Part shown: positions 1-49,533 of the stretch, in pieces
Layout: each line of letters starts with the position of its first letter
Numbering within the stretch: position 1 is the stretch's first letter
From: Actinomycetes bacterium
GTDB taxonomy: Bacteria > Actinomycetota > Acidimicrobiia > Acidimicrobiales > JAJZXF01
Direction: 5' to 3'
NCBI GenBank assembly: GCA_021802485.1
Contig: JAJZXF010000010.1
Span: 1 to 49,533, forward strand
DNA: 49,533 nt
Notes under the pieces: generated by a model
Database searches by the model: none
What the model saw: the letters and a program-made list of their open reading frames with translations, nothing else
Told to the model about the DNA's origin: nothing
Translations under genes and position numbers: made by a program

Positions 1-2119
1 ACGCTGCCTTGGACCCTTAGGCGTCCTAAGCGACTCCACCAACTGGTGCTTTTTGTAGACCCTGCCAGTATCTCGGTTCTTGGTAAGCGTCTCTCTCACG
101 AACACACATCAAACATAGCACCATATCCAGCCATATCCAAGCCTATTTCTACATCTCCCCCGATTAGGACACTACATTTACGTCTCAGAGAACCCTCACT
201 CCTCCAACCAGAACTTTTGAAAATCGATACCCACGATTTGCCATTGAAATCCGGGTTATGTCAGACGACTACCCGAAAGTTGGGCCGACGTGCCTGCGCT
301 GGCCCAGTCGTTGTAGCGTCATGGATCTGTTCCATGCCTGTCTCCTTCCCGATGATGTTGATAACTGACTCGCAGGGGAGGGACCTTGGTGAAAACCGAA
401 TTTGGGGTTGGTGCTCGTAGCGACAATCCGAGGTCCCGCGGCCCTTCACCAGTTTTCGTTGCGGGTTCAGCAGCGCTCCATTATTGATATGGTGAGCCCG
501 CCCGGCGAGCCGAGCACCAGCATTTCATGTCCCCGGGGTGAACGCCCCGCTCATGCAGCGTTCGTCGGTTTACAAGGTATTTCTAAAATTTTCAACCACC
601 ATGTTCGGAGTCCTGGATTAAGGCTCGACAACACGGTGTGGAGCAAGTACAACGCCGTCGCGGCCGATCGTTCTTCTAGCGCCTCTTGCGTGCTAAGGGA
701 TAGGGGATTTCCCCGATGTAGGCGCCTTTGGCCAATTGGAACATGGTGGCACATGGTTGGAGTAGCTAATCTGGGAGCACGACGCTGTCGGGCAATGATC
801 CTGTGCCAGCGGGAGCGGACACCTTCGCCGGATCGTTGGCAGACTCGCTGTCGCTTGCAATACAGCTCGGCACCTGACTTTTCGCGGTGTGGGGAGCGAA
901 CAGTTACGTTGGAGCGACCGATGCAGCAAGTGCTATACTGGTGCTTGAAAACAGTCTTGTTCTCGGGTCGACGGGAAGCGTGAGCATGGTATTCCGTGCT
1001 GTAATCGATCTCAGCGGTGGCATGACAGTGGCTGTTGCCGTAGACATCAACGATCTCTCAGGTACTCTTGAGACAAACGATTCCGCTGGCGTCGACACCT
1101 GGACAGGTGGTGTAGCCCCTAACGCCACTGGTTCCAGCGTGTCGGCGTCCAGCGGTGCTGTGCTCGCTTCTCCGGTCCGATTTCTGGCACCGTAGCGCTT
1201 TCGATCCTTCCAGGAAGCGCAGTTATTGCTGGTCCATGAGCCCTGGCACCCCTTGGCCAGGTGCCCATTCACAGATCTGGTGCCTCGTGGCTCGACGGTG
1301 CGTGGAGTAGCGTTTGAGGTAACAGTCGCGACGGGCTTTTCCTCCCAACCTGGTGAGTCGTTCGATCTCTTGTAGGTGCACAGACCAATTGCGGGAACCT
1401 GGTGTGCCTTGGACAAGGCTTGAGGTTGGCATTGGGCTCCGAGACTCTCGAGAGTAGCCATGCTGGTTGGCAGCGCGAGCGAGTATGCCGTCGTGAGCGA
1501 GATCACCTTCGTGCCTGGCAAGTGTCGACCGCCACGCTAAATGAGCACGGGGAGACATTCAACGTGAGCACGGCCGGCACCAACGCCATGGCCACATTGT
1601 GCGTCGCCTCTCGTTCCTGTCAAGGCCGAAAGTCCAGTATGTGAGGGTCGTCTGCGGCCTTGACAGTTTCCTCGTCGGCGACGATGTGGGCGTCCATGCG
1701 ATGGATTCCATCCTCGCGCTCTGTGTCGTTGTCGTGATCAAATGACCTGTCGCCCAACAGCAAGGGCTACTGGGATGTCACCTCGGTGGGGGGCTGCTCA
1801 GATTCGACGAGCCGGACCTCTATGGATCATTTGGTGCGAAGCCGTCCAACAGGCCAATTGTTGGCATTGCGACAAGCCGAACTCCGCACCAAGCCGGCGG
1901 GTTAGCATCAACGCAGCCTTTCGCAGCTGGGCTGCATCGGTCTTGCGTCATGCGAGATGTGACTTCGCAATCCGCTTCTTGGAGACTCCTGATTTGGTCG
2001 CCTCTGGCCAAGACGGCGATGCTGTGACCAGGGAGTCCATGAGATAGAATGGACAAGAGCATTAGCACATCAGCAGCTTCCCGGGGTCAATGCCTATCTG
2101 GCCAGGTGTTTTGGTGCTC
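1..2119. other. Gene-poor, apparently decayed region
   Basis: No open frame here has the composition, start signal or recognisable motif of an intact gene, apart from the plus-strand fragment listed at 887-1540. Open stretches are short, overlap each other on both strands and read as low-quality sequence. The region ends where the converging LOG-family gene ends. I read it as old intergenic or decayed accessory DNA. No tRNA or rRNA was recognised. Confidence 0.5.
887..1540 (+). pseudogene. Possible remnant of a secreted or surface protein gene
   Basis: One plus-strand frame reads through protein-like sequence broken by stops at 1193, 1373, about 1421 and 1538. The first piece (887-1195) is rich in Ala, Gly, Ser, Thr and Val, has alternating hydrophobic residues (for example MVFRAVIDLSGGMTVAVAVD) and contains few charged residues, as in secreted beta-rich proteins. 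Later pieces in the same frame (around 1253-1375 and 1463-1540) also look protein-like. No family was recognised. It could also be a chance open frame. The call rests on composition alone. Confidence 0.22.
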
Positions 2120-3166
2120 CTATCCAGCGAGCTCGTTTATTGCGTCTATGAGTTCCCTGAGGCGTCCATAATGGTGGCGAGTGTAGTGAAAAGCGAGCCG
2201 GGCAAGGTCGAGGCTGTCATGAGTGGAGCGCTCGGGTGGGAACGGCCTAGCCCGTTCGATCTTTCCGGTGGCACAAATGTCGGAGAACCGCTTGTTGAGC
2301 CGGCGGAGTTCTGTAGCATCCGGGGGATTCTTCATGCGAAGGACAAGTAGGTCTCCAACCCAACGTGCTGAGCGATAGTTGTGGTAGAAGCGGGTGATGA
2401 TGCGCGCAGCGTCATGGACATCGTCGGTTATATGGAAGAGGAAGCGGTCGCTTGGCGCGATGAAGCCGCTTGCTCGGAGGTTGGTGTTGATGAACTCGAA
2501 CCACGCCAGCCAGTAGGTCCCGCCAGGGGTGTCCACGAGAAGCACTGGCGCAGGCTGTGCCTTGCCGGTCTGGAGGAGGGTGAGTAGCTCGAACATCTCG
2601 TCGAGGGTGCCAAATCCACCCGGCAGGACAGCGTATGCCTGGGATTCCTTGATTAGCATCAGCTTGCGGGTGAAGAAGTACCGCATCTCGACGAGCTTCG
2701 GATCGGAGGCTATGAAGCGGTTCGGGCCCTGCTCGTCCGGAAGGCGAATGTTGACGCCGAATGAGTTGTCGGGTCCCGCTCCTTCCATGCCAGCAGCCAT
2801 GATTCCCGGTCCGGCGCCGGTCACGACCTTCCAACCCTCAGCGGCGAGGATCCTCGTGAGATCCCGCGCCTGGGCGTAGAGGGGGTCTTCGGGACGGGTG
2901 CGAGCAGAGCCGAACAATGTGACCTTGCGCTGGAGGCGGTAGGGTCGGAATACATCAAAGGCCTCTGACATCTCAGAGAGGGCGGCACTTGCGATCTTTA
3001 GGTCGAGGCGATCCGATGTCGCCTGCGCCATCTGCACGGACGTGACGAGCATCGCCGACAGGAGATCCTTGTTTGCATCGGCTCCGGTCGAATCGACTAA
3101 GTCGTCGATAAGCCGCTTTAATTCAGGTGAGAGGCCGTCGCTGGCAGCGAGAGTTCCATCACTCAC
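2120..3166 (-). CDS. LOG-family (lysine decarboxylase-like) nucleotide-binding protein
   Basis: 348-residue Rossmann-fold protein of the LOG/TIGR00730 family. Members best studied elsewhere are phosphoribohydrolases that release cytokinin-type bases from nucleoside monophosphates, and many bacterial members have no proven substrate. The family motif PGGFGTLDE lies at residues 182-190, preceded by the glycine-rich GAGPGIMAAGMEGA segment (about 117-130) and the FFTRKLML stretch. About 75 extra N-terminal residues precede the core, making it longer than classic LOG proteins. The GTG start overlaps the stop of fbiC (GTGA, 3163-3166), so the two are probably translated together. A role linked to F420 is only suggested by this coupling. 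Confidence 0.85.
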   Translation of the reverse strand: MSDGTLAASDGLSPELKRLIDDLVDSTGADANKDLLSAMLVTSVQMAQATSDRLDLKIASAALSEMSEAFDVFRPYRLQRKVTLFGSARTRPEDPLYAQARDLTRILAAEGWKVVTGAGPGIMAAGMEGAGPDNSFGVNIRLPDEQGPNRFIASDPKLVEMRYFFTRKLMLIKESQAYAVLPGGFGTLDEMFELLTLLQTGKAQPAPVLLVDTPGGTYWLAWFEFINTNLRASGFIAPSDRFLFHITDDVHDAARIITRFYHNYRSARWVGDLLVLRMKNPPDATELRRLNKRFSDICATGKIERARPFPPERSTHDSLDLARLAFHYTRHHYGRLRELIDAINELAG

Positions 3167-5478
3167 GTGCGTGTAAGTCCCGCAGGCTCAGGTCGAAGAA
3201 GCGGGGAGTAAAGGGTGTTCCGCTGAACAAGCACCCTGCCGAGTGGCAAGAGGAGATCCTGGAAGTCTGCCTCCGTGAGGCGCTGCCCGTGACGAGCACC
3301 TGCTGCCCGCGAGATGTTCTCGTCCATGAGGGTTCCGCCGAGATCATTAGCGCCCGCGAGCAGTGCTTGCCGTGACCCCTCGATGCCCATCTTTACCCAG
3401 CTCACCTGGATGTTCGTGATCAATGGGTGGTATGCAATACGGCCGACTGCGTGCATGAGAATGGCCTCGCGAAATGTCGGGCCCCTGCGTGCGCGGCCCT
3501 GTAAGAAGATCGGAGATGCCATGTGAACGAATGGGAGCGGCACGAACTCAGTGAATCCCCCCGTGTGCGCCTGAAGGGCCCGCGTACGAAGGATGTGCCT
3601 TGCCCAATGGCGCGGGGTCTCTACGGAGCCGAACATGATCGTCACGTTGGAGCGCAGTCCTACGCGATGGGCAAGCCGGTGGACCTCGAGCCACTCCTCT
3701 GTAGTGAGCTTGTCCGGGCACAGCACATCGCGCACCTCGTCGTCGAGAATCTCCGCCGCGGTCCCCGGTAGGGTGCGAAGACCCGCATCGTAGAGCGCCT
3801 GAAGGTATGACTCGAGCGGTTCTCCCAGCCGTCGCGCTCCCTCTAGGACCTCGAGGGCGCTGAATGCGTGTACGTGAATCGATGGCGCTGCATCTCGCAC
3901 GGCCTTCACGACATCGAGATAGTAGGCGCCGTCGAAGCTGGGATGGATCCCGCCCTGCAAGCAGACCTCCGTAGCGCCTGCTTCTACTGCCTCGCTCGCC
4001 CTGGTCGAAATCTCTTCGAGGCTGAGTAGGTACGGCGCCCCCCGTAGGTTGAGTGACTGCGGACCCTTGGAGAACGCGCAGAAGCGGCATTTGAAGGTGC
4101 AGATGTTCGTGTAGTTGATGTTCCGGTTTGCGACCCAAGTGACAGCGGCGCCAGATGTAGCGTCCCGGAGATCGTCTGCCACCTCGATCACGTGCGCGAG
4201 AGCCGCCCCACGGGCTGAGAACAGCGTTACGAGCTCATCTTCACCAGCTTCCTGTCCCCCGAGGATTCCATCCAGGACCTCCATCACGCTCCCTTGCGCA
4301 CTTGCACGGCTTCGCTGGAGGGAGGCGCCTTGCGGGCCTCTTGAAACGACTACCGGCGGCTCCAGGTCCCCGCCTGAGGACCAGGCGTGGTCTCTGGCCA
4401 TGAAAGATGCATCCGAGGCCGCTAGCACTGCTGACCGCATTGCTGGGGCCAGCCAGCGCCGCGGTTCTCTTGCGAAGGAGGGGTAGATCGGGAGTCGTGG
4501 AGCGAGGTCGAATCCGGCTTCGTTCACAGCAGCCTCGAGCTGTTCCAGGTGCGGCCACGCCCTTTCCGGGTTCACGTGGTCGATCGTCACGGGCGAGATG
4601 CCACCGAGATCATCTATGCCGGAGTCGAGCAGGAGGGAGAGGTCGTCCGCAAGGTTGGGTGGTGATTGCAGGTGCACGTCCGGTGCCAAGATCAGTCTTG
4701 CTGCAGTTAGGGACCAGAGGAGCTCATCGGAGCTGCATGCACTCTCGTTGCGCATTGCGGTGAAAGGCTTTGGAAGGAACGGCTGGACAATCACCTCCTG
4801 GATATGTCCGAAGCGCTGGTGTGATGCAGCGATCGCCTCCAGGGCGCCGACGCGCGAATCGCGTGACTCGCCGATGCCGACCAGGATGCCTGTAGTGAAC
4901 GGGATTCCGAGCTCACCCGCTGAGTTCAGGGTCTCAAGCCTGCGCTCAGGCGTCTTGTCCGGGGATCCACGGTGACACTCAAGACCTGGTTCTAGTGTCT
5001 CGATCATCATGCCCTGACTCACTGAAACCTCGCGCAGCTCTGCTAGGTCCGCTGTGCAAAGTGCACCTGCATTGGTGTGGGGGAGCAGGCCGGTCTCGGT
5101 GCGAACAAGTTCACAAAGATGAACCAGGTAGTCAACTGTAGAGTTGAATCCCGCCTCATCGAGCCAGCGTCGTGCCAGCGGGTAGCGCTCTTCGGGGCAC
5201 TCACCGAGGGTGAACAGGGCCTCGTGGCAACCCATCCTCTGGCCTGTTCGTGCAATTGCGAGGACCTCATCCTGGTTGAGGAAGGGGGAGCTGAGCCTTG
5301 CGGGGGCCTTTGCAAAGGTGCAGTATCCGCAGCGATCACGGCATAGCTGGGTGACGGGGATGAAGACCTTTGGTGAGTACGTGATGACCCCGTTGCAAAG
5401 AGCATCGCGTGTGGCCTTGACTGTGGCCGAGACCTCGGCCGATGTGGTGGCGGGCAACCGATCCCAGTTCACTGGCAT
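3163..5478 (-). CDS. fbiC: FO synthase, fused CofG/CofH (FbiC)
   Basis: Two-domain radical SAM enzyme that makes the 7,8-didemethyl-8-hydroxy-5-deazariboflavin (FO) chromophore of coenzyme F420 from tyrosine and a flavin precursor. The N-terminal half (CofG) has a CX3CX2C cluster motif, CRDRCGYC at residues 46-53. The C-terminal half (CofH) has a second one, CTFKCRFC at about 460-467. The length of about 771 residues fits actinobacterial FbiC. I place the start at the ATG at 5478 (MPVNWDRL) because the 28 codons upstream, open to 5562, look unlike the family. Neither start has a strong ribosome-binding site. Presence of FbiC implies F420 use by the cell. Confidence 0.93.
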   Translation of the reverse strand: MPVNWDRLPATTSAEVSATVKATRDALCNGVITYSPKVFIPVTQLCRDRCGYCTFAKAPARLSSPFLNQDEVLAIARTGQRMGCHEALFTLGECPEERYPLARRWLDEAGFNSTVDYLVHLCELVRTETGLLPHTNAGALCTADLAELREVSVSQGMMIETLEPGLECHRGSPDKTPERRLETLNSAGELGIPFTTGILVGIGESRDSRVGALEAIAASHQRFGHIQEVIVQPFLPKPFTAMRNESACSSDELLWSLTAARLILAPDVHLQSPPNLADDLSLLLDSGIDDLGGISPVTIDHVNPERAWPHLEQLEAAVNEAGFDLAPRLPIYPSFAREPRRWLAPAMRSAVLAASDASFMARDHAWSSGGDLEPPVVVSRGPQGASLQRSRASAQGSVMEVLDGILGGQEAGEDELVTLFSARGAALAHVIEVADDLRDATSGAAVTWVANRNINYTNICTFKCRFCAFSKGPQSLNLRGAPYLLSLEEISTRASEAVEAGATEVCLQGGIHPSFDGAYYLDVVKAVRDAAPSIHVHAFSALEVLEGARRLGEPLESYLQALYDAGLRTLPGTAAEILDDEVRDVLCPDKLTTEEWLEVHRLAHRVGLRSNVTIMFGSVETPRHWARHILRTRALQAHTGGFTEFVPLPFVHMASPIFLQGRARRGPTFREAILMHAVGRIAYHPLITNIQVSWVKMGIEGSRQALLAGANDLGGTLMDENISRAAGARHGQRLTEADFQDLLLPLGRVLVQRNTLYSPLLRPEPAGLTRT

Positions 5479-5936
5479 GTCGCCACAGTAGCAACCAGAC
5501 CATGTGAAATGTTGCGCCGAAGCGTCAGGGCAGCTTTCCCATGCTGACTCGGCAAAAAACATGCTTCGCGGGCAATTGGTATTTCTAGGTAATGATTCGG
5601 ACAGAGAAGGTATTAATTGAGGCCGAGGGGTTCTTACTTGCGATCGGCTGGTGCCGTAAGAGGCCGCACGGATAGGCGAAAGGGCCTCTGAGTAGGGATG
5701 TTACACCTCAGAACAAGCGCTCCAGCGGTCCTGGTGTTGCCCTGGGGGAATCGGGGCTGTACTACATCCAACGACCAAGTTGAGGTTCCCTGTACAATGC
5801 GCGCACTTGACCCCGTTCCACACGCAGGCTCCATGCCTGGGTCTCCGCTCGATTCAGAGACGGGCTCAGCTGCGTCTAGAGCCGCCGGGCCAACATTGCT
5901 GGCGAAAGCGACTAGTGCAAGCGAAGCCCCTGGGCC
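5479..5936. other. Intergenic region upstream of fbiC
   Basis: About 450 bases with no credible gene on either strand. It lies between the start of fbiC and the end of the next minus-strand gene, so it should hold the fbiC promoter. I could not pick out a convincing -35/-10 pair. Confidence 0.4.
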
Positions 5937-6293
5937 TCAGTCCTCGGGAGGATGTCCGAACTGCGCCACGACCGCCTCGGGATCGCGACAGCCCACGATC
6001 ACCTCGTCGAATTCGCTGTCTTGAAAGCGGAGCCGGACCCCGCGAGGTGTGTTGTGGTGGACAACGGCAAACAGCTTCTTGCCGCGGTCCCTGTAGGTGC
6101 CGACCGCGAGCAAGCCTGGTACGCCGGTTCCAGGGGCGCGCAAGCCGTGGACAGCACGAATCACATCGTCGAGCACCTCGGCACCTTGTAGCTCGGCGAG
6201 TGCCAGGCGAACTTCTCCGTGCAACGCCTCCACCTTCTCGAAAGCGCTCAATGCCACCACGATGTCAGTTCCTTCGACCTGCACCTCAGCCAT
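5937..6293 (-). CDS. Small conserved protein, PH-like fold suspected
   Basis: 118-residue soluble protein beginning MAEVQVEG. The start is well supported: AAGGAGG lies about 8 bases before the ATG at 6293, although the frame stays open upstream to 6446. The layout (a beta-rich N-terminus ending in EVRLALAEL, then VIRAVHGLRAPGTGVPGLLAVGTY, then RDPEAVVAQ near the C-terminus) resembles small actinobacterial proteins of unknown function often described as PH-like. No catalytic residues or membrane segment are evident. Function is unknown. It is monocistronic on the minus strand between fbiC and an insertion-sequence scar. Confidence 0.7.
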   Translation of the reverse strand: MAEVQVEGTDIVVALSAFEKVEALHGEVRLALAELQGAEVLDDVIRAVHGLRAPGTGVPGLLAVGTYRDRGKKLFAVVHHNTPRGVRLRFQDSEFDEVIVGCRDPEAVVAQFGHPPED

Positions 6294-6477
6294 CCTGCCT
6301 CCTTGTCGTACCGCCGCTAGCACTACAGGTCCTCCAGAGCCTGGGCAGAGAGACTTGAGCCGCGTACCAAGCTGGCGCAGGAGTGCCACAAGAAGGTTAC
6401 CACCAGAGAAACCCATACCATTGATGCAGCGAGGGGGCGACAGCACACTGTCGTGGAGGGAGAATTCGCCAACTAGG

Positions 6478-6627
6478 CCGAAGTTCCCCCCAGTGATACG
6501 CCCGCAACACGTCTACGTGGGGAAACGCGTATCTCACATGACTACGCGTAGACATGTAATTCCGGCCACTGAGCCTCCGTGACCTGGGCAAATGAACCGC
6601 TCTTGGCGAGGCCGGGGGGAACTTCGG
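6478..6627. repeat. 14-bp inverted repeat pair, possible IS or MITE ends
   Basis: The 14 bases at 6478-6491 (CCGAAGTTCCCCCC) recur as their exact reverse complement at 6614-6627, with 122 bases between. A related C-run followed by ACTGA occurs at 6663-6673. The pair sits next to a transposase remnant, so it may be terminal inverted repeats of a small element or scar. Confidence 0.5.
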
Positions 6628-6659
6628 ACTCGGCCGAACTTACGTGAGCTATAACGGGA

Positions 6660-6684
6660 GAACCCCCCACTGACCAGGGGGTTC
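6660..6684. other. GC-rich hairpin
   Basis: GAACCCCC at 6660-6667 pairs with GGGGGTTC at 6677-6684 around a 9-base loop, an 8-bp stem. No T-run follows on either strand, so it is either an IS-end structure or a weak terminator for the minus-strand transposase remnant. Confidence 0.4.
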
Positions 6685-6710
6685 CCTGTTCAGCTAGCCG
6701 GTTGTTCTGT

Positions 6711-7080
6711 CTACACGGCCTTGAGTTGTAAGGAGATAGGAGCACCGATGAGCTCGAAGGCGTTGCGCTGCAGCGGGGTCGGGATGGGGAGTTTGGTGAT
6801 GCGAGCACCACCATCAAAGACGATGGTGTTGCCGGTGAGGGTCGCGAGCTCGTCGAGGTGGGTAGCGAGACTGTGGATCACCTGGTTGTCGTCGTGGTGC
6901 CATCGGCCTTCGGGAAGCTTTGGCGAGGGCTGCAGGGGAGCGCCGGGCGGGCGCGACGAGCCGCACGACAAGCGAGTCGAAGCGCCGAGGGGGTCTTGGG
7001 CTCTCGTTCAGCTCCCAGTTTGCAGAAGACAAGGGGTGACGCGTCGGTAGTGAGGCGCAGGACCTGCTCAACGCGCTGCT
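6711..7080 (-). pseudogene. Transposase C-terminal remnant, broken by frameshifts
   Basis: The last 60 or so codons read as the tail of a transposase (HLDELATLTGNTIVFDGG, then LPIPTPLQRNAFELIG), a pattern like the C-terminus of IS1634-type DDE transposases. Upstream the reading continues only by changing frame: VLRLTTDASPLVFCKLGAER is in another frame, and a stop lies just upstream in the C-terminal frame. No start codon or catalytic region remains. It lies between an inverted-repeat pair and the pgl gene. The IS family assignment is tentative; that it is a broken remnant is more secure. Confidence 0.45.
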
Positions 7081-7115
7081 TCAGCTAGTTTAACTGCGTC
7101 TTGGGGCCGAGTAGT

Positions 7116-7802
7116 TCACGGCGGACATGCCTCGGCATCTGCGATCCACACTATCCGGCCTGCTCGGACGCGTGCGGCCGGGATGTCTTCTCCGGCGAGT
7201 AGGGCCTGCATCGCGTCACGTTTAGAGCTTCCAGAAACCGTGAAGATCGCGAGTCGCGCCTTTGTCAGAGCGTTCAGGGTAAGGGTTATCCGGGGGTGCG
7301 CCATACGCCTGGTTGGGTCCTCTGTCTCGAGTACAAGCACGTCAGGTGGGGCATGCAGCGCCTCTGAGCCGGCGAACAGGGAGGCAGTGTGGCCGTCGGG
7401 GCCCATTCCGAGGTGTACTATGTCGAATTCGGGGACGCGCTCAATGAGCAGCTGGTAGCTCTGGGGTGAGAGCCCTCCTCCCGGTTTTGAGGCACACGCC
7501 ATCGGGAATGCCCCTCGGATCTGTACGAGGTGTTCAAGGAGCGACTCGCGAGCGAGTCGCTGGTTCGAGTCGACGCTGGTGCAGCTTACGCAGCGCTCGT
7601 CACCCCAATAGAAGTCGACGCTGCTCCAGTCGATCTGGTCCACTCGGTCATCACCCACGAGGCGTTCGTAGCACGCGCGAGCAGTGTCGCCCCCTGAGAG
7701 CGCTACGCAGTGGCGGGGCGAATTGCTTTGAGCAAGTGCGTCGAGGAAGGTCGACGCGAAGACACCGGGCACATCGTCGGTAATAATGAGTTCGCCGTTC
7801 AC
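7116..7802 (-). CDS. pgl: 6-phosphogluconolactonase
   Basis: 228-residue enzyme of the NagB/DevB family that hydrolyses 6-phosphogluconolactone to 6-phosphogluconate, the second step of the oxidative pentose phosphate pathway. Diagnostic segments are ALSGGDTARACYERL near the N-terminus, FYWGDERCV, and HLGMGPDGHTASLFAG. I set the start at the GTG at 7802, whose GTGA overlaps the zwf stop. A longer version from 7862 would run 64 bases into zwf and adds an unfamiliar N-terminus. It is the last gene of the carbon operon. Confidence 0.93.
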   Translation of the reverse strand: MNGELIITDDVPGVFASTFLDALAQSNSPRHCVALSGGDTARACYERLVGDDRVDQIDWSSVDFYWGDERCVSCTSVDSNQRLARESLLEHLVQIRGAFPMACASKPGGGLSPQSYQLLIERVPEFDIVHLGMGPDGHTASLFAGSEALHAPPDVLVLETEDPTRRMAHPRITLTLNALTKARLAIFTVSGSSKRDAMQALLAGEDIPAARVRAGRIVWIADAEACPP

Positions 7803-9409
7803 GGGATTCGCCAGCGCCTGCCCTGGCGTTCCAGTAGGAGATTGGCCTCGTGGGGTCCCCATGTGCCAGCGGCATACTGATGAAGCGAGGTGGAGCCGTC
7901 GGAAAAGGCGCTGAGAATCGGATCGACGATGCGCCAGGCATGGTCCACCTCGTCGGAGCGGATGAATAACGTCGCATCACCCATCATCGCGTCGAGTAGG
8001 AGACGCTCATACGCGTCGTGCGGGCGTTCAGAGAAGGCTGCTTCGTAAGAGAAGTCCATCGAGACGCTGCGTAGCCGGAATTCAGCGCCAGGTACCTTCG
8101 CACCGAACGACAACGCGATGCCTTCATCTGGCTGTATGCGTATCACGAGGACGTTCGGACCGAGGTCTCGGGAGAGTCGGCCTTGGAACGGCAGGTGCGG
8201 GACGCCACGGAACTGGAGAGCGACTTCGGTCAGGCGTTTCGGCAGCCGCTTTCCGGTGCGCACGTAGATCGGCACGCCTGCCCAACGCCAGTTGTCTGCC
8301 GAAAGCTGTAGAGCGACGTATGTCTCCGTGGTGCTGTCAGAAGCGACACCCGGCTCGAAGCGGTACCCAGGCACTGCTTCGGAGTTGATTGTGCCGGGCC
8401 CGTACTGAGCGCGGATGCTGTTTCCAACCACCTCTGCGGGGTCGGGTGGCTCGATCGCCCGCAAGAGCTTCACCTTCTCGTCTCGTATGCTCTGGGCATC
8501 ACTTGCAGCCGGAGGCTCCATGAGCGTGAGCGCCACCACCTGCATCACATGGTTCTGCACGATGTCTCTCAGGGCTCCCGCTGTCTCGTAAAAGCCGCCC
8601 CGGTGCTCAACCCCGAGGCTCTCTGCGACCGTGACCTGGACATGATCGACGTAACGGCGGTTCCAAATCGGCTCGAACACAGCGTTAGCAAACCGGAGCG
8701 CAATAACGTTCTGCACGGTTTCCTTACCCATGTAGTGGTCGATCCGATATATCTGGGACTCGTCAAAGGCGGAGTGCATGAGCTCGTCCAGTGCGTTTGC
8801 TCCTGCGAGGTCTCGGCCGTATGGCTTCTCGACAACTATGCGAACGAAAGGCTCGTCACTGGCGCGAGTCTTTGCGGCCGGGGCCCGTGCTATCCCATGG
8901 CGGCCGAGCGAGGTCGCTATGGGGCCGAACAGCGAAGGAACGGTAGCAAGGTAGTACACGCGGCTACCACCGGTGGAGCAGTCGCGATCTACCTCCGAAA
9001 GAACTCCGCAGAGCTTGCGAAACGTGGAGTCATCACCGTAGTCACCCGATACGTAGCGAAATCTGGGAACGAGCCTGCGCCATGCATCGTCCTCGTCGCC
9101 GGTCGCGTCGAGGACGAGCCTTCGAAACGATGCGTCATCGAGCTCGGTCCGTGCGACACCGACCACTGTGAACTCGTCCGGGAGTTCACCAGATCGCGCC
9201 AGGCTGGCAAGCGCAGGGAAGATCTTCCTGGACGCTAGGTCGCCCGAAGCGCCGAAGATCACGAACGCATGTCTTGGTGAATGCCTCGTTCCAGGGTGAG
9301 CAGGGGCAAGCAAGTGGTCCAGCTGCTCTGCGACATCCGAGGCGGCCTGTGTCTCGGACTGTGTCGCTGCGGGATCGATATTGACGGCTGAGATCTGCCC
9401 GTTCGCCAC
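7799..9409 (-). CDS. zwf: Glucose-6-phosphate 1-dehydrogenase
   Basis: 536-residue enzyme that oxidises glucose 6-phosphate to the lactone and produces NADPH, the entry step of the pentose phosphate pathway. The dinucleotide-binding FGASGDLASRK is near residue 53, and the substrate-binding RIDHYMGKE is mid-protein. The first 45 or so residues are a variable extension. The GTG start at 9409 lies 7 bases after gnd, and the stop overlaps the pgl start. OpcA, the usual actinobacterial partner of this enzyme, is not in this operon. Confidence 0.96.
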   Translation of the reverse strand: MANGQISAVNIDPAATQSETQAASDVAEQLDHLLAPAHPGTRHSPRHAFVIFGASGDLASRKIFPALASLARSGELPDEFTVVGVARTELDDASFRRLVLDATGDEDDAWRRLVPRFRYVSGDYGDDSTFRKLCGVLSEVDRDCSTGGSRVYYLATVPSLFGPIATSLGRHGIARAPAAKTRASDEPFVRIVVEKPYGRDLAGANALDELMHSAFDESQIYRIDHYMGKETVQNVIALRFANAVFEPIWNRRYVDHVQVTVAESLGVEHRGGFYETAGALRDIVQNHVMQVVALTLMEPPAASDAQSIRDEKVKLLRAIEPPDPAEVVGNSIRAQYGPGTINSEAVPGYRFEPGVASDSTTETYVALQLSADNWRWAGVPIYVRTGKRLPKRLTEVALQFRGVPHLPFQGRLSRDLGPNVLVIRIQPDEGIALSFGAKVPGAEFRLRSVSMDFSYEAAFSERPHDAYERLLLDAMMGDATLFIRSDEVDHAWRIVDPILSAFSDGSTSLHQYAAGTWGPHEANLLLERQGRRWRIP

Positions 9410-9416
9410 GTTCTGT

Positions 9417-10358
9417 TCAGCTGGTGCTGTTTGCTGGCCCGCCAGGACCAGATGCTTCAGTGTCCGTTACGACCGCGTGCCCCCCGAATTGGTTTCGAAG
9501 CGCCGCTACGAGTCGCGGCGCTACAGAATCCTTAGAACGCGAGGAGAAGCGGGCGAAGAGCGATGTAGCCATCACAGGTGCGGCCACGCCGCGTTTCACG
9601 CACTCCTCAACCGTCCAACGACCCTCGCCTGAGTCAACAATCACACCCTCGATGTGCTCGAAACCCGCTCCGGGGGCGAGTGCCCGATGTGCGAGGTCTA
9701 GGAGCCAGGAGCGCACGACAGACCCGTAACGCCAGATGGATGCGATCTCGTGCAGGTCAAGGTGAAACTCCTCTGCTGCTGCGAGGAGCTCGAAGCCTTC
9801 TGCGTAGGACTGCATCAGCCCGTACTCGATGCCGTTGTGGACCATCTTGACGAAGTGGCCCGCACCGGGTGGGCCGACGTGGGCGTAACCTCCCTCCGGG
9901 GCAAGGTCGTAGAACACCGGCTCGACCACGGAGACTGCCTCCTTGTCGCCACCAACCATGAGGCAGTAGCCGTTATCGAGGCCCCATATGCCACCCGAGA
10001 CGCCGGCATCGATGAACGCAATACCGAGAGTGGCAAGTTCGCGTGCAGCGGGTGCAGCCCCGAGGTAATTGGAGTTTCCTCCATCTACGATGATGTCGCC
10101 GCGTGCGAGCATGGTCTTCACTTCGGCGATCGTCTGGTCGGTCGGGTCGCCGGCAGGCAACATGAGCCAGACAACCCTCGGCGCTTCCAGTTGCCCAACA
10201 GCGTCCTGCAGGCTCTCAGCAGGGGCCGCTCCGTCGCCAGCAAGGGAGAGCGTCGCTTGCTCGGACCTGTCGTATACCACAACCTGATGGCCGTTTCTAA
10301 GCAGGCGCTTGGTCATGTTGGCGCCCATCTTTCCGAGACCTACCATCGCTATCTTCAT
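9417..10358 (-). CDS. gnd: 6-phosphogluconate dehydrogenase, short decarboxylating form
   Basis: 313-residue enzyme that oxidatively decarboxylates 6-phosphogluconate to ribulose 5-phosphate. The N-terminal Rossmann motif is MVGLGKMGANM. IVDGGNSNY, DAGVSGGIWG and the catalytic-region HFVKMVHNGIEYG are all present. The length fits the short (YqeC-like, often NAD-preferring) class rather than the 470-residue E. coli type. The ATG overlaps the pgi stop (ATGA). Confidence 0.94.
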   Translation of the reverse strand: MKIAMVGLGKMGANMTKRLLRNGHQVVVYDRSEQATLSLAGDGAAPAESLQDAVGQLEAPRVVWLMLPAGDPTDQTIAEVKTMLARGDIIVDGGNSNYLGAAPAARELATLGIAFIDAGVSGGIWGLDNGYCLMVGGDKEAVSVVEPVFYDLAPEGGYAHVGPPGAGHFVKMVHNGIEYGLMQSYAEGFELLAAAEEFHLDLHEIASIWRYGSVVRSWLLDLAHRALAPGAGFEHIEGVIVDSGEGRWTVEECVKRGVAAPVMATSLFARFSSRSKDSVAPRLVAALRNQFGGHAVVTDTEASGPGGPANSTS

Positions 10359-11836
10359 CTGTTACCGCCTGTCGTGTTGGTCTTATCCGCACCAGTATTA
10401 GTACCAGTATCAACTACGTTCGCGAGAGCAGCGGTGAGTTCTGCTGGATCGTCCAGCGCTACTCGAAGCACCCTGCGTCCGTGTGCGACGAGACTCTGGT
10501 GATCGCCAGCTGACTGTGCTGCGATCAGCGTTGCGAAGTCATATTGCTTGCCTGGGATCGCTAGCCGGGGCACCTCGCTCCTGTTGACAAGCTGGACGGC
10601 AACGACCTCGTTTGGCCCACCCTTGTGCAGCTGCCCGGTGGAGTGCAGAAAACGCGGGCCGTACCCAGCGGTGACCGCAACTGAAAGCGAGTGCGTCAAG
10701 CCGCGGCGAAGAGCTTCCAGCGCATCGTCACAGCCGAACGGTAGGTATGCCTGAATGGATATGTAGTCACCTTGTTGCACCCTCGCAGCTAGCCACTCGG
10801 AAACCTCGCTGATATCCGCAGTCGGAATTTCAGCTGGAATAGGGGCTTCTAGCTCTCTAGCGGTATTTGCCTTTGACTCTGCTACGTTCGGCTCATCGAA
10901 CGGGTCGATGCCGAGAACGTGGCCAGCAGCCGCGGTTGCGATCTCCCACGAGAGGAACTGTGCTGCAAGGTCGGTGGGCTTCGATAACCGGACCACGACG
11001 CTGTGTCGATCCGGACCCTCCTCAACTACGGTGGTCGGCACTGGCACGCACCCGGTGCCCTGCTTGCCGGTGGACTCTGCTATCAACTGCTCGAGCCAGA
11101 GTCCGAAGTGCCTGAAGGACTCGGGAACCAGGATCGTTATCTTGTCCTGACCGCCGCGGGCAGCGAGTCCCATTTCGAGTCCAAGATTAACTGCCTCCAA
11201 GCGATCTGCTTCCATCGCGAGGCTGCAGAGCTCCTCGACGTCATAACCGAGCAGCGCAGCAGGTACCAAGCCGAAGTGCGAAAGGACGGAGTATCGCCCG
11301 CCGATGTCTGGGCGATTCGCGAAGAGCCTATGGAAACCACGCTCGCGGGCGAGGTCAGCGAGGGGGGTGCCGGGATCGGTGATTGCCGCAAATCGACTGG
11401 GATCCTTGATAGTGCTGCCAACATAGGACGCCAGCACGTTCGGCTCGAGTGTAGTGCCGGACTTCGAGGAGACGACGATGAACGCGTCGCTGAGATCCAA
11501 AGAAGCGAGGGTCGAGGGGTGCGTTGTGTCGCATACCACAAGGCGGCGCCCGTTGGATGAGCAGCCCGGAGCGTCGAGAGCAGCCGAGAGGACAAGGGGG
11601 CCAAGGGATGACCCGCCCATTCCGAGCAGGATGACCGTCTCTTGATCCAGTGATTGTGCCCACGAGTTGAGGTCTCTGGCTTCCCGGGCCATCTCGCCAG
11701 GGGAGTCGAGCCACCCGAGGCGATTGGCTGAGACGTTCCCTTGCGCCCACAGGCTCGGGTCTCTCGCTTCGAGGCGCGCAAGGATGTCTTCGGCTTGATA
11801 ACGCGCCGAATCAGTTGACCCGGTATCAGTAGACAT
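10355..11836 (-). CDS. pgi: Glucose-6-phosphate isomerase
   Basis: 493-residue SIS-domain isomerase interconverting glucose 6-phosphate and fructose 6-phosphate. MGGSSLGPLVLSAAL and the phosphosugar-binding VSSKSGTTLEPN identify it. It resembles the isomerase half of fused transaldolase/phosphoglucose isomerase proteins more than the classic E. coli enzyme, and here it lies directly after a separate tal gene. I start at the ATG at 11836, which has TTGGAG five bases upstream; the frame is open to 11860. The N-terminus (MSTDTGSTDSARYQ) is polar and variable, and a short Thr/Asn-rich tail ends the protein. Confidence 0.9.
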   Translation of the reverse strand: MSTDTGSTDSARYQAEDILARLEARDPSLWAQGNVSANRLGWLDSPGEMAREARDLNSWAQSLDQETVILLGMGGSSLGPLVLSAALDAPGCSSNGRRLVVCDTTHPSTLASLDLSDAFIVVSSKSGTTLEPNVLASYVGSTIKDPSRFAAITDPGTPLADLARERGFHRLFANRPDIGGRYSVLSHFGLVPAALLGYDVEELCSLAMEADRLEAVNLGLEMGLAARGGQDKITILVPESFRHFGLWLEQLIAESTGKQGTGCVPVPTTVVEEGPDRHSVVVRLSKPTDLAAQFLSWEIATAAAGHVLGIDPFDEPNVAESKANTARELEAPIPAEIPTADISEVSEWLAARVQQGDYISIQAYLPFGCDDALEALRRGLTHSLSVAVTAGYGPRFLHSTGQLHKGGPNEVVAVQLVNRSEVPRLAIPGKQYDFATLIAAQSAGDHQSLVAHGRRVLRVALDDPAELTAALANVVDTGTNTGADKTNTTGGNR

Positions 11837-11907
11837 AGTTCTCCAAGAGGTAGGTATCACGCACTATGAGCTCGAGTTCCCATGGTCGGAGCTGAGCAGC
11901 TGGCAGG

Positions 11908-13065
11908 TCACCCGGTTGCAAGCGATGACGCTTTCGCATCGAGACAGGCGAGTACTTCATCGAAGGACTTGCGAAACGCCTCGACCCCCTCGCTCTCGAG
12001 CACCGCCGAGACGTCCTCGAGGTCGATGCCCACGTTGCCCAAAGCATCGATGGCCTCCTGGGCAGCATCTACTTCTAGGTCTGCGGTGCGCTTGATGACC
12101 CCGTGTTCCAAGAAAGCTTCCAGTGTTGCGTCCGGCATCGTATTGACGGTGTCGGGTGCGATCAGGTTCTCGACGTACATCAAGTCGCTATAGGCGGGGT
12201 TCTTCGTCGAGGTGGATGCCCATAGGGGGCGCTGCGGGCGAGCGCCATGGGACGCTAGTAACTGCCAGCGGTCAGTGGTGAGGCTCTCAACGAACAATCG
12301 GTAGGCCAGCTTGGCCTGAGCGAGAGCTGCAGTCCCGAGCAGTGCGGCAAGGTCCTCTTGGCGCACTAGAGGAGTCGTGCGAAGAGGAGCGGAGGAGTCA
12401 TGACCACGGCGGGCGATTGCATTGATCCTGGCGTCGACCTCGGTGTCGACACGGCTCACAAAAAAGGACGCGACGCTCGCGACGCCGCTTAGATCGTCTT
12501 GGCCCGAGGCAAGGAGCGTTTCCAGCCCAGCCATGTATGCGTCGAGGACCTGGGAGTAGCGATCAAGGCTAAAGATCAACGTGACGTTTATACTCTTGCC
12601 CTCGGAAATCATTTGGCGAACAGCATCTACGCCCTGAAGTGTTGCAGGGATCTTCACAAGGAGATTTGGCTCGTTGATGCTTGCGTGTAGCTCGCGCGCT
12701 GATTCGATGGTCGCGGCGGTGTCGTAAGCGAGGGTGGGCGACACCTCGATCGAGACAAAGCCGTCTGTGCGGTCGCTAGCGTCGTACACGCTTCGGAGGA
12801 TCTTCAACGCCCCGCGGATATCGTCGCTGACGAGGTTCCAGTAGCACTCCTCGATGCTGTGATCTCGCCTCAGGTCCCCAAGCTGGTCGTCATATGCGTT
12901 GTCAGACTCGATAGCCTTTGCAAATATGGTCGGGTTCGACGTGACGCCGCGTACCCCCTCGTCCACGAGAGCGGCAAGCTTGCCACCGCTCAGGTAGTCG
13001 CGTCGAATGTTATCGATCCACGGGCTCTGGCCCGCGACGGAATGCAGGTCGTGGAGCCTTGTCAC
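11908..13065 (-). CDS. tal: Transaldolase
   Basis: 385-residue transaldolase of the long actinobacterial/cyanobacterial type. It moves a dihydroxyacetone unit between sedoheptulose 7-phosphate and glyceraldehyde 3-phosphate. GVTSNPTIFAKAI lies near residue 45, and the Schiff-base lysine is in LLVKIPATLQG. The GTG start overlaps the tkt stop (GTGA, 13062-13065). A 71-base gap separates it from pgi. Confidence 0.95.
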   Translation of the reverse strand: MTRLHDLHSVAGQSPWIDNIRRDYLSGGKLAALVDEGVRGVTSNPTIFAKAIESDNAYDDQLGDLRRDHSIEECYWNLVSDDIRGALKILRSVYDASDRTDGFVSIEVSPTLAYDTAATIESARELHASINEPNLLVKIPATLQGVDAVRQMISEGKSINVTLIFSLDRYSQVLDAYMAGLETLLASGQDDLSGVASVASFFVSRVDTEVDARINAIARRGHDSSAPLRTTPLVRQEDLAALLGTAALAQAKLAYRLFVESLTTDRWQLLASHGARPQRPLWASTSTKNPAYSDLMYVENLIAPDTVNTMPDATLEAFLEHGVIKRTADLEVDAAQEAIDALGNVGIDLEDVSAVLESEGVEAFRKSFDEVLACLDAKASSLATG

Positions 13066-15089
13066 GAGGCGTCCTTGCGACTAGCGGGTTTGTTGCTGGC
13101 GGATATGAGGTCGTAAGCCACCTTTGCAACGTTACCCGCAGTGAAGCCGAAGCGTTCCATGTTGATCTGCCCAGGTGCAGACGAGCCGAAGCGATCTATA
13201 GACACGGTCGCAGCTGCATATCTGTCCCAGCCAAACGACGAGGCTGCCTCTATGGCAAGGGTGGGGACGCTCGCAGGCAGGACTTCCTCGCGGTATGAGA
13301 GATCTTGCTCTTCGAACAGCTCCCAGCAGGGCATCGAAACTACACGTGCCCACACCGACCGCACAGTCCGGAGTTGTTTCGCGGCTTCAATGCAGACACA
13401 TACCTCGCTACCGGTTCCTATGATGATCACGTCAGGAAGTGGACGGTCGTCAAGGTGCGGGTTCATATCCGCGAGTACGTACGCTCCCATGGCGAGGCCC
13501 TTAGCGGCCTCGCTCGTGCCATCGAGAACCGGCACCTTCTGGCGGCTCAGGATGAGGGCGGTTGGCCCCGGCGAGTCAACCGCAACCTGCCAGGCGCGGG
13601 CGCATTCGTTCGCATCAGCAGGGCGGATCACCCGAAGGCCAGGCATGGCCCTCATGGATGCGAGATGCTCTACTGGCTGGTGCGTTGGGCCGTCCTCGCC
13701 GAGGCCGATCGAGTCGTGGGTCCAGGAGTAGATGACGTGCGCACTGCTCAGAGCGGCCAATCTCACCGAGCCGCGCATGTAGTCGCTGAATATGAAGAAG
13801 GTGCCGCCGACGGGGAGGGCCCCTCCATGCAGTGCCATTCCGTTCATGATCCCGCCCATCGCGTGCTCGCGTATTCCGTAGGCGATCTGCGATCCGCCCG
13901 GGTGCTCGCGGGACTGTAGCTCCGCGCCATCCAGTGCCATTCCCGTGTTGCCGGTCAGATCGGCTGCTCCCGTGGCGAGAGCGGGGATCGTAGATGAAGT
14001 CGCGTTAATGCAGACGTTGATCGCTTGGCGTGTTGCGATCTGATCACCGGGCGAGAACACCGGAAGTGCGGCGTGCCAGCCGTCAAGTGCCTTGCCCTCG
14101 AGGAAAGCATGGAATACGGAGCGATCCTTGTCACCCCAGTCCTTTGGAAGTGATCCGGCCCATGCGTCTCGGAGGAGGCGCCCCCTCGCACCAGCAGATC
14201 GGTAAAAAGCGAGCACGTCATCTGGAACCCAGAACTCGCTATCTGGAGGCAGGCCAAGCAGCTGTTTGGTAGCTTTGACCTCTTCGGTGCCGAACGGGTC
14301 GCCGTGTGCTTTGCTCGTGTCGGTAAAGCGTGGTGAAGGCCACCCGATGTGGCTCCTCAGGATCACGAGTGATGGTGACGAGGAGTCCTCGATGCAGCGG
14401 CGCAGCGCATCCTCGATCGCATCCAGGTCATTTGCGATCTCGCCAGCGTCGATGACGTTCCATCCGTAGGCGGTGAAACGACCGGCTACGTCGTCGGAGT
14501 ATGAAAGGCTGGTTGGACCGTCGATCGTGATGTGGTTGTTGTCGTAGACGCACACGAGGTGGTCCAGACCAAGGTGGCCGGCAAGTGACGCGGCTTCGTG
14601 GCTTATGCCCTCCTCGAAGTCGCCATCGCTTGCGATCGTGAAGATGTGATGGTTCGACGCCTGCTCGCCGAAGCGAGTTCGCATGCGCCGCTCTGCTATT
14701 GCCATCCCTACTGCGTTCGTGAACCCTTGCCCAAGGGGTCCGGTTGTCACCTCTACTCCTGGCGTGATCCCAACTTCGGGATGGCCAGGGGTTATGCTGC
14801 CCCATTGGCGAAAAGAACGCAGGTCATCGAGGCTGAGGCCATAGCCTGTCAGGTAGAGCATGGTGTACAACAGCACGGATGCGTGGCCTGCCGAGAGCAC
14901 GAAGCGATCGCGGTCCGGCCAATCCGGAGCGCTCGGGTCATATCGCATCACTCGCGTCCAGAGCACGTGAGCGAGGGGAGCGAGCGCCATTGCGGTGCCG
15001 GGATGGCCGGAGTGGGCCCTTTCGGGGGCATCCATTGCGATACCCCTGATCACACTGATGCCACGCTGTTCGAGCTCGAGATCTTCCAT
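13062..15089 (-). CDS. tkt: Transketolase
   Basis: 675-residue thiamine-diphosphate enzyme of the non-oxidative pentose phosphate pathway. The sequence shows HSGHPGTAMALAPLAHVLW at the N-terminus, the ThDP/metal segment ASDGDFEEGISHEA, and YDNNHITIDG. The pyrimidine-domain segment WTHDSIGLGEDGPTHQPVE is further on. I choose the ATG at 15089 (MEDLELEQ) because homologous sequence starts there; the frame stays open to 15188. It is the first gene of the six-gene carbon operon. Confidence 0.95.
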   Translation of the reverse strand: MEDLELEQRGISVIRGIAMDAPERAHSGHPGTAMALAPLAHVLWTRVMRYDPSAPDWPDRDRFVLSAGHASVLLYTMLYLTGYGLSLDDLRSFRQWGSITPGHPEVGITPGVEVTTGPLGQGFTNAVGMAIAERRMRTRFGEQASNHHIFTIASDGDFEEGISHEAASLAGHLGLDHLVCVYDNNHITIDGPTSLSYSDDVAGRFTAYGWNVIDAGEIANDLDAIEDALRRCIEDSSSPSLVILRSHIGWPSPRFTDTSKAHGDPFGTEEVKATKQLLGLPPDSEFWVPDDVLAFYRSAGARGRLLRDAWAGSLPKDWGDKDRSVFHAFLEGKALDGWHAALPVFSPGDQIATRQAINVCINATSSTIPALATGAADLTGNTGMALDGAELQSREHPGGSQIAYGIREHAMGGIMNGMALHGGALPVGGTFFIFSDYMRGSVRLAALSSAHVIYSWTHDSIGLGEDGPTHQPVEHLASMRAMPGLRVIRPADANECARAWQVAVDSPGPTALILSRQKVPVLDGTSEAAKGLAMGAYVLADMNPHLDDRPLPDVIIIGTGSEVCVCIEAAKQLRTVRSVWARVVSMPCWELFEEQDLSYREEVLPASVPTLAIEAASSFGWDRYAAATVSIDRFGSSAPGQINMERFGFTAGNVAKVAYDLISASNKPASRKDAS

Positions 15090-15771
15090 GGTGACTACCG
15101 ACCCTACCAGGCACGCGAAGACTTTGACGATCATTGCTCGAGTCGTAGGTGAACGCCTTGTAGCGTGAAACGCTCTCGTTGAAACCACGTGCTGGTAGCT
15201 ATAGCGAGACCCACGAGTGGCCTTGCTACCAGGGGAGTAGCACTGAGCGAGCTGATCCGTGCCAACCGAAAGTTTTTTCGTTTGCGCGGAAAATCAGATC
15301 CGATCACGACAGAGGATGTCGCAGATGTGTCCCTTGTAGGTATCCGTGGACATTGAAATGCATGATCGCTACGATGTGGAGGCATCTTCACCTTCGGCAA
15401 CGCGTCCTTTGATGGCTCTATGGGCCACGCATCACTGAACGCTCCCGTGGTCGCAGGCATCGGGTGATGATGACAGGAACTCACTGGACCGCTCACGCAT
15501 GGCTATCGAAATGGTGGTAGCAATGGGGCCCCGGTCACATTCTTCGCTAGGCAATGGGCGGGCGACACCTTTCCATGTTCCTAAGCGGAACGGTTAGTAG
15601 GCATGCATCAGGCTTTCTATAGTGGCTAGTGCAACTATTGACGCCGTGTTCTCCCTGCGCTAGCGTTAGTGTTGAACTCGTCTGCAGGTTCATGACCGCG
15701 GCGGGGTTAGCGGCAAGAACAAAGCAGCGCCAAAGTATCAACAGTCACCTCCAAGGAGAGCCTCGTTAGCG
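15090..15771. other. Divergent intergenic region between tkt and the ferredoxin gene
   Basis: About 680 bases without a credible gene. It must contain the promoter of the tkt operon on the minus strand, which I could not place confidently, and it holds the plus-strand promoter described at 15638-15666. Confidence 0.4.
15638..15666 (+). promoter_or_regulatory. Putative housekeeping-sigma promoter for the ferredoxin gene
   Basis: TTGACG (15638-15643) and TAGCGT (15661-15666) are separated by exactly 17 bases, a good match to actinobacterial -35 and -10 elements. The ferredoxin start lies about 100 bases downstream, leaving room for a short untranslated leader. Confidence 0.45.
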
Positions 15772-16008
15772 ATGAAAGTGTGGATTGACCAGGACCTATG
15801 CACAGGTGATGGCTTGTGCGAGGAGATCGCACCTGCTGTGTTCACGCTACTTGATGATGGCCTTGCCTATGTGAAGGAAGGGGACAAGGTGTTCGACGAC
15901 CCGGGTGGGACTGCAGGAGTTGCGGTCGTCGATTCAGACCTCGAGGACGCTGTCATAGAGGCTGCGGAGGAGTGCCCGGGGGAGTGCATCTTTATCGAGA
16001 AGGACTGA
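15772..16008 (+). CDS. Small ferredoxin, [3Fe-4S] type
   Basis: 78-residue acidic electron carrier. Cys10 and Cys16 (CTGDGLC) and the Cys before Pro in EECPGECIF give the CX5C...CP pattern of single-cluster [3Fe-4S] ferredoxins; a further Cys follows four residues later. An AAGGAG ribosome-binding site lies about 15 bases before the ATG. No P450 or reductase partner is adjacent. It converges with trmI with 25 bases between them. Confidence 0.9.
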   Translation: MKVWIDQDLCTGDGLCEEIAPAVFTLLDDGLAYVKEGDKVFDDPGGTAGVAVVDSDLEDAVIEAAEECPGECIFIEKD

Positions 16009-16033
16009 AGCTTCTCGTTAGTAGCTCGTCTCA

Positions 16034-16870
16034 TCACTGAGAGCGGCGCGCTCGGTGAGCCTCCATGGGTTCTTGCATGAGCCGAGCATGTGTTATGAAG
16101 CCGGTATGGGCGACCATTCGGTGGTCTGGACGCACGGACAGCCCTTCGATGTGCCAGGTGCGCCAGAGAACCTCGAAGGTCTCCGCCATTCCGAAGGAGC
16201 TCCGCTGGATCGCCTGACGCAGGGCATCAACTTGGTTGATCGTTGGCAGGTACGACACCAAGATTCCGCCTGGTCGCATTGCAAGCTCGACGTGACCAAT
16301 GGCCCTCCATGGCTCCGGAACGTCGAGTAGGACCCTATCGAGCTCGGTTTCTTCAATGCTTTCGTAGATGTCGTGCAGGCGGACAGTGTAAGGCACATCT
16401 TTCCCGAGGAGCTGCTCGACATTCGTGATTGCGCGCTGAGCGAACTCAGCGCGGACCTCGTAGCCGGTCACGTCTGCTCCCGCTCGAAGCAATGCCATGG
16501 ATAGTGCGCCGGAGCCGACGCCTGCTTCGAGGACACGCGCGCCGTGGAAGATGTCAGAGACCATCAAGATCGCGCCGAGGTCCTTCGGGTAGATGACCTG
16601 AGCGCCGCGGGGCATCAGGACGACGATGTCTGCGAGCGTGGGCCTGAGCACTTGGAAGGTTCCGCCGTTGCTCGCCTTCACGCTGATGCCATCGGACTGG
16701 CCAATCAGCTGGTCATGGTCGACATAGCCGGAATGGGAATGGAAGCGCGATCCGGGCTCCAGTTCAACAAGGTACTTGCGCTGCTTGGAGTCGATCAGGA
16801 GCACCTTCTCCCCAGCTATCAGGTGCCACGCGCCTGCGAGGGACTCCTTGCCGGGATCAGGTTCGCTCAC
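16034..16870 (-). CDS. trmI: tRNA (adenine-58-N1)-methyltransferase
   Basis: 278-residue SAM-dependent enzyme that makes m1A58 in the T-loop of tRNA. An N-terminal beta domain is followed by the SAM motif ARVLEAGVGSGALSMALL and by LDVPEPWRAIGH, typical of TrmI. The GTG start at 16870 overlaps the stop of the upstream small gene (GTGA); reading further upstream, to 17065, gives arginine-rich non-family sequence. TrmI beside the proteasomal ATPase gene is a common actinobacterial arrangement, but here the two are divergently oriented with small membrane genes between. Confidence 0.93.
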   Translation of the reverse strand: MSEPDPGKESLAGAWHLIAGEKVLLIDSKQRKYLVELEPGSRFHSHSGYVDHDQLIGQSDGISVKASNGGTFQVLRPTLADIVVLMPRGAQVIYPKDLGAILMVSDIFHGARVLEAGVGSGALSMALLRAGADVTGYEVRAEFAQRAITNVEQLLGKDVPYTVRLHDIYESIEETELDRVLLDVPEPWRAIGHVELAMRPGGILVSYLPTINQVDALRQAIQRSSFGMAETFEVLWRTWHIEGLSVRPDHRMVAHTGFITHARLMQEPMEAHRARRSQ

Positions 16871-17133
16871 TGCTCCGCCAGGGGGACCTGGCGCTTTCGG
16901 AATCCAATGCGGCCACGGGCGGAAGCGACCGTGCTGTCGCTTCCCCGAGGCCGGTGAAGGATGACGAGCTCCTCGCCAAGTGCGAGCTTCTCGGAGAACA
17001 CCACCTGATTCCGGGAGCGCTTGAGGAATCGCATCGCCAGAGCGCTCAGGCCGATCAGGGTCCACAGGGGACTATTGCCAAGAATGCCCCGTCGCAGCCC
17101 CTTCTTCACGACAGACCAGAGGAACCGATCCAT
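16867..17133 (-). CDS. Small membrane-associated protein of unknown function
   Basis: 88 residues with a basic N-terminus, one short hydrophobic stretch (SPLWTLIGLSALAM) and a polar tail containing VVFSEKLALGEELVI. A GAGGTG ribosome-binding site precedes the ATG, and its stop overlaps the trmI start by four bases, which supports it being real and co-expressed. I recognise no family. Confidence 0.65.
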   Translation of the reverse strand: MDRFLWSVVKKGLRRGILGNSPLWTLIGLSALAMRFLKRSRNQVVFSEKLALGEELVILHRPRGSDSTVASARGRIGFRKRQVPLAEQ

Positions 17134-17234
17134 CAGAACACCTCGAGGGGGCTCGCTGCTTCAGTCGCCAAGGATCTCACCACGTCCGCCTTTGGAGGTT
17201 GGTTCTTGAATGCGTCGTCCGTCGCACGGATAGA

Positions 17235-17450
17235 TCAGGAACGCCGGATCTCAACGACCGTGGAGCGAAGCCTGCCTTTGCGGGTGCCGATCAAGTACAC
17301 GACCGCGAGTAGTCCAAAGCCAGCTACAACGGCTACGACGCCTATGCCTGGCTTCGCTGCTTCCACAGGCTTGTCAGCCTGGTGAAGGAGCTGGCGAAAC
17401 TTTGATTCAATGTCATCGCGGGTGATGCGCCGCGGAACATCCTTGGTCAT
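17235..17450 (-). CDS. Single-pass membrane protein of unknown function
   Basis: 71 residues: a charged N-terminal half, one transmembrane segment (GIGVVAVVAGFGLLAVVYLI), and a short Arg/Lys-rich tail on the presumed inside. The ATG shares a base with the stop of the preceding gene (TGATG), so the two are coupled. No family recognised. Confidence 0.65.
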   Translation of the reverse strand: MTKDVPRRITRDDIESKFRQLLHQADKPVEAAKPGIGVVAVVAGFGLLAVVYLIGTRKGRLRSTVVEIRRS

Positions 17451-17884
17451 CAGGTAATCGTCTCCTTATGGTCTTTGCCGGCTGGCTTGCTGTCATTGGT
17501 GCTCGCTGGCTCCGCGATCTCGCTGTCATTGGTGCCGGCCGGCTCAGAGCGGAGTCTTGCGGATCGTGGTTGCGGGTTCCGCAGGGCTGTCCAGGACAGC
17601 GCTGCGGTGCCGATCATAGCTATGAGAGCGCCGATCACGTAAGGTAGCCATGACAGGCTGCCGCTGAGTGCAGAGCCAGTCTCGGTCTGCAGCGCACGTA
17701 TCGCCGCGATTACAACAAGAACGCTCCCGAGTGCGAGGCATCCTGCTGCGACAATCCTCGCTACGGCAAGCTTCCACAGGCCAGACAGCTTGCCAATGGT
17801 CTCTTGCTTAACGTAGGCAAGGATCGTGTGCAGAATGTCATCAAGCAATTCCTGAGTGCCTGGATCGTGTTTTGAGCTGGTCAT
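17450..17884 (-). CDS. Two-pass membrane protein, holin-superfamily-like
   Basis: 144 residues. An amphipathic N-terminus (LLDDILHTILAYVKQETIGKL) precedes two transmembrane segments (about residues 42-64 and 82-104) and a Ser/Glu/Lys-rich tail with a near-repeat of SEPAGTNDS and AEPASTNDS. The overall layout resembles actinobacterial phage-holin-superfamily (DUF1469-like) proteins, but this is a topology argument only. It heads the minus-strand group leading to trmI and diverges from arc. Confidence 0.65.
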   Translation of the reverse strand: MTSSKHDPGTQELLDDILHTILAYVKQETIGKLSGLWKLAVARIVAAGCLALGSVLVVIAAIRALQTETGSALSGSLSWLPYVIGALIAMIGTAALSWTALRNPQPRSARLRSEPAGTNDSEIAEPASTNDSKPAGKDHKETIT

Positions 17885-17973
17885 CGAGTATCCGTTAACT
17901 CTCTTCCTGCAATCGTGAGCGACTCCTGAAGCCGCTGTAGCGTCCTCGCGTCACCCTCCTGGGTCACCTTCAC
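17881..17973 (-). CDS. Possible 30-residue leader peptide gene
   Basis: A GTG-started frame encodes 30 residues containing ARTLQRLQESLTIAGREL and ends in a TGA that overlaps the next ATG (ATGA). Its GTG in turn overlaps the stop of another short frame ending LMPASRLG. This overlapping chain is typical of translated genes here, but the peptides are tiny. They may be fragments of one older gene split by a frameshift. Confidence 0.22.
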   Translation of the reverse strand: MKVTQEGDARTLQRLQESLTIAGRELTDTR

Positions 17974-18139
17974 CCGAGCCTGCTCGCGGGCATGAGAGTG
18001 AGCGGCATACCGACCGCGATTTCGAGCTGGCTGTTGCCCACGGTGAAAAGGATACCCGCGGACGCAGTGCGTGGCGATCGAGCATGGCACACGTACGGTC
18101 GCGGTAGCGTGTAGGGTCAGAACGAGAGGGGAGGTGGCT

Positions 18140-19933
18140 ATGAAATCCGACTCCGAAACACACGGCACACACGGTAACGATAGCAGTGAACAGGGATCTG
18201 GACCGATCTCTCGCGAACAGCGCCAGCTCCGGCTGAAGCTCGCAGAGGCCGAGAAGGAACTTGATGTTCTGCGGGCCCAACTGGTGGCCAGACCACAGCG
18301 CTCCAGGGCGCTTGAAGAGCGCGTCATGGAGCTGAAGGCTCAGCTCGCTCAGGCGCTTGCTCAGAACGAGAAGCTGACCTTCACCCTTCAGCAGGCGCGT
18401 GAACACATCACTACGCTGCGCGACGAGGTAGACAAGCTCACCAGGCCGCCGAGTGCGTACGGGACCTTCCTTGCACGCAATGATGACGGTACCGCGGACG
18501 TATACTCAGGCGGTCGCAAGATGCGAGTCGCCTTGCATCCAGATCTTGACTCAGCGGACCTCGTGCGCGGCCAGGAGGTCGTCTTGAACGACTCACTTAA
18601 CGTCGTCATGGCACGCGGTCAGGAACTTGTTGGCGAGGTGGTGACGATCAAGGAGGTGTTCGACGGCGGGCGTCGTGCGATTGTGTTCGGTCGAGCTGAC
18701 GACGAGCGCGTTGCAGAGGTCGCGGAGTCGCTTCGAGACAGTGTTCTTCGGGCTGGTGATGCAGTACGGGTAGACCCGCGCACGCAGCTCCTTCTCGAGA
18801 AGCTGCCGCGTCCCGAGGTCGAGGAGCTGATCCTAGAGGAGGTCCCGGACGTCACGTATGACGACGTTGGCGGGCTTGACAGCCAGATCGAAGCAATCGT
18901 TGATGCCGTCGAGCTTCCATACCTGCATCGCGACCTTTTCGGGGAGTACAAGCTCCCAGCTCCCAAGGGGATCCTCCTCTACGGTCCCCCTGGATGTGGC
19001 AAGACCTTGATAGCGAAGGCAGTCGCAAGTTCGCTCGCGAAAAAGGTGGCGAAGTTCACTGGCGACGAGAACGTGCGTAGTTACTTTCTGAACATCAAAG
19101 GCCCGGAATTGCTGAACAAGTATGTAGGCGAGACGGAACGCCAGATCCGCTTGGTGTTCCAAAGGGCCAGAGAGAAGGCCGCAGAGGGAGTGCCAGTGAT
19201 CGTCTTCTTCGACGAGATGGACTCCCTCTTTCGCACGAGGGGAACGGGAATCAGCTCGGACATGGAGTCGACAATCGTTCCCCAGCTGTTGGCGGAGATC
19301 GACGGCGTGGAGGCCCTGAAGGACGTAATCGTGATCGGCGCGTCAAATCGCGAGGATCTCATAGATCCGGCAATCCTTCGCCCGGGTCGCCTCGATGTGA
19401 AGATCAAGATCGAAAGGCCTGGCATTGATGCAGCAGCCCAGATCTTCGCGAAGTACCTGGACCCTGACCTTCCGCTCGATCCAACGGAGGTCGCGACCAT
19501 TGGTGGCGGCGACCCCGCGAAGGCGATTGGGGCGATGATCGAAAAGACAGTCGAATGCATGTACCAGACGGACGAAGAGAACAGATTCCTTGAGGTGACC
19601 TACGCGAACGGGGACAAGGAGACGCTTTTCTTCAAGGACTTCGCCTCTGGGGCAATGATCGAAAATATAGTGAAGAGGGCGAAGAAGCTCGCGATCAAGC
19701 GCGCGATCGCTGGTCATGGTGGGGGGATCAGGACATCGGACCTCTTGGACTCGATTCGCCAGGAGTACAGCGAGCACGAGGACCTTCCCAACACCACGAA
19801 CCCGGACGATTGGGCAAAGATCTCCGGCAAGAAAGGGGAGCGCATCGTGTACGTGAGGACGCTGATCTCCACAGGAGACGAGGCCCACGGCGGTCGGGCA
19901 ATCGAACGCGTGGGTACCGGCCAGTATCTCTGA
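18140..19933 (+). CDS. arc: Proteasome-associated AAA ATPase (ARC/Mpa)
   Basis: 597-residue hexameric unfoldase that binds pupylated proteins and feeds them to the 20S proteasome. An N-terminal coiled coil (about residues 25-85) binds Pup in homologues and is followed by the OB interdomain. The AAA domain has Walker A GPPGCGKT and Walker B IVFFDEMD. The C-terminus GTGQYL carries the penultimate Tyr of the tail that opens the 20S gate. The ATG at 18140 has GGGGAGG upstream; the frame is open from 18071. It is the first gene of the locus. Confidence 0.97.
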
Positions 19934-20016
19934 GGACCTATCGGCTGCCAGCCGGAAAGCAGCTATGTCGCGGATGCGGACCGGCATTAGCCGCGAGATG
20001 ATGTAGGTTCGGCTGT

Positions 20017-21516
20017 GTGGCGATACCCAAGATTTGCGGGATAGAGACTGAATACGGAATCCGGATCCTGCCTCCAGGTGAATACAGTCCGGTTTCGTTG
20101 TCATCCTTGCTTGTCAGCTCATACGTAAGCGAGATCCAGCGCCAGGTCGACTGGGACTTCGAGGATGAGTCCCCTGGCAACGACGCGCGGGGGTTCTCAC
20201 TCGAGTCAACGATGGCGCCTTCAGTTGAGCCGCACCTGCTCAATGCCGTTTTGGTCAATGGCTCCCGCTACTACGTCGACCATGCACACCCGGAGCTGTC
20301 TACGCCGGAATGCGCAACCGCGCTTGAGCTTGTTCGTTACGACAAGGCGGGGGAGGAGATCTTGCGTCGCTCGATGGCTGCAGCTAACAGGCTGCTTCCT
20401 GAAGGTGCATCGGTGGTGGTGTACAAGAACAACTCTGACGGCAAGGGTAACTCCTACGGCTGCCACGAAAACTACCTGATGGACCGATCCACTCCGTTCG
20501 GCCAGATCGTCCAAAACATAGTTCCACACTTCGTTTCACGCCAGGTGTTCACCGGCGCTGGAAAGGTTGGAAGCGAGGCTCGTGTCATCGACCCAGGAGA
20601 TGATCGAGCGCTGTATCAGATCTCGCAGCGAGCGGATTTCTTCGAGGAGCTCGTTGGGTTGGAGACCACCCTGAAGCGCCCGATCGTGAACACACGAGAC
20701 GAGCCTCACGCAGATCCCCAGCGCTATCGCCGGCTCCATGTGATCGTCGGAGACGCGAACCTCTCCGAAGTAGCGACCTACCTGAAGGTCGCGACAACGT
20801 CGATCGTGCTTGCAATGATAGAAGATGGCTTCTTTGCAGAGTGTGACATGTCTCTCGAGAACCCAGTACAAGCTATGCACGAAGTATCACATGACCTCGG
20901 GCTTCGTGCTTGCCTACGTCTTGCGGACGGTCGTACGACGACAGCTCTTGGACTCCAGTGGGACCTGCTTGCGCTCGCTAAGAAGTACGGCGTCGAACGC
21001 GGACTTGACTGCATCGGCGGCGAGGAGAGCGGCGCGCATGCTCTAGCGCGCTGGGAGACGGTGCTCGAGGCGCTGGAACAGGACCCGAGCAGTTTGAGCC
21101 ACCAGCTGGACTGGGTGGCCAAGCTGGAGTTGTTGAAGGGCTACAAGGACCGTAACGGCCTCAGCTGGCAGGATCGACGGCTTTGGGCACTGGATCTGCA
21201 GTATCATGATCTTCGGCCCGAGCGGTCGTTGTTCGCACGCCTCGGCATGGAGCGCCTCACGTCTGACGAAGGGGTCGAGGCTGCTGTCATGTACCCACCG
21301 GAGGACACGAGGGCATGGTTCCGAGGGACCTGTCTTTCACGCTGGCCAGCACAGGTGGTAGCGGCGAACTGGGACTCGCTCGTGTTTGACCTTGGCTCGG
21401 ATCCGCTCCGGCGGGTACCTATGATGGATCCATTGAAAGGTACCGCAGCCCAGCTCGGTTCCCTGATGCGACAGGCATCAACGCCGGCGGAGCTGCTACG
21501 GCTCCTAAGCTCGTGA
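20017..21516 (+). CDS. dop: Pup deamidase/depupylase
   Basis: 499-residue carboxylate-amine-ligase-fold enzyme. It removes Pup from substrates and, in other species, deamidates Pup-Gln. The N-terminal GIETEYGI is followed by the Dop-specific insertion (about residues 38-60) absent from PafA. Asp88 in YYVDHAHPE matches the catalytic Asp position. [17 protein letters not shown] and [18 protein letters not shown] are shared family blocks. The GTG start begins about 80 bases after arc. Because Pup here already ends in Glu, its main job is probably depupylation. Confidence 0.95.
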   Translation: MAIPKICGIETEYGIRILPPGEYSPVSLSSLLVSSYVSEIQRQVDWDFEDESPGNDARGFSLESTMAPSVEPHLLNAVLVNGSRYYVDHAHPELSTPECATALELVRYDKAGEEILRRSMAAANRLLPEGASVVVYKNNSDGKGNSYGCHENYLMDRSTPFGQIVQNIVPHFVSRQVFTGAGKVGSEARVIDPGDDRALYQISQRADFFEELVGLETTLKRPIVNTRDEPHADPQRYRRLHVIVGDANLSEVATYLKVATTSIVLAMIEDGFFAECDMSLENPVQAMHEVSHDLGLRACLRLADGRTTTALGLQWDLLALAKKYGVERGLDCIGGEESGAHALARWETVLEALEQDPSSLSHQLDWVAKLELLKGYKDRNGLSWQDRRLWALDLQYHDLRPERSLFARLGMERLTSDEGVEAAVMYPPEDTRAWFRGTCLSRWPAQVVAANWDSLVFDLGSDPLRRVPMMDPLKGTAAQLGSLMRQASTPAELLRLLSS

Positions 21517-21585
21517 TACTGGCTGGCATTTGGTCGCGAGGTAGTACAAAGTTGTTCCCGACGGAAAAGGTGGAAAGGTAAACAG

Positions 21586-21810
21586 ATGTCAGAACGTGAG
21601 TTGAAGCGACGTTCGCCCGCTTCCAAGCAGACGAACGAGGATGCCGCAGGCGCGCAGTCCGCGCCAGCTGCACCGCAAGCCACTAGCGCTGCTAAGCAAG
21701 GCGAGAAGATCAAGGCGGATCTCGACAACCTACTCGACGAGATTGACGAGGTCCTCGAGGACAACGCAGAAGAGTTTGTTCGGAGCTATGTCCAAAAGGG
21801 TGGGGAATAG
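21586..21810 (+). CDS. pup: Prokaryotic ubiquitin-like protein Pup, encoded with C-terminal Glu
   Basis: 74-residue, largely disordered, acidic modifier that PafA attaches through its C-terminal Glu to substrate lysines. The helical Arc-binding region is IKADLDNLLDEIDEVLED, and the tail is EEFVRSYVQKGGE. It ends GGE, not GGQ, so deamidation is not needed before ligation. It lies three bases before prcB. Confidence 0.96.
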   Translation: MSERELKRRSPASKQTNEDAAGAQSAPAAPQATSAAKQGEKIKADLDNLLDEIDEVLEDNAEEFVRSYVQKGGE

Positions 21811-21813
21811 CGG

Positions 21814-22746
21814 GTGAGTTCTGACCAGGGGTTCTTCTCGGACGTGCGGGGTCCCGTGGTACCCGGTGGAGGGTTGGGAAAGCTGGCATGGGACCACCGC
21901 GATGCCAGCCTGGGTGCTCTTCCGGTGTTCACCGCGACCGATGACCCCGGCCCATCTTTTGGCGCTCTGCTCTCCGGCGTAGGCCGTGACTGGCGCTCAG
22001 CGTGGATGCCAGCAGCCTCAGCTGCTGGATCCCTCCAGCAGGGCCGCGACCGCGAGTTCCAGGCGCCGCACGCGACGACGGTACTCGCGTTGCGCTTCAA
22101 GGACGGCGTGGTGATGGCAGGCGATCGGCGTGCGACCGAGGGATCGTTCATAGCGCACCGCCTGATGGAGAAGGTACTGCCGGCTGATCGCCACTCCGGC
22201 GTCGCTATCGCAGGTGTAGCTGGACCCGCGACCGAGATGGTGAAGTTGTTCCAGACACAGCTGGAACACTACGAGAAGGTAGAAGGCGCAGAGTTGAGCC
22301 TTGAGGGCAAAGCGAACCAGCTCGGCCAGATGGTGCGAGAGAACCTCGCGATGGCGATGCAGGGGCTCGTTGTGGTGCCTTTGTTCGCTGGCTACGACCT
22401 CCACCGGCATGTGGGCAGGATCTTCACCTACGACGTCACGGGGGGCCACTACGAGGAGCTCGACTTTCACGCGACGGGATCCGGCGGCCGTGATGCTCGT
22501 GCTGCTGTCAAGGCTCGCTGGCGTTGGGATCTGGAGCGCTCTGATGCAATCAACCTTGCAGTGCAGGCACTTTACGATGCCGCAGATGAGGACGCAGCAA
22601 CCGGGGGACCGGATGCGGTCAGGGGGATCTATCCCACGGTTGCGGTTGTGACAGCGGCGGGCTTCGAGAAGCTGGGCGACGAGGAGGTCGAGCAGTCGTT
22701 TGCCGAGGTGATCGCTAGCAAGCGCGAGTCCGGGCGGATGCCATGA
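21814..22746 (+). CDS. prcB: 20S proteasome beta subunit
   Basis: 310-residue precursor of the proteolytic beta ring. The predicted N-terminal nucleophile is Thr88 in PHATTVLAL, after an 87-residue propeptide. Mature Asp17 (GDRR, residue 104) and Lys33 (MEKV, residue 120) are in place. The residue before the nucleophile is Ala where Gly is usual, and the propeptide is longer than the mycobacterial one. The GTG start follows pup by three bases; the stop overlaps prcA (ATGA). Confidence 0.95.
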   Translation: MSSDQGFFSDVRGPVVPGGGLGKLAWDHRDASLGALPVFTATDDPGPSFGALLSGVGRDWRSAWMPAASAAGSLQQGRDREFQAPHATTVLALRFKDGVVMAGDRRATEGSFIAHRLMEKVLPADRHSGVAIAGVAGPATEMVKLFQTQLEHYEKVEGAELSLEGKANQLGQMVRENLAMAMQGLVVVPLFAGYDLHRHVGRIFTYDVTGGHYEELDFHATGSGGRDARAAVKARWRWDLERSDAINLAVQALYDAADEDAATGGPDAVRGIYPTVAVVTAAGFEKLGDEEVEQSFAEVIASKRESGRMP

Positions 22747-23432
22747 CGATCCCATTCTACGTCGCGCCAGAACAGCTGATGAAGGACCGGGCTGAGTTCG
22801 CGCAAAAGGGCATCGCGCGCGGCCGCTCCCTCCTTGCTCTCACATGCAGCGGAGGCATCCTCATCGTCGCAGAGAACCCGTCTCGCTCGTTGCACAAGAT
22901 CAGCGAGATATACGACCGGATAGCATTCGCTGGGGTTGGACGCTACAACGAGTTCGATCAGCTGCGCGTCGCGGGTGTGCGACACGCTGACACGAAAGGC
23001 TACGCATTCTCGAGGGACGATGTCGACGCACGGGCGCTAGCGAACCTTTACGCTCAGTTCCTCGGTCAGGTCTTCACACACGAGATGAAGCCGCTCGAGG
23101 TGGAGATCTTGGTTGCTGAGGTGGGCTGGGAAGACAGCGAGGACCAGATGTACGAGATCGCCTACGACGGCACGATCTCGGACCGATCCGGTTTTGCTGT
23201 CCTAGGAGGAAAGAATGAGGAGATCGTCGAGCGGATGCAGGGTGTCTGGTCGGCCTCGTTGTCCCTTGACGATGCGGTCCCACTAGCAGCAGAGGCTCTT
23301 GGCGGCACGCGCAACCTCGCACCAGCGGACCTAGAGGCTGCGGTGCTACAGCGCGGAGCCGAACGCAGGGCCTTCAGGCGTATCCCCGACGATGAGCTTG
23401 CTGGACTGCTCGGGCGGAAGAAATCCTCCTGA
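22743..23432 (+). CDS. prcA: 20S proteasome alpha subunit
   Basis: 229-residue subunit of the outer ring that gates the 20S core and docks the Arc tail. The N-terminus (MTIPFYVAPEQLMKDRAEFAQKGI) is the gating and H0 region, followed by the proteasome fold (LLALTCSGGILIVAENPS, IAFAGVGRYNEFDQLR). It ends in a basic tail, LLGRKKSS. The ATG overlaps the prcB stop. Confidence 0.96.
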   Translation: MTIPFYVAPEQLMKDRAEFAQKGIARGRSLLALTCSGGILIVAENPSRSLHKISEIYDRIAFAGVGRYNEFDQLRVAGVRHADTKGYAFSRDDVDARALANLYAQFLGQVFTHEMKPLEVEILVAEVGWEDSEDQMYEIAYDGTISDRSGFAVLGGKNEEIVERMQGVWSASLSLDDAVPLAAEALGGTRNLAPADLEAAVLQRGAERRAFRRIPDDELAGLLGRKKSS

Positions 23433-23443
23433 GCTGAGTGACC

Positions 23444-23461
23444 TGGCGGAAGCCTTCGCCA
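23444..23461. terminator. Hairpin between convergent prcA and DUF2007-like gene
   Basis: TGGCGGA pairs with TTCGCCA around an AGCC loop (7-bp stem with one G-U), followed on the plus strand by a short T-rich stretch at 23471-23475. The position between two convergent stops fits a bidirectional terminator. It is weak by E. coli standards. Confidence 0.35.
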
Positions 23462-23472
23462 AGAGCGTGTTT

Positions 23473-23694
23473 TCAAGGAGCCTCGGCTTCCTCGTCGATT
23501 GAGAGAAGTTCGCGGGCGAGTGCCTCGTCCTCGATCAGCACGAATATGTCGACAGTTCCTGGAAGCGGATAAGGTCCCTCGTTTGCGCCCCGCAGCATGG
23601 TGACTATCCCGTCTGCTCCCAGGCGAGCGGCTGTGACACGGGCCTGAAATGTGGTCGCGGCAGTCGTCAAATAGACAAATGATCCGTTTGCCAT
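23473..23694 (-). CDS. DUF2007-like small signalling protein, antisense within the proteasome locus
   Basis: 73-residue protein (MANGSFVYLTTAATTFQA, then ARLGADGIVTMLRG, then VDIFVLIEDEALARELL). This is the ferredoxin-like alpha-beta pattern of DUF2007 proteins, whose role is unknown. The frame is open to 23733, but that would overlap pafA, so I prefer the ATG at 23694. It runs against prcA and diverges from pafA with 25 bases between starts. Confidence 0.6.
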   Translation of the reverse strand: MANGSFVYLTTAATTFQARVTAARLGADGIVTMLRGANEGPYPLPGTVDIFVLIEDEALARELLSIDEEAEAP

Positions 23695-23719
23695 CGAGTA
23701 AAGGCTACCGTTGGAGTGG

Positions 23720-25078
23720 ATGGATCGGCGCATCTACGGGTTGGAGAACGAGTACGGGGTTACATGTACCCTACGCGGGCAGAGGCGGCTCAGCCCCGAC
23801 GAAGTAGCGCGTTACCTTTTCAGGAGGGTTGTGAGCTGGGGCAGATCGAGCAACGTCTTCCTCGAGAACGGCGCCCGGCTCTACCTCGACGTTGGGAGCC
23901 ATCCCGAGTACGCGACCCCAGAGTGTGACTCGATCTCCGATGTCGTCGTCCACGACAAAGCAGGCGAACGGATCCTTGAGAGCCTCGCAAGTGGCGCTGA
24001 GAGCCGTCTTCACGAGGAGGGGATCAAGGGAAGCGTCTTCGTGTTCAAGAACAACACGGACTCTGCGGGAAACTCCTACGGCTGCCACGAGAACTACCTG
24101 ACCAACCGACTCGATGACTTCAGCCACTTCACTGATGTGCTTATCCCGTTCTTGATCACGAGGCAGATTTACGCTGGCGCAGGCAAGGTGCTCCAGACCG
24201 CGAGAGGGCCTATCTACTGCTTGAGTCAGCGGGCCGAGCATATCTGGGAAGGCGTGTCGTCCGCTACGACGAGGTCCAGACCGATTATCAATACCCGAGA
24301 CGAGCCCCACGCTGATGCCGAGCGCTTCCGGCGCTTACACGTGATCGTTGGTGACTCGAACATGAGCGAGTACGCTACGTTCCTCAAGGTCGGTGCGACG
24401 AGCATCGTGTTGAGGATGCTCGAGGATCGCGGGACCATCCTTCGCGACATGAAACTCGAGGATCCCATCAAAGCAATACGTGATATCAGCCGCGATATCA
24501 CCTGCAAGCACCCTGTGCGTCTCGTCAACGGCAGGGAACTGAATGCGCTCGACATCCAGTTTGAGTACCTGAACCGCGCAGTGCGCTACCGAGACAGGAA
24601 CGGCCTCTGCCCGGACGAGGACAAGGCTCTCGACATGTGGGCCGACTGTCTTCAGCGCATGGAGTCGGATCCGGTTTCGATGGACCACGAGTGCGATTGG
24701 GCGATCAAGTACCGGGTAATCGAGGCATACAGGGCGCGCCATGGCCTGGACCTGTCGCATCCGAAGATCGCGCTGGTCGACCTTCAGTACCATGATGTCA
24801 ACACCCAGCGTGGCTTGTTCTATCGCCTCTCGTCGCACATGCCACTGGAGCGGATTTCGTCAGACGAGCGCATATCTGAGGCCGTTACGACCCCGCCAGG
24901 CACGACCAGGGCGAAGTTGCGGGGGGAGTTCATCAAGCTAGCGAAGGAGCGCAGGAGGGACTACACGGTGGACTGGGTGCACTTGAAGCTCAATGACCAT
25001 GCTCAGCGAACGCTACTTCTAAAGGATCCGTTCCGGTGCGAGGATGAGCGGGTCGAGAAGCTGATGAGCTCCCTCTGA
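23720..25078 (+). CDS. pafA: Pup-protein ligase PafA
   Basis: 452-residue ligase that phosphorylates the Pup C-terminal Glu with ATP and joins it to a substrate lysine. It matches mycobacterial PafA closely from residue 1 ([17 protein letters not shown]). Catalytic Asp57 is in [10 protein letters not shown]. The ATP/Mg block [17 protein letters not shown] and the C-terminal [14 protein letters not shown] are intact. I prefer the ATG at 23720 over the TTG at 23711 on homology. Its transcription must either pass through the opposing DUF2007-like gene or start in the 25-base gap. Confidence 0.96.
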
Positions 25079-25222
25079 GGCTGCGTCTAGCAGCGACGCG
25101 GCAGGTGAGTGACTTGTGAGTCCACAGGAGATGCTGGCGGGACCCACGACGAGCATGCAAGGCCCGAGCGGCTCGGCTGGTGGCCGTACAGCGCAACCGT
25201 CGTCGGCTAGCCTTCGAGTACC

Positions 25223-26020
25223 GTGAGCGAGATCTTGGACCCCGACCAGAGTGAGGATCGTGTGGCTACGCCTGAGCCGGCAACGGTTTCCACGCAGGCA
25301 GGTGGTCTTACCCTGGGGCCCGATAGCGGGGACGTTGATCGGGCCGGAGATGCCAGCGGAGACGGCCAGAGCGCAGCGGGCGCGGCCTTAGCACCCGAGA
25401 CACAGACACATACCCTTGCACCTGCAGTCGACGAAGAGCAAGCGAAAAGCGCGAGCGATTTGGCAAAGAAGCCCAGCGGAGAGCAGGGCAAGCGCAGCGG
25501 ATCACGCTGGCTTTTCGAATGGGTTCTGGTGATTGGGATCGGCCTCTTGGTTGCGGTCCTTCTGCGAGCCTTTGTCGTCCAGGCGTTCTACATTCCTTCC
25601 GGCTCGATGGAGCCGACCCTCAAGCCCAATGACCGTATCCTTGTGAACAAGCTGAGCTACCTGTTCCACCCACCGCGCGAAGGGAACATCGTTGTCTTCG
25701 CAAAGCCTCCGAACGTGCTTCTCCCGTCCAACATCAAGGATCTGGTGAAGAGGGTCATCGGGCTTCCAGGCCAGACGATCTGGTCATCCGATGGCCACGT
25801 CTTCGTGAACGGTCACCGTCTTTCTGAGCCATTCCTGCCCAGTGGAACCGCTACCCACGGGATCCGCCGCCAGACGATACCCCCGCACGAGTACTTCGTG
25901 ATGGGGGACAACAGGTCGAATTCCGAGGACAGTCGCGTCTTCGGCCCTATACCGCGCTCGCTCATCGTTGGGCAGGTGATGGTCCGATTCTGGCCACTGT
26001 CGCGGTTCAAGTTCTTCTGA
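25223..26020 (+). CDS. lepB: Signal peptidase I
   Basis: 265-residue membrane serine protease that removes signal peptides after Sec or Tat export. A long polar, acidic cytoplasmic N-terminus (about 95 residues) precedes one membrane span (WVLVIGIGLLVAVLLRAFVV). The Ser/Lys dyad is Ser128 in IPSGSME and Lys176 in DLVKRVIGLPG. The conserved MGDNRSNSEDSR is near the C-terminus. The start is GTG. Confidence 0.95.
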   Translation: MSEILDPDQSEDRVATPEPATVSTQAGGLTLGPDSGDVDRAGDASGDGQSAAGAALAPETQTHTLAPAVDEEQAKSASDLAKKPSGEQGKRSGSRWLFEWVLVIGIGLLVAVLLRAFVVQAFYIPSGSMEPTLKPNDRILVNKLSYLFHPPREGNIVVFAKPPNVLLPSNIKDLVKRVIGLPGQTIWSSDGHVFVNGHRLSEPFLPSGTATHGIRRQTIPPHEYFVMGDNRSNSEDSRVFGPIPRSLIVGQVMVRFWPLSRFKFF

Positions 26021-26085
26021 TCGACGAAAGGTCTGCGTTGCCAAGCGCGCAGCTTTTCTCAGTGTTCGAACAGTGGTAGACCGTG

Positions 26086-26107
26086 TAGACTCGATGGCGT
26101 GACCATG
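26086..26107 (+). promoter_or_regulatory. Possible promoter and start region of the Xre/RES module
   Basis: A -10-like TAGACT (26086-26091) lies about 13 bases before the ATG at 26105, which would suit leaderless transcription. GTAGAC occurs twice (26076-26081 and 26085-26090), a spacing that could serve an operator for antitoxin autoregulation. No clear -35 was found. Confidence 0.25.
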
Positions 26108-26150
26108 GCACTAACGCATGCATTCAAGGGCACTAACGCATGCATTCAAG
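26107..26150. repeat. Perfect 22-bp tandem duplication at the antitoxin start
   Basis: The 22 bases at 26107-26128 are repeated exactly at 26129-26150. Because 22 is not a multiple of three, the duplication throws the ATG at 26105 out of frame with the antitoxin. Removing one copy restores it. The ATG at 26118 within the first copy still reads in frame. Confidence 0.95.
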
Positions 26151-26667
26151 GTTCTCGAAAAGCAGACGGGCGACGACCCGGCCTTGGCCGAGGCGGTCGT
26201 TTTCCTGGCCGAGGAGTTGGACGGCCCTGATGACCCTTTCGCAGACGTCCCCGAAGGAGCTCGGCTCGCCGCCCGGCCTCGTTGGCGAGCGGCGACTTCG
26301 CTAGCTACGTGAGTCCGCAACTGCCTTAGCGTTCGATACGGCAGGGGTTGTTGCGGCCATCTCTTCGATCACCGACCGCAAGGGGGTCGACCGCCGAAGG
26401 CGGCGGGGCCAGCTCCTCGGGTGGCGGGTCGGCACGCGGACACTTCATCCCGCTTGGCAGTTTGACCTCCGCCGGGGTGACACGCGGGCCGGACTCCGTG
26501 TTGTCTTGGCCGCCCTCTCGGAGCTGAACTCCAACCCGGAAGCGGCTGATTCACTGATGCGGGCTTCCCGCGATGACCTGGGCGGGCGGAGTCTGGCGGA
26601 CCTCTTCAGCGCCGGACATGTTGAGACCGTGCTTCGCCTTATTCGGGCTTCGGCGGAGCAATCCTGA
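26118..26667 (+). pseudogene. Xre/MbcA/ParS-type antitoxin, frameshifted
   Basis: Two frames join into one antitoxin. 26118-26312 gives the N-terminus (ALTHAFKVLEKQTGDDPALA). After a one-base shift near 26310, the next frame gives a helix-turn-helix-like part (DTAGVVAAISSITDRKGVDR, then RRRRGQLLGWR) and a DUF2384-like C-terminus (TLHPAWQFD, SLADLFSAGHVETVLRLI). The second frame has no ATG, GTG or TTG of its own. The original start appears to be the ATG at 26105, put out of frame by the 22-bp duplication. It is probably a pseudogene, though reduced expression by frameshifting cannot be excluded. Confidence 0.65.
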
Positions 26668-27269
26668 CACCTTTCCCCCCGAAACGGCCCGCAGGGCTGC
26701 ACCTGTCTCCCGCCCGTGGCACCTTCTGGAGGATCGATGTTGCCCACCCTGACGAATGGGAGTGGTCGCCACGCTCTTCCCCGATTGGGCGCTTCGACCC
26801 CGCGTCCAACAGGTTCCGCGTGCGCTACGGAGCTAACCGTCCAGCGACCGCTGCCCGCGAGCTCTTTGCGACACGCAACATCACCGAGGCCGATGGAGAG
26901 CTCTGGCTCGTCGCCCTGGATTCCTTTCCCTCTGCCCTCAATCTGACTCGCCAGGGGAACCTCGACGCGCTCGGGCTTGACGACCGGGTGAGTACCGGAC
27001 GGATCGACACCGACCAACGCCGGGATCCCGATCCGTTGCTTGAGACCTGTGGCCAGCTAAGCGACGCGGTTTTCGACTGGTGGGGCGGCTCACTGCCTCC
27101 GCTTCTCTACCGGGCGCGCACTATGCCAGCGACCGGACGCAGCATCGCTCTTGGCCGCTGGGCTTCGCCTCGGGGGACCAAGGTCGGCCAGTTGCACGAA
27201 GCCGTCGCTCTCCTCAGCTATCTCGTCCTTCGGGCGGGGTTCACGGTGCCGCTCGAGTGGATCGCGTGA
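26664..27269 (+). CDS. RES-domain toxin, degenerate start
   Basis: About 201 residues if read from the CTG at 26664, which overlaps the antitoxin stop exactly where an ATGA junction would be expected. FWRIDVAHPDEW, IGRFDPASNRFRVRYGA, then ARELFA and PPLLYRARTMPATGRSIALG form the RES pattern (conserved Arg, Glu, Ser). Characterised RES toxins degrade NAD+. The first standard start in frame is the GTG at 26820, which would remove the N-terminal third including FWRI. The gene is probably silent or poorly expressed, in keeping with a broken antitoxin. Confidence 0.6.
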   Translation: MTPFPPKRPAGLHLSPARGTFWRIDVAHPDEWEWSPRSSPIGRFDPASNRFRVRYGANRPATAARELFATRNITEADGELWLVALDSFPSALNLTRQGNLDALGLDDRVSTGRIDTDQRRDPDPLLETCGQLSDAVFDWWGGSLPPLLYRARTMPATGRSIALGRWASPRGTKVGQLHEAVALLSYLVLRAGFTVPLEWIA

Positions 27270-27494
27270 GCACCTCAGCCCGATCCCGGCACGCCTCGGT
27301 GCTGACCAACCGTCTGCGAGCACCTGCTCCAACCTCGGCTCCAGCTCGTCTAGAGGCTGCTGATGTAGTCAGGCGTTGGTCCATTTCGCCTCGTGGACGC
27401 CATGGTCACAGCCTTGCGATCTTCGCCAGAGGCGACTACTTCAGCGGCCCTGAAGGGCGGGGTTCTCCAGCGCGGTTCTGATAAGCTGGACGGG
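27270..27494. other. Gap between the RES gene and tatB
   Basis: The tatB frame is open back to 27393, but those 34 codons do not look like Tat sequence. Nothing else supported was seen. The tatB promoter should lie here. Confidence 0.4.
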
Positions 27495-27944
27495 ATGCCG
27501 AGCATCGATCCATCGAAGATCATGGTCGTCTTGGTGGTCGCGCTCATCGTGCTTGGCCCCGACAAGCTCCCACGCCTTGCACGCCAGCTTGGCGAGGCAT
27601 GGGCGCAGCTTTCCCGCTGGCGGGAGAGGGTAGAGGGCGAGATGCGCGATGTATTCCCGGACCTGCCTACGCCCACGAGGATTGTAGAGGCTGCGCGATC
27701 GCCGTTGAAGTTGCTTGATCAGTTAGCAGCAGAGCACTCTGCGGACTTCGCTGCGGCTGGGGGCACCGCGCCTTCGCCCAAACCGGACTCAGAGCCCAAA
27801 CCAAACTCAGAGCCAGCGAGTCTGGACGAGGCGGGTGCTACAGCGTCAAGCGACGTTTTTGTTTCAACGCCAGCGACCCATGATGCTGCCTCATTGCCTG
27901 CAAGCGAGGAAGTGCTCTTTCTCGACGACCCGTGCATGAACTGA
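27495..27944 (+). CDS. tatB: Twin-arginine translocase subunit TatB (TatA/B family)
   Basis: 149 residues. A short N-terminus and one membrane helix (IMVVLVVALIVLGP) are followed by the Pro hinge and an amphipathic helix (KLPRLARQLGEAWAQLSRW). The rest is a Pro/Ser/Ala-rich tail with near-repeats of PKPDSEPKPNSEP. The LGPDKLP hinge fits TatB better than TatA. The gene precedes tatC by 28 bases. I use the ATG at 27495. Confidence 0.88.
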   Translation: MPSIDPSKIMVVLVVALIVLGPDKLPRLARQLGEAWAQLSRWRERVEGEMRDVFPDLPTPTRIVEAARSPLKLLDQLAAEHSADFAAAGGTAPSPKPDSEPKPNSEPASLDEAGATASSDVFVSTPATHDAASLPASEEVLFLDDPCMN

Positions 27945-27972
27945 TCCCCGCAGGGATTCAGGAGCTAAGACG

Positions 27973-28767
27973 TTGACGTCCGAAGGCGCGAAGGCAGAAG
28001 ATCGCAGGCGGCGTTTTAGCGTCTCCAGGCTCCTTCGGGGCCGGGGCCGCCCGGATCCAAATGCGATGACGCTCGCTCAGCACCTTGTCGAGCTTCGAAA
28101 GCGGCTGTTGATCTGTGTCCTTGCGGTATTCTGCGGGGGAATTGTTGCGTTCTTACTCTATCCGCAGGTGCTTGCCTTTCTTCAGGGCCCGTACTGCAAC
28201 CTGCGGCCAGGTCACTGCGGGCTCTACGTCACGGGACCCCTCGACGGGCTGTCGCTCAGGGTTTCGATGGCCACCTACGGCGGGCTCGTATTCTCATCGC
28301 CGGTGCTCTTGTGGCAGGTTTGGCGGTTTATCACCCCTGGGCTCGATCCGAAGGAGAAGCGCTATGCGATCCCCTTCGTAGCTGCGTCAATCGTCTTGTT
28401 CCTGTTCGGGATGCTGGTCGCGTATGTGACCTTCCCTCATGCACTTGCGTTCCTGATCGCGATCGGTGGTGCTGGGGTCCATACGTGGTACAACCCGATG
28501 CGCTACGTGAACCTCATCGTGTTGTTGATGGTCGCATTCGGCATCGCGTTTGAGTTTCCCGTTCTCTTGGTCTCACTTGAGCTTGCCGGAGTGCTTAGTC
28601 CTGCGAAGCTGTCTTCATGGAGAAGGTGGGCGATAGTCGCAATAACTGCTGTTGCTGCCTTTATCACGCCAAGTTCAGACCCGTTCTCAATGATGGCGCT
28701 CGCGATTCCGATGTACCTGTTCTACGAAGTCTCGATCCTGATCGGAAAGGTGTTCAAGCGAGGTTAA
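27973..28767 (+). CDS. tatC: Twin-arginine translocase subunit TatC
   Basis: 264-residue six-span membrane receptor for twin-arginine signal peptides. The N-terminal MTLAQHLVELRKRL holds the conserved LxELRxR motif. The cytoplasmic loop FITPGLDPKEKRY and the C-terminal ITPSSDPFSMMALAIPMYLFYE are typical. The start is TTG, with CAGGAG ten bases upstream. It is paired with tatB. Confidence 0.96.
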   Translation: MTSEGAKAEDRRRRFSVSRLLRGRGRPDPNAMTLAQHLVELRKRLLICVLAVFCGGIVAFLLYPQVLAFLQGPYCNLRPGHCGLYVTGPLDGLSLRVSMATYGGLVFSSPVLLWQVWRFITPGLDPKEKRYAIPFVAASIVLFLFGMLVAYVTFPHALAFLIAIGGAGVHTWYNPMRYVNLIVLLMVAFGIAFEFPVLLVSLELAGVLSPAKLSSWRRWAIVAITAVAAFITPSSDPFSMMALAIPMYLFYEVSILIGKVFKRG

Positions 28768-28894
28768 AGAGCGCGTCCTGAATACAGGTTGGCAGTGAAG
28801 AACGGACGGTAGCCGCGATAAGTTTTCTGCTTCGATGAGGACTGGCCCGGAAATCCACGAATCGAATGGTCGCGCGCTCTAGGCTCTCGGGTGG

Positions 28895-30673
28895 ATGTCT
28901 GATTCAATGCAAGAGCAGAAACTCAATCTGGGTACCCATGTGGCAGCCCAATATCCCGCCGAGAGCTTCACGCGAAGCGAGGCTGCGATCCTTCAGAGGT
29001 ACTTCACCAACCTCGACCAGCCAGTATTCGCTATCGTCAACCTCCCCGAGGTGGTCAAGGGCGCGCTATTTGCTCGGTACTCACGTTCCCCGAAGAGCCT
29101 CCGCAGGCTCTTCCTGGATGAGTTCGCGGACAATGCGCCAAACCCAGAGGACACTCGCTCTGGTGAAGAGGGTGAGCAGGAGGCGTCTCTCGTGGGGGTG
29201 GAGCGTGCTGAGCGCCTTTACGAAAGGGTCTTTGTCGAGTTTGGCGACGACTCGGTCGCACAGCTTGGAGGGGTGCATCTCGCATGCGAGCAGGCGTCAA
29301 ACCTGCTGACAAAGGTGCTTGAGCGCGGGCGCTTGATGGCTTACTTGGAACAATCGACCCGATACATTGCCTACAACGCCCGCCTGCCTACGGGCCGGTA
29401 TCGCTACTATCGCGGGCCTGAGATCCTTTCGTCGCCTCTTGGAGCGCGCTACGTGGGCGACATGGATCAGATGTTTGATTCGTACTCAAGCCTCCTTGAG
29501 AAGCTGCTCGGTTACCTGCCAGCCAGGCACCCGAAGGATCCGGGGGATTCCGACTTCGTACACCGCCAAGCACTCAGGGCTAAAGCGCTAGACCTTGCGC
29601 GGGGCCTTCTTCCGGCGGCAACGCTTTCAAGCGTCGGCATTTACGGGACCGGACAGGCGTTCGAGAGTCTTCTCATACGGATGCGGTCTCACCCGCTCGC
29701 AGAGGCTCGCAGCTACGCGGAGCTCATGTTAACGGAGCTGCGAAAGGTGATTCCGTCGTACCTGCGTAGGGTGGACGACCCGACGAGGGGTGGATCTCAG
29801 TCTCGTTACCTTGAACAGACGCGTGAGTCGACACTGCAGGTCGCAAAGGAGACGCTCAGCTCACTCCGAGACCTAGGTGGGCGAAGTCTGCGCTCAACAA
29901 GTCGCACTAGCGAAGTGGCGAAGTCCTGGGTGGATGAATCGATTGCCGCGGTGGCGAGCGAAGTGGGGGCCCATGTCAGCTTGACGGACTTTGATCCACA
30001 AGGTGAGAACAAGGTCATTGCAGCGATGCTGTATGCGGCCTCGAACCTGAGCGACGCAGCGCTTCTCGCGGCAGTAGAGGAGATGTCCGACGAGGAGAGG
30101 GCGGAGGTGGTAAGAGCGTACGTCGGTGAGCGCCGTAACCGGCGCGAAAAGCCGGGCCGTGCCTTCGAGCGCACCTCGTACCGTTTCGACATCGTCTCGG
30201 ACTATGGCGCATTCCGCGATCTGCAACGGCATCGAATGCTGACAATCGAGTGGCAGTCTCTCGGGACTTGGCTCGGCTACGTGGTTCCCGATGAGGTTGT
30301 TGAGGCTGGCCTGGAGCGTGGGTACCGTCACTGCCTCGAGATTTCGGGCGCACTCTACGATGACATGCTGAAGGAGATCCCCGGCGAGGCCCAGTATGCA
30401 GTTAGCTTTGCATACCACCTCCGCTACGTGATGCAGATGTCCGCGCGCGAGGCGATGCACCTCATCGAGCTGCGATCATCCCCGCAAGGGCATAGCTCTT
30501 ACCGGTGGCTCGTCCAGCAGATGCACGAGCTCATACGGACCAAGGCGGGCCACCGGCACATCGCTGCCGCGATGTCATTCGTGTCGACCGAGGACGTCTC
30601 GCTGGAGCGCCTATCGAGCGAGCGGCGCAGTGAAACGCGCCGTGCAGCGTTGAAGCAGCCCGGTCATGAATAA
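28895..30673 (+). CDS. Double-length ThyX-like protein
   Basis: 592 residues, more than twice a normal ThyX (about 220-250). The C-terminal half contains RHRMLTIEWQS at residues 445-455, which keeps the RHRX7S spacing of flavin-dependent thymidylate synthase but differs in the middle residues. An upstream repeat-like domain includes GDDSVAQLGGVHLACEQASN and EQSTRYIAYN. ThyX converts dUMP to dTMP using FAD and methylene-tetrahydrofolate. Whether this tandem form does so is not known to me. It starts at ATG, stands alone, and has about 130 bases upstream. Confidence 0.8.
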   Translation: MSDSMQEQKLNLGTHVAAQYPAESFTRSEAAILQRYFTNLDQPVFAIVNLPEVVKGALFARYSRSPKSLRRLFLDEFADNAPNPEDTRSGEEGEQEASLVGVERAERLYERVFVEFGDDSVAQLGGVHLACEQASNLLTKVLERGRLMAYLEQSTRYIAYNARLPTGRYRYYRGPEILSSPLGARYVGDMDQMFDSYSSLLEKLLGYLPARHPKDPGDSDFVHRQALRAKALDLARGLLPAATLSSVGIYGTGQAFESLLIRMRSHPLAEARSYAELMLTELRKVIPSYLRRVDDPTRGGSQSRYLEQTRESTLQVAKETLSSLRDLGGRSLRSTSRTSEVAKSWVDESIAAVASEVGAHVSLTDFDPQGENKVIAAMLYAASNLSDAALLAAVEEMSDEERAEVVRAYVGERRNRREKPGRAFERTSYRFDIVSDYGAFRDLQRHRMLTIEWQSLGTWLGYVVPDEVVEAGLERGYRHCLEISGALYDDMLKEIPGEAQYAVSFAYHLRYVMQMSAREAMHLIELRSSPQGHSSYRWLVQQMHELIRTKAGHRHIAAAMSFVSTEDVSLERLSSERRSETRRAALKQPGHE

Positions 30674-31236
30674 TTCCCGGGATTTTACGTGGCCCTCGAC
30701 GTGCAGTTTCTCGAGTAAGTCCAGGTGAATAGGGTAAGAAGCGGTTTGACGGGGCTGTTGCCATGAGGCATAAGTAATGTAACTCCCGGTTTCGGGCGCT
30801 TAGGCGGGTGCGCTTTTTCAAGGCATTGCTCGAGCTGTTCCGGGAACTGGAATCAAGGTGATGACGAGGCTACAGGCTGCCGAGTAGAGAACGCCGGAAG
30901 GCACTCTTTTTGGACTTGGGGTTTGGACTTGGGTTTGGACTTGGGCTTGGAAGGGTCGTTTGTGATGGCGGCACCAAAGGCTCCTGGGCCTCGTCTCATC
31001 ACCTGGCCGCAGAAGCCTGACGAGAAATGTCACGGTGCATTTGACATTGTGCATGTGAGATCCTTTTCCTCACAATCGCGCTCGCTGTCGCAGATCTGAG
31101 TCCGAGAGTATATGCTCATGCCCGCGGATGGCTGAGCGCGACTCGGTAGGCATGAAGGTGCCGACACAACTGAGGCATTGGTAAAACCTGACACAGGTGA
31201 GGCATAGGCAAACGAGAGGAACGCACTGAGGTGGTC
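30674..31236. other. Intergenic region with a short tandem repeat
   Basis: About 560 bases with no supported gene. It contains the 12-bp repeat at 30909-30945. A loose pair of similar stretches follows, with TGAGGCAT near 31167 and 31199 just before the next gene. Confidence 0.4.
30909..30945. repeat. Three-copy 12-bp tandem repeat
   Basis: TTTGGACTTGGG occurs at 30909-30920, 30922-30933 and 30934-30945, with a partial fourth unit (CTTGG) after it. It lies in non-coding sequence after the ThyX-like gene. Function unknown. Confidence 0.9.
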
Positions 31237-31698
31237 ATGGTAGGACAGGAGCCCGATGACGATGCACTGGATTCCGAGGAGGGTCCAGGCGAGGACGACC
31301 TGAACCAGATTGCGGATGCAGAGCTCGTCGACGACGAGATACTCGCCGTCGACGACGATGACGACGACCATATCGCAGCGGTCGTGGTCCCGGGCGACGA
31401 TGTCGAGGTCGACATCGTCGAGGATGAGGCTGATGTCGTGCTCGTCGAGGATGATGGCGACGAGGATGACGTCGAGGCAGGCCTTGATGTCATCTTGAAA
31501 GAGCGCCTCGTCGCTGGTGACGACGTTGCGGGCGACGATGACGATGACGACGACGATGACGATGATGAACGCCCTGACGCAACGGTGAGGCTGTTGCCGA
31601 AACAGCCGAACGAGTTTGCATGCAAATCGTGCTTCCTCGTCAAGCACATAGGCCAGCTTGCCGATGGGGAGAAGATGCTGTGCAGGGACTGCGTATAA
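31237..31698 (+). CDS. Hyperacidic DUF4193-like zinc-ribbon protein
   Basis: 153 residues. The first 115 or so are dominated by Asp and Glu, including an unbroken 11-Asp run coded by GAC/GAT repeats. The C-terminal 26 residues form a CX2C...CX2C ribbon (CKSCFLVKHIGQLADGE, then CRDC), as in the DUF4193 family of actinobacteria. The family's role is unknown. The ATG at 31237 has GAGGTGG upstream; a GTG six bases earlier is possible. The acidic part is far longer than the usual family member's leader. Confidence 0.8.
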   Translation: MVGQEPDDDALDSEEGPGEDDLNQIADAELVDDEILAVDDDDDDHIAAVVVPGDDVEVDIVEDEADVVLVEDDGDEDDVEAGLDVILKERLVAGDDVAGDDDDDDDDDDDERPDATVRLLPKQPNEFACKSCFLVKHIGQLADGEKMLCRDCV

Positions 31699-31726
31699 TG
31701 CTGTTGCAGCGTCGCAGGGCGTCGCG

Positions 31727-32305
31727 ATGACCCACGATGCCTCACGAGGCGGCCGTAGCGTACATCTACCTGGTTATGTGCTGGATGCAGCGGTCTTCGC
31801 ACCGCTTGGCATTCTTGCTGCGGCATCCAAGGGCGTAGAGCAGCTTGCTGATGACGGGCGGGCATTCTTGTCGCGGCGTGTGCTTCTCGCGAGATCGACC
31901 GGCGAGTTGGTAACGACGCTCGCGTGGCGAAAGCTCAGCGCGACGCTGGAGGACCTCACTGGACCACGAGACGCTGGCGAGGCTCCCGAGACGCAGACTC
32001 GAACGGCAACGTCTTCAGGCACCGCTGGCGTTGACTCGGGACCTGAAGGTGAAAAAGGTTCCGGTACTGGTCGTCTCTCGGAGTCGGTGGCTGGTGTCGC
32101 TGAAGTTGACGAACGCGATCCTCGCGATCTGCCTAGATGTGAAGACCTTGCAATCACGGGTTATGACACGCTTGCGGCATCTCAGGTTGTTGGCAGGCTC
32201 AATGGCCTAGACGATACAGATCTCGAGCTAATTGAGCGGTACGAGATGGCAAACAGACGTCGCAGGACGGTCCTGTCCAGACTATCGCAGCTCCGTAACT
32301 GCTAA
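31727..32305 (+). CDS. Lipid-droplet-associated-like actinobacterial protein
   Basis: 192 residues with an N-terminal amphipathic or weakly hydrophobic region (VLDAAVFAPLGILAAASKGVEQ). The middle is low-complexity Ser/Thr/Gly/Glu. The C-terminal motif (LAITGYDTLAASQVVGRL, then ELIERYEMANRRRRTVLSRL) is shared with mycobacterial lipid-droplet-associated proteins, where it reads like YD-L-RL---DL--L--YE-A. I use the ATG at 31727; the frame opens at 31658 inside the previous gene. No enzymatic motif was seen. Confidence 0.6.
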   Translation: MTHDASRGGRSVHLPGYVLDAAVFAPLGILAAASKGVEQLADDGRAFLSRRVLLARSTGELVTTLAWRKLSATLEDLTGPRDAGEAPETQTRTATSSGTAGVDSGPEGEKGSGTGRLSESVAGVAEVDERDPRDLPRCEDLAITGYDTLAASQVVGRLNGLDDTDLELIERYEMANRRRRTVLSRLSQLRNC

Positions 32306-32378
32306 CGCGGTACGCTCAGGCAACCATGATGCGCCTGTCGGGTCTTGCTGTCGAGGCAGGCGAGGATCGGTCGACACC

Positions 32379-32981
32379 TTGATCGGCGCGGACTCAGGGA
32401 TAGCGAACGTTCGTCCAAGGGTCGCTGGAGTTGGCGATCTCCCGGTCGTGAGTGCGCTGCTTGCACGCGTGTTGGATGAGTCCATCAAGATGCGAGGTGG
32501 TGTCGTAGCTGCCGCGAGGGAGGCAGCCTGGATAGCGAAAGCGGATGTATCGGCACTCGCCAGCAGACTTCGTGACGGGGACCACCGTATATGGATCGCA
32601 TGCGAGTCTGATCCGACCATAGATACTGGTGGCGAGGCCAGGGGCATCGAAGGCTCCGGATTGCGACGCGATAGCTCCGCTCAGGGTGCCTCAGATCGCC
32701 CGGATAGCGTTGTTGGCATCGGTGCTGCGCACGTAGAGCTGCTTGCAGACGGGACGTTGCATGGCGTGATCGACCTCGCATACACACTGCCTCGGGCCCG
32801 CAGAGAAGGCATAGCGAGCGGCCTCGTGCTAGCTATGATGAAGTGGTTGACTGAACGGGGTTGTCGCGACATTGACGCTCTGGCGCTGCCAGGGGACCGG
32901 CTCGCAAAGAGCCTCTTTGAGAGCGAGGGCTTCAAGGCTCGGCTACTAGTAATGAACGCATCGATTGCCGAGGAGAACTAA
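32379..32981 (+). CDS. GNAT-family N-acetyltransferase
   Basis: About 200 residues. The C-terminal acyl-CoA-binding part reads AYTLPRARREGIASGLVLAM, followed by DALALPGDRLAKSLFESEGF, the usual beta4-alpha3 to beta6 GNAT layout. Residues about 85-115 are a polar insertion. No ATG is well placed; the TTG at 32379 is my best guess, and the frame is open to 32232 inside the upstream gene. Substrate unknown. It is followed by a Nudix gene after 26 bases. Confidence 0.7.
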   Translation: MIGADSGIANVRPRVAGVGDLPVVSALLARVLDESIKMRGGVVAAAREAAWIAKADVSALASRLRDGDHRIWIACESDPTIDTGGEARGIEGSGLRRDSSAQGASDRPDSVVGIGAAHVELLADGTLHGVIDLAYTLPRARREGIASGLVLAMMKWLTERGCRDIDALALPGDRLAKSLFESEGFKARLLVMNASIAEEN

Positions 32982-33007
32982 CGATTCCTGACCCCAGAAG
33001 GCCGGAG

Positions 33008-33397
33008 GTGTGTGTAGGTGGTGTTGTGATTTCCCACGACCACATGCTGATGATCCAACGGGGGCACGACCCCCAGGCTGGGCTGTGGTCCCTTCCCGGC
33101 GGTCGTGTCGAATGGGGGGAGACCCTCGATTACGCTATAAAGCGCGAGGTTGCAGAGGAGACGGGAGTCGATGTCAAATGTGGCGGCTTTGTGGGACTCG
33201 CGCAAGTGCTCACAGAATCACACCACTTCGTCATCCTGGACTTTTACGCTGATATCGACCCAGCAACCTGGCCATGTGAGCCGCGCGCTTCGAGCGATGC
33301 TGCCGACGCCCGCTGGGTTAGGATGGATGAGGTAGAGGAGTTGGACCTGGTTGACGGCCTCGCAGCCTTCCTTTGGTTGCACTATGTCCTGCACTGA
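33008..33397 (+). CDS. Nudix hydrolase
   Basis: 129 residues. It has a complete Nudix box GX5EX7REUXEEXGU in GGRVEWGETLDYAIKREV followed by AEETGV, the Mg-binding site for hydrolysis of nucleoside-diphosphate-linked compounds. The GTG start at 33008 leaves almost no N-terminus before the first strand. Family members usually begin 5-8 residues earlier, and the frame is open upstream (PDPRRPEVCVGG) without an ATG, GTG or TTG. Substrate unknown. Its stop falls in a 14-bp tandem repeat. Confidence 0.88.
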   Translation: MCVGGVVISHDHMLMIQRGHDPQAGLWSLPGGRVEWGETLDYAIKREVAEETGVDVKCGGFVGLAQVLTESHHFVILDFYADIDPATWPCEPRASSDAADARWVRMDEVEELDLVDGLAAFLWLHYVLH

Positions 33398-33450
33398 GTG
33401 TCCTACTCCGAGTGCCCTACACCGAGTGTCCCGCACTGAGTGTCCCGCAC
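33395..33450. repeat. Four-copy 14-bp tandem repeat overlapping the Nudix stop
   Basis: Four 14-base units begin at 33395, 33409, 33423 and 33437; the last is TGAGTGTCCCGCAC. Units differ at a few positions. The first unit supplies the TGA stop of the Nudix gene. Confidence 0.9.
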
Positions 33451-33577
33451 CGGGCTCCAGATGGTCCGCTGGCCCGCAGCCTACGATAAGGCACTTTGGT
33501 TCGAAGCCTGCGGTGCTCTGGAGCAGCCAGCTGCGTAGCAAGGACGCGAATTTGCGGGGCTAGGACAACGGGGGAAT

Positions 33578-34888
33578 CTAGGTGCCGGTAATGCCCTCAG
33601 CTGTCGCTGGCGAGGATGACTGAGTCGGTCCATGTGGTCGCTGCCTCGGCGGTGGGGGAGGGGGCATTGACATGCCAAGGAGCGACGCTATCGAGGGAAT
33701 TTGTGCGCAGGCTTGGCGTGCTGCTTGGAGCAGCTCCTTTGTCGGCGCTGGCGGGAACCCCTTTGGCTTGATCATCCTGCGCGCAGGGCAACGCATCGCG
33801 GCCTGGAGGATCTCCTGCCAGCGATCGGGCTCTAGATCTGCGTCAAGCACATTACTTGTGACCTCGGCAAGCCGCAGTGCAAGTTCAGCGGGGAAGCGTG
33901 CTCCAGGATCTGGCGGTCGGGCGGAGCGGGTGAGCGCTTCCGGCACATCCTCATCTGCCAAGGCGCGTTCGATACTCTCAAGCCAGCGCTTTCGTGCGCC
34001 TTCTACCTGCGTGCTGAGCGCATCCCTCAGACCGGCAGCGAGCATGCGGGATGGCTCGTCGAGGGTAAGCGCGCTGGCGCCTGCGACGATGGAGCGCAGG
34101 TCCCGTAGCGGCACGTCGCGAAGGTTCTTGGACGCGGCCTCCGCCTTGTCCAGCCACAGTGCAGCGTTGACGCGGGGGAGGAGCTCCTCTGCGAGCGAGA
34201 TGACGCCTGACGGATCCGCGACTGGTTCGCCAGCTGCCTTTGCGGCGTCGTTGCGCTGGTCGAGCGCCCGCCTGACGGCTGGTATCCCGCCCCGTAGGAG
34301 CTGCTCTGCGACGCTACGCTGATCCGCCTGCAACGCTTTCAGCAGCGCATCACGGTGAGCGGTGCCTGGGACGAATCGCTTCGAGCGCTCACGTGCTGGG
34401 GTCGGCCTTGAGCCCTGATCGCCTGCGGAGCTGGAACGGGACTGTCCAGCGGTCGCGCGATCAGACCCACCTCGCTTGTTTCTTGCGCCGGCGTCTCTTG
34501 AACGGGACCTTGCTCTGTCTGCGTCGCTATCTGAGTGCTCGGAGCCTTTTTCCCGACGTCGTGCTCCGGATGGAGGATGTCGCTCGTCGGCCTGGTCACC
34601 AGGAGCAGGCCTCGGGGTGCCGACGACCTCTAGGCGATCTTTCGGGGCTTGCTTGACGCGCGGCGGGTGGACGGTCGCGATCGAGATGCCGTCCATGAAG
34701 AACTCAGCGTCTGCTCTCACGACGTCGCCAACCTTGGCTCCATCGTAGAGGATGCCTCCGTCAAGCAGCCCACGAGGTTCGCGCGCGCCAGCAGCACGCC
34801 AGGTCCATCTACCATCCTCACGGGTGCTCGTGAGCTCAATTTCGATTCGGGGTGTCACTGTGAGGATCAGGCTATATGAGATTGGCAC
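33578..34888 (-). CDS. Conserved actinobacterial protein of unknown function
   Basis: 436 residues in three parts. An N-terminal beta-rich module (about 1-80) contains WTWRAAGAREPRGLLDGGIL and GDVVRADAEFFMDGISI. A disordered Arg/Ser/Asp/Gly-rich linker runs from about 90 to 170. A helical C-terminal region (about 170-410) starts near RFVPGTAHRDALLKAL and ends in a Pro-rich tail (MPPPPPPRQRP). The first module resembles a small RNA-binding-type barrel, but that is only an impression. I recognise no named family. Codon pattern and length argue that it is real. Confidence 0.7.
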   Translation of the reverse strand: MPISYSLILTVTPRIEIELTSTREDGRWTWRAAGAREPRGLLDGGILYDGAKVGDVVRADAEFFMDGISIATVHPPRVKQAPKDRLEVVGTPRPAPGDQADERHPPSGARRREKGSEHSDSDADRARSRSRDAGARNKRGGSDRATAGQSRSSSAGDQGSRPTPARERSKRFVPGTAHRDALLKALQADQRSVAEQLLRGGIPAVRRALDQRNDAAKAAGEPVADPSGVISLAEELLPRVNAALWLDKAEAASKNLRDVPLRDLRSIVAGASALTLDEPSRMLAAGLRDALSTQVEGARKRWLESIERALADEDVPEALTRSARPPDPGARFPAELALRLAEVTSNVLDADLEPDRWQEILQAAMRCPARRMIKPKGFPPAPTKELLQAARQACAQIPSIASLLGMSMPPPPPPRQRPHGPTQSSSPATAEGITGT

Positions 34889-35290
34889 GCGATCTCCACT
34901 TCAGGTAACCCAATAAGAGGGGAGTATCTTGCGGTCTGGGACCTATAAGTAGGGGTGGGCGTGCCGATCCCACGAGGCCGCGATGCGTTCGATGAACTCC
35001 CCTGCGAGCTGCTTGACAGAGTCCCGGCAAGCGAGTTGGCTTCCGCAGTGGATCTCTGTTTGGAGCGGCTGGAACTCCTTGGGACTTGAAAGCCCAAGGG
35101 TGTTCCTCCGAGCTTGACCGCGCGCAGGTGGCGATCGGCGGTAAGCCCGGTCAGGCGTGGAATTCCACCATCCAACAGACGAGGGGACTGTGTGTTGAGC
35201 AGCGTTCGAAATACTGGTCGTCCCGCTGGGATGACGCTGCATTATGCAAACTTTGTGGGCTCTCTCAACTAGCGTTCAGGAGCCGGTGGC
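34889..35290. other. Divergent region upstream of the HtrA-like gene
   Basis: It holds promoters for both flanking genes and a possible short plus-strand gene (34961-35089). I saw no other supported element. Confidence 0.35.
34961..35089 (+). CDS. Possible 42-residue protein
   Basis: From the GTG at 34961 the frame gives VPIPRGRDAFDELPCELLDR and continues with LASAVDLCLERLELLG, an acidic amphipathic helical pattern unlike random sequence. A purine-rich stretch (AGGGG) lies about 6 bases upstream. It starts about 70 bases from the divergent 436-residue gene. No family recognised. Confidence 0.35.
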   Translation: MPIPRGRDAFDELPCELLDRVPASELASAVDLCLERLELLGT

Positions 35291-37072
35291 ATGATGGGGG
35301 CTATGGAAAACCCAGATCCTGGAATCGATGGTGAGAAGGACGTGGTGGGCTATCCCCCTCCAACTCCCGCTGGGGGTCCGCCGAACTTGGCCAACCAACC
35401 CGGAACACCAGATCCAACCGAGCAGCAAGCAGGCGTCCAGCAACCTGAAGGGCCTGCGCCGACCTCCCAGATTGACCATCCCGGCCAGTATAACAACCCA
35501 GCCTACGTAACTCAGGAGAACCCTCGGCCATGGTCAGCGGTGGGTGTTCCGCCTCAGTCCTGGTCACAAGATCCTATTCAGGCAGGCCCGGTTCCTCCAC
35601 CTGCACCCGATTATGCGACGACTAACCCCGGCTACCCGGGCGCCTATGGCGCACAGGCGACGGACCCCGGCGGCTATCCCGGTGCCTACGGTGCACAGGC
35701 GACGGACCCCGGCTACGGATTCGCTGGTTCAGTAGCGCCACCGCCCCCTGGCACGCCAGGTTATGTGGCCGGTGGAGCGCCACCGCCCCCGAGTCGGGGC
35801 CAGCACGGATTGACGTGGCGGTTCTGGCTAGCAATTATCCTGGTGGTCGCGGTGGTAGGAGGCGGGACAGGTGTTCTCGCCGGTGTTGTTAGCGGTGGGT
35901 CCGCTACCAAGACGAGGATAATCGAGAGGCTTGCGCCAGGACCTGCACTAGTTACACCAACAGCGAACGTGCACTCGATCCTCCAGAAGGTGTTGCCAGC
36001 GGTGGTTTCCATCACAGCTCGAACAGCGGTCTCCTCTGGTGCGAGCCCGTTCGGCGGCGGAAATCCCTTCGGTGGCAGCAGCCCCTTTGGTGGTAGCAGT
36101 CCCTTTGGTGGCGGCGCCAACCCATTCGGAGGGGGAGGTAGTCCGTTCGGCGGTGGGGGTGGCTCCACTCTCGCGGTGGATGAGGGTACCGGCATGATCA
36201 TCACCCCGACCGGCGAGGTGGTTACGAACAACCATGTGATAGCTGGTGCAACCTCGATCCGCGTCACGCTTTACGGCCACACCAAGTCGTTACCTGCGAC
36301 TATTGTTGGCAGGGACCCCACAAACGACGTCGCTCTCTTGCAGATCACAGGGGCGTCGAACCTCCCGACCGTCAAACTCGGCGACTCTGCTGCAGTCCAG
36401 GTCGGCGATGCGGTGGTGGCAGTTGGAAATGCTCTCGGCATTTCAGCCGGCACGCCAACCGTCACCCAGGGCATCATCTCGGCAGAAGGTCGCACGCTTC
36501 AGGCTGGCAGCGCATCGTCGAGCACGGTCGAGAGGCTTACGAATATGCTCCAGACGGATGCAGCGATCAACGCCGGCAACTCAGGCGGGCCGCTCGTTGA
36601 CTCCTCAGGGGAAGTGATCGGCATGAACACCGCTACCGCTCAGAGCAGTGCGGGGAACGCTCCTGCACAGAACATTGGCTTCGCTATCCCTATCAACCGT
36701 GTGAAGAGCCTGCTGCCTGGATTGCGAAAGGGCGGCGTTGTCGCAGCGCCAAAGGCTTACATGGGAGTAGAGGTTATTAGTGACAGCTCTGCTCTCCAGC
36801 AACAGTACGGGCTCGCTGGCTCAAGGGGTGCCGTGGTGCTCCGGGTAGTCGGTGGTTCTCCAGCAGCTAATGCTGGGGTACGGGCTGGAGATGTGATCAC
36901 GAAGATCGCGGGGATGCAGGTCACCTCCGCCTCCAGCTTGGTCACTGACCTCGGCAAGCTGAAGCCGGGCAACACCGTCAAGCTTGTCGTGCAGCGCTCG
37001 TCACAGCAGGCTGGTCTTACCTTGACCATTACGCTTGGGACCGCGCCAACGACCACCGGCGCCCTCGGCTAG
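35291..37072 (+). CDS. Membrane-anchored HtrA-like serine protease with PDZ domain
   Basis: 593 residues. A Pro/Gly/Gln-rich cytoplasmic N-terminus (1-175) includes two copies of YPGAYGAQATDPG at 115-141. One membrane span follows at about 177-200. The trypsin-like domain has His315 (NNHVI), Asp346 (TNDVALL) and Ser431 (GNSGGP), and a PDZ domain covers about 490-585. Seven or so Phe-Gly-Gly repeats (SPFGGG, NPFGGS) are inserted at about 250-292, ahead of the catalytic His. Family members degrade or refold misfolded exported proteins. The ATG at 35291 has AGGAG 9 bases upstream. Confidence 0.93.
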   Translation: MMGAMENPDPGIDGEKDVVGYPPPTPAGGPPNLANQPGTPDPTEQQAGVQQPEGPAPTSQIDHPGQYNNPAYVTQENPRPWSAVGVPPQSWSQDPIQAGPVPPPAPDYATTNPGYPGAYGAQATDPGGYPGAYGAQATDPGYGFAGSVAPPPPGTPGYVAGGAPPPPSRGQHGLTWRFWLAIILVVAVVGGGTGVLAGVVSGGSATKTRIIERLAPGPALVTPTANVHSILQKVLPAVVSITARTAVSSGASPFGGGNPFGGSSPFGGSSPFGGGANPFGGGGSPFGGGGGSTLAVDEGTGMIITPTGEVVTNNHVIAGATSIRVTLYGHTKSLPATIVGRDPTNDVALLQITGASNLPTVKLGDSAAVQVGDAVVAVGNALGISAGTPTVTQGIISAEGRTLQAGSASSSTVERLTNMLQTDAAINAGNSGGPLVDSSGEVIGMNTATAQSSAGNAPAQNIGFAIPINRVKSLLPGLRKGGVVAAPKAYMGVEVISDSSALQQQYGLAGSRGAVVLRVVGGSPAANAGVRAGDVITKIAGMQVTSASSLVTDLGKLKPGNTVKLVVQRSSQQAGLTLTITLGTAPTTTGALG

Positions 37073-37226
37073 GTGTGCCCGCTACGTGCCACCAGCACAA
37101 TCTCCACGCAACGAATGCAGCGGGGGCATCGGCTCCCGGCGAGGGCTGAAACGGTGCACCTCATAACGCCGGCAACATCAGCAAGCCGGCCACTTCGGCA
37201 GGGATGCTCAGCATGTCCAGCCGATT

Positions 37227-37261
37227 GCCCCATCCCGGCTTCGCCCCGGCCGGGATGGGGC
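37227..37261. terminator. Strong hairpin between the HtrA-like and lipoprotein genes
   Basis: A 12-bp perfect stem (CCCCATCCCGG at 37228-37238 pairing with CCGGGATGGGG at 37250-37260, plus one flanking G-C) encloses an 11-base loop. There is no T-run. Its position about 155 bases after the protease stop fits an actinobacterial-type terminator or an attenuating structure upstream of the lipoprotein gene. Confidence 0.5.
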
Positions 37262-37314
37262 GCCCCCTTGGCGCACATCGCATGTGCGTTGACCGGTGCG
37301 GCTATCCTGGGCGG

Positions 37315-38091
37315 ATGAGAAGACCGTTTATCCGCGGCGTCGCGCTCGCGGCAGCGACATTCGCGGTGTTTGCCTGTACAGCGTGCGGCACGTCATCTAG
37401 TGCCGGTGGACCCCCAGGCAGCATTGGCGCACTCAAAGGTAAGAATGGTGCCCAAGTCCTCCAGCTTGCCTACACTGCGGCGCGCAAGGCTGGCTCGGTG
37501 CGCATAGTTGAAGGCGAGAACGACTCCGGGACGATTACGACCGTTCGTGGGACGCTTGGCCAGCTGGAGGGAACCGAGCAGTTTTCGGTAAGCAAGCCGA
37601 AGTCCATCAACTTCACATTGACCTTGGTGAAGGGCGTCGTGTACATGAAGGCCAATTCCGCAGCGCTTACATATGCGATGGGTACCACCGCGTCGAGCGC
37701 ACGTACCTACGCGGGGCGCTGGATCTCGATCATCTCTGGGGATGGCGGGTATCATCGTGCAGCTACAGGGCTGACGCTCGCCTTCCTGTTGACCCAGGTG
37801 GTGCCGACCGGGGCTGTAACCGAGGGGCGGCCAACTATCATCCGGGGGCGAAACGTCGTAGGTATCTCGGGATCGCTGTCGACGCTAAAGTCGAGCATTG
37901 GCAAGCTCACGGGAACCATTTACGTATCTACAAGCGCTCCGTTTCTCCCTGTTGAGGCTCGCTTTAGAAATGCCTCCGGGACAGGTCGAGTGATCGTCAG
38001 CTTCACCTCCTGGGGCCCGAAGCTCGTACTACACGCACCAGCTAAGTCCGTGCCTATGTCGCTAGTCGACCCGTCTGCTACAAAGGGCTGA
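37315..38091 (+). CDS. Secreted lipoprotein, LppX/LprG-like
   Basis: 258 residues. A basic N-terminus and hydrophobic segment (FIRGVALAAATFAVFAC) lead to a lipobox ending at Cys24 (or Cys21), then a Ser/Gly linker. The mature part is beta-rich (GTITTVRGTLGQLEGTEQFS, VVYMKANSAALTYAMG, GTIYVSTSAPFLPVEARF), the pattern of LppX/LprG lipid-binding lipoproteins. The ATG at 37315 fits the signal; the frame is open upstream. Exact ligand unknown. Confidence 0.75.
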   Translation: MRRPFIRGVALAAATFAVFACTACGTSSSAGGPPGSIGALKGKNGAQVLQLAYTAARKAGSVRIVEGENDSGTITTVRGTLGQLEGTEQFSVSKPKSINFTLTLVKGVVYMKANSAALTYAMGTTASSARTYAGRWISIISGDGGYHRAATGLTLAFLLTQVVPTGAVTEGRPTIIRGRNVVGISGSLSTLKSSIGKLTGTIYVSTSAPFLPVEARFRNASGTGRVIVSFTSWGPKLVLHAPAKSVPMSLVDPSATKG

Positions 38092-38126
38092 TGGCCAGCG
38101 GGAGGCCAGGCCTGGGGCGGGGGAGG

Positions 38127-39536
38127 CTAGCGGTTGAACATGTCCCCAGGGCTGAAACCGTAGACTTTGCCAACCTGGATATCGGAACGCACTCCTGAGC
38201 GTCCCCACAACACAAGGACCGGATCCGGGACGGGGTTCGGGACGAGCTGGAGCTTGCGACCGAACTCGTGGAGTTCGGAGCGTCCAAGCGGTTGGGCCTT
38301 CCAGCGCGCCTCGCCGAGCATGATTGTCTTGTGCTCGCGCATCCCCAGGACGTCGACCTGGCACTGCTCGCGGCCAGCTGACCACCACTCCCCAGTGATC
38401 GTATCTGCCGGCAGGATCTCCGGATGAGTGTTTGTCAGTCTCACAGCGTCCTCTCGCGCTGCCTCCTCGAAGGCGCCCCCCAGCTGGTTCTGCCACTCGC
38501 CGGTCGCGTGCTTTAGTACCTGTTGGCCCTGGCCAGCTTCGATCTGCTGGACGCGGTTGGCGAGGATGCGGATCCAAAACCGCAGGTATTGGTCCGCGAC
38601 TCGAAATACTGGACGCGCTTTGAGTGGCGCGTTCAGTGGCCTGGCTTCGGTTAGGAGCTTTGAGGCCACTAGCGCTTCGAGGGGTCGATCAATGCGGCCG
38701 CCTACTTCGTTCTGGAGTTCAGAACGTTTAGATCGCCCTTGCCCGACTGCTATCAGGAGCTTTCGATGGGATAGCGGCAGGCTTGCAAGCAGGAGGCTGG
38801 CGTCTTCGAGCAGGATGCCTCCTGGCTCACCAGCGAGACGGATAAGGTTTGCATCAGTGGATTGACTGAAGTCCCATGCGTCGAGATGAAGTGGGTAGCC
38901 TCCGCATGCCGCGTAGGCTTCGAGAAGCGCTACTGGGTCTGGTCGACCAGCGAAGGCGAAGGCCTGAGCTGTGGTGAACGGTCTCAATGCGATGTGGGCA
39001 GTTGGGCGCTGGTAAAGAGCCCCCTTGTAGCTGAGTGCCTTCCCAACGATCCCGACCGTGGAGCCCGACAGGATAATCATCAGCTTCGCCGCACCCACGC
39101 GCGCGCTGATCCGGTCCCAGGTGGCTTGAACGATGCTGGCGAATCCAAGTGTTGATTCCATGAGGTAAGTTGCCTCGTCGATCATTACGATGAGCGGCTC
39201 CGAGCGAGCAGCGAGTTCGCAAGTGCGCAGTGCGGTTTCCCAGTCTGGCAGGGGGGACCCGGCAAGCGCGGCATCATCACCAAGAGCGGTTGAGAGGGCC
39301 TGCGTGAAACGGCGCAGCTGGTCACGCTCGCTCGCCTCGGTGGCTTCGAAATAGACCGATCTGCAACCATTCACGCGCTCGCTGAGGTGCTGGAGCAAGA
39401 AAGTCTTTCCAACGCGCCGAAGACCACTCACGACCGCGAGTTGTGGGGACCCAGCGCGAGCTGCATCTACTAAGTCGAGAAGCCTATTCAATTCCTGTTC
39501 ACGACCACGCATCCGCTTCAAGCTCGTCACGATCAT
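38127..39536 (-). CDS. AAA ATPase with DUF234-type C-terminus
   Basis: 469 residues. Walker A GLRRVGKT at 38-45 and Walker B LIVMIDE ending at Glu121 define the ATPase. The C-terminal part includes FRVADQYLRFWIRI and FEEAAREDAVRL, with a nuclease-like tail (QVDVLGMREHKTIMLGEARW) typical of DUF234 proteins. These are widespread in archaea and mobile regions; function is unknown, with defence or toxin-antitoxin roles proposed for related families. An upstream minus-strand reading frame ends four bases before its ATG. Confidence 0.8.
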   Translation of the reverse strand: MIVTSLKRMRGREQELNRLLDLVDAARAGSPQLAVVSGLRRVGKTFLLQHLSERVNGCRSVYFEATEASERDQLRRFTQALSTALGDDAALAGSPLPDWETALRTCELAARSEPLIVMIDEATYLMESTLGFASIVQATWDRISARVGAAKLMIILSGSTVGIVGKALSYKGALYQRPTAHIALRPFTTAQAFAFAGRPDPVALLEAYAACGGYPLHLDAWDFSQSTDANLIRLAGEPGGILLEDASLLLASLPLSHRKLLIAVGQGRSKRSELQNEVGGRIDRPLEALVASKLLTEARPLNAPLKARPVFRVADQYLRFWIRILANRVQQIEAGQGQQVLKHATGEWQNQLGGAFEEAAREDAVRLTNTHPEILPADTITGEWWSAGREQCQVDVLGMREHKTIMLGEARWKAQPLGRSELHEFGRKLQLVPNPVPDPVLVLWGRSGVRSDIQVGKVYGFSPGDMFNR

Positions 39537-39540
39537 GACC

Positions 39541-40256
39541 CTAGAGCTCCTCAGGTAGCCCAGTCACAAATTCGGGTCTTCCGGCGTGAATATGGGCGAT
39601 TGCAGCGATATCAGGTGAGAGTTTGCCTCGAGGATCAACGAGGCAGGTGCTGCTGGCGGCCTGTGCAGGTCTGTTCCCGTTTCCGGCACTCCGGCCCAGC
39701 GATGTGGAGAAGGTCGGCCCCCCGGGCCAGCTCATGGGCCGGAGAGGTGCCACGGTATCCCTCCCGCCTCGAGACCACGGTGCGCGCTGTCGGCATCCTG
39801 GGCAACGGTCTTCGCCTGTCGGCTCGCAAAGCTTGCCCTACCCGAGCGGCTCCACTTCCTCACCGGTTCCATGCACCCCAGGCTCCAGGCAACCCGGACT
39901 GCAGTCGGGGAGCGATGGAGTACTATCGCTCAGCGATTGCAGCATCGATGGTGGAGCTCTGCGGTGAACAGCGCCGACCTCACCGACCCACAGATCCAGG
40001 GGTGCAATTTTCCCATGCCGCGGTCTGGATCGTGAATCGATGCGACCTGAAAGACGCCACCCACCTAGTCCCGTGCTCGTGGCAGTAGTTCATGGCGCAG
40101 GGTGCATGAGACTCCGTCCTCGTACTCAACCACGAATTCGCAGTACCAAGGTGAACCAGGAGTTGCTGGTCGGCACCCTCCAGATTCCTGGGCTCGGGTT
40201 CAACACAAGCCCGATCAACTACGCAAGCAAGATGTTACACCCCTGGTGCATACTTC
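39541..40256 (-). pseudogene. Possible broken gene upstream of the AAA ATPase
   Basis: Minus-strand frames here look protein-like but shift. LVDPRGKLSPDIAAIAHIHA ends at 39541, right before the ATPase. SRREGYRGTSPAHELARGAD, in another frame, ends at 39635, and further pieces lie upstream. They could be one partner gene of the ATPase broken by frameshifts. No family recognised. Confidence 0.25.
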
Positions 40257-40292
40257 TATCACGTGGTCTATCACGTGGTCTATCACGTGGTC
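40257..40292. repeat. Three perfect 12-bp tandem repeats containing CACGTG
   Basis: TATCACGTGGTC is repeated without change at 40257-40268, 40269-40280 and 40281-40292. Each unit carries the palindrome CACGTG. It lies in the gene-poor stretch about 440 bases before cas3. Confidence 0.95.
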
Positions 40293-40728
40293 TCCGGTGC
40301 ACGTCACGGCAGGCGTGCTTCATGGAAAGGGAGATCTGAAGCTGGCCAAGGAGGCAGCGAACTATGGGTAGTCTAGTCAACAGCACGCAAGAGAAGCGGA
40401 GCCGGATGAGGCTAACCGCCGATTCATTGGTTTCGGCATGCCGCGACGAGAGCGTCGACGCGTTGATCGCCTGGCGCCCCCGGGCTTTGCTGTACGGATT
40501 CTGGACGGATTCTGGGAGTCCCATCTCGGCAAGAAGCGCAGCCATGCCCAAGGACGAATCAGCTAGGCCCAAGAGCCCCGTTCAATGCCGCCCACACGCC
40601 ACGATCAGTTCTTGCCGGTGCCCTATGGCCCGCCTCGGCCCCCTTCGACGCCTCAAGAGCCCGATTCTGCCACCTCTGGGTCCCCTGTGCCGACCTGTCA
40701 GCTCTTCGCTTACTCTAAGTCTAGTGTC
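40293..40728. other. Region upstream of cas3
   Basis: No confident gene. The cas3 frame is open back to 40585 with a Pro-rich stretch that does not resemble Cas3. The promoter of the cas operon should lie here, and I could not locate it. Confidence 0.4.
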
Positions 40729-43512
40729 ATGACCATCGAAGATCACCTCGGAAATGCCCCAAATGCCATGGAGACCGGCATAACCTCTTTCGAAATGGTG
40801 CCGACGGAAGGGCCCGGGGTGTCATCCAGGACGGCGCAGCTGTGGGCGAAGACTGGAGCAGGCCAGGCATGGCACCCTCTCGGCGCGCACATCGTCGATG
40901 CCGTACTGGTTGGTAAGAGACTCTGGTCCGATTGGCTCTCTTCTCGCTCCCGAGAATGGTTGTCTGAATCCTTTGGGGGAGACGAAGAGAGGGGCGGGGC
41001 CTTCTTCTCATGGCTTGCCGGGTGTCACGACCTCGGCAAGGCCAGCCCCGCCTTCCAAATCCAGGTCGAGTGGCTCGCGCAACCTCTCCGAGATGCCGGC
41101 TTCGACATGCCGAACGCATTGCCTATGCGCAATAAGGCCCCGCACGCGCTTGTCTCTGCTGCCTCGGTCGGTTTGCTCCTGAACAAAGGCTACGGCTGGC
41201 CCATGGCCAAGACGACGGGAGTGGCTTCGATCCTCGGCGGCCACCATGGATGGTTCCCGTCGGAGGGCTTCGCATCCCAGCCCAGACGACGCCCCGAACT
41301 GTACGGCTGGTCGCAGGATCCAGCGGATCCTTGGATGACAGCTCGACGCGAGTTGCTCGATCTTGCTGCCGAGGTAAGCGGGGCGAGGAACTTGCTTGCC
41401 GACAAGGCAGGTTGTGACCTTGATCGGCCACGAGAACTCGCTTTTTCGGGCTTCATCGTGCTGGCCGACTGGATCTCCAGCAACGAGATGCTCTTCCCCT
41501 ACACCTCCGCCCCGTTTACTTCGCGATACGTCGAGATAGCTCGGCACTATGCGGACGATGCTCTCGGCAAGATCGGATGGCAACGTTGGTCCTCCCCGAA
41601 AATGGCGGGGCGTGAACCGGACTGGTTCGACCATCGGTTCGGTTTTGCCCCGAACGCGGTTCAGAAGAAGGCGGTCGACGTTGCCTCACTGCCCACTGCT
41701 CCGGGGTTGATGTTTATCGAGGCGCCGATGGGCGTGGGGAAGACCGAAGCTGCACTCGGAGCGGTTGAGATGCTCGCATCGGGGAAGGGCCTTGGCGGCG
41801 TGTTCGTGGGACTACCCACCCAGGCGACTAGCAATCAGATGTTCGTTCGCACTACGCGATGGCTGGAAAAGCTTGGTCCTGGGACTTTCGTCGCGGAACT
41901 AGCCCATGGCAAGGCGCACCAAGTCGAGGCGTACCGCGAGTTACGTGGTAAGCCGTCGTGTATAGATTGTGACGGCGACCACGAGGCGGTCGTCACCGCT
42001 GAGGAGTGGTTTGGCGGCTCTAAGCGGCGCCTACTCGCGCCTTTCGTGGTGGGCACCGTCGATCAGGTCTTGATGTCGAGCGCCAAAGTCCGCCATGTCG
42101 CTCTCCGTCAGGTCGGCCTGATCGACAAGGTCGTCGTGGTTGACGAAGTCCACGCTTACGACGCACACATGTCCGTGTTCTTGCGTCGTGCCCTGCGGTG
42201 GCTGGGAGCCGTCGGCGTTCCGGTCTTGCTTCTCACGGCGACCCTACCGCCACGGGCACGCCAACGCCTTACGGAAGCATATGTAGGTGGTCCGGTAGAA
42301 CTCGGGGAGGTTGGTTACCCGTCTATCACTACCGCGTCGGTGAGTGGCGATGTCACCTCGCAGGCTGTCGCACTCGATACTGCGTCCGCGCGCGTTCAAC
42401 TCGCGATCCTCGATGAGGAACCTACGGATCCTTCCGGAGCCGAGTTCATCGCCAAGGTCAGCTCGCTGGCGGAGATGGGGGCGAACATCCTCGTGGTTCG
42501 CAACACCGTGGACCGCGCCCAGAGCAGCTTCAAAGCCCTTGCTGGCGCGCTGGGACCCGATTCGGTGAGACTTCTGCATGCCCGCTTCATGTCGGAGGAT
42601 CGGTTGTCCAAAGAGCAGTGGCTGGTGAAGCACTTCGGACCCAGGGGCTCGCGGCCCACTGGCCACGTCGTCGTGGGCACCCAGGTCCTGGAGCAGTCCC
42701 TCGACGTCGACTTCGACGCCCTGGTCACCGACATCGCGCCCATCGACCTGGTCCTTCAGCGCGTTGGCCGGGTGTGGCGCCACGCAGGTGTTTCACGCCC
42801 GAGGGGGCTCACGGCACCACTCCTCGTCGTGGCGGGAATGAAGCGCAACGTCGATGCCCCTCCGGAGTTCCCAAACGGTGCTCGCCTCATATACGGAGAA
42901 CATCTGCTCTTACGCACCGCTGCCCTCCTGGGTGGTCGCGTTCAGTTGGAGGTGCCGGGAGACGTGCCGCAACTTATCACTAAAGCCTATGGCGACCTTG
43001 AGGTCGTTCCCATGTCGTGGAGTGAGGAAGCCAATGTTGCCGCTCTCAATTGGGCGGCGAAGGAACGGGCGCAGGAGGCGAAAGCCGACCAGTTCGCTAT
43101 TCCCGAGCCAGACCAACTTCCCAACTTGTTAGACCTATGCCGGTTCGGGATCGACGGCAATGATGACGACCCCGCTGTTCAAGCCGCCGTACGCGACTCC
43201 GATGTGAGCGTCGAGGTCGTTCTGGGCTGGCCGGGCACTGGTAGTGGTGTCTTGTGCGCTGGGGTGGAAGTCCCTCTGCAGACCCGGCCTGAACCGGCAC
43301 AGGTCCAAGCCGCCCTGTCGTGCACCTTGCGCCTGCCTTCGCGAGTTACTCAGGTAGCGCTCGACCTTGAGATTCCCGCGGGCTGGCAGGAACATCCCTG
43401 GCTCCGACGCCTGCGGGTGGTCAAGTTGTCACTAGACGGCGAGGCCAGGATCGGCAAGAATGTCCTCAGGTACTCCGAGCAACTGGGATTGGAGATGATA
43501 AGCGATGCCTGA
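40729..43512 (+). CDS. cas3: CRISPR-associated helicase-nuclease Cas3 (type I-E)
   Basis: 927-residue nuclease-helicase recruited by Cascade to degrade target DNA. The HD nuclease is N-terminal: His49, His100-Asp101 (CHDLGK), His139 and His172-His173 (GGHHG). The SF2 helicase has Walker A GVGKT at 335-339 and DEVH at 472-475, and a C-terminal domain follows. The ATG at 40729 is chosen because the 48 codons upstream are Pro-rich and atypical. Its end overlaps cse1 by 8 bases. Confidence 0.95.
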   Translation: MTIEDHLGNAPNAMETGITSFEMVPTEGPGVSSRTAQLWAKTGAGQAWHPLGAHIVDAVLVGKRLWSDWLSSRSREWLSESFGGDEERGGAFFSWLAGCHDLGKASPAFQIQVEWLAQPLRDAGFDMPNALPMRNKAPHALVSAASVGLLLNKGYGWPMAKTTGVASILGGHHGWFPSEGFASQPRRRPELYGWSQDPADPWMTARRELLDLAAEVSGARNLLADKAGCDLDRPRELAFSGFIVLADWISSNEMLFPYTSAPFTSRYVEIARHYADDALGKIGWQRWSSPKMAGREPDWFDHRFGFAPNAVQKKAVDVASLPTAPGLMFIEAPMGVGKTEAALGAVEMLASGKGLGGVFVGLPTQATSNQMFVRTTRWLEKLGPGTFVAELAHGKAHQVEAYRELRGKPSCIDCDGDHEAVVTAEEWFGGSKRRLLAPFVVGTVDQVLMSSAKVRHVALRQVGLIDKVVVVDEVHAYDAHMSVFLRRALRWLGAVGVPVLLLTATLPPRARQRLTEAYVGGPVELGEVGYPSITTASVSGDVTSQAVALDTASARVQLAILDEEPTDPSGAEFIAKVSSLAEMGANILVVRNTVDRAQSSFKALAGALGPDSVRLLHARFMSEDRLSKEQWLVKHFGPRGSRPTGHVVVGTQVLEQSLDVDFDALVTDIAPIDLVLQRVGRVWRHAGVSRPRGLTAPLLVVAGMKRNVDAPPEFPNGARLIYGEHLLLRTAALLGGRVQLEVPGDVPQLITKAYGDLEVVPMSWSEEANVAALNWAAKERAQEAKADQFAIPEPDQLPNLLDLCRFGIDGNDDDPAVQAAVRDSDVSVEVVLGWPGTGSGVLCAGVEVPLQTRPEPAQVQAALSCTLRLPSRVTQVALDLEIPAGWQEHPWLRRLRVVKLSLDGEARIGKNVLRYSEQLGLEMISDA

Positions 43513-45127
43513 TGAGCGGTTTCAATACGATCTCGCTGCCGCCCAATGGATTCCGGTCCGCATGCGCGATGGACGGGCTCGCGAACTGGGGCTCCAAGAC
43601 ACGCTAGTGGACGCACATGAGATCGCAGGATTGAACGTGGAGTTTCCCACCCAAGAACCACCCCTACTCCGCTTGCTGCTGGCCTTTTGTTATCGAGCCC
43701 TGCAGGGCCCGGTCGATGATCAGGCATGGGACTCCCTCTGGGACGCGCCGACACTTCCCGAGTCTGCGATCACCGCTTACCTAGACCGCTGGCGGTGTCG
43801 CCTCGATCTATTCGACCCCGAAACACCCTTCTTCCAATCGCCGCTCCTGCAACCTGCAGGCCAGGGCGGAATCAAACCGGCAACGAGGCTGATCTCGCAC
43901 GCTCCCTCGGCCAACAGCATTCCTCTTTTCACCCCGATGACCGATGAGATGGGACTGACGCTGAGTCCCGCTGAGGCGGCGCGTTGGTTGATCGAACGCC
44001 ACGCATGGGGAACCACCTCGGACAAGACGGGAGCGAAGGGCAACCCGAGGCTAAAGGCCGGGAAGGACTCTCCGCAGGTCGGTTACGTCGCATGGATCGG
44101 TTTCACGGCCCCCATTGGCAGATCTCTCCGTGAGACTTTGCTGCTCAACCTGGTCCCCTGGAGCCGCAGCAATCTGCTGCACGGTGGCCCGGATGACCTT
44201 CCTGCCTGGGAGCGCGCGCCGACTGGGCCAGCACGAGAGGAACGCCCCCCAGGTGGCGTGTGCGACCTCTACACATGGCAAGGCCGCCGCATCCTCCTAT
44301 TCCCCGAGCACCGGGGAGATGCAGATGTCGTCGCGTCGGTGCTCGTGTGCGCTGGCGACGATGTGCAGCACGATGCCGTCCGCTCGATTGACCCTCATAC
44401 CGGTTGGTGTTCCAAGAGGGAGAGGAATGGCACTCTGACCTACTTACCGCTCAGAGCCAGGCCGGGACAACAAGTGTGGCGTGGCCTGGGTGCGCTGCTC
44501 GCCTCGGGGGAGGACCGTCGACGGGCGGGTGTGTTGTCGTGGCTGGCCGCAATCGAGGACCGCGGTGTCGACCACGTGTCGCTGCTGGTGACTGCAATGA
44601 CGTTCGGCAACATGTCCTCGACGGTCGAGGATCTGCTGTCCGACTCGCTCGACACCCCGGTGGCCGTGCTGCGATCAGAGGACCTGGCGGCCTACACGGT
44701 GGCGAGCGACGCCGTGGAGCTGGCGGATAAGGCGGCCAAGGCACTCTGGAAGGTTGCTGACGGTCCCTTCTTGAAGTTGGACCCCGAGAAAGGTCATTAC
44801 AAGGTCCCCGCGGGAAAGATTGATCAGGCCCGCAAGGCTCAGAAAGTTATCGGCGAGGACCTCTTCGTCTGCCTTGATGCCCCCTTTCGCCACTTCCTCT
44901 CCGAACTGAGCAGTGAGCAGGACCTCGCTGCGGCCCGAAAACGCTGGGCTGCAGTGGTCCAGAAGCAGGCTCGTGCGGTTGCCCAGCGTAACGTCGCCCA
45001 ATGGTCAGCCGCCGAAGTCTTCACCGGCACTATGGCCGAGAACTGGTTCCGAGGGAGTCTAGCGAAAGCGCTCAAGCAGTTCTGCCAAGTCGACAGCGAA
45101 GATGAGGGGGCTGATGGTGTCTGCTGA
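43505..45127 (+). CDS. cse1: Cascade large subunit Cse1/CasA (Cas8e)
   Basis: 540-residue large subunit of type I-E Cascade, which recognises the PAM and recruits Cas3. The N-terminus (FQYDLAAAQWIPVRMRDG) and GGPDDLPAWE segments are typical, and the C-terminal helical bundle follows about residue 370. The ATG overlaps the cas3 stop, and the end overlaps cse2. Confidence 0.92.
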   Translation: MPDERFQYDLAAAQWIPVRMRDGRARELGLQDTLVDAHEIAGLNVEFPTQEPPLLRLLLAFCYRALQGPVDDQAWDSLWDAPTLPESAITAYLDRWRCRLDLFDPETPFFQSPLLQPAGQGGIKPATRLISHAPSANSIPLFTPMTDEMGLTLSPAEAARWLIERHAWGTTSDKTGAKGNPRLKAGKDSPQVGYVAWIGFTAPIGRSLRETLLLNLVPWSRSNLLHGGPDDLPAWERAPTGPAREERPPGGVCDLYTWQGRRILLFPEHRGDADVVASVLVCAGDDVQHDAVRSIDPHTGWCSKRERNGTLTYLPLRARPGQQVWRGLGALLASGEDRRRAGVLSWLAAIEDRGVDHVSLLVTAMTFGNMSSTVEDLLSDSLDTPVAVLRSEDLAAYTVASDAVELADKAAKALWKVADGPFLKLDPEKGHYKVPAGKIDQARKAQKVIGEDLFVCLDAPFRHFLSELSSEQDLAAARKRWAAVVQKQARAVAQRNVAQWSAAEVFTGTMAENWFRGSLAKALKQFCQVDSEDEGADGVC

Positions 45128-45677
45128 GGCGTCAACGACTAAGACGTGGCCTATCGACCGTGTGCTGACAAGTATTGCGGAGCGTCCCGACGCACTGGCT
45201 GCGCTGCGTCGTGGAGTCGGTCGTCCCCTTGAGGAATCCCCGGATTCCTGGCCCTACGCGATGGAGGTGGCGAGTGGCCACCAGTGGCGAGAGAAGCCAG
45301 CGCATGTCACTCTCGGCCTCTTCGCCTTGCACCACCAGTCACAAACGCCGGGTTCCATGAATCGTTCCGACTGGGGGGTAGGCAGAGCGTGCCGCCAACT
45401 GAAGTATTCGAGGGGCAGCGAAGGCGCTAGCGAAGAGGGCGTGGAGCGGCGCTTCAAGGCTGCATTGGCCAGCGAGACGCTTGAGGCGTTGGCCGTGCAT
45501 CTGCGGGGTCTGGTGACTCTCCTCCGTGGAGCAACCGTGCCACTCGACTACGCCCTCCTTTACTGGCAATTCTGTCAGTGGCAGCAGCCAGAGGAGCGCG
45601 AGCAAGTTTGCCTCCGGTGGGGACGCGAATACTTCCGAACAATTGAAGACGAGGACAACAAGGAGATTGCTCCATGA
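45114..45677 (+). CDS. cse2: Cascade small subunit Cse2/CasB
   Basis: 187-residue helical small subunit that stabilises the R-loop. PAHVTLGLFALHHQSQ, MNRSDWGVGRACRQL and VPLDYALLYWQFCQW are characteristic. I use the ATG at 45114, with GAGGGGG just upstream; an ATG at 45102 is the alternative. It overlaps the end of cse1, and its stop overlaps cas7 (ATGA). Confidence 0.92.
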   Translation: MVSAEASTTKTWPIDRVLTSIAERPDALAALRRGVGRPLEESPDSWPYAMEVASGHQWREKPAHVTLGLFALHHQSQTPGSMNRSDWGVGRACRQLKYSRGSEGASEEGVERRFKAALASETLEALAVHLRGLVTLLRGATVPLDYALLYWQFCQWQQPEEREQVCLRWGREYFRTIEDEDNKEIAP

Positions 45678-46807
45678 ATGGAAACCGAGCCGTCATCGAC
45701 GTACACGTCCTGCAGACTGTGCCACCGTCGTGCCTCAATAGGGACGATACCAACTCACCCAAGACCGCTATCTACGGCGGGACCCGACGGGCTCGGGTGT
45801 CATCCCAGTCGTGGAAGCGTGCCACCCGACGATATTTCAATGAGCATCGCCCTGATGATAGCTATGGAGTGCGCACCCGCAAGCTGCCGGAAATGCTCGC
45901 CGAAGGGATCCGCGAGCGGCTCGGGAGCAATGCCCCAGCCAACGAGCGCCGTGTCATTGAACTGGCGAACACCGCGAGTGGTCTACTTGTTGGGGTCAAA
46001 CCGGAGAAGCTGAAGAAGATGGCGGACAGCAAGGAGTTGGTCGACCTGGAGTACGCCCTCTTCATCTCGTCAAGTGCGATCGAGGCAACTCTCGACCAAC
46101 TTGAAGCCGCCGTTGGTGGACAGGACCTCGATCCCACTACACTGAAGCTGGCCATGGGTCGGGGCCATTCTCTCGACGTGGCACTCTTCGGACGTATGAT
46201 CGCAGACACGCCCGATCTCAACGTCGATGCCGCGTGTCAGGTGGCCCACGCCATCTCGACCCACCGGGTCTCAGCGGAGTTCGACTTCTACACGACTGTG
46301 GACGATCTCGCCGGAGCAGACGAGCCCGGCGCCGCGATGATGGGCTACGTAGAGTTCAACTCGGCCACCCTTTACCGCTTTGCCACCATTAGTCTGAGCA
46401 ATCTCGCTGACAACCTGGGGGATCCCTCAGCAGTGAGAGTGGGAGCGCGGGCCTTCGTCGAGGCGTTCGTCTGCAGTCTTCCCACCGGTCGGCAGAACAC
46501 ATTCGCAGCGATGACGCTACCGGATCTGGCGTTCGTGTCGTTGCGCACAGACCAGCCGGTGAGCCTCGTCGGCGCCTTTGAGGCACCGGTCGAGGCGACA
46601 ACAGGGGGCTTCGTGACCGCATCGGTCGAAAAGTTGGCTGCTTACGCAACGAACGTTGACGCCCTCTACGGTTCGCCACGTACGGAGGGTTGGGCAACCT
46701 ACATGCCTGCCGCTGGCGACCCCAGTGAACATCTCGGCGCGTCCCTACCCTTCCCTGAACTGCTGGATCGGGTCGAGGGAGCGGTCCGAGCGCAAGTCTT
46801 GCCATGA
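45674..46807 (+). CDS. cas7: Cascade backbone subunit Cas7e/CasC
   Basis: 377-residue RAMP protein; six copies bind the crRNA spacer. The N-terminal VIDVHVLQTVPPSCLNRDD and RRARVSSQSWKRATRRYF are diagnostic of Cse4/CasC. The segment SAEFDFYTTVDDL is also typical. Overlaps cse2 and cas5 by four bases each. Confidence 0.95.
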   Translation: MNGNRAVIDVHVLQTVPPSCLNRDDTNSPKTAIYGGTRRARVSSQSWKRATRRYFNEHRPDDSYGVRTRKLPEMLAEGIRERLGSNAPANERRVIELANTASGLLVGVKPEKLKKMADSKELVDLEYALFISSSAIEATLDQLEAAVGGQDLDPTTLKLAMGRGHSLDVALFGRMIADTPDLNVDAACQVAHAISTHRVSAEFDFYTTVDDLAGADEPGAAMMGYVEFNSATLYRFATISLSNLADNLGDPSAVRVGARAFVEAFVCSLPTGRQNTFAAMTLPDLAFVSLRTDQPVSLVGAFEAPVEATTGGFVTASVEKLAAYATNVDALYGSPRTEGWATYMPAAGDPSEHLGASLPFPELLDRVEGAVRAQVLP

Positions 46808-47565
46808 GCGTGCTGGCGATTCGGCTCGGTGGACCCCTCCAGGCGTGGGGATCCAGCCGCCGACTTGACCGGTATCGCCGGACGGAGGCGTTCCCGACTA
46901 AGTCCGCCGTTGTCGGGCTACTCGCGGGTGCCCTAGGGCGGTCCCGCACAGAACCCATCGATGACCTCACAGAGATGCGTTTCGGAGTGCGTGCGGACCG
47001 CCCGGGCGAAGTGCTGCGCGACTTTCACACGGTGTCAAGCCTCTTTGATGAGAAGCGTTGCTTTGACCCGTCCAAAGGGAGGCTGCCTGTGGTAAGCGGC
47101 GGTTACCGGTCCGTGGCGACCAGCATCCAGGTGACCGAGCGGTTCTATTTGTCCGATGCTTGCTTCGTGGCTGGGATGGAAGGCGAGGAGGCGATGCTCA
47201 ACGAGCTCGACAACGCGCTCGGCCATCCGGTCTTCCCGCCGTACCTTGGACGACGTTCGTGCCCGCCCGACGCTCCACTGCGCCTTGGCGTGCACCCAGG
47301 GTCGTTGGTGGAGGTGCTTAGGTCGATCCCGTGGCAGGGTGGGGTGGGGGCGAAGCGGATCCCTCGTTCAGTGCGTTGCGAAGCCATCATTGAGCAAGAG
47401 GAAGGCGACCGAGAGCTCGTCGACGAGGTGCGCAGCTTTGATCCGGTCAAGCGCTCCTACGGGAGGCGACGAGTACGTCACCACTACCTCGACGTGGTGA
47501 ACTCTGTGAGCGAGCTACCCAGGCTCGACGACGACGGCCCGATGGCGCTACTGGGAGAGAACTGA
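46804..47565 (+). CDS. cas5: Cascade subunit Cas5e/CasD
   Basis: 253-residue RAMP protein that holds the crRNA 5' handle. It begins SVLAIRLGGPLQAWGSSRR and has EAFPTKSAVVGLLAGALGR, both Cas5e signatures. The C-terminus contains RRVRHHYLDVV. Confidence 0.94.
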   Translation: MSVLAIRLGGPLQAWGSSRRLDRYRRTEAFPTKSAVVGLLAGALGRSRTEPIDDLTEMRFGVRADRPGEVLRDFHTVSSLFDEKRCFDPSKGRLPVVSGGYRSVATSIQVTERFYLSDACFVAGMEGEEAMLNELDNALGHPVFPPYLGRRSCPPDAPLRLGVHPGSLVEVLRSIPWQGGVGAKRIPRSVRCEAIIEQEEGDRELVDEVRSFDPVKRSYGRRRVRHHYLDVVNSVSELPRLDDDGPMALLGEN

Positions 47566-47566
47566 G

Positions 47567-48235
47567 ATGTTCCTCACGCGGTTCAACGTGAACCCAAGAT
47601 CGCGGATCGGCGCCCGATATTTGCAGAATCCCCAACAACTGCACGCGGCGATCTACGGGGCCATGCCGACGCAGCCCGTTGTTGCAACTGACGAAGGTCG
47701 TCTTCTCTGGCGCGTGGATCGTGAGAATCCCAAGGAGCCAGTTCTCTGGGTTGTGAGCCCTGAGCGGCCAGCGTTCGATCCGCTTGCCGAGAAAGTGGGC
47801 CTGAGTGTCGAAGGAAGCGTTTACCAGACGCGACCGTATACTCCGCTGCTTGATCGCTTGGCCCAAGGACAGGTTTACGCCTTCAGGCTGGCGGCCAATG
47901 TCTCGCACTCGGGTCGGCAAACTGAAGAATCTACTCAGACCCAACGCTTTGGCCACGTTACGGCTGCCCAGCGGCTTAAGTGGCTCACTGAACGGGCAAC
48001 TCGGAGCGGCTTTTCGTTCCCCTTGACAGTGGACGACGAACCGGACGTAGCTGTCGTGGGCGGGGGCAATAAGTCCTTCCGGCGCGACCGGATGCGGGTG
48101 ACTGTGGCGGTGAGCGAGTTTATGGGTCGCCTGGAAGTGACCGACCCAAGCGCCCTGCGGCACACCTTGACTGACGGCATCGGTCATGCTCGGGCGTATG
48201 GCTGTGGGCTACTGACTCTAGCTCTCCCGAAATGA
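47567..48235 (+). CDS. cas6e: crRNA endoribonuclease Cas6e/CasE
   Basis: 222-residue nuclease that cuts the repeat hairpin and stays bound to it in Cascade. His26 (QQLHAAI) sits where the catalytic His of Thermus Cse3 does. The glycine-rich GIGHARAYGCGLLTLA near the C-terminus is the RAMP G-loop. It begins one base after the cas5 stop and overlaps cas1 (ATGA). Confidence 0.94.
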   Translation: MFLTRFNVNPRSRIGARYLQNPQQLHAAIYGAMPTQPVVATDEGRLLWRVDRENPKEPVLWVVSPERPAFDPLAEKVGLSVEGSVYQTRPYTPLLDRLAQGQVYAFRLAANVSHSGRQTEESTQTQRFGHVTAAQRLKWLTERATRSGFSFPLTVDDEPDVAVVGGGNKSFRRDRMRVTVAVSEFMGRLEVTDPSALRHTLTDGIGHARAYGCGLLTLALPK

Positions 48236-49194
48236 CAACGGATGCGGAAGCCCCTCAGCAGCTCGGTGCTGATCGAATCCCCATCTCAGCTTTGCAGCCG
48301 ATCTCGAAGCGGATCAGTTTCGTCTATTTGGATCGGTGCGTGGTGCATCGGGAATCCAATGCAATCGTGGCCATGAGCGAGGCGGGAACCACCCACCTTC
48401 CCGCTGCCTCCTTCAGCACCCTTTTACTCGGGCCGGGCACAAGGGTCACCCATCAGGCCATGAACCTCCTCAGCGAATCAGGGGTTGTCACCTGCTGGGT
48501 TGGCGAAGGCGGTGGCCGGCTTTACGCGAGCGCACCTTCGTTGTCCAAGTCCACCCGCCTCCTGCAGGAACAAGCACGCCTAGTTTCCAGTCCCAAGTCG
48601 CGACTTGCCGTCGCCAGACGGATGTACGGGATCAGGTTCCCGGGCGAGGACGTGAGCAGAGCCACGATGCAGAGACTTCGCGGCATGGAGGGAGCGAGGA
48701 TCCGCAAGGAGTATCGGAAACAAGCTGCACTTGCAGGCGTGGAATGGAAGGGGAGACACTACGACCCGAACGCGTGGGGGTCCGGAGACATCGTCAATCG
48801 TGCACTCTCAACCGCCAACAGCTGCCTGTATGGAGTTATCCATGCAGTGGTTGCAGCGCTTGGGTGCAGCCCAGGGCTGGGCTTCGTGCACACGGGACAC
48901 GTCTTGGCATTCGTGTACGACATTGCCGATCTCTACAAAGTTGAGGTGACAATACCAGCCGCATTTGAGGCAGCCTCCACTGGAGATCCGGGCTTGGCAG
49001 CCAACGTGCGACGGATCGTCCGTGAACGCGTCCATGATTCCCGCATCCTCGACAGGTCCGTCGATGATATCCGGTATCTCCTACTCGGGAACAAAGATGG
49101 AGAGCAGGACGATCTAGACCGCGATGAAATGCTCCTCTGGGATGAGGAGGAGGGAACGGTCCGTGCTGGTGTTGCGTATGGCGATGAGCCGTGA
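48232..49194 (+). CDS. cas1: CRISPR integrase Cas1 (type I-E)
   Basis: 320-residue integrase subunit. The metal ligands are Glu153 (RGMEGARIR), His220 (GFVHTGHVLAF) and Asp233 (DIADLYK), with the same His-to-Asp spacing as the E. coli enzyme. With Cas2 it inserts new spacers. It overlaps cas6e and cas2. Confidence 0.96.
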   Translation: MTTDAEAPQQLGADRIPISALQPISKRISFVYLDRCVVHRESNAIVAMSEAGTTHLPAASFSTLLLGPGTRVTHQAMNLLSESGVVTCWVGEGGGRLYASAPSLSKSTRLLQEQARLVSSPKSRLAVARRMYGIRFPGEDVSRATMQRLRGMEGARIRKEYRKQAALAGVEWKGRHYDPNAWGSGDIVNRALSTANSCLYGVIHAVVAALGCSPGLGFVHTGHVLAFVYDIADLYKVEVTIPAAFEAASTGDPGLAANVRRIVRERVHDSRILDRSVDDIRYLLLGNKDGEQDDLDRDEMLLWDEEEGTVRAGVAYGDEP

Positions 49195-49472
49195 CTGTTG
49201 TAGTGTTGACCGCGGTGCCGGTAGGGCTACGGGGCCATCTAACCCGGTGGCTCTTCGAGGTCTCTCCTGGCGTATTTGTTGGTCGTGTCACTGCCAGAGT
49301 CAGGGGTCACCTGTGGTCAAAGATTTGCAAGTATGTTGGTGAAGGTGGCCGCGCAGTCATGATCCATTCAGCGAATAATGAGCAGGGCCTTGCTTTCAAA
49401 GTTCTGGGTGGGACATGGGCGCCTCTCGACCTCGACGGACTGATCCTGATTCAGCGATCCTTGACAAGTTAA
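49191..49472 (+). CDS. cas2: Cas2e (type I-E)
   Basis: 93-residue structural partner of Cas1. The N-terminus TVVVLTAVPVGLRGHLTRWL followed by PGVFVGRVTARVRG matches the Cas2e form. The GTG start overlaps the cas1 stop (GTGA). It ends 15 bases before the first CRISPR repeat. Confidence 0.94.
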   Translation: MTVVVLTAVPVGLRGHLTRWLFEVSPGVFVGRVTARVRGHLWSKICKYVGEGGRAVMIHSANNEQGLAFKVLGGTWAPLDLDGLILIQRSLTS

Positions 49473-49489
49473 TCCAGGTCAGGAAGAGT
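49461..49489 (+). promoter_or_regulatory. Possible array promoter inside the cas2 end
   Basis: TTGACA (49461-49466), a perfect -35 element, lies within the last codons of cas2. AAGAGT (49484-49489), 17 bases later, could be a poor -10 reaching into the first repeat. Transcription from it would begin inside the first repeat. Confidence 0.3.
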
Positions 49490-49533
49490 GTTCCCCGCGT
49501 ATGCGGGGGTGATCCCACGTCGCCGCCGCCCAA
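49488..49533 (+). CRISPR. Start of a type I-E CRISPR array (first repeat and part of spacer 1)
   Basis: A 29-base repeat at 49488-49516 has the type I-E form: it begins GTGTTCCCCGCGTATGCGGG and ends GGTGATCCC, with a CCCCGC/GCGGGG hairpin. The last 17 bases of the window are the start of the first spacer. Only one repeat is visible, so the array itself is inferred from the repeat type and the adjacent cas operon. Orientation puts the leader on the cas2 side. Confidence 0.9.

Follow-up and report, generated by a model that had tools for sequence, protein, structure and literature searches.

A tandem ThyX-type protein from an Acidimicrobiales genome as a probable thymidylate synthase with its active-site signature divided between two halves

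How a protein that carries two ThyX-type domains, with the familiar active-site signature complete in neither of them, could serve its cell is the question raised by the locus analysed here. The gene occupies positions 28895..30673 on the forward strand of the window, by which is meant the whole 49,533-nucleotide stretch of contig JAJZXF010000010.1 (assembly GCA_021802485.1) under analysis, and its open reading frame runs from an ATG start over 592 residues. Two ThyX-type domains had been suspected in this chain by an earlier, sequence-only reading, and their presence is borne out by the alignment, by the ThyX fold predicted for both halves and by Pfam, which detects Thy1 (PF02511) twice along the chain (E 4.5e-36; 124.9 bits vs a cut-off of 24.8); in a genome scan with the Thy1 profile, the halves give separate scores of 62.8 and 60.5 bits. 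The NCBIfam equivalog profile for ThyX, TIGR02170, likewise matches the frame twice, at 51.5 bits and thus below its cut-off of 87.9, a shortfall that counts against the explanation favoured below; the same profile gives 14.1, 60.8 and 49.5 bits with three further tandem proteins. An RHRX7S-x-RY of the TIGR02170 type within one domain was not found, the literal RHRX7S of the C half being devoid of the R-Y. A phmmer search of the single 592-residue protein against the PDB returned no match. Upstream of the gene, the region 23711-28767 carries pafA, a signal peptidase gene and tatC (27973-28767; Pfam TatC), the tandem frame starting about 130 bases downstream of the last; the same three genes lie upstream of the tandem ThyX in a related locus (L036), and tatC matches are found at seven of ten related loci.

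Both halves are of ThyX type in their predicted structures, and ThyX structures are their best structural matches. For the C half, taken as residues 356-571 of the whole-protein model (mean pLDDT 82.6, pTM 0.82), the best 47 rows of the structure search were all ThyX-family chains (Z 13.5-16.2, rmsd 2.2-3.2, 170-197 residues), and the first row after them had a Z of 4.1. The sequence-only reading had made its proposal depend on the fold of the first half, and a ThyX fold was found there in the predicted model of the N half alone (pLDDT 82.7, pTM 0.76). Its best 47 rows were again all ThyX-family chains (Z 7.8-11.4, 135-186 residues), with Z 11.0 and an rmsd of 3.1 over 169 residues for 3hzg; the first row after these fell to Z 6.2 over 64 residues, and the best Foldseek match was 3gwc (5.5e-7). 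The N-half fit is looser than that of the C half, with an rmsd of 6-11 in several superpositions, and model confidence is low (block pLDDT about 50-75) in the N-half catalytic region, around residues 80-130; both points count against the best explanation. Between the halves lie an inter-domain helix and linker, about residues 301-355 (29795..29959, forward strand), delimited by alignment A1 and with pLDDT <50 at 328-355. Within it, about 23 residues (327-349; about 29873-29941) are absent from most relatives in A1.

Known ThyX enzymes are homotetramers in which each active site is formed between three subunits. In the site of Mycobacterium tuberculosis ThyX, subunit A provides the RHR motif (95-97) and Arg199, subunit B provides Ser71 and Arg190, and subunit C provides Arg87, Ser105, Arg107 and the lid residue Tyr108, as described in PMC6514825; such sharing of the site between subunits is established (PMC3498832, PMC9931769). 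Traced in the tandem protein, these residues are found distributed over its two halves, all features being on the forward strand. The N half, about residues 20-300 (28952..29794; Pfam stretch 98-288 and the fold of this half alone), keeps the residues of the dUMP side and has lost the RH of RHR. S120 (29252..29254) stands in the column of Ser71, whose role is given in PMC6514825; by the alignment columns, the motif E143-RGR-LMAYLEQ-S154-T-R156-Y157 (29321..29365) comprises a degenerate RHR and then a kept S-x-R-Y; and Q254 (29654..29656) takes the column of Arg190. The C half, about residues 356-567 (29960..30595; structure matches over 356-571), keeps RHR and the Arg199 column and is without S-x-R-Y: it presents R445-H446-R447-X7-S455 (30227..30259), R518 (30446..30448) in the Arg190 column and R527 (30473..30475) in the Arg199 column. 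Between them, the two halves supply the columns of Ser71, Arg95, His96, Arg97, Ser105, Arg107, Tyr108, Arg190 and Arg199, each at least once. Neither half has Arg in the Arg87 column (N136 and Y437), as is likewise the case in Thermotoga maritima by alignment, and this counts against the best explanation.

The conservation of this division was assessed in 93 aligned tandem proteins. Alignment A1 consists of 40 rows, namely the window protein and 39 of 42 loci, two of the remaining loci being the window itself (L001, L002) and one, close to L027, being left out (L029). To these were added eight tandem proteins from seven of ten plasmid records and one of 34 phage records (L079-L086), 40 of 74 long matches that derive from 73 of the 246 phylum-sample genomes, one IMG/VR contig (L141), and four phage proteins (L143-L146) from 16 records, among which Tunturi_5 was already included and 11 siblings were left out. 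Viral scans with two of the added proteins as queries gave nothing (L085) and apparently the query's own record alone (L083). Identity to the window protein ranges from 22% to 64% among the first 88 tandem proteins, with phage and plasmid forms at 22-29%.

By column counts, RHR is present in the C half of all 93 proteins, four Bacillus/Paenibacillus forms reading RHNR, and is missing from 92 of the 93 N halves; the single protein with RHR in both halves (L017) counts against the best explanation. The S-x-R-[YF] motif is found in every N half, the Tyr108 column holding 92 Y and one F, and S-x-R in no C half, so that RHR only in the C half together with S-x-R-[YF] only in the N half describes 92 of 93 proteins. 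Canonical ThyX proteins of the same phylum carry RHRx7SxRY within one domain in 29 of 29 cases (L062, represented by a wrong frame, left out beforehand). The Ser71 column is S in all 93 N halves and in no C half, and the Arg107 column is R in one of 93 C halves. At the Ser105 column seven of 93 C halves have S, the rest showing R, P, D, A, E, K, Q, T and other residues. It was an RHRX7S motif with unusual middle residues that had first drawn attention to this protein. The literal string R445-H446-R447-MLTIEWQ-S455 is indeed there, in the second half, but its S455 is no family feature, and an altered RHRX7S was rejected as the key feature since this serine is not conserved. At the Arg199 column every C half has R, as do 78 of 93 N halves; the third R of RHR survives in 84 of the 93 N halves. 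For the Arg190 column, 90 of 93 proteins have R in a single half (84 in the C half, six in the N half), none has it in both and three have it in neither; the N halves read Q in 84, R in six and other residues in three. Free pattern counts give RHR-like strings in three of 93 N halves and RHR...SxR[YF] in eight of 93 C halves; these take in matches outside the motif columns, apparently for instance the NRRHxPGRA stretch, and the column counts were preferred. The five proteins fetched after the split hypothesis had been formed (L143-L146 and L141) all fit it, and the split is seen in Actinomycetota, in Bacillus/Paenibacillus plasmids and in phages.

The search for thyA or a standard thyX elsewhere, which the sequence-only reading had advised, yielded neither in the genome of the window, which is 2.86 Mb in size and 97% complete. 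ThyA (PF00303) gave no match at E<=10 and no other Thy1 match exceeded the cut-off; a match at G000:C11 was rejected as a second thyX at 13.1 bits in a frame of 65 residues. Thymidine kinase was also not found above its cut-off in this genome (best 14.4 bits), nor was dihydrofolate reductase (DHFR) at E<=1. The missing DHFR is compatible with ThyX because the product of ThyX is tetrahydrofolate and not dihydrofolate (PMC6514825). With no thyA or DHFR in the genome, and with neither a second thyX nor a thymidine kinase scoring above cut-off there, the tandem protein is, on this sequence evidence, most likely the thymidylate synthase of the cell and the sole source of dTMP found, which lends support to the enzyme class that had been proposed from the letters.

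The tandem type is widespread in the order, and the named relatives belong mostly to Acidimicrobiia or Acidimicrobiales. Thy1 is matched in 142 of 148 genomes of the order sample, 138 of them with two matches, one with three and three with one, and two of these three single matches lie in short frames (158 and 221 aa). ThyA is matched in five of the 148 genomes, twice in a weak and partial manner. Six of the 148 have neither Thy1 nor ThyA, which counts against the best explanation. In the phylum sample, a ThyA match occurs in three of 73 tandem genomes vs 65 of 173 others (Fisher p 6e-9, uncorrected for relatedness); the three positives are a partial match of 51 bits (G109), a fragment of 74 positions (G270) and a match in two pieces (G338), and many among the 65 are weak as well, at <50 bits.

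It is in terms of a divided site that the protein is probably best explained: a flavin-dependent thymidylate synthase that arose by tandem duplication of ThyX, whose active site is shared out between the two halves and which is the only dTMP source found. The C half would be specialised as the subunit A side, with FAD, RHR and R527, and the N half as the subunit C side, with dUMP, S154, R156 and Y157. Two chains would come together as a pseudo-tetramer of four domains. Two of its sites would be composite and working, pairing the C-half RHR with the N-half S-x-R-Y, and two would be degenerate; the Arg199 column of each working site would also be supplied by the C half. Neither half is predicted to function alone, because the active site would be divided between them. 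As to subunit B, the actinobacterial type has S120 and Q254 in the N half and R422 and R518 in the C half at the corresponding columns, and these residues assign the role to neither half, which counts against the best explanation. The Bacillus/Paenibacillus plasmid forms and Tunturi_5 keep the Ser71 and Arg190 columns both in the N half, by which that half would act as the B subunit too, and the site in these forms would be built from one C half and both N halves.

Since the signature is incomplete in both halves and fused pseudo-domains are common in other families, the protein could be a thymidylate synthase in which a single domain does the work and the other is a pseudo-domain, either decaying or kept for structure only; a pseudo-domain was suggested from the sequence at the outset, and we consider this reading unlikely. 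The term is apt insofar as each half has lost part of the active site, but the parts lost are different, and it is the RHR-less N half that is better conserved, with a mean pairwise identity of 0.60 vs 0.52 in the C half and 30 vs 22 invariant columns. The N half therefore does not have the look of decay, and a decaying pseudo-domain was rejected. In addition, the columns of Ser71, Ser105 and Arg107 are intact in all 93 N halves and that of Tyr108 holds Y or F, while the C half is without these residues, and a tetramer built from C halves only would be devoid of the canonical dUMP ligands.

The low score against the ThyX equivalog could also point to a ThyX-like flavoenzyme whose methylation substrate is another uracil nucleotide and which is not the dTMP synthase of the cell, in the manner of PolB, a UMP/dUMP methylase which has the ThyX fold and whose structures (4p5a, 4p5b) appear among the C-half matches at Z 13.7-14.4. 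These matches are no better than those of the ThyX enzymes, however, and with such a function no dTMP route would be visible in the genome, in an order most of which has no ThyA; a flavoenzyme with a new substrate, the other suggestion made from the sequence, thus fares poorly in a genome with no ThyA, no DHFR, and neither another Thy1 nor a thymidine kinase above cut-off, and we hold it to be very improbable. As little credence is given to two full, independent sites of altered chemistry that employ non-canonical residues in each half. Each half does have invariant residues of its own, for example R422, D442 and Y536-R537 in the C half across the 83 actinobacterial-type rows, yet independent sites would not be expected to show a complementary pattern of canonical residues, especially in phage and plasmid forms so distant in sequence from the window protein.

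The history of the tandem protein may be approached through comparison of profiles. The actinobacterial N half is close to the Firmicutes-plasmid N half (3e-22) and the phage N half (4e-29), and the actinobacterial C half to the phage C half (6e-20) and the Firmicutes-plasmid C half (6e-15), vs 0.0016 at best between N and C halves. The Firmicutes-plasmid C half matches canonical ThyX at 2e-15, about equal to its closeness to the actinobacterial C half, and the phage C half matches canonical ThyX weakly (2e-4). In a 54-row tree built from 23 halves of each kind and eight canonical ThyX, the N halves form one clade (100/100) and the C halves another (74/99); the C-half branches are long, those of phages included, and with its weak bootstrap of 74 the C side is less sure, which counts against the best explanation. 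The profile comparison and the two clades together fit a single old duplication before these groups parted. The N half of the protein with two RHR motifs (L017) groups in the tree with L012 beside other actinobacterial-type N halves; L017 may represent the state before the split was complete.

A broader scheme can be put forward tentatively, and we rate its chance somewhat below even: an ancient, once-only duplication would have turned homotetrameric ThyX into an obligate pseudo-heterotetramer in which each pair of chains forms exactly two sites that are catalytic and two that are not. It would then have become the only thymidylate synthase throughout an entire order and also have entered plasmids and phages, the degenerate pockets having taken on a new role such as the binding of a regulator or the shaping of substrate binding. 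Residues of the degenerate pockets are strictly kept in the actinobacterial type, namely R146, Q254 and E257 in the N half and R422 and D442 in the C half.

Compared with canonical ThyX, or FDTS (TIGR02170; M. tuberculosis, T. maritima, Helicobacter pylori), the tandem protein shares the ThyX fold in both halves and the RHR, S-x-R-Y and Arg199 column within the whole chain; it differs in its two fused domains, in the placement of RHR and S-x-R-Y in separate ones and in its score below the TIGR02170 cut-off. A domain-duplicated ThyX as the only synthase was noted for Chloroflexi by Valas and Bourne in 2009 and called 'not characterized' (PMC3224940). Like the tandem form here, with which it is probably identical, that form combines a domain duplication with the place of only synthase, and it is presented without residue analysis in the relevant passages of that report. 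For the split signature, no account was found in the open-access literature, including passages of PMC10733785, PMC5954106, PMC7824862 and PMC9931769.

Among phages, the 'thymidylate synthase' of Microcystis phage Ma-LMM01 (phrog_36506) is a tandem protein in which RHR and S-x-R-[YF] are divided as described above, and so are the proteins of Vibrio phages BONAISHI and Yong MS32, Microcoleus phage My-WqHQDG and Tunturiibacter phage Tunturi_5. These five differ from the window protein in being very distant, shorter (461-518 aa) and of another Arg190 column, and in four of the five Pfam marks one Thy1 stretch only. The frame at 3001-4386 of Vibrio phage vB_VmeM-Yong MS32 (L143) is annotated as hypothetical and is a tandem ThyX of which Pfam recognises the N half only. 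The plasmid tandem forms are annotated merely as FAD-dependent thymidylate synthase.

ThyX is an antibacterial target. In the canonical enzyme a mutation alters every role together, because the sites are common to three identical subunits. If the divided-site reading is true, the FAD (RHR) face and the dUMP (S-x-R-Y) face would lie in separate domains where each role could be mutated alone, and one FAD and one dUMP per chain would be predicted. The protein would then be a clear example of duplicated domains dividing the labour between them, and it would account both for the ThyX genes of an actinobacterial order that is large and mostly uncultured and for several 'hypothetical' phage genes.

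Some further forms came to light in the course of sampling. Single-domain ThyX-like proteins that are apparently circularly permuted occur in five genomes (L130-L134 in G197, G185, G156, G220 and G302), none of which has a tandem ThyX match and four of which have no ThyA match. In G220, Thy1 profile positions 59-190 precede positions 11-80 in one frame, the 11-80 match being below cut-off, and T-H-R-x-FSRNS replaces RHR. Two different full-length tandem ThyX genes (L088 and L089) are found in one genome, G186. Plasmid NZ_OY725790.1 of Parabacteroides distasonis carries a tandem ThyX of the actinobacterial type, 45% identical to the window protein (L080), directly upstream of the genes for an ATP-binding protein and then a HIT-domain protein; its occurrence in a Bacteroidota plasmid is likely the outcome of transfer.
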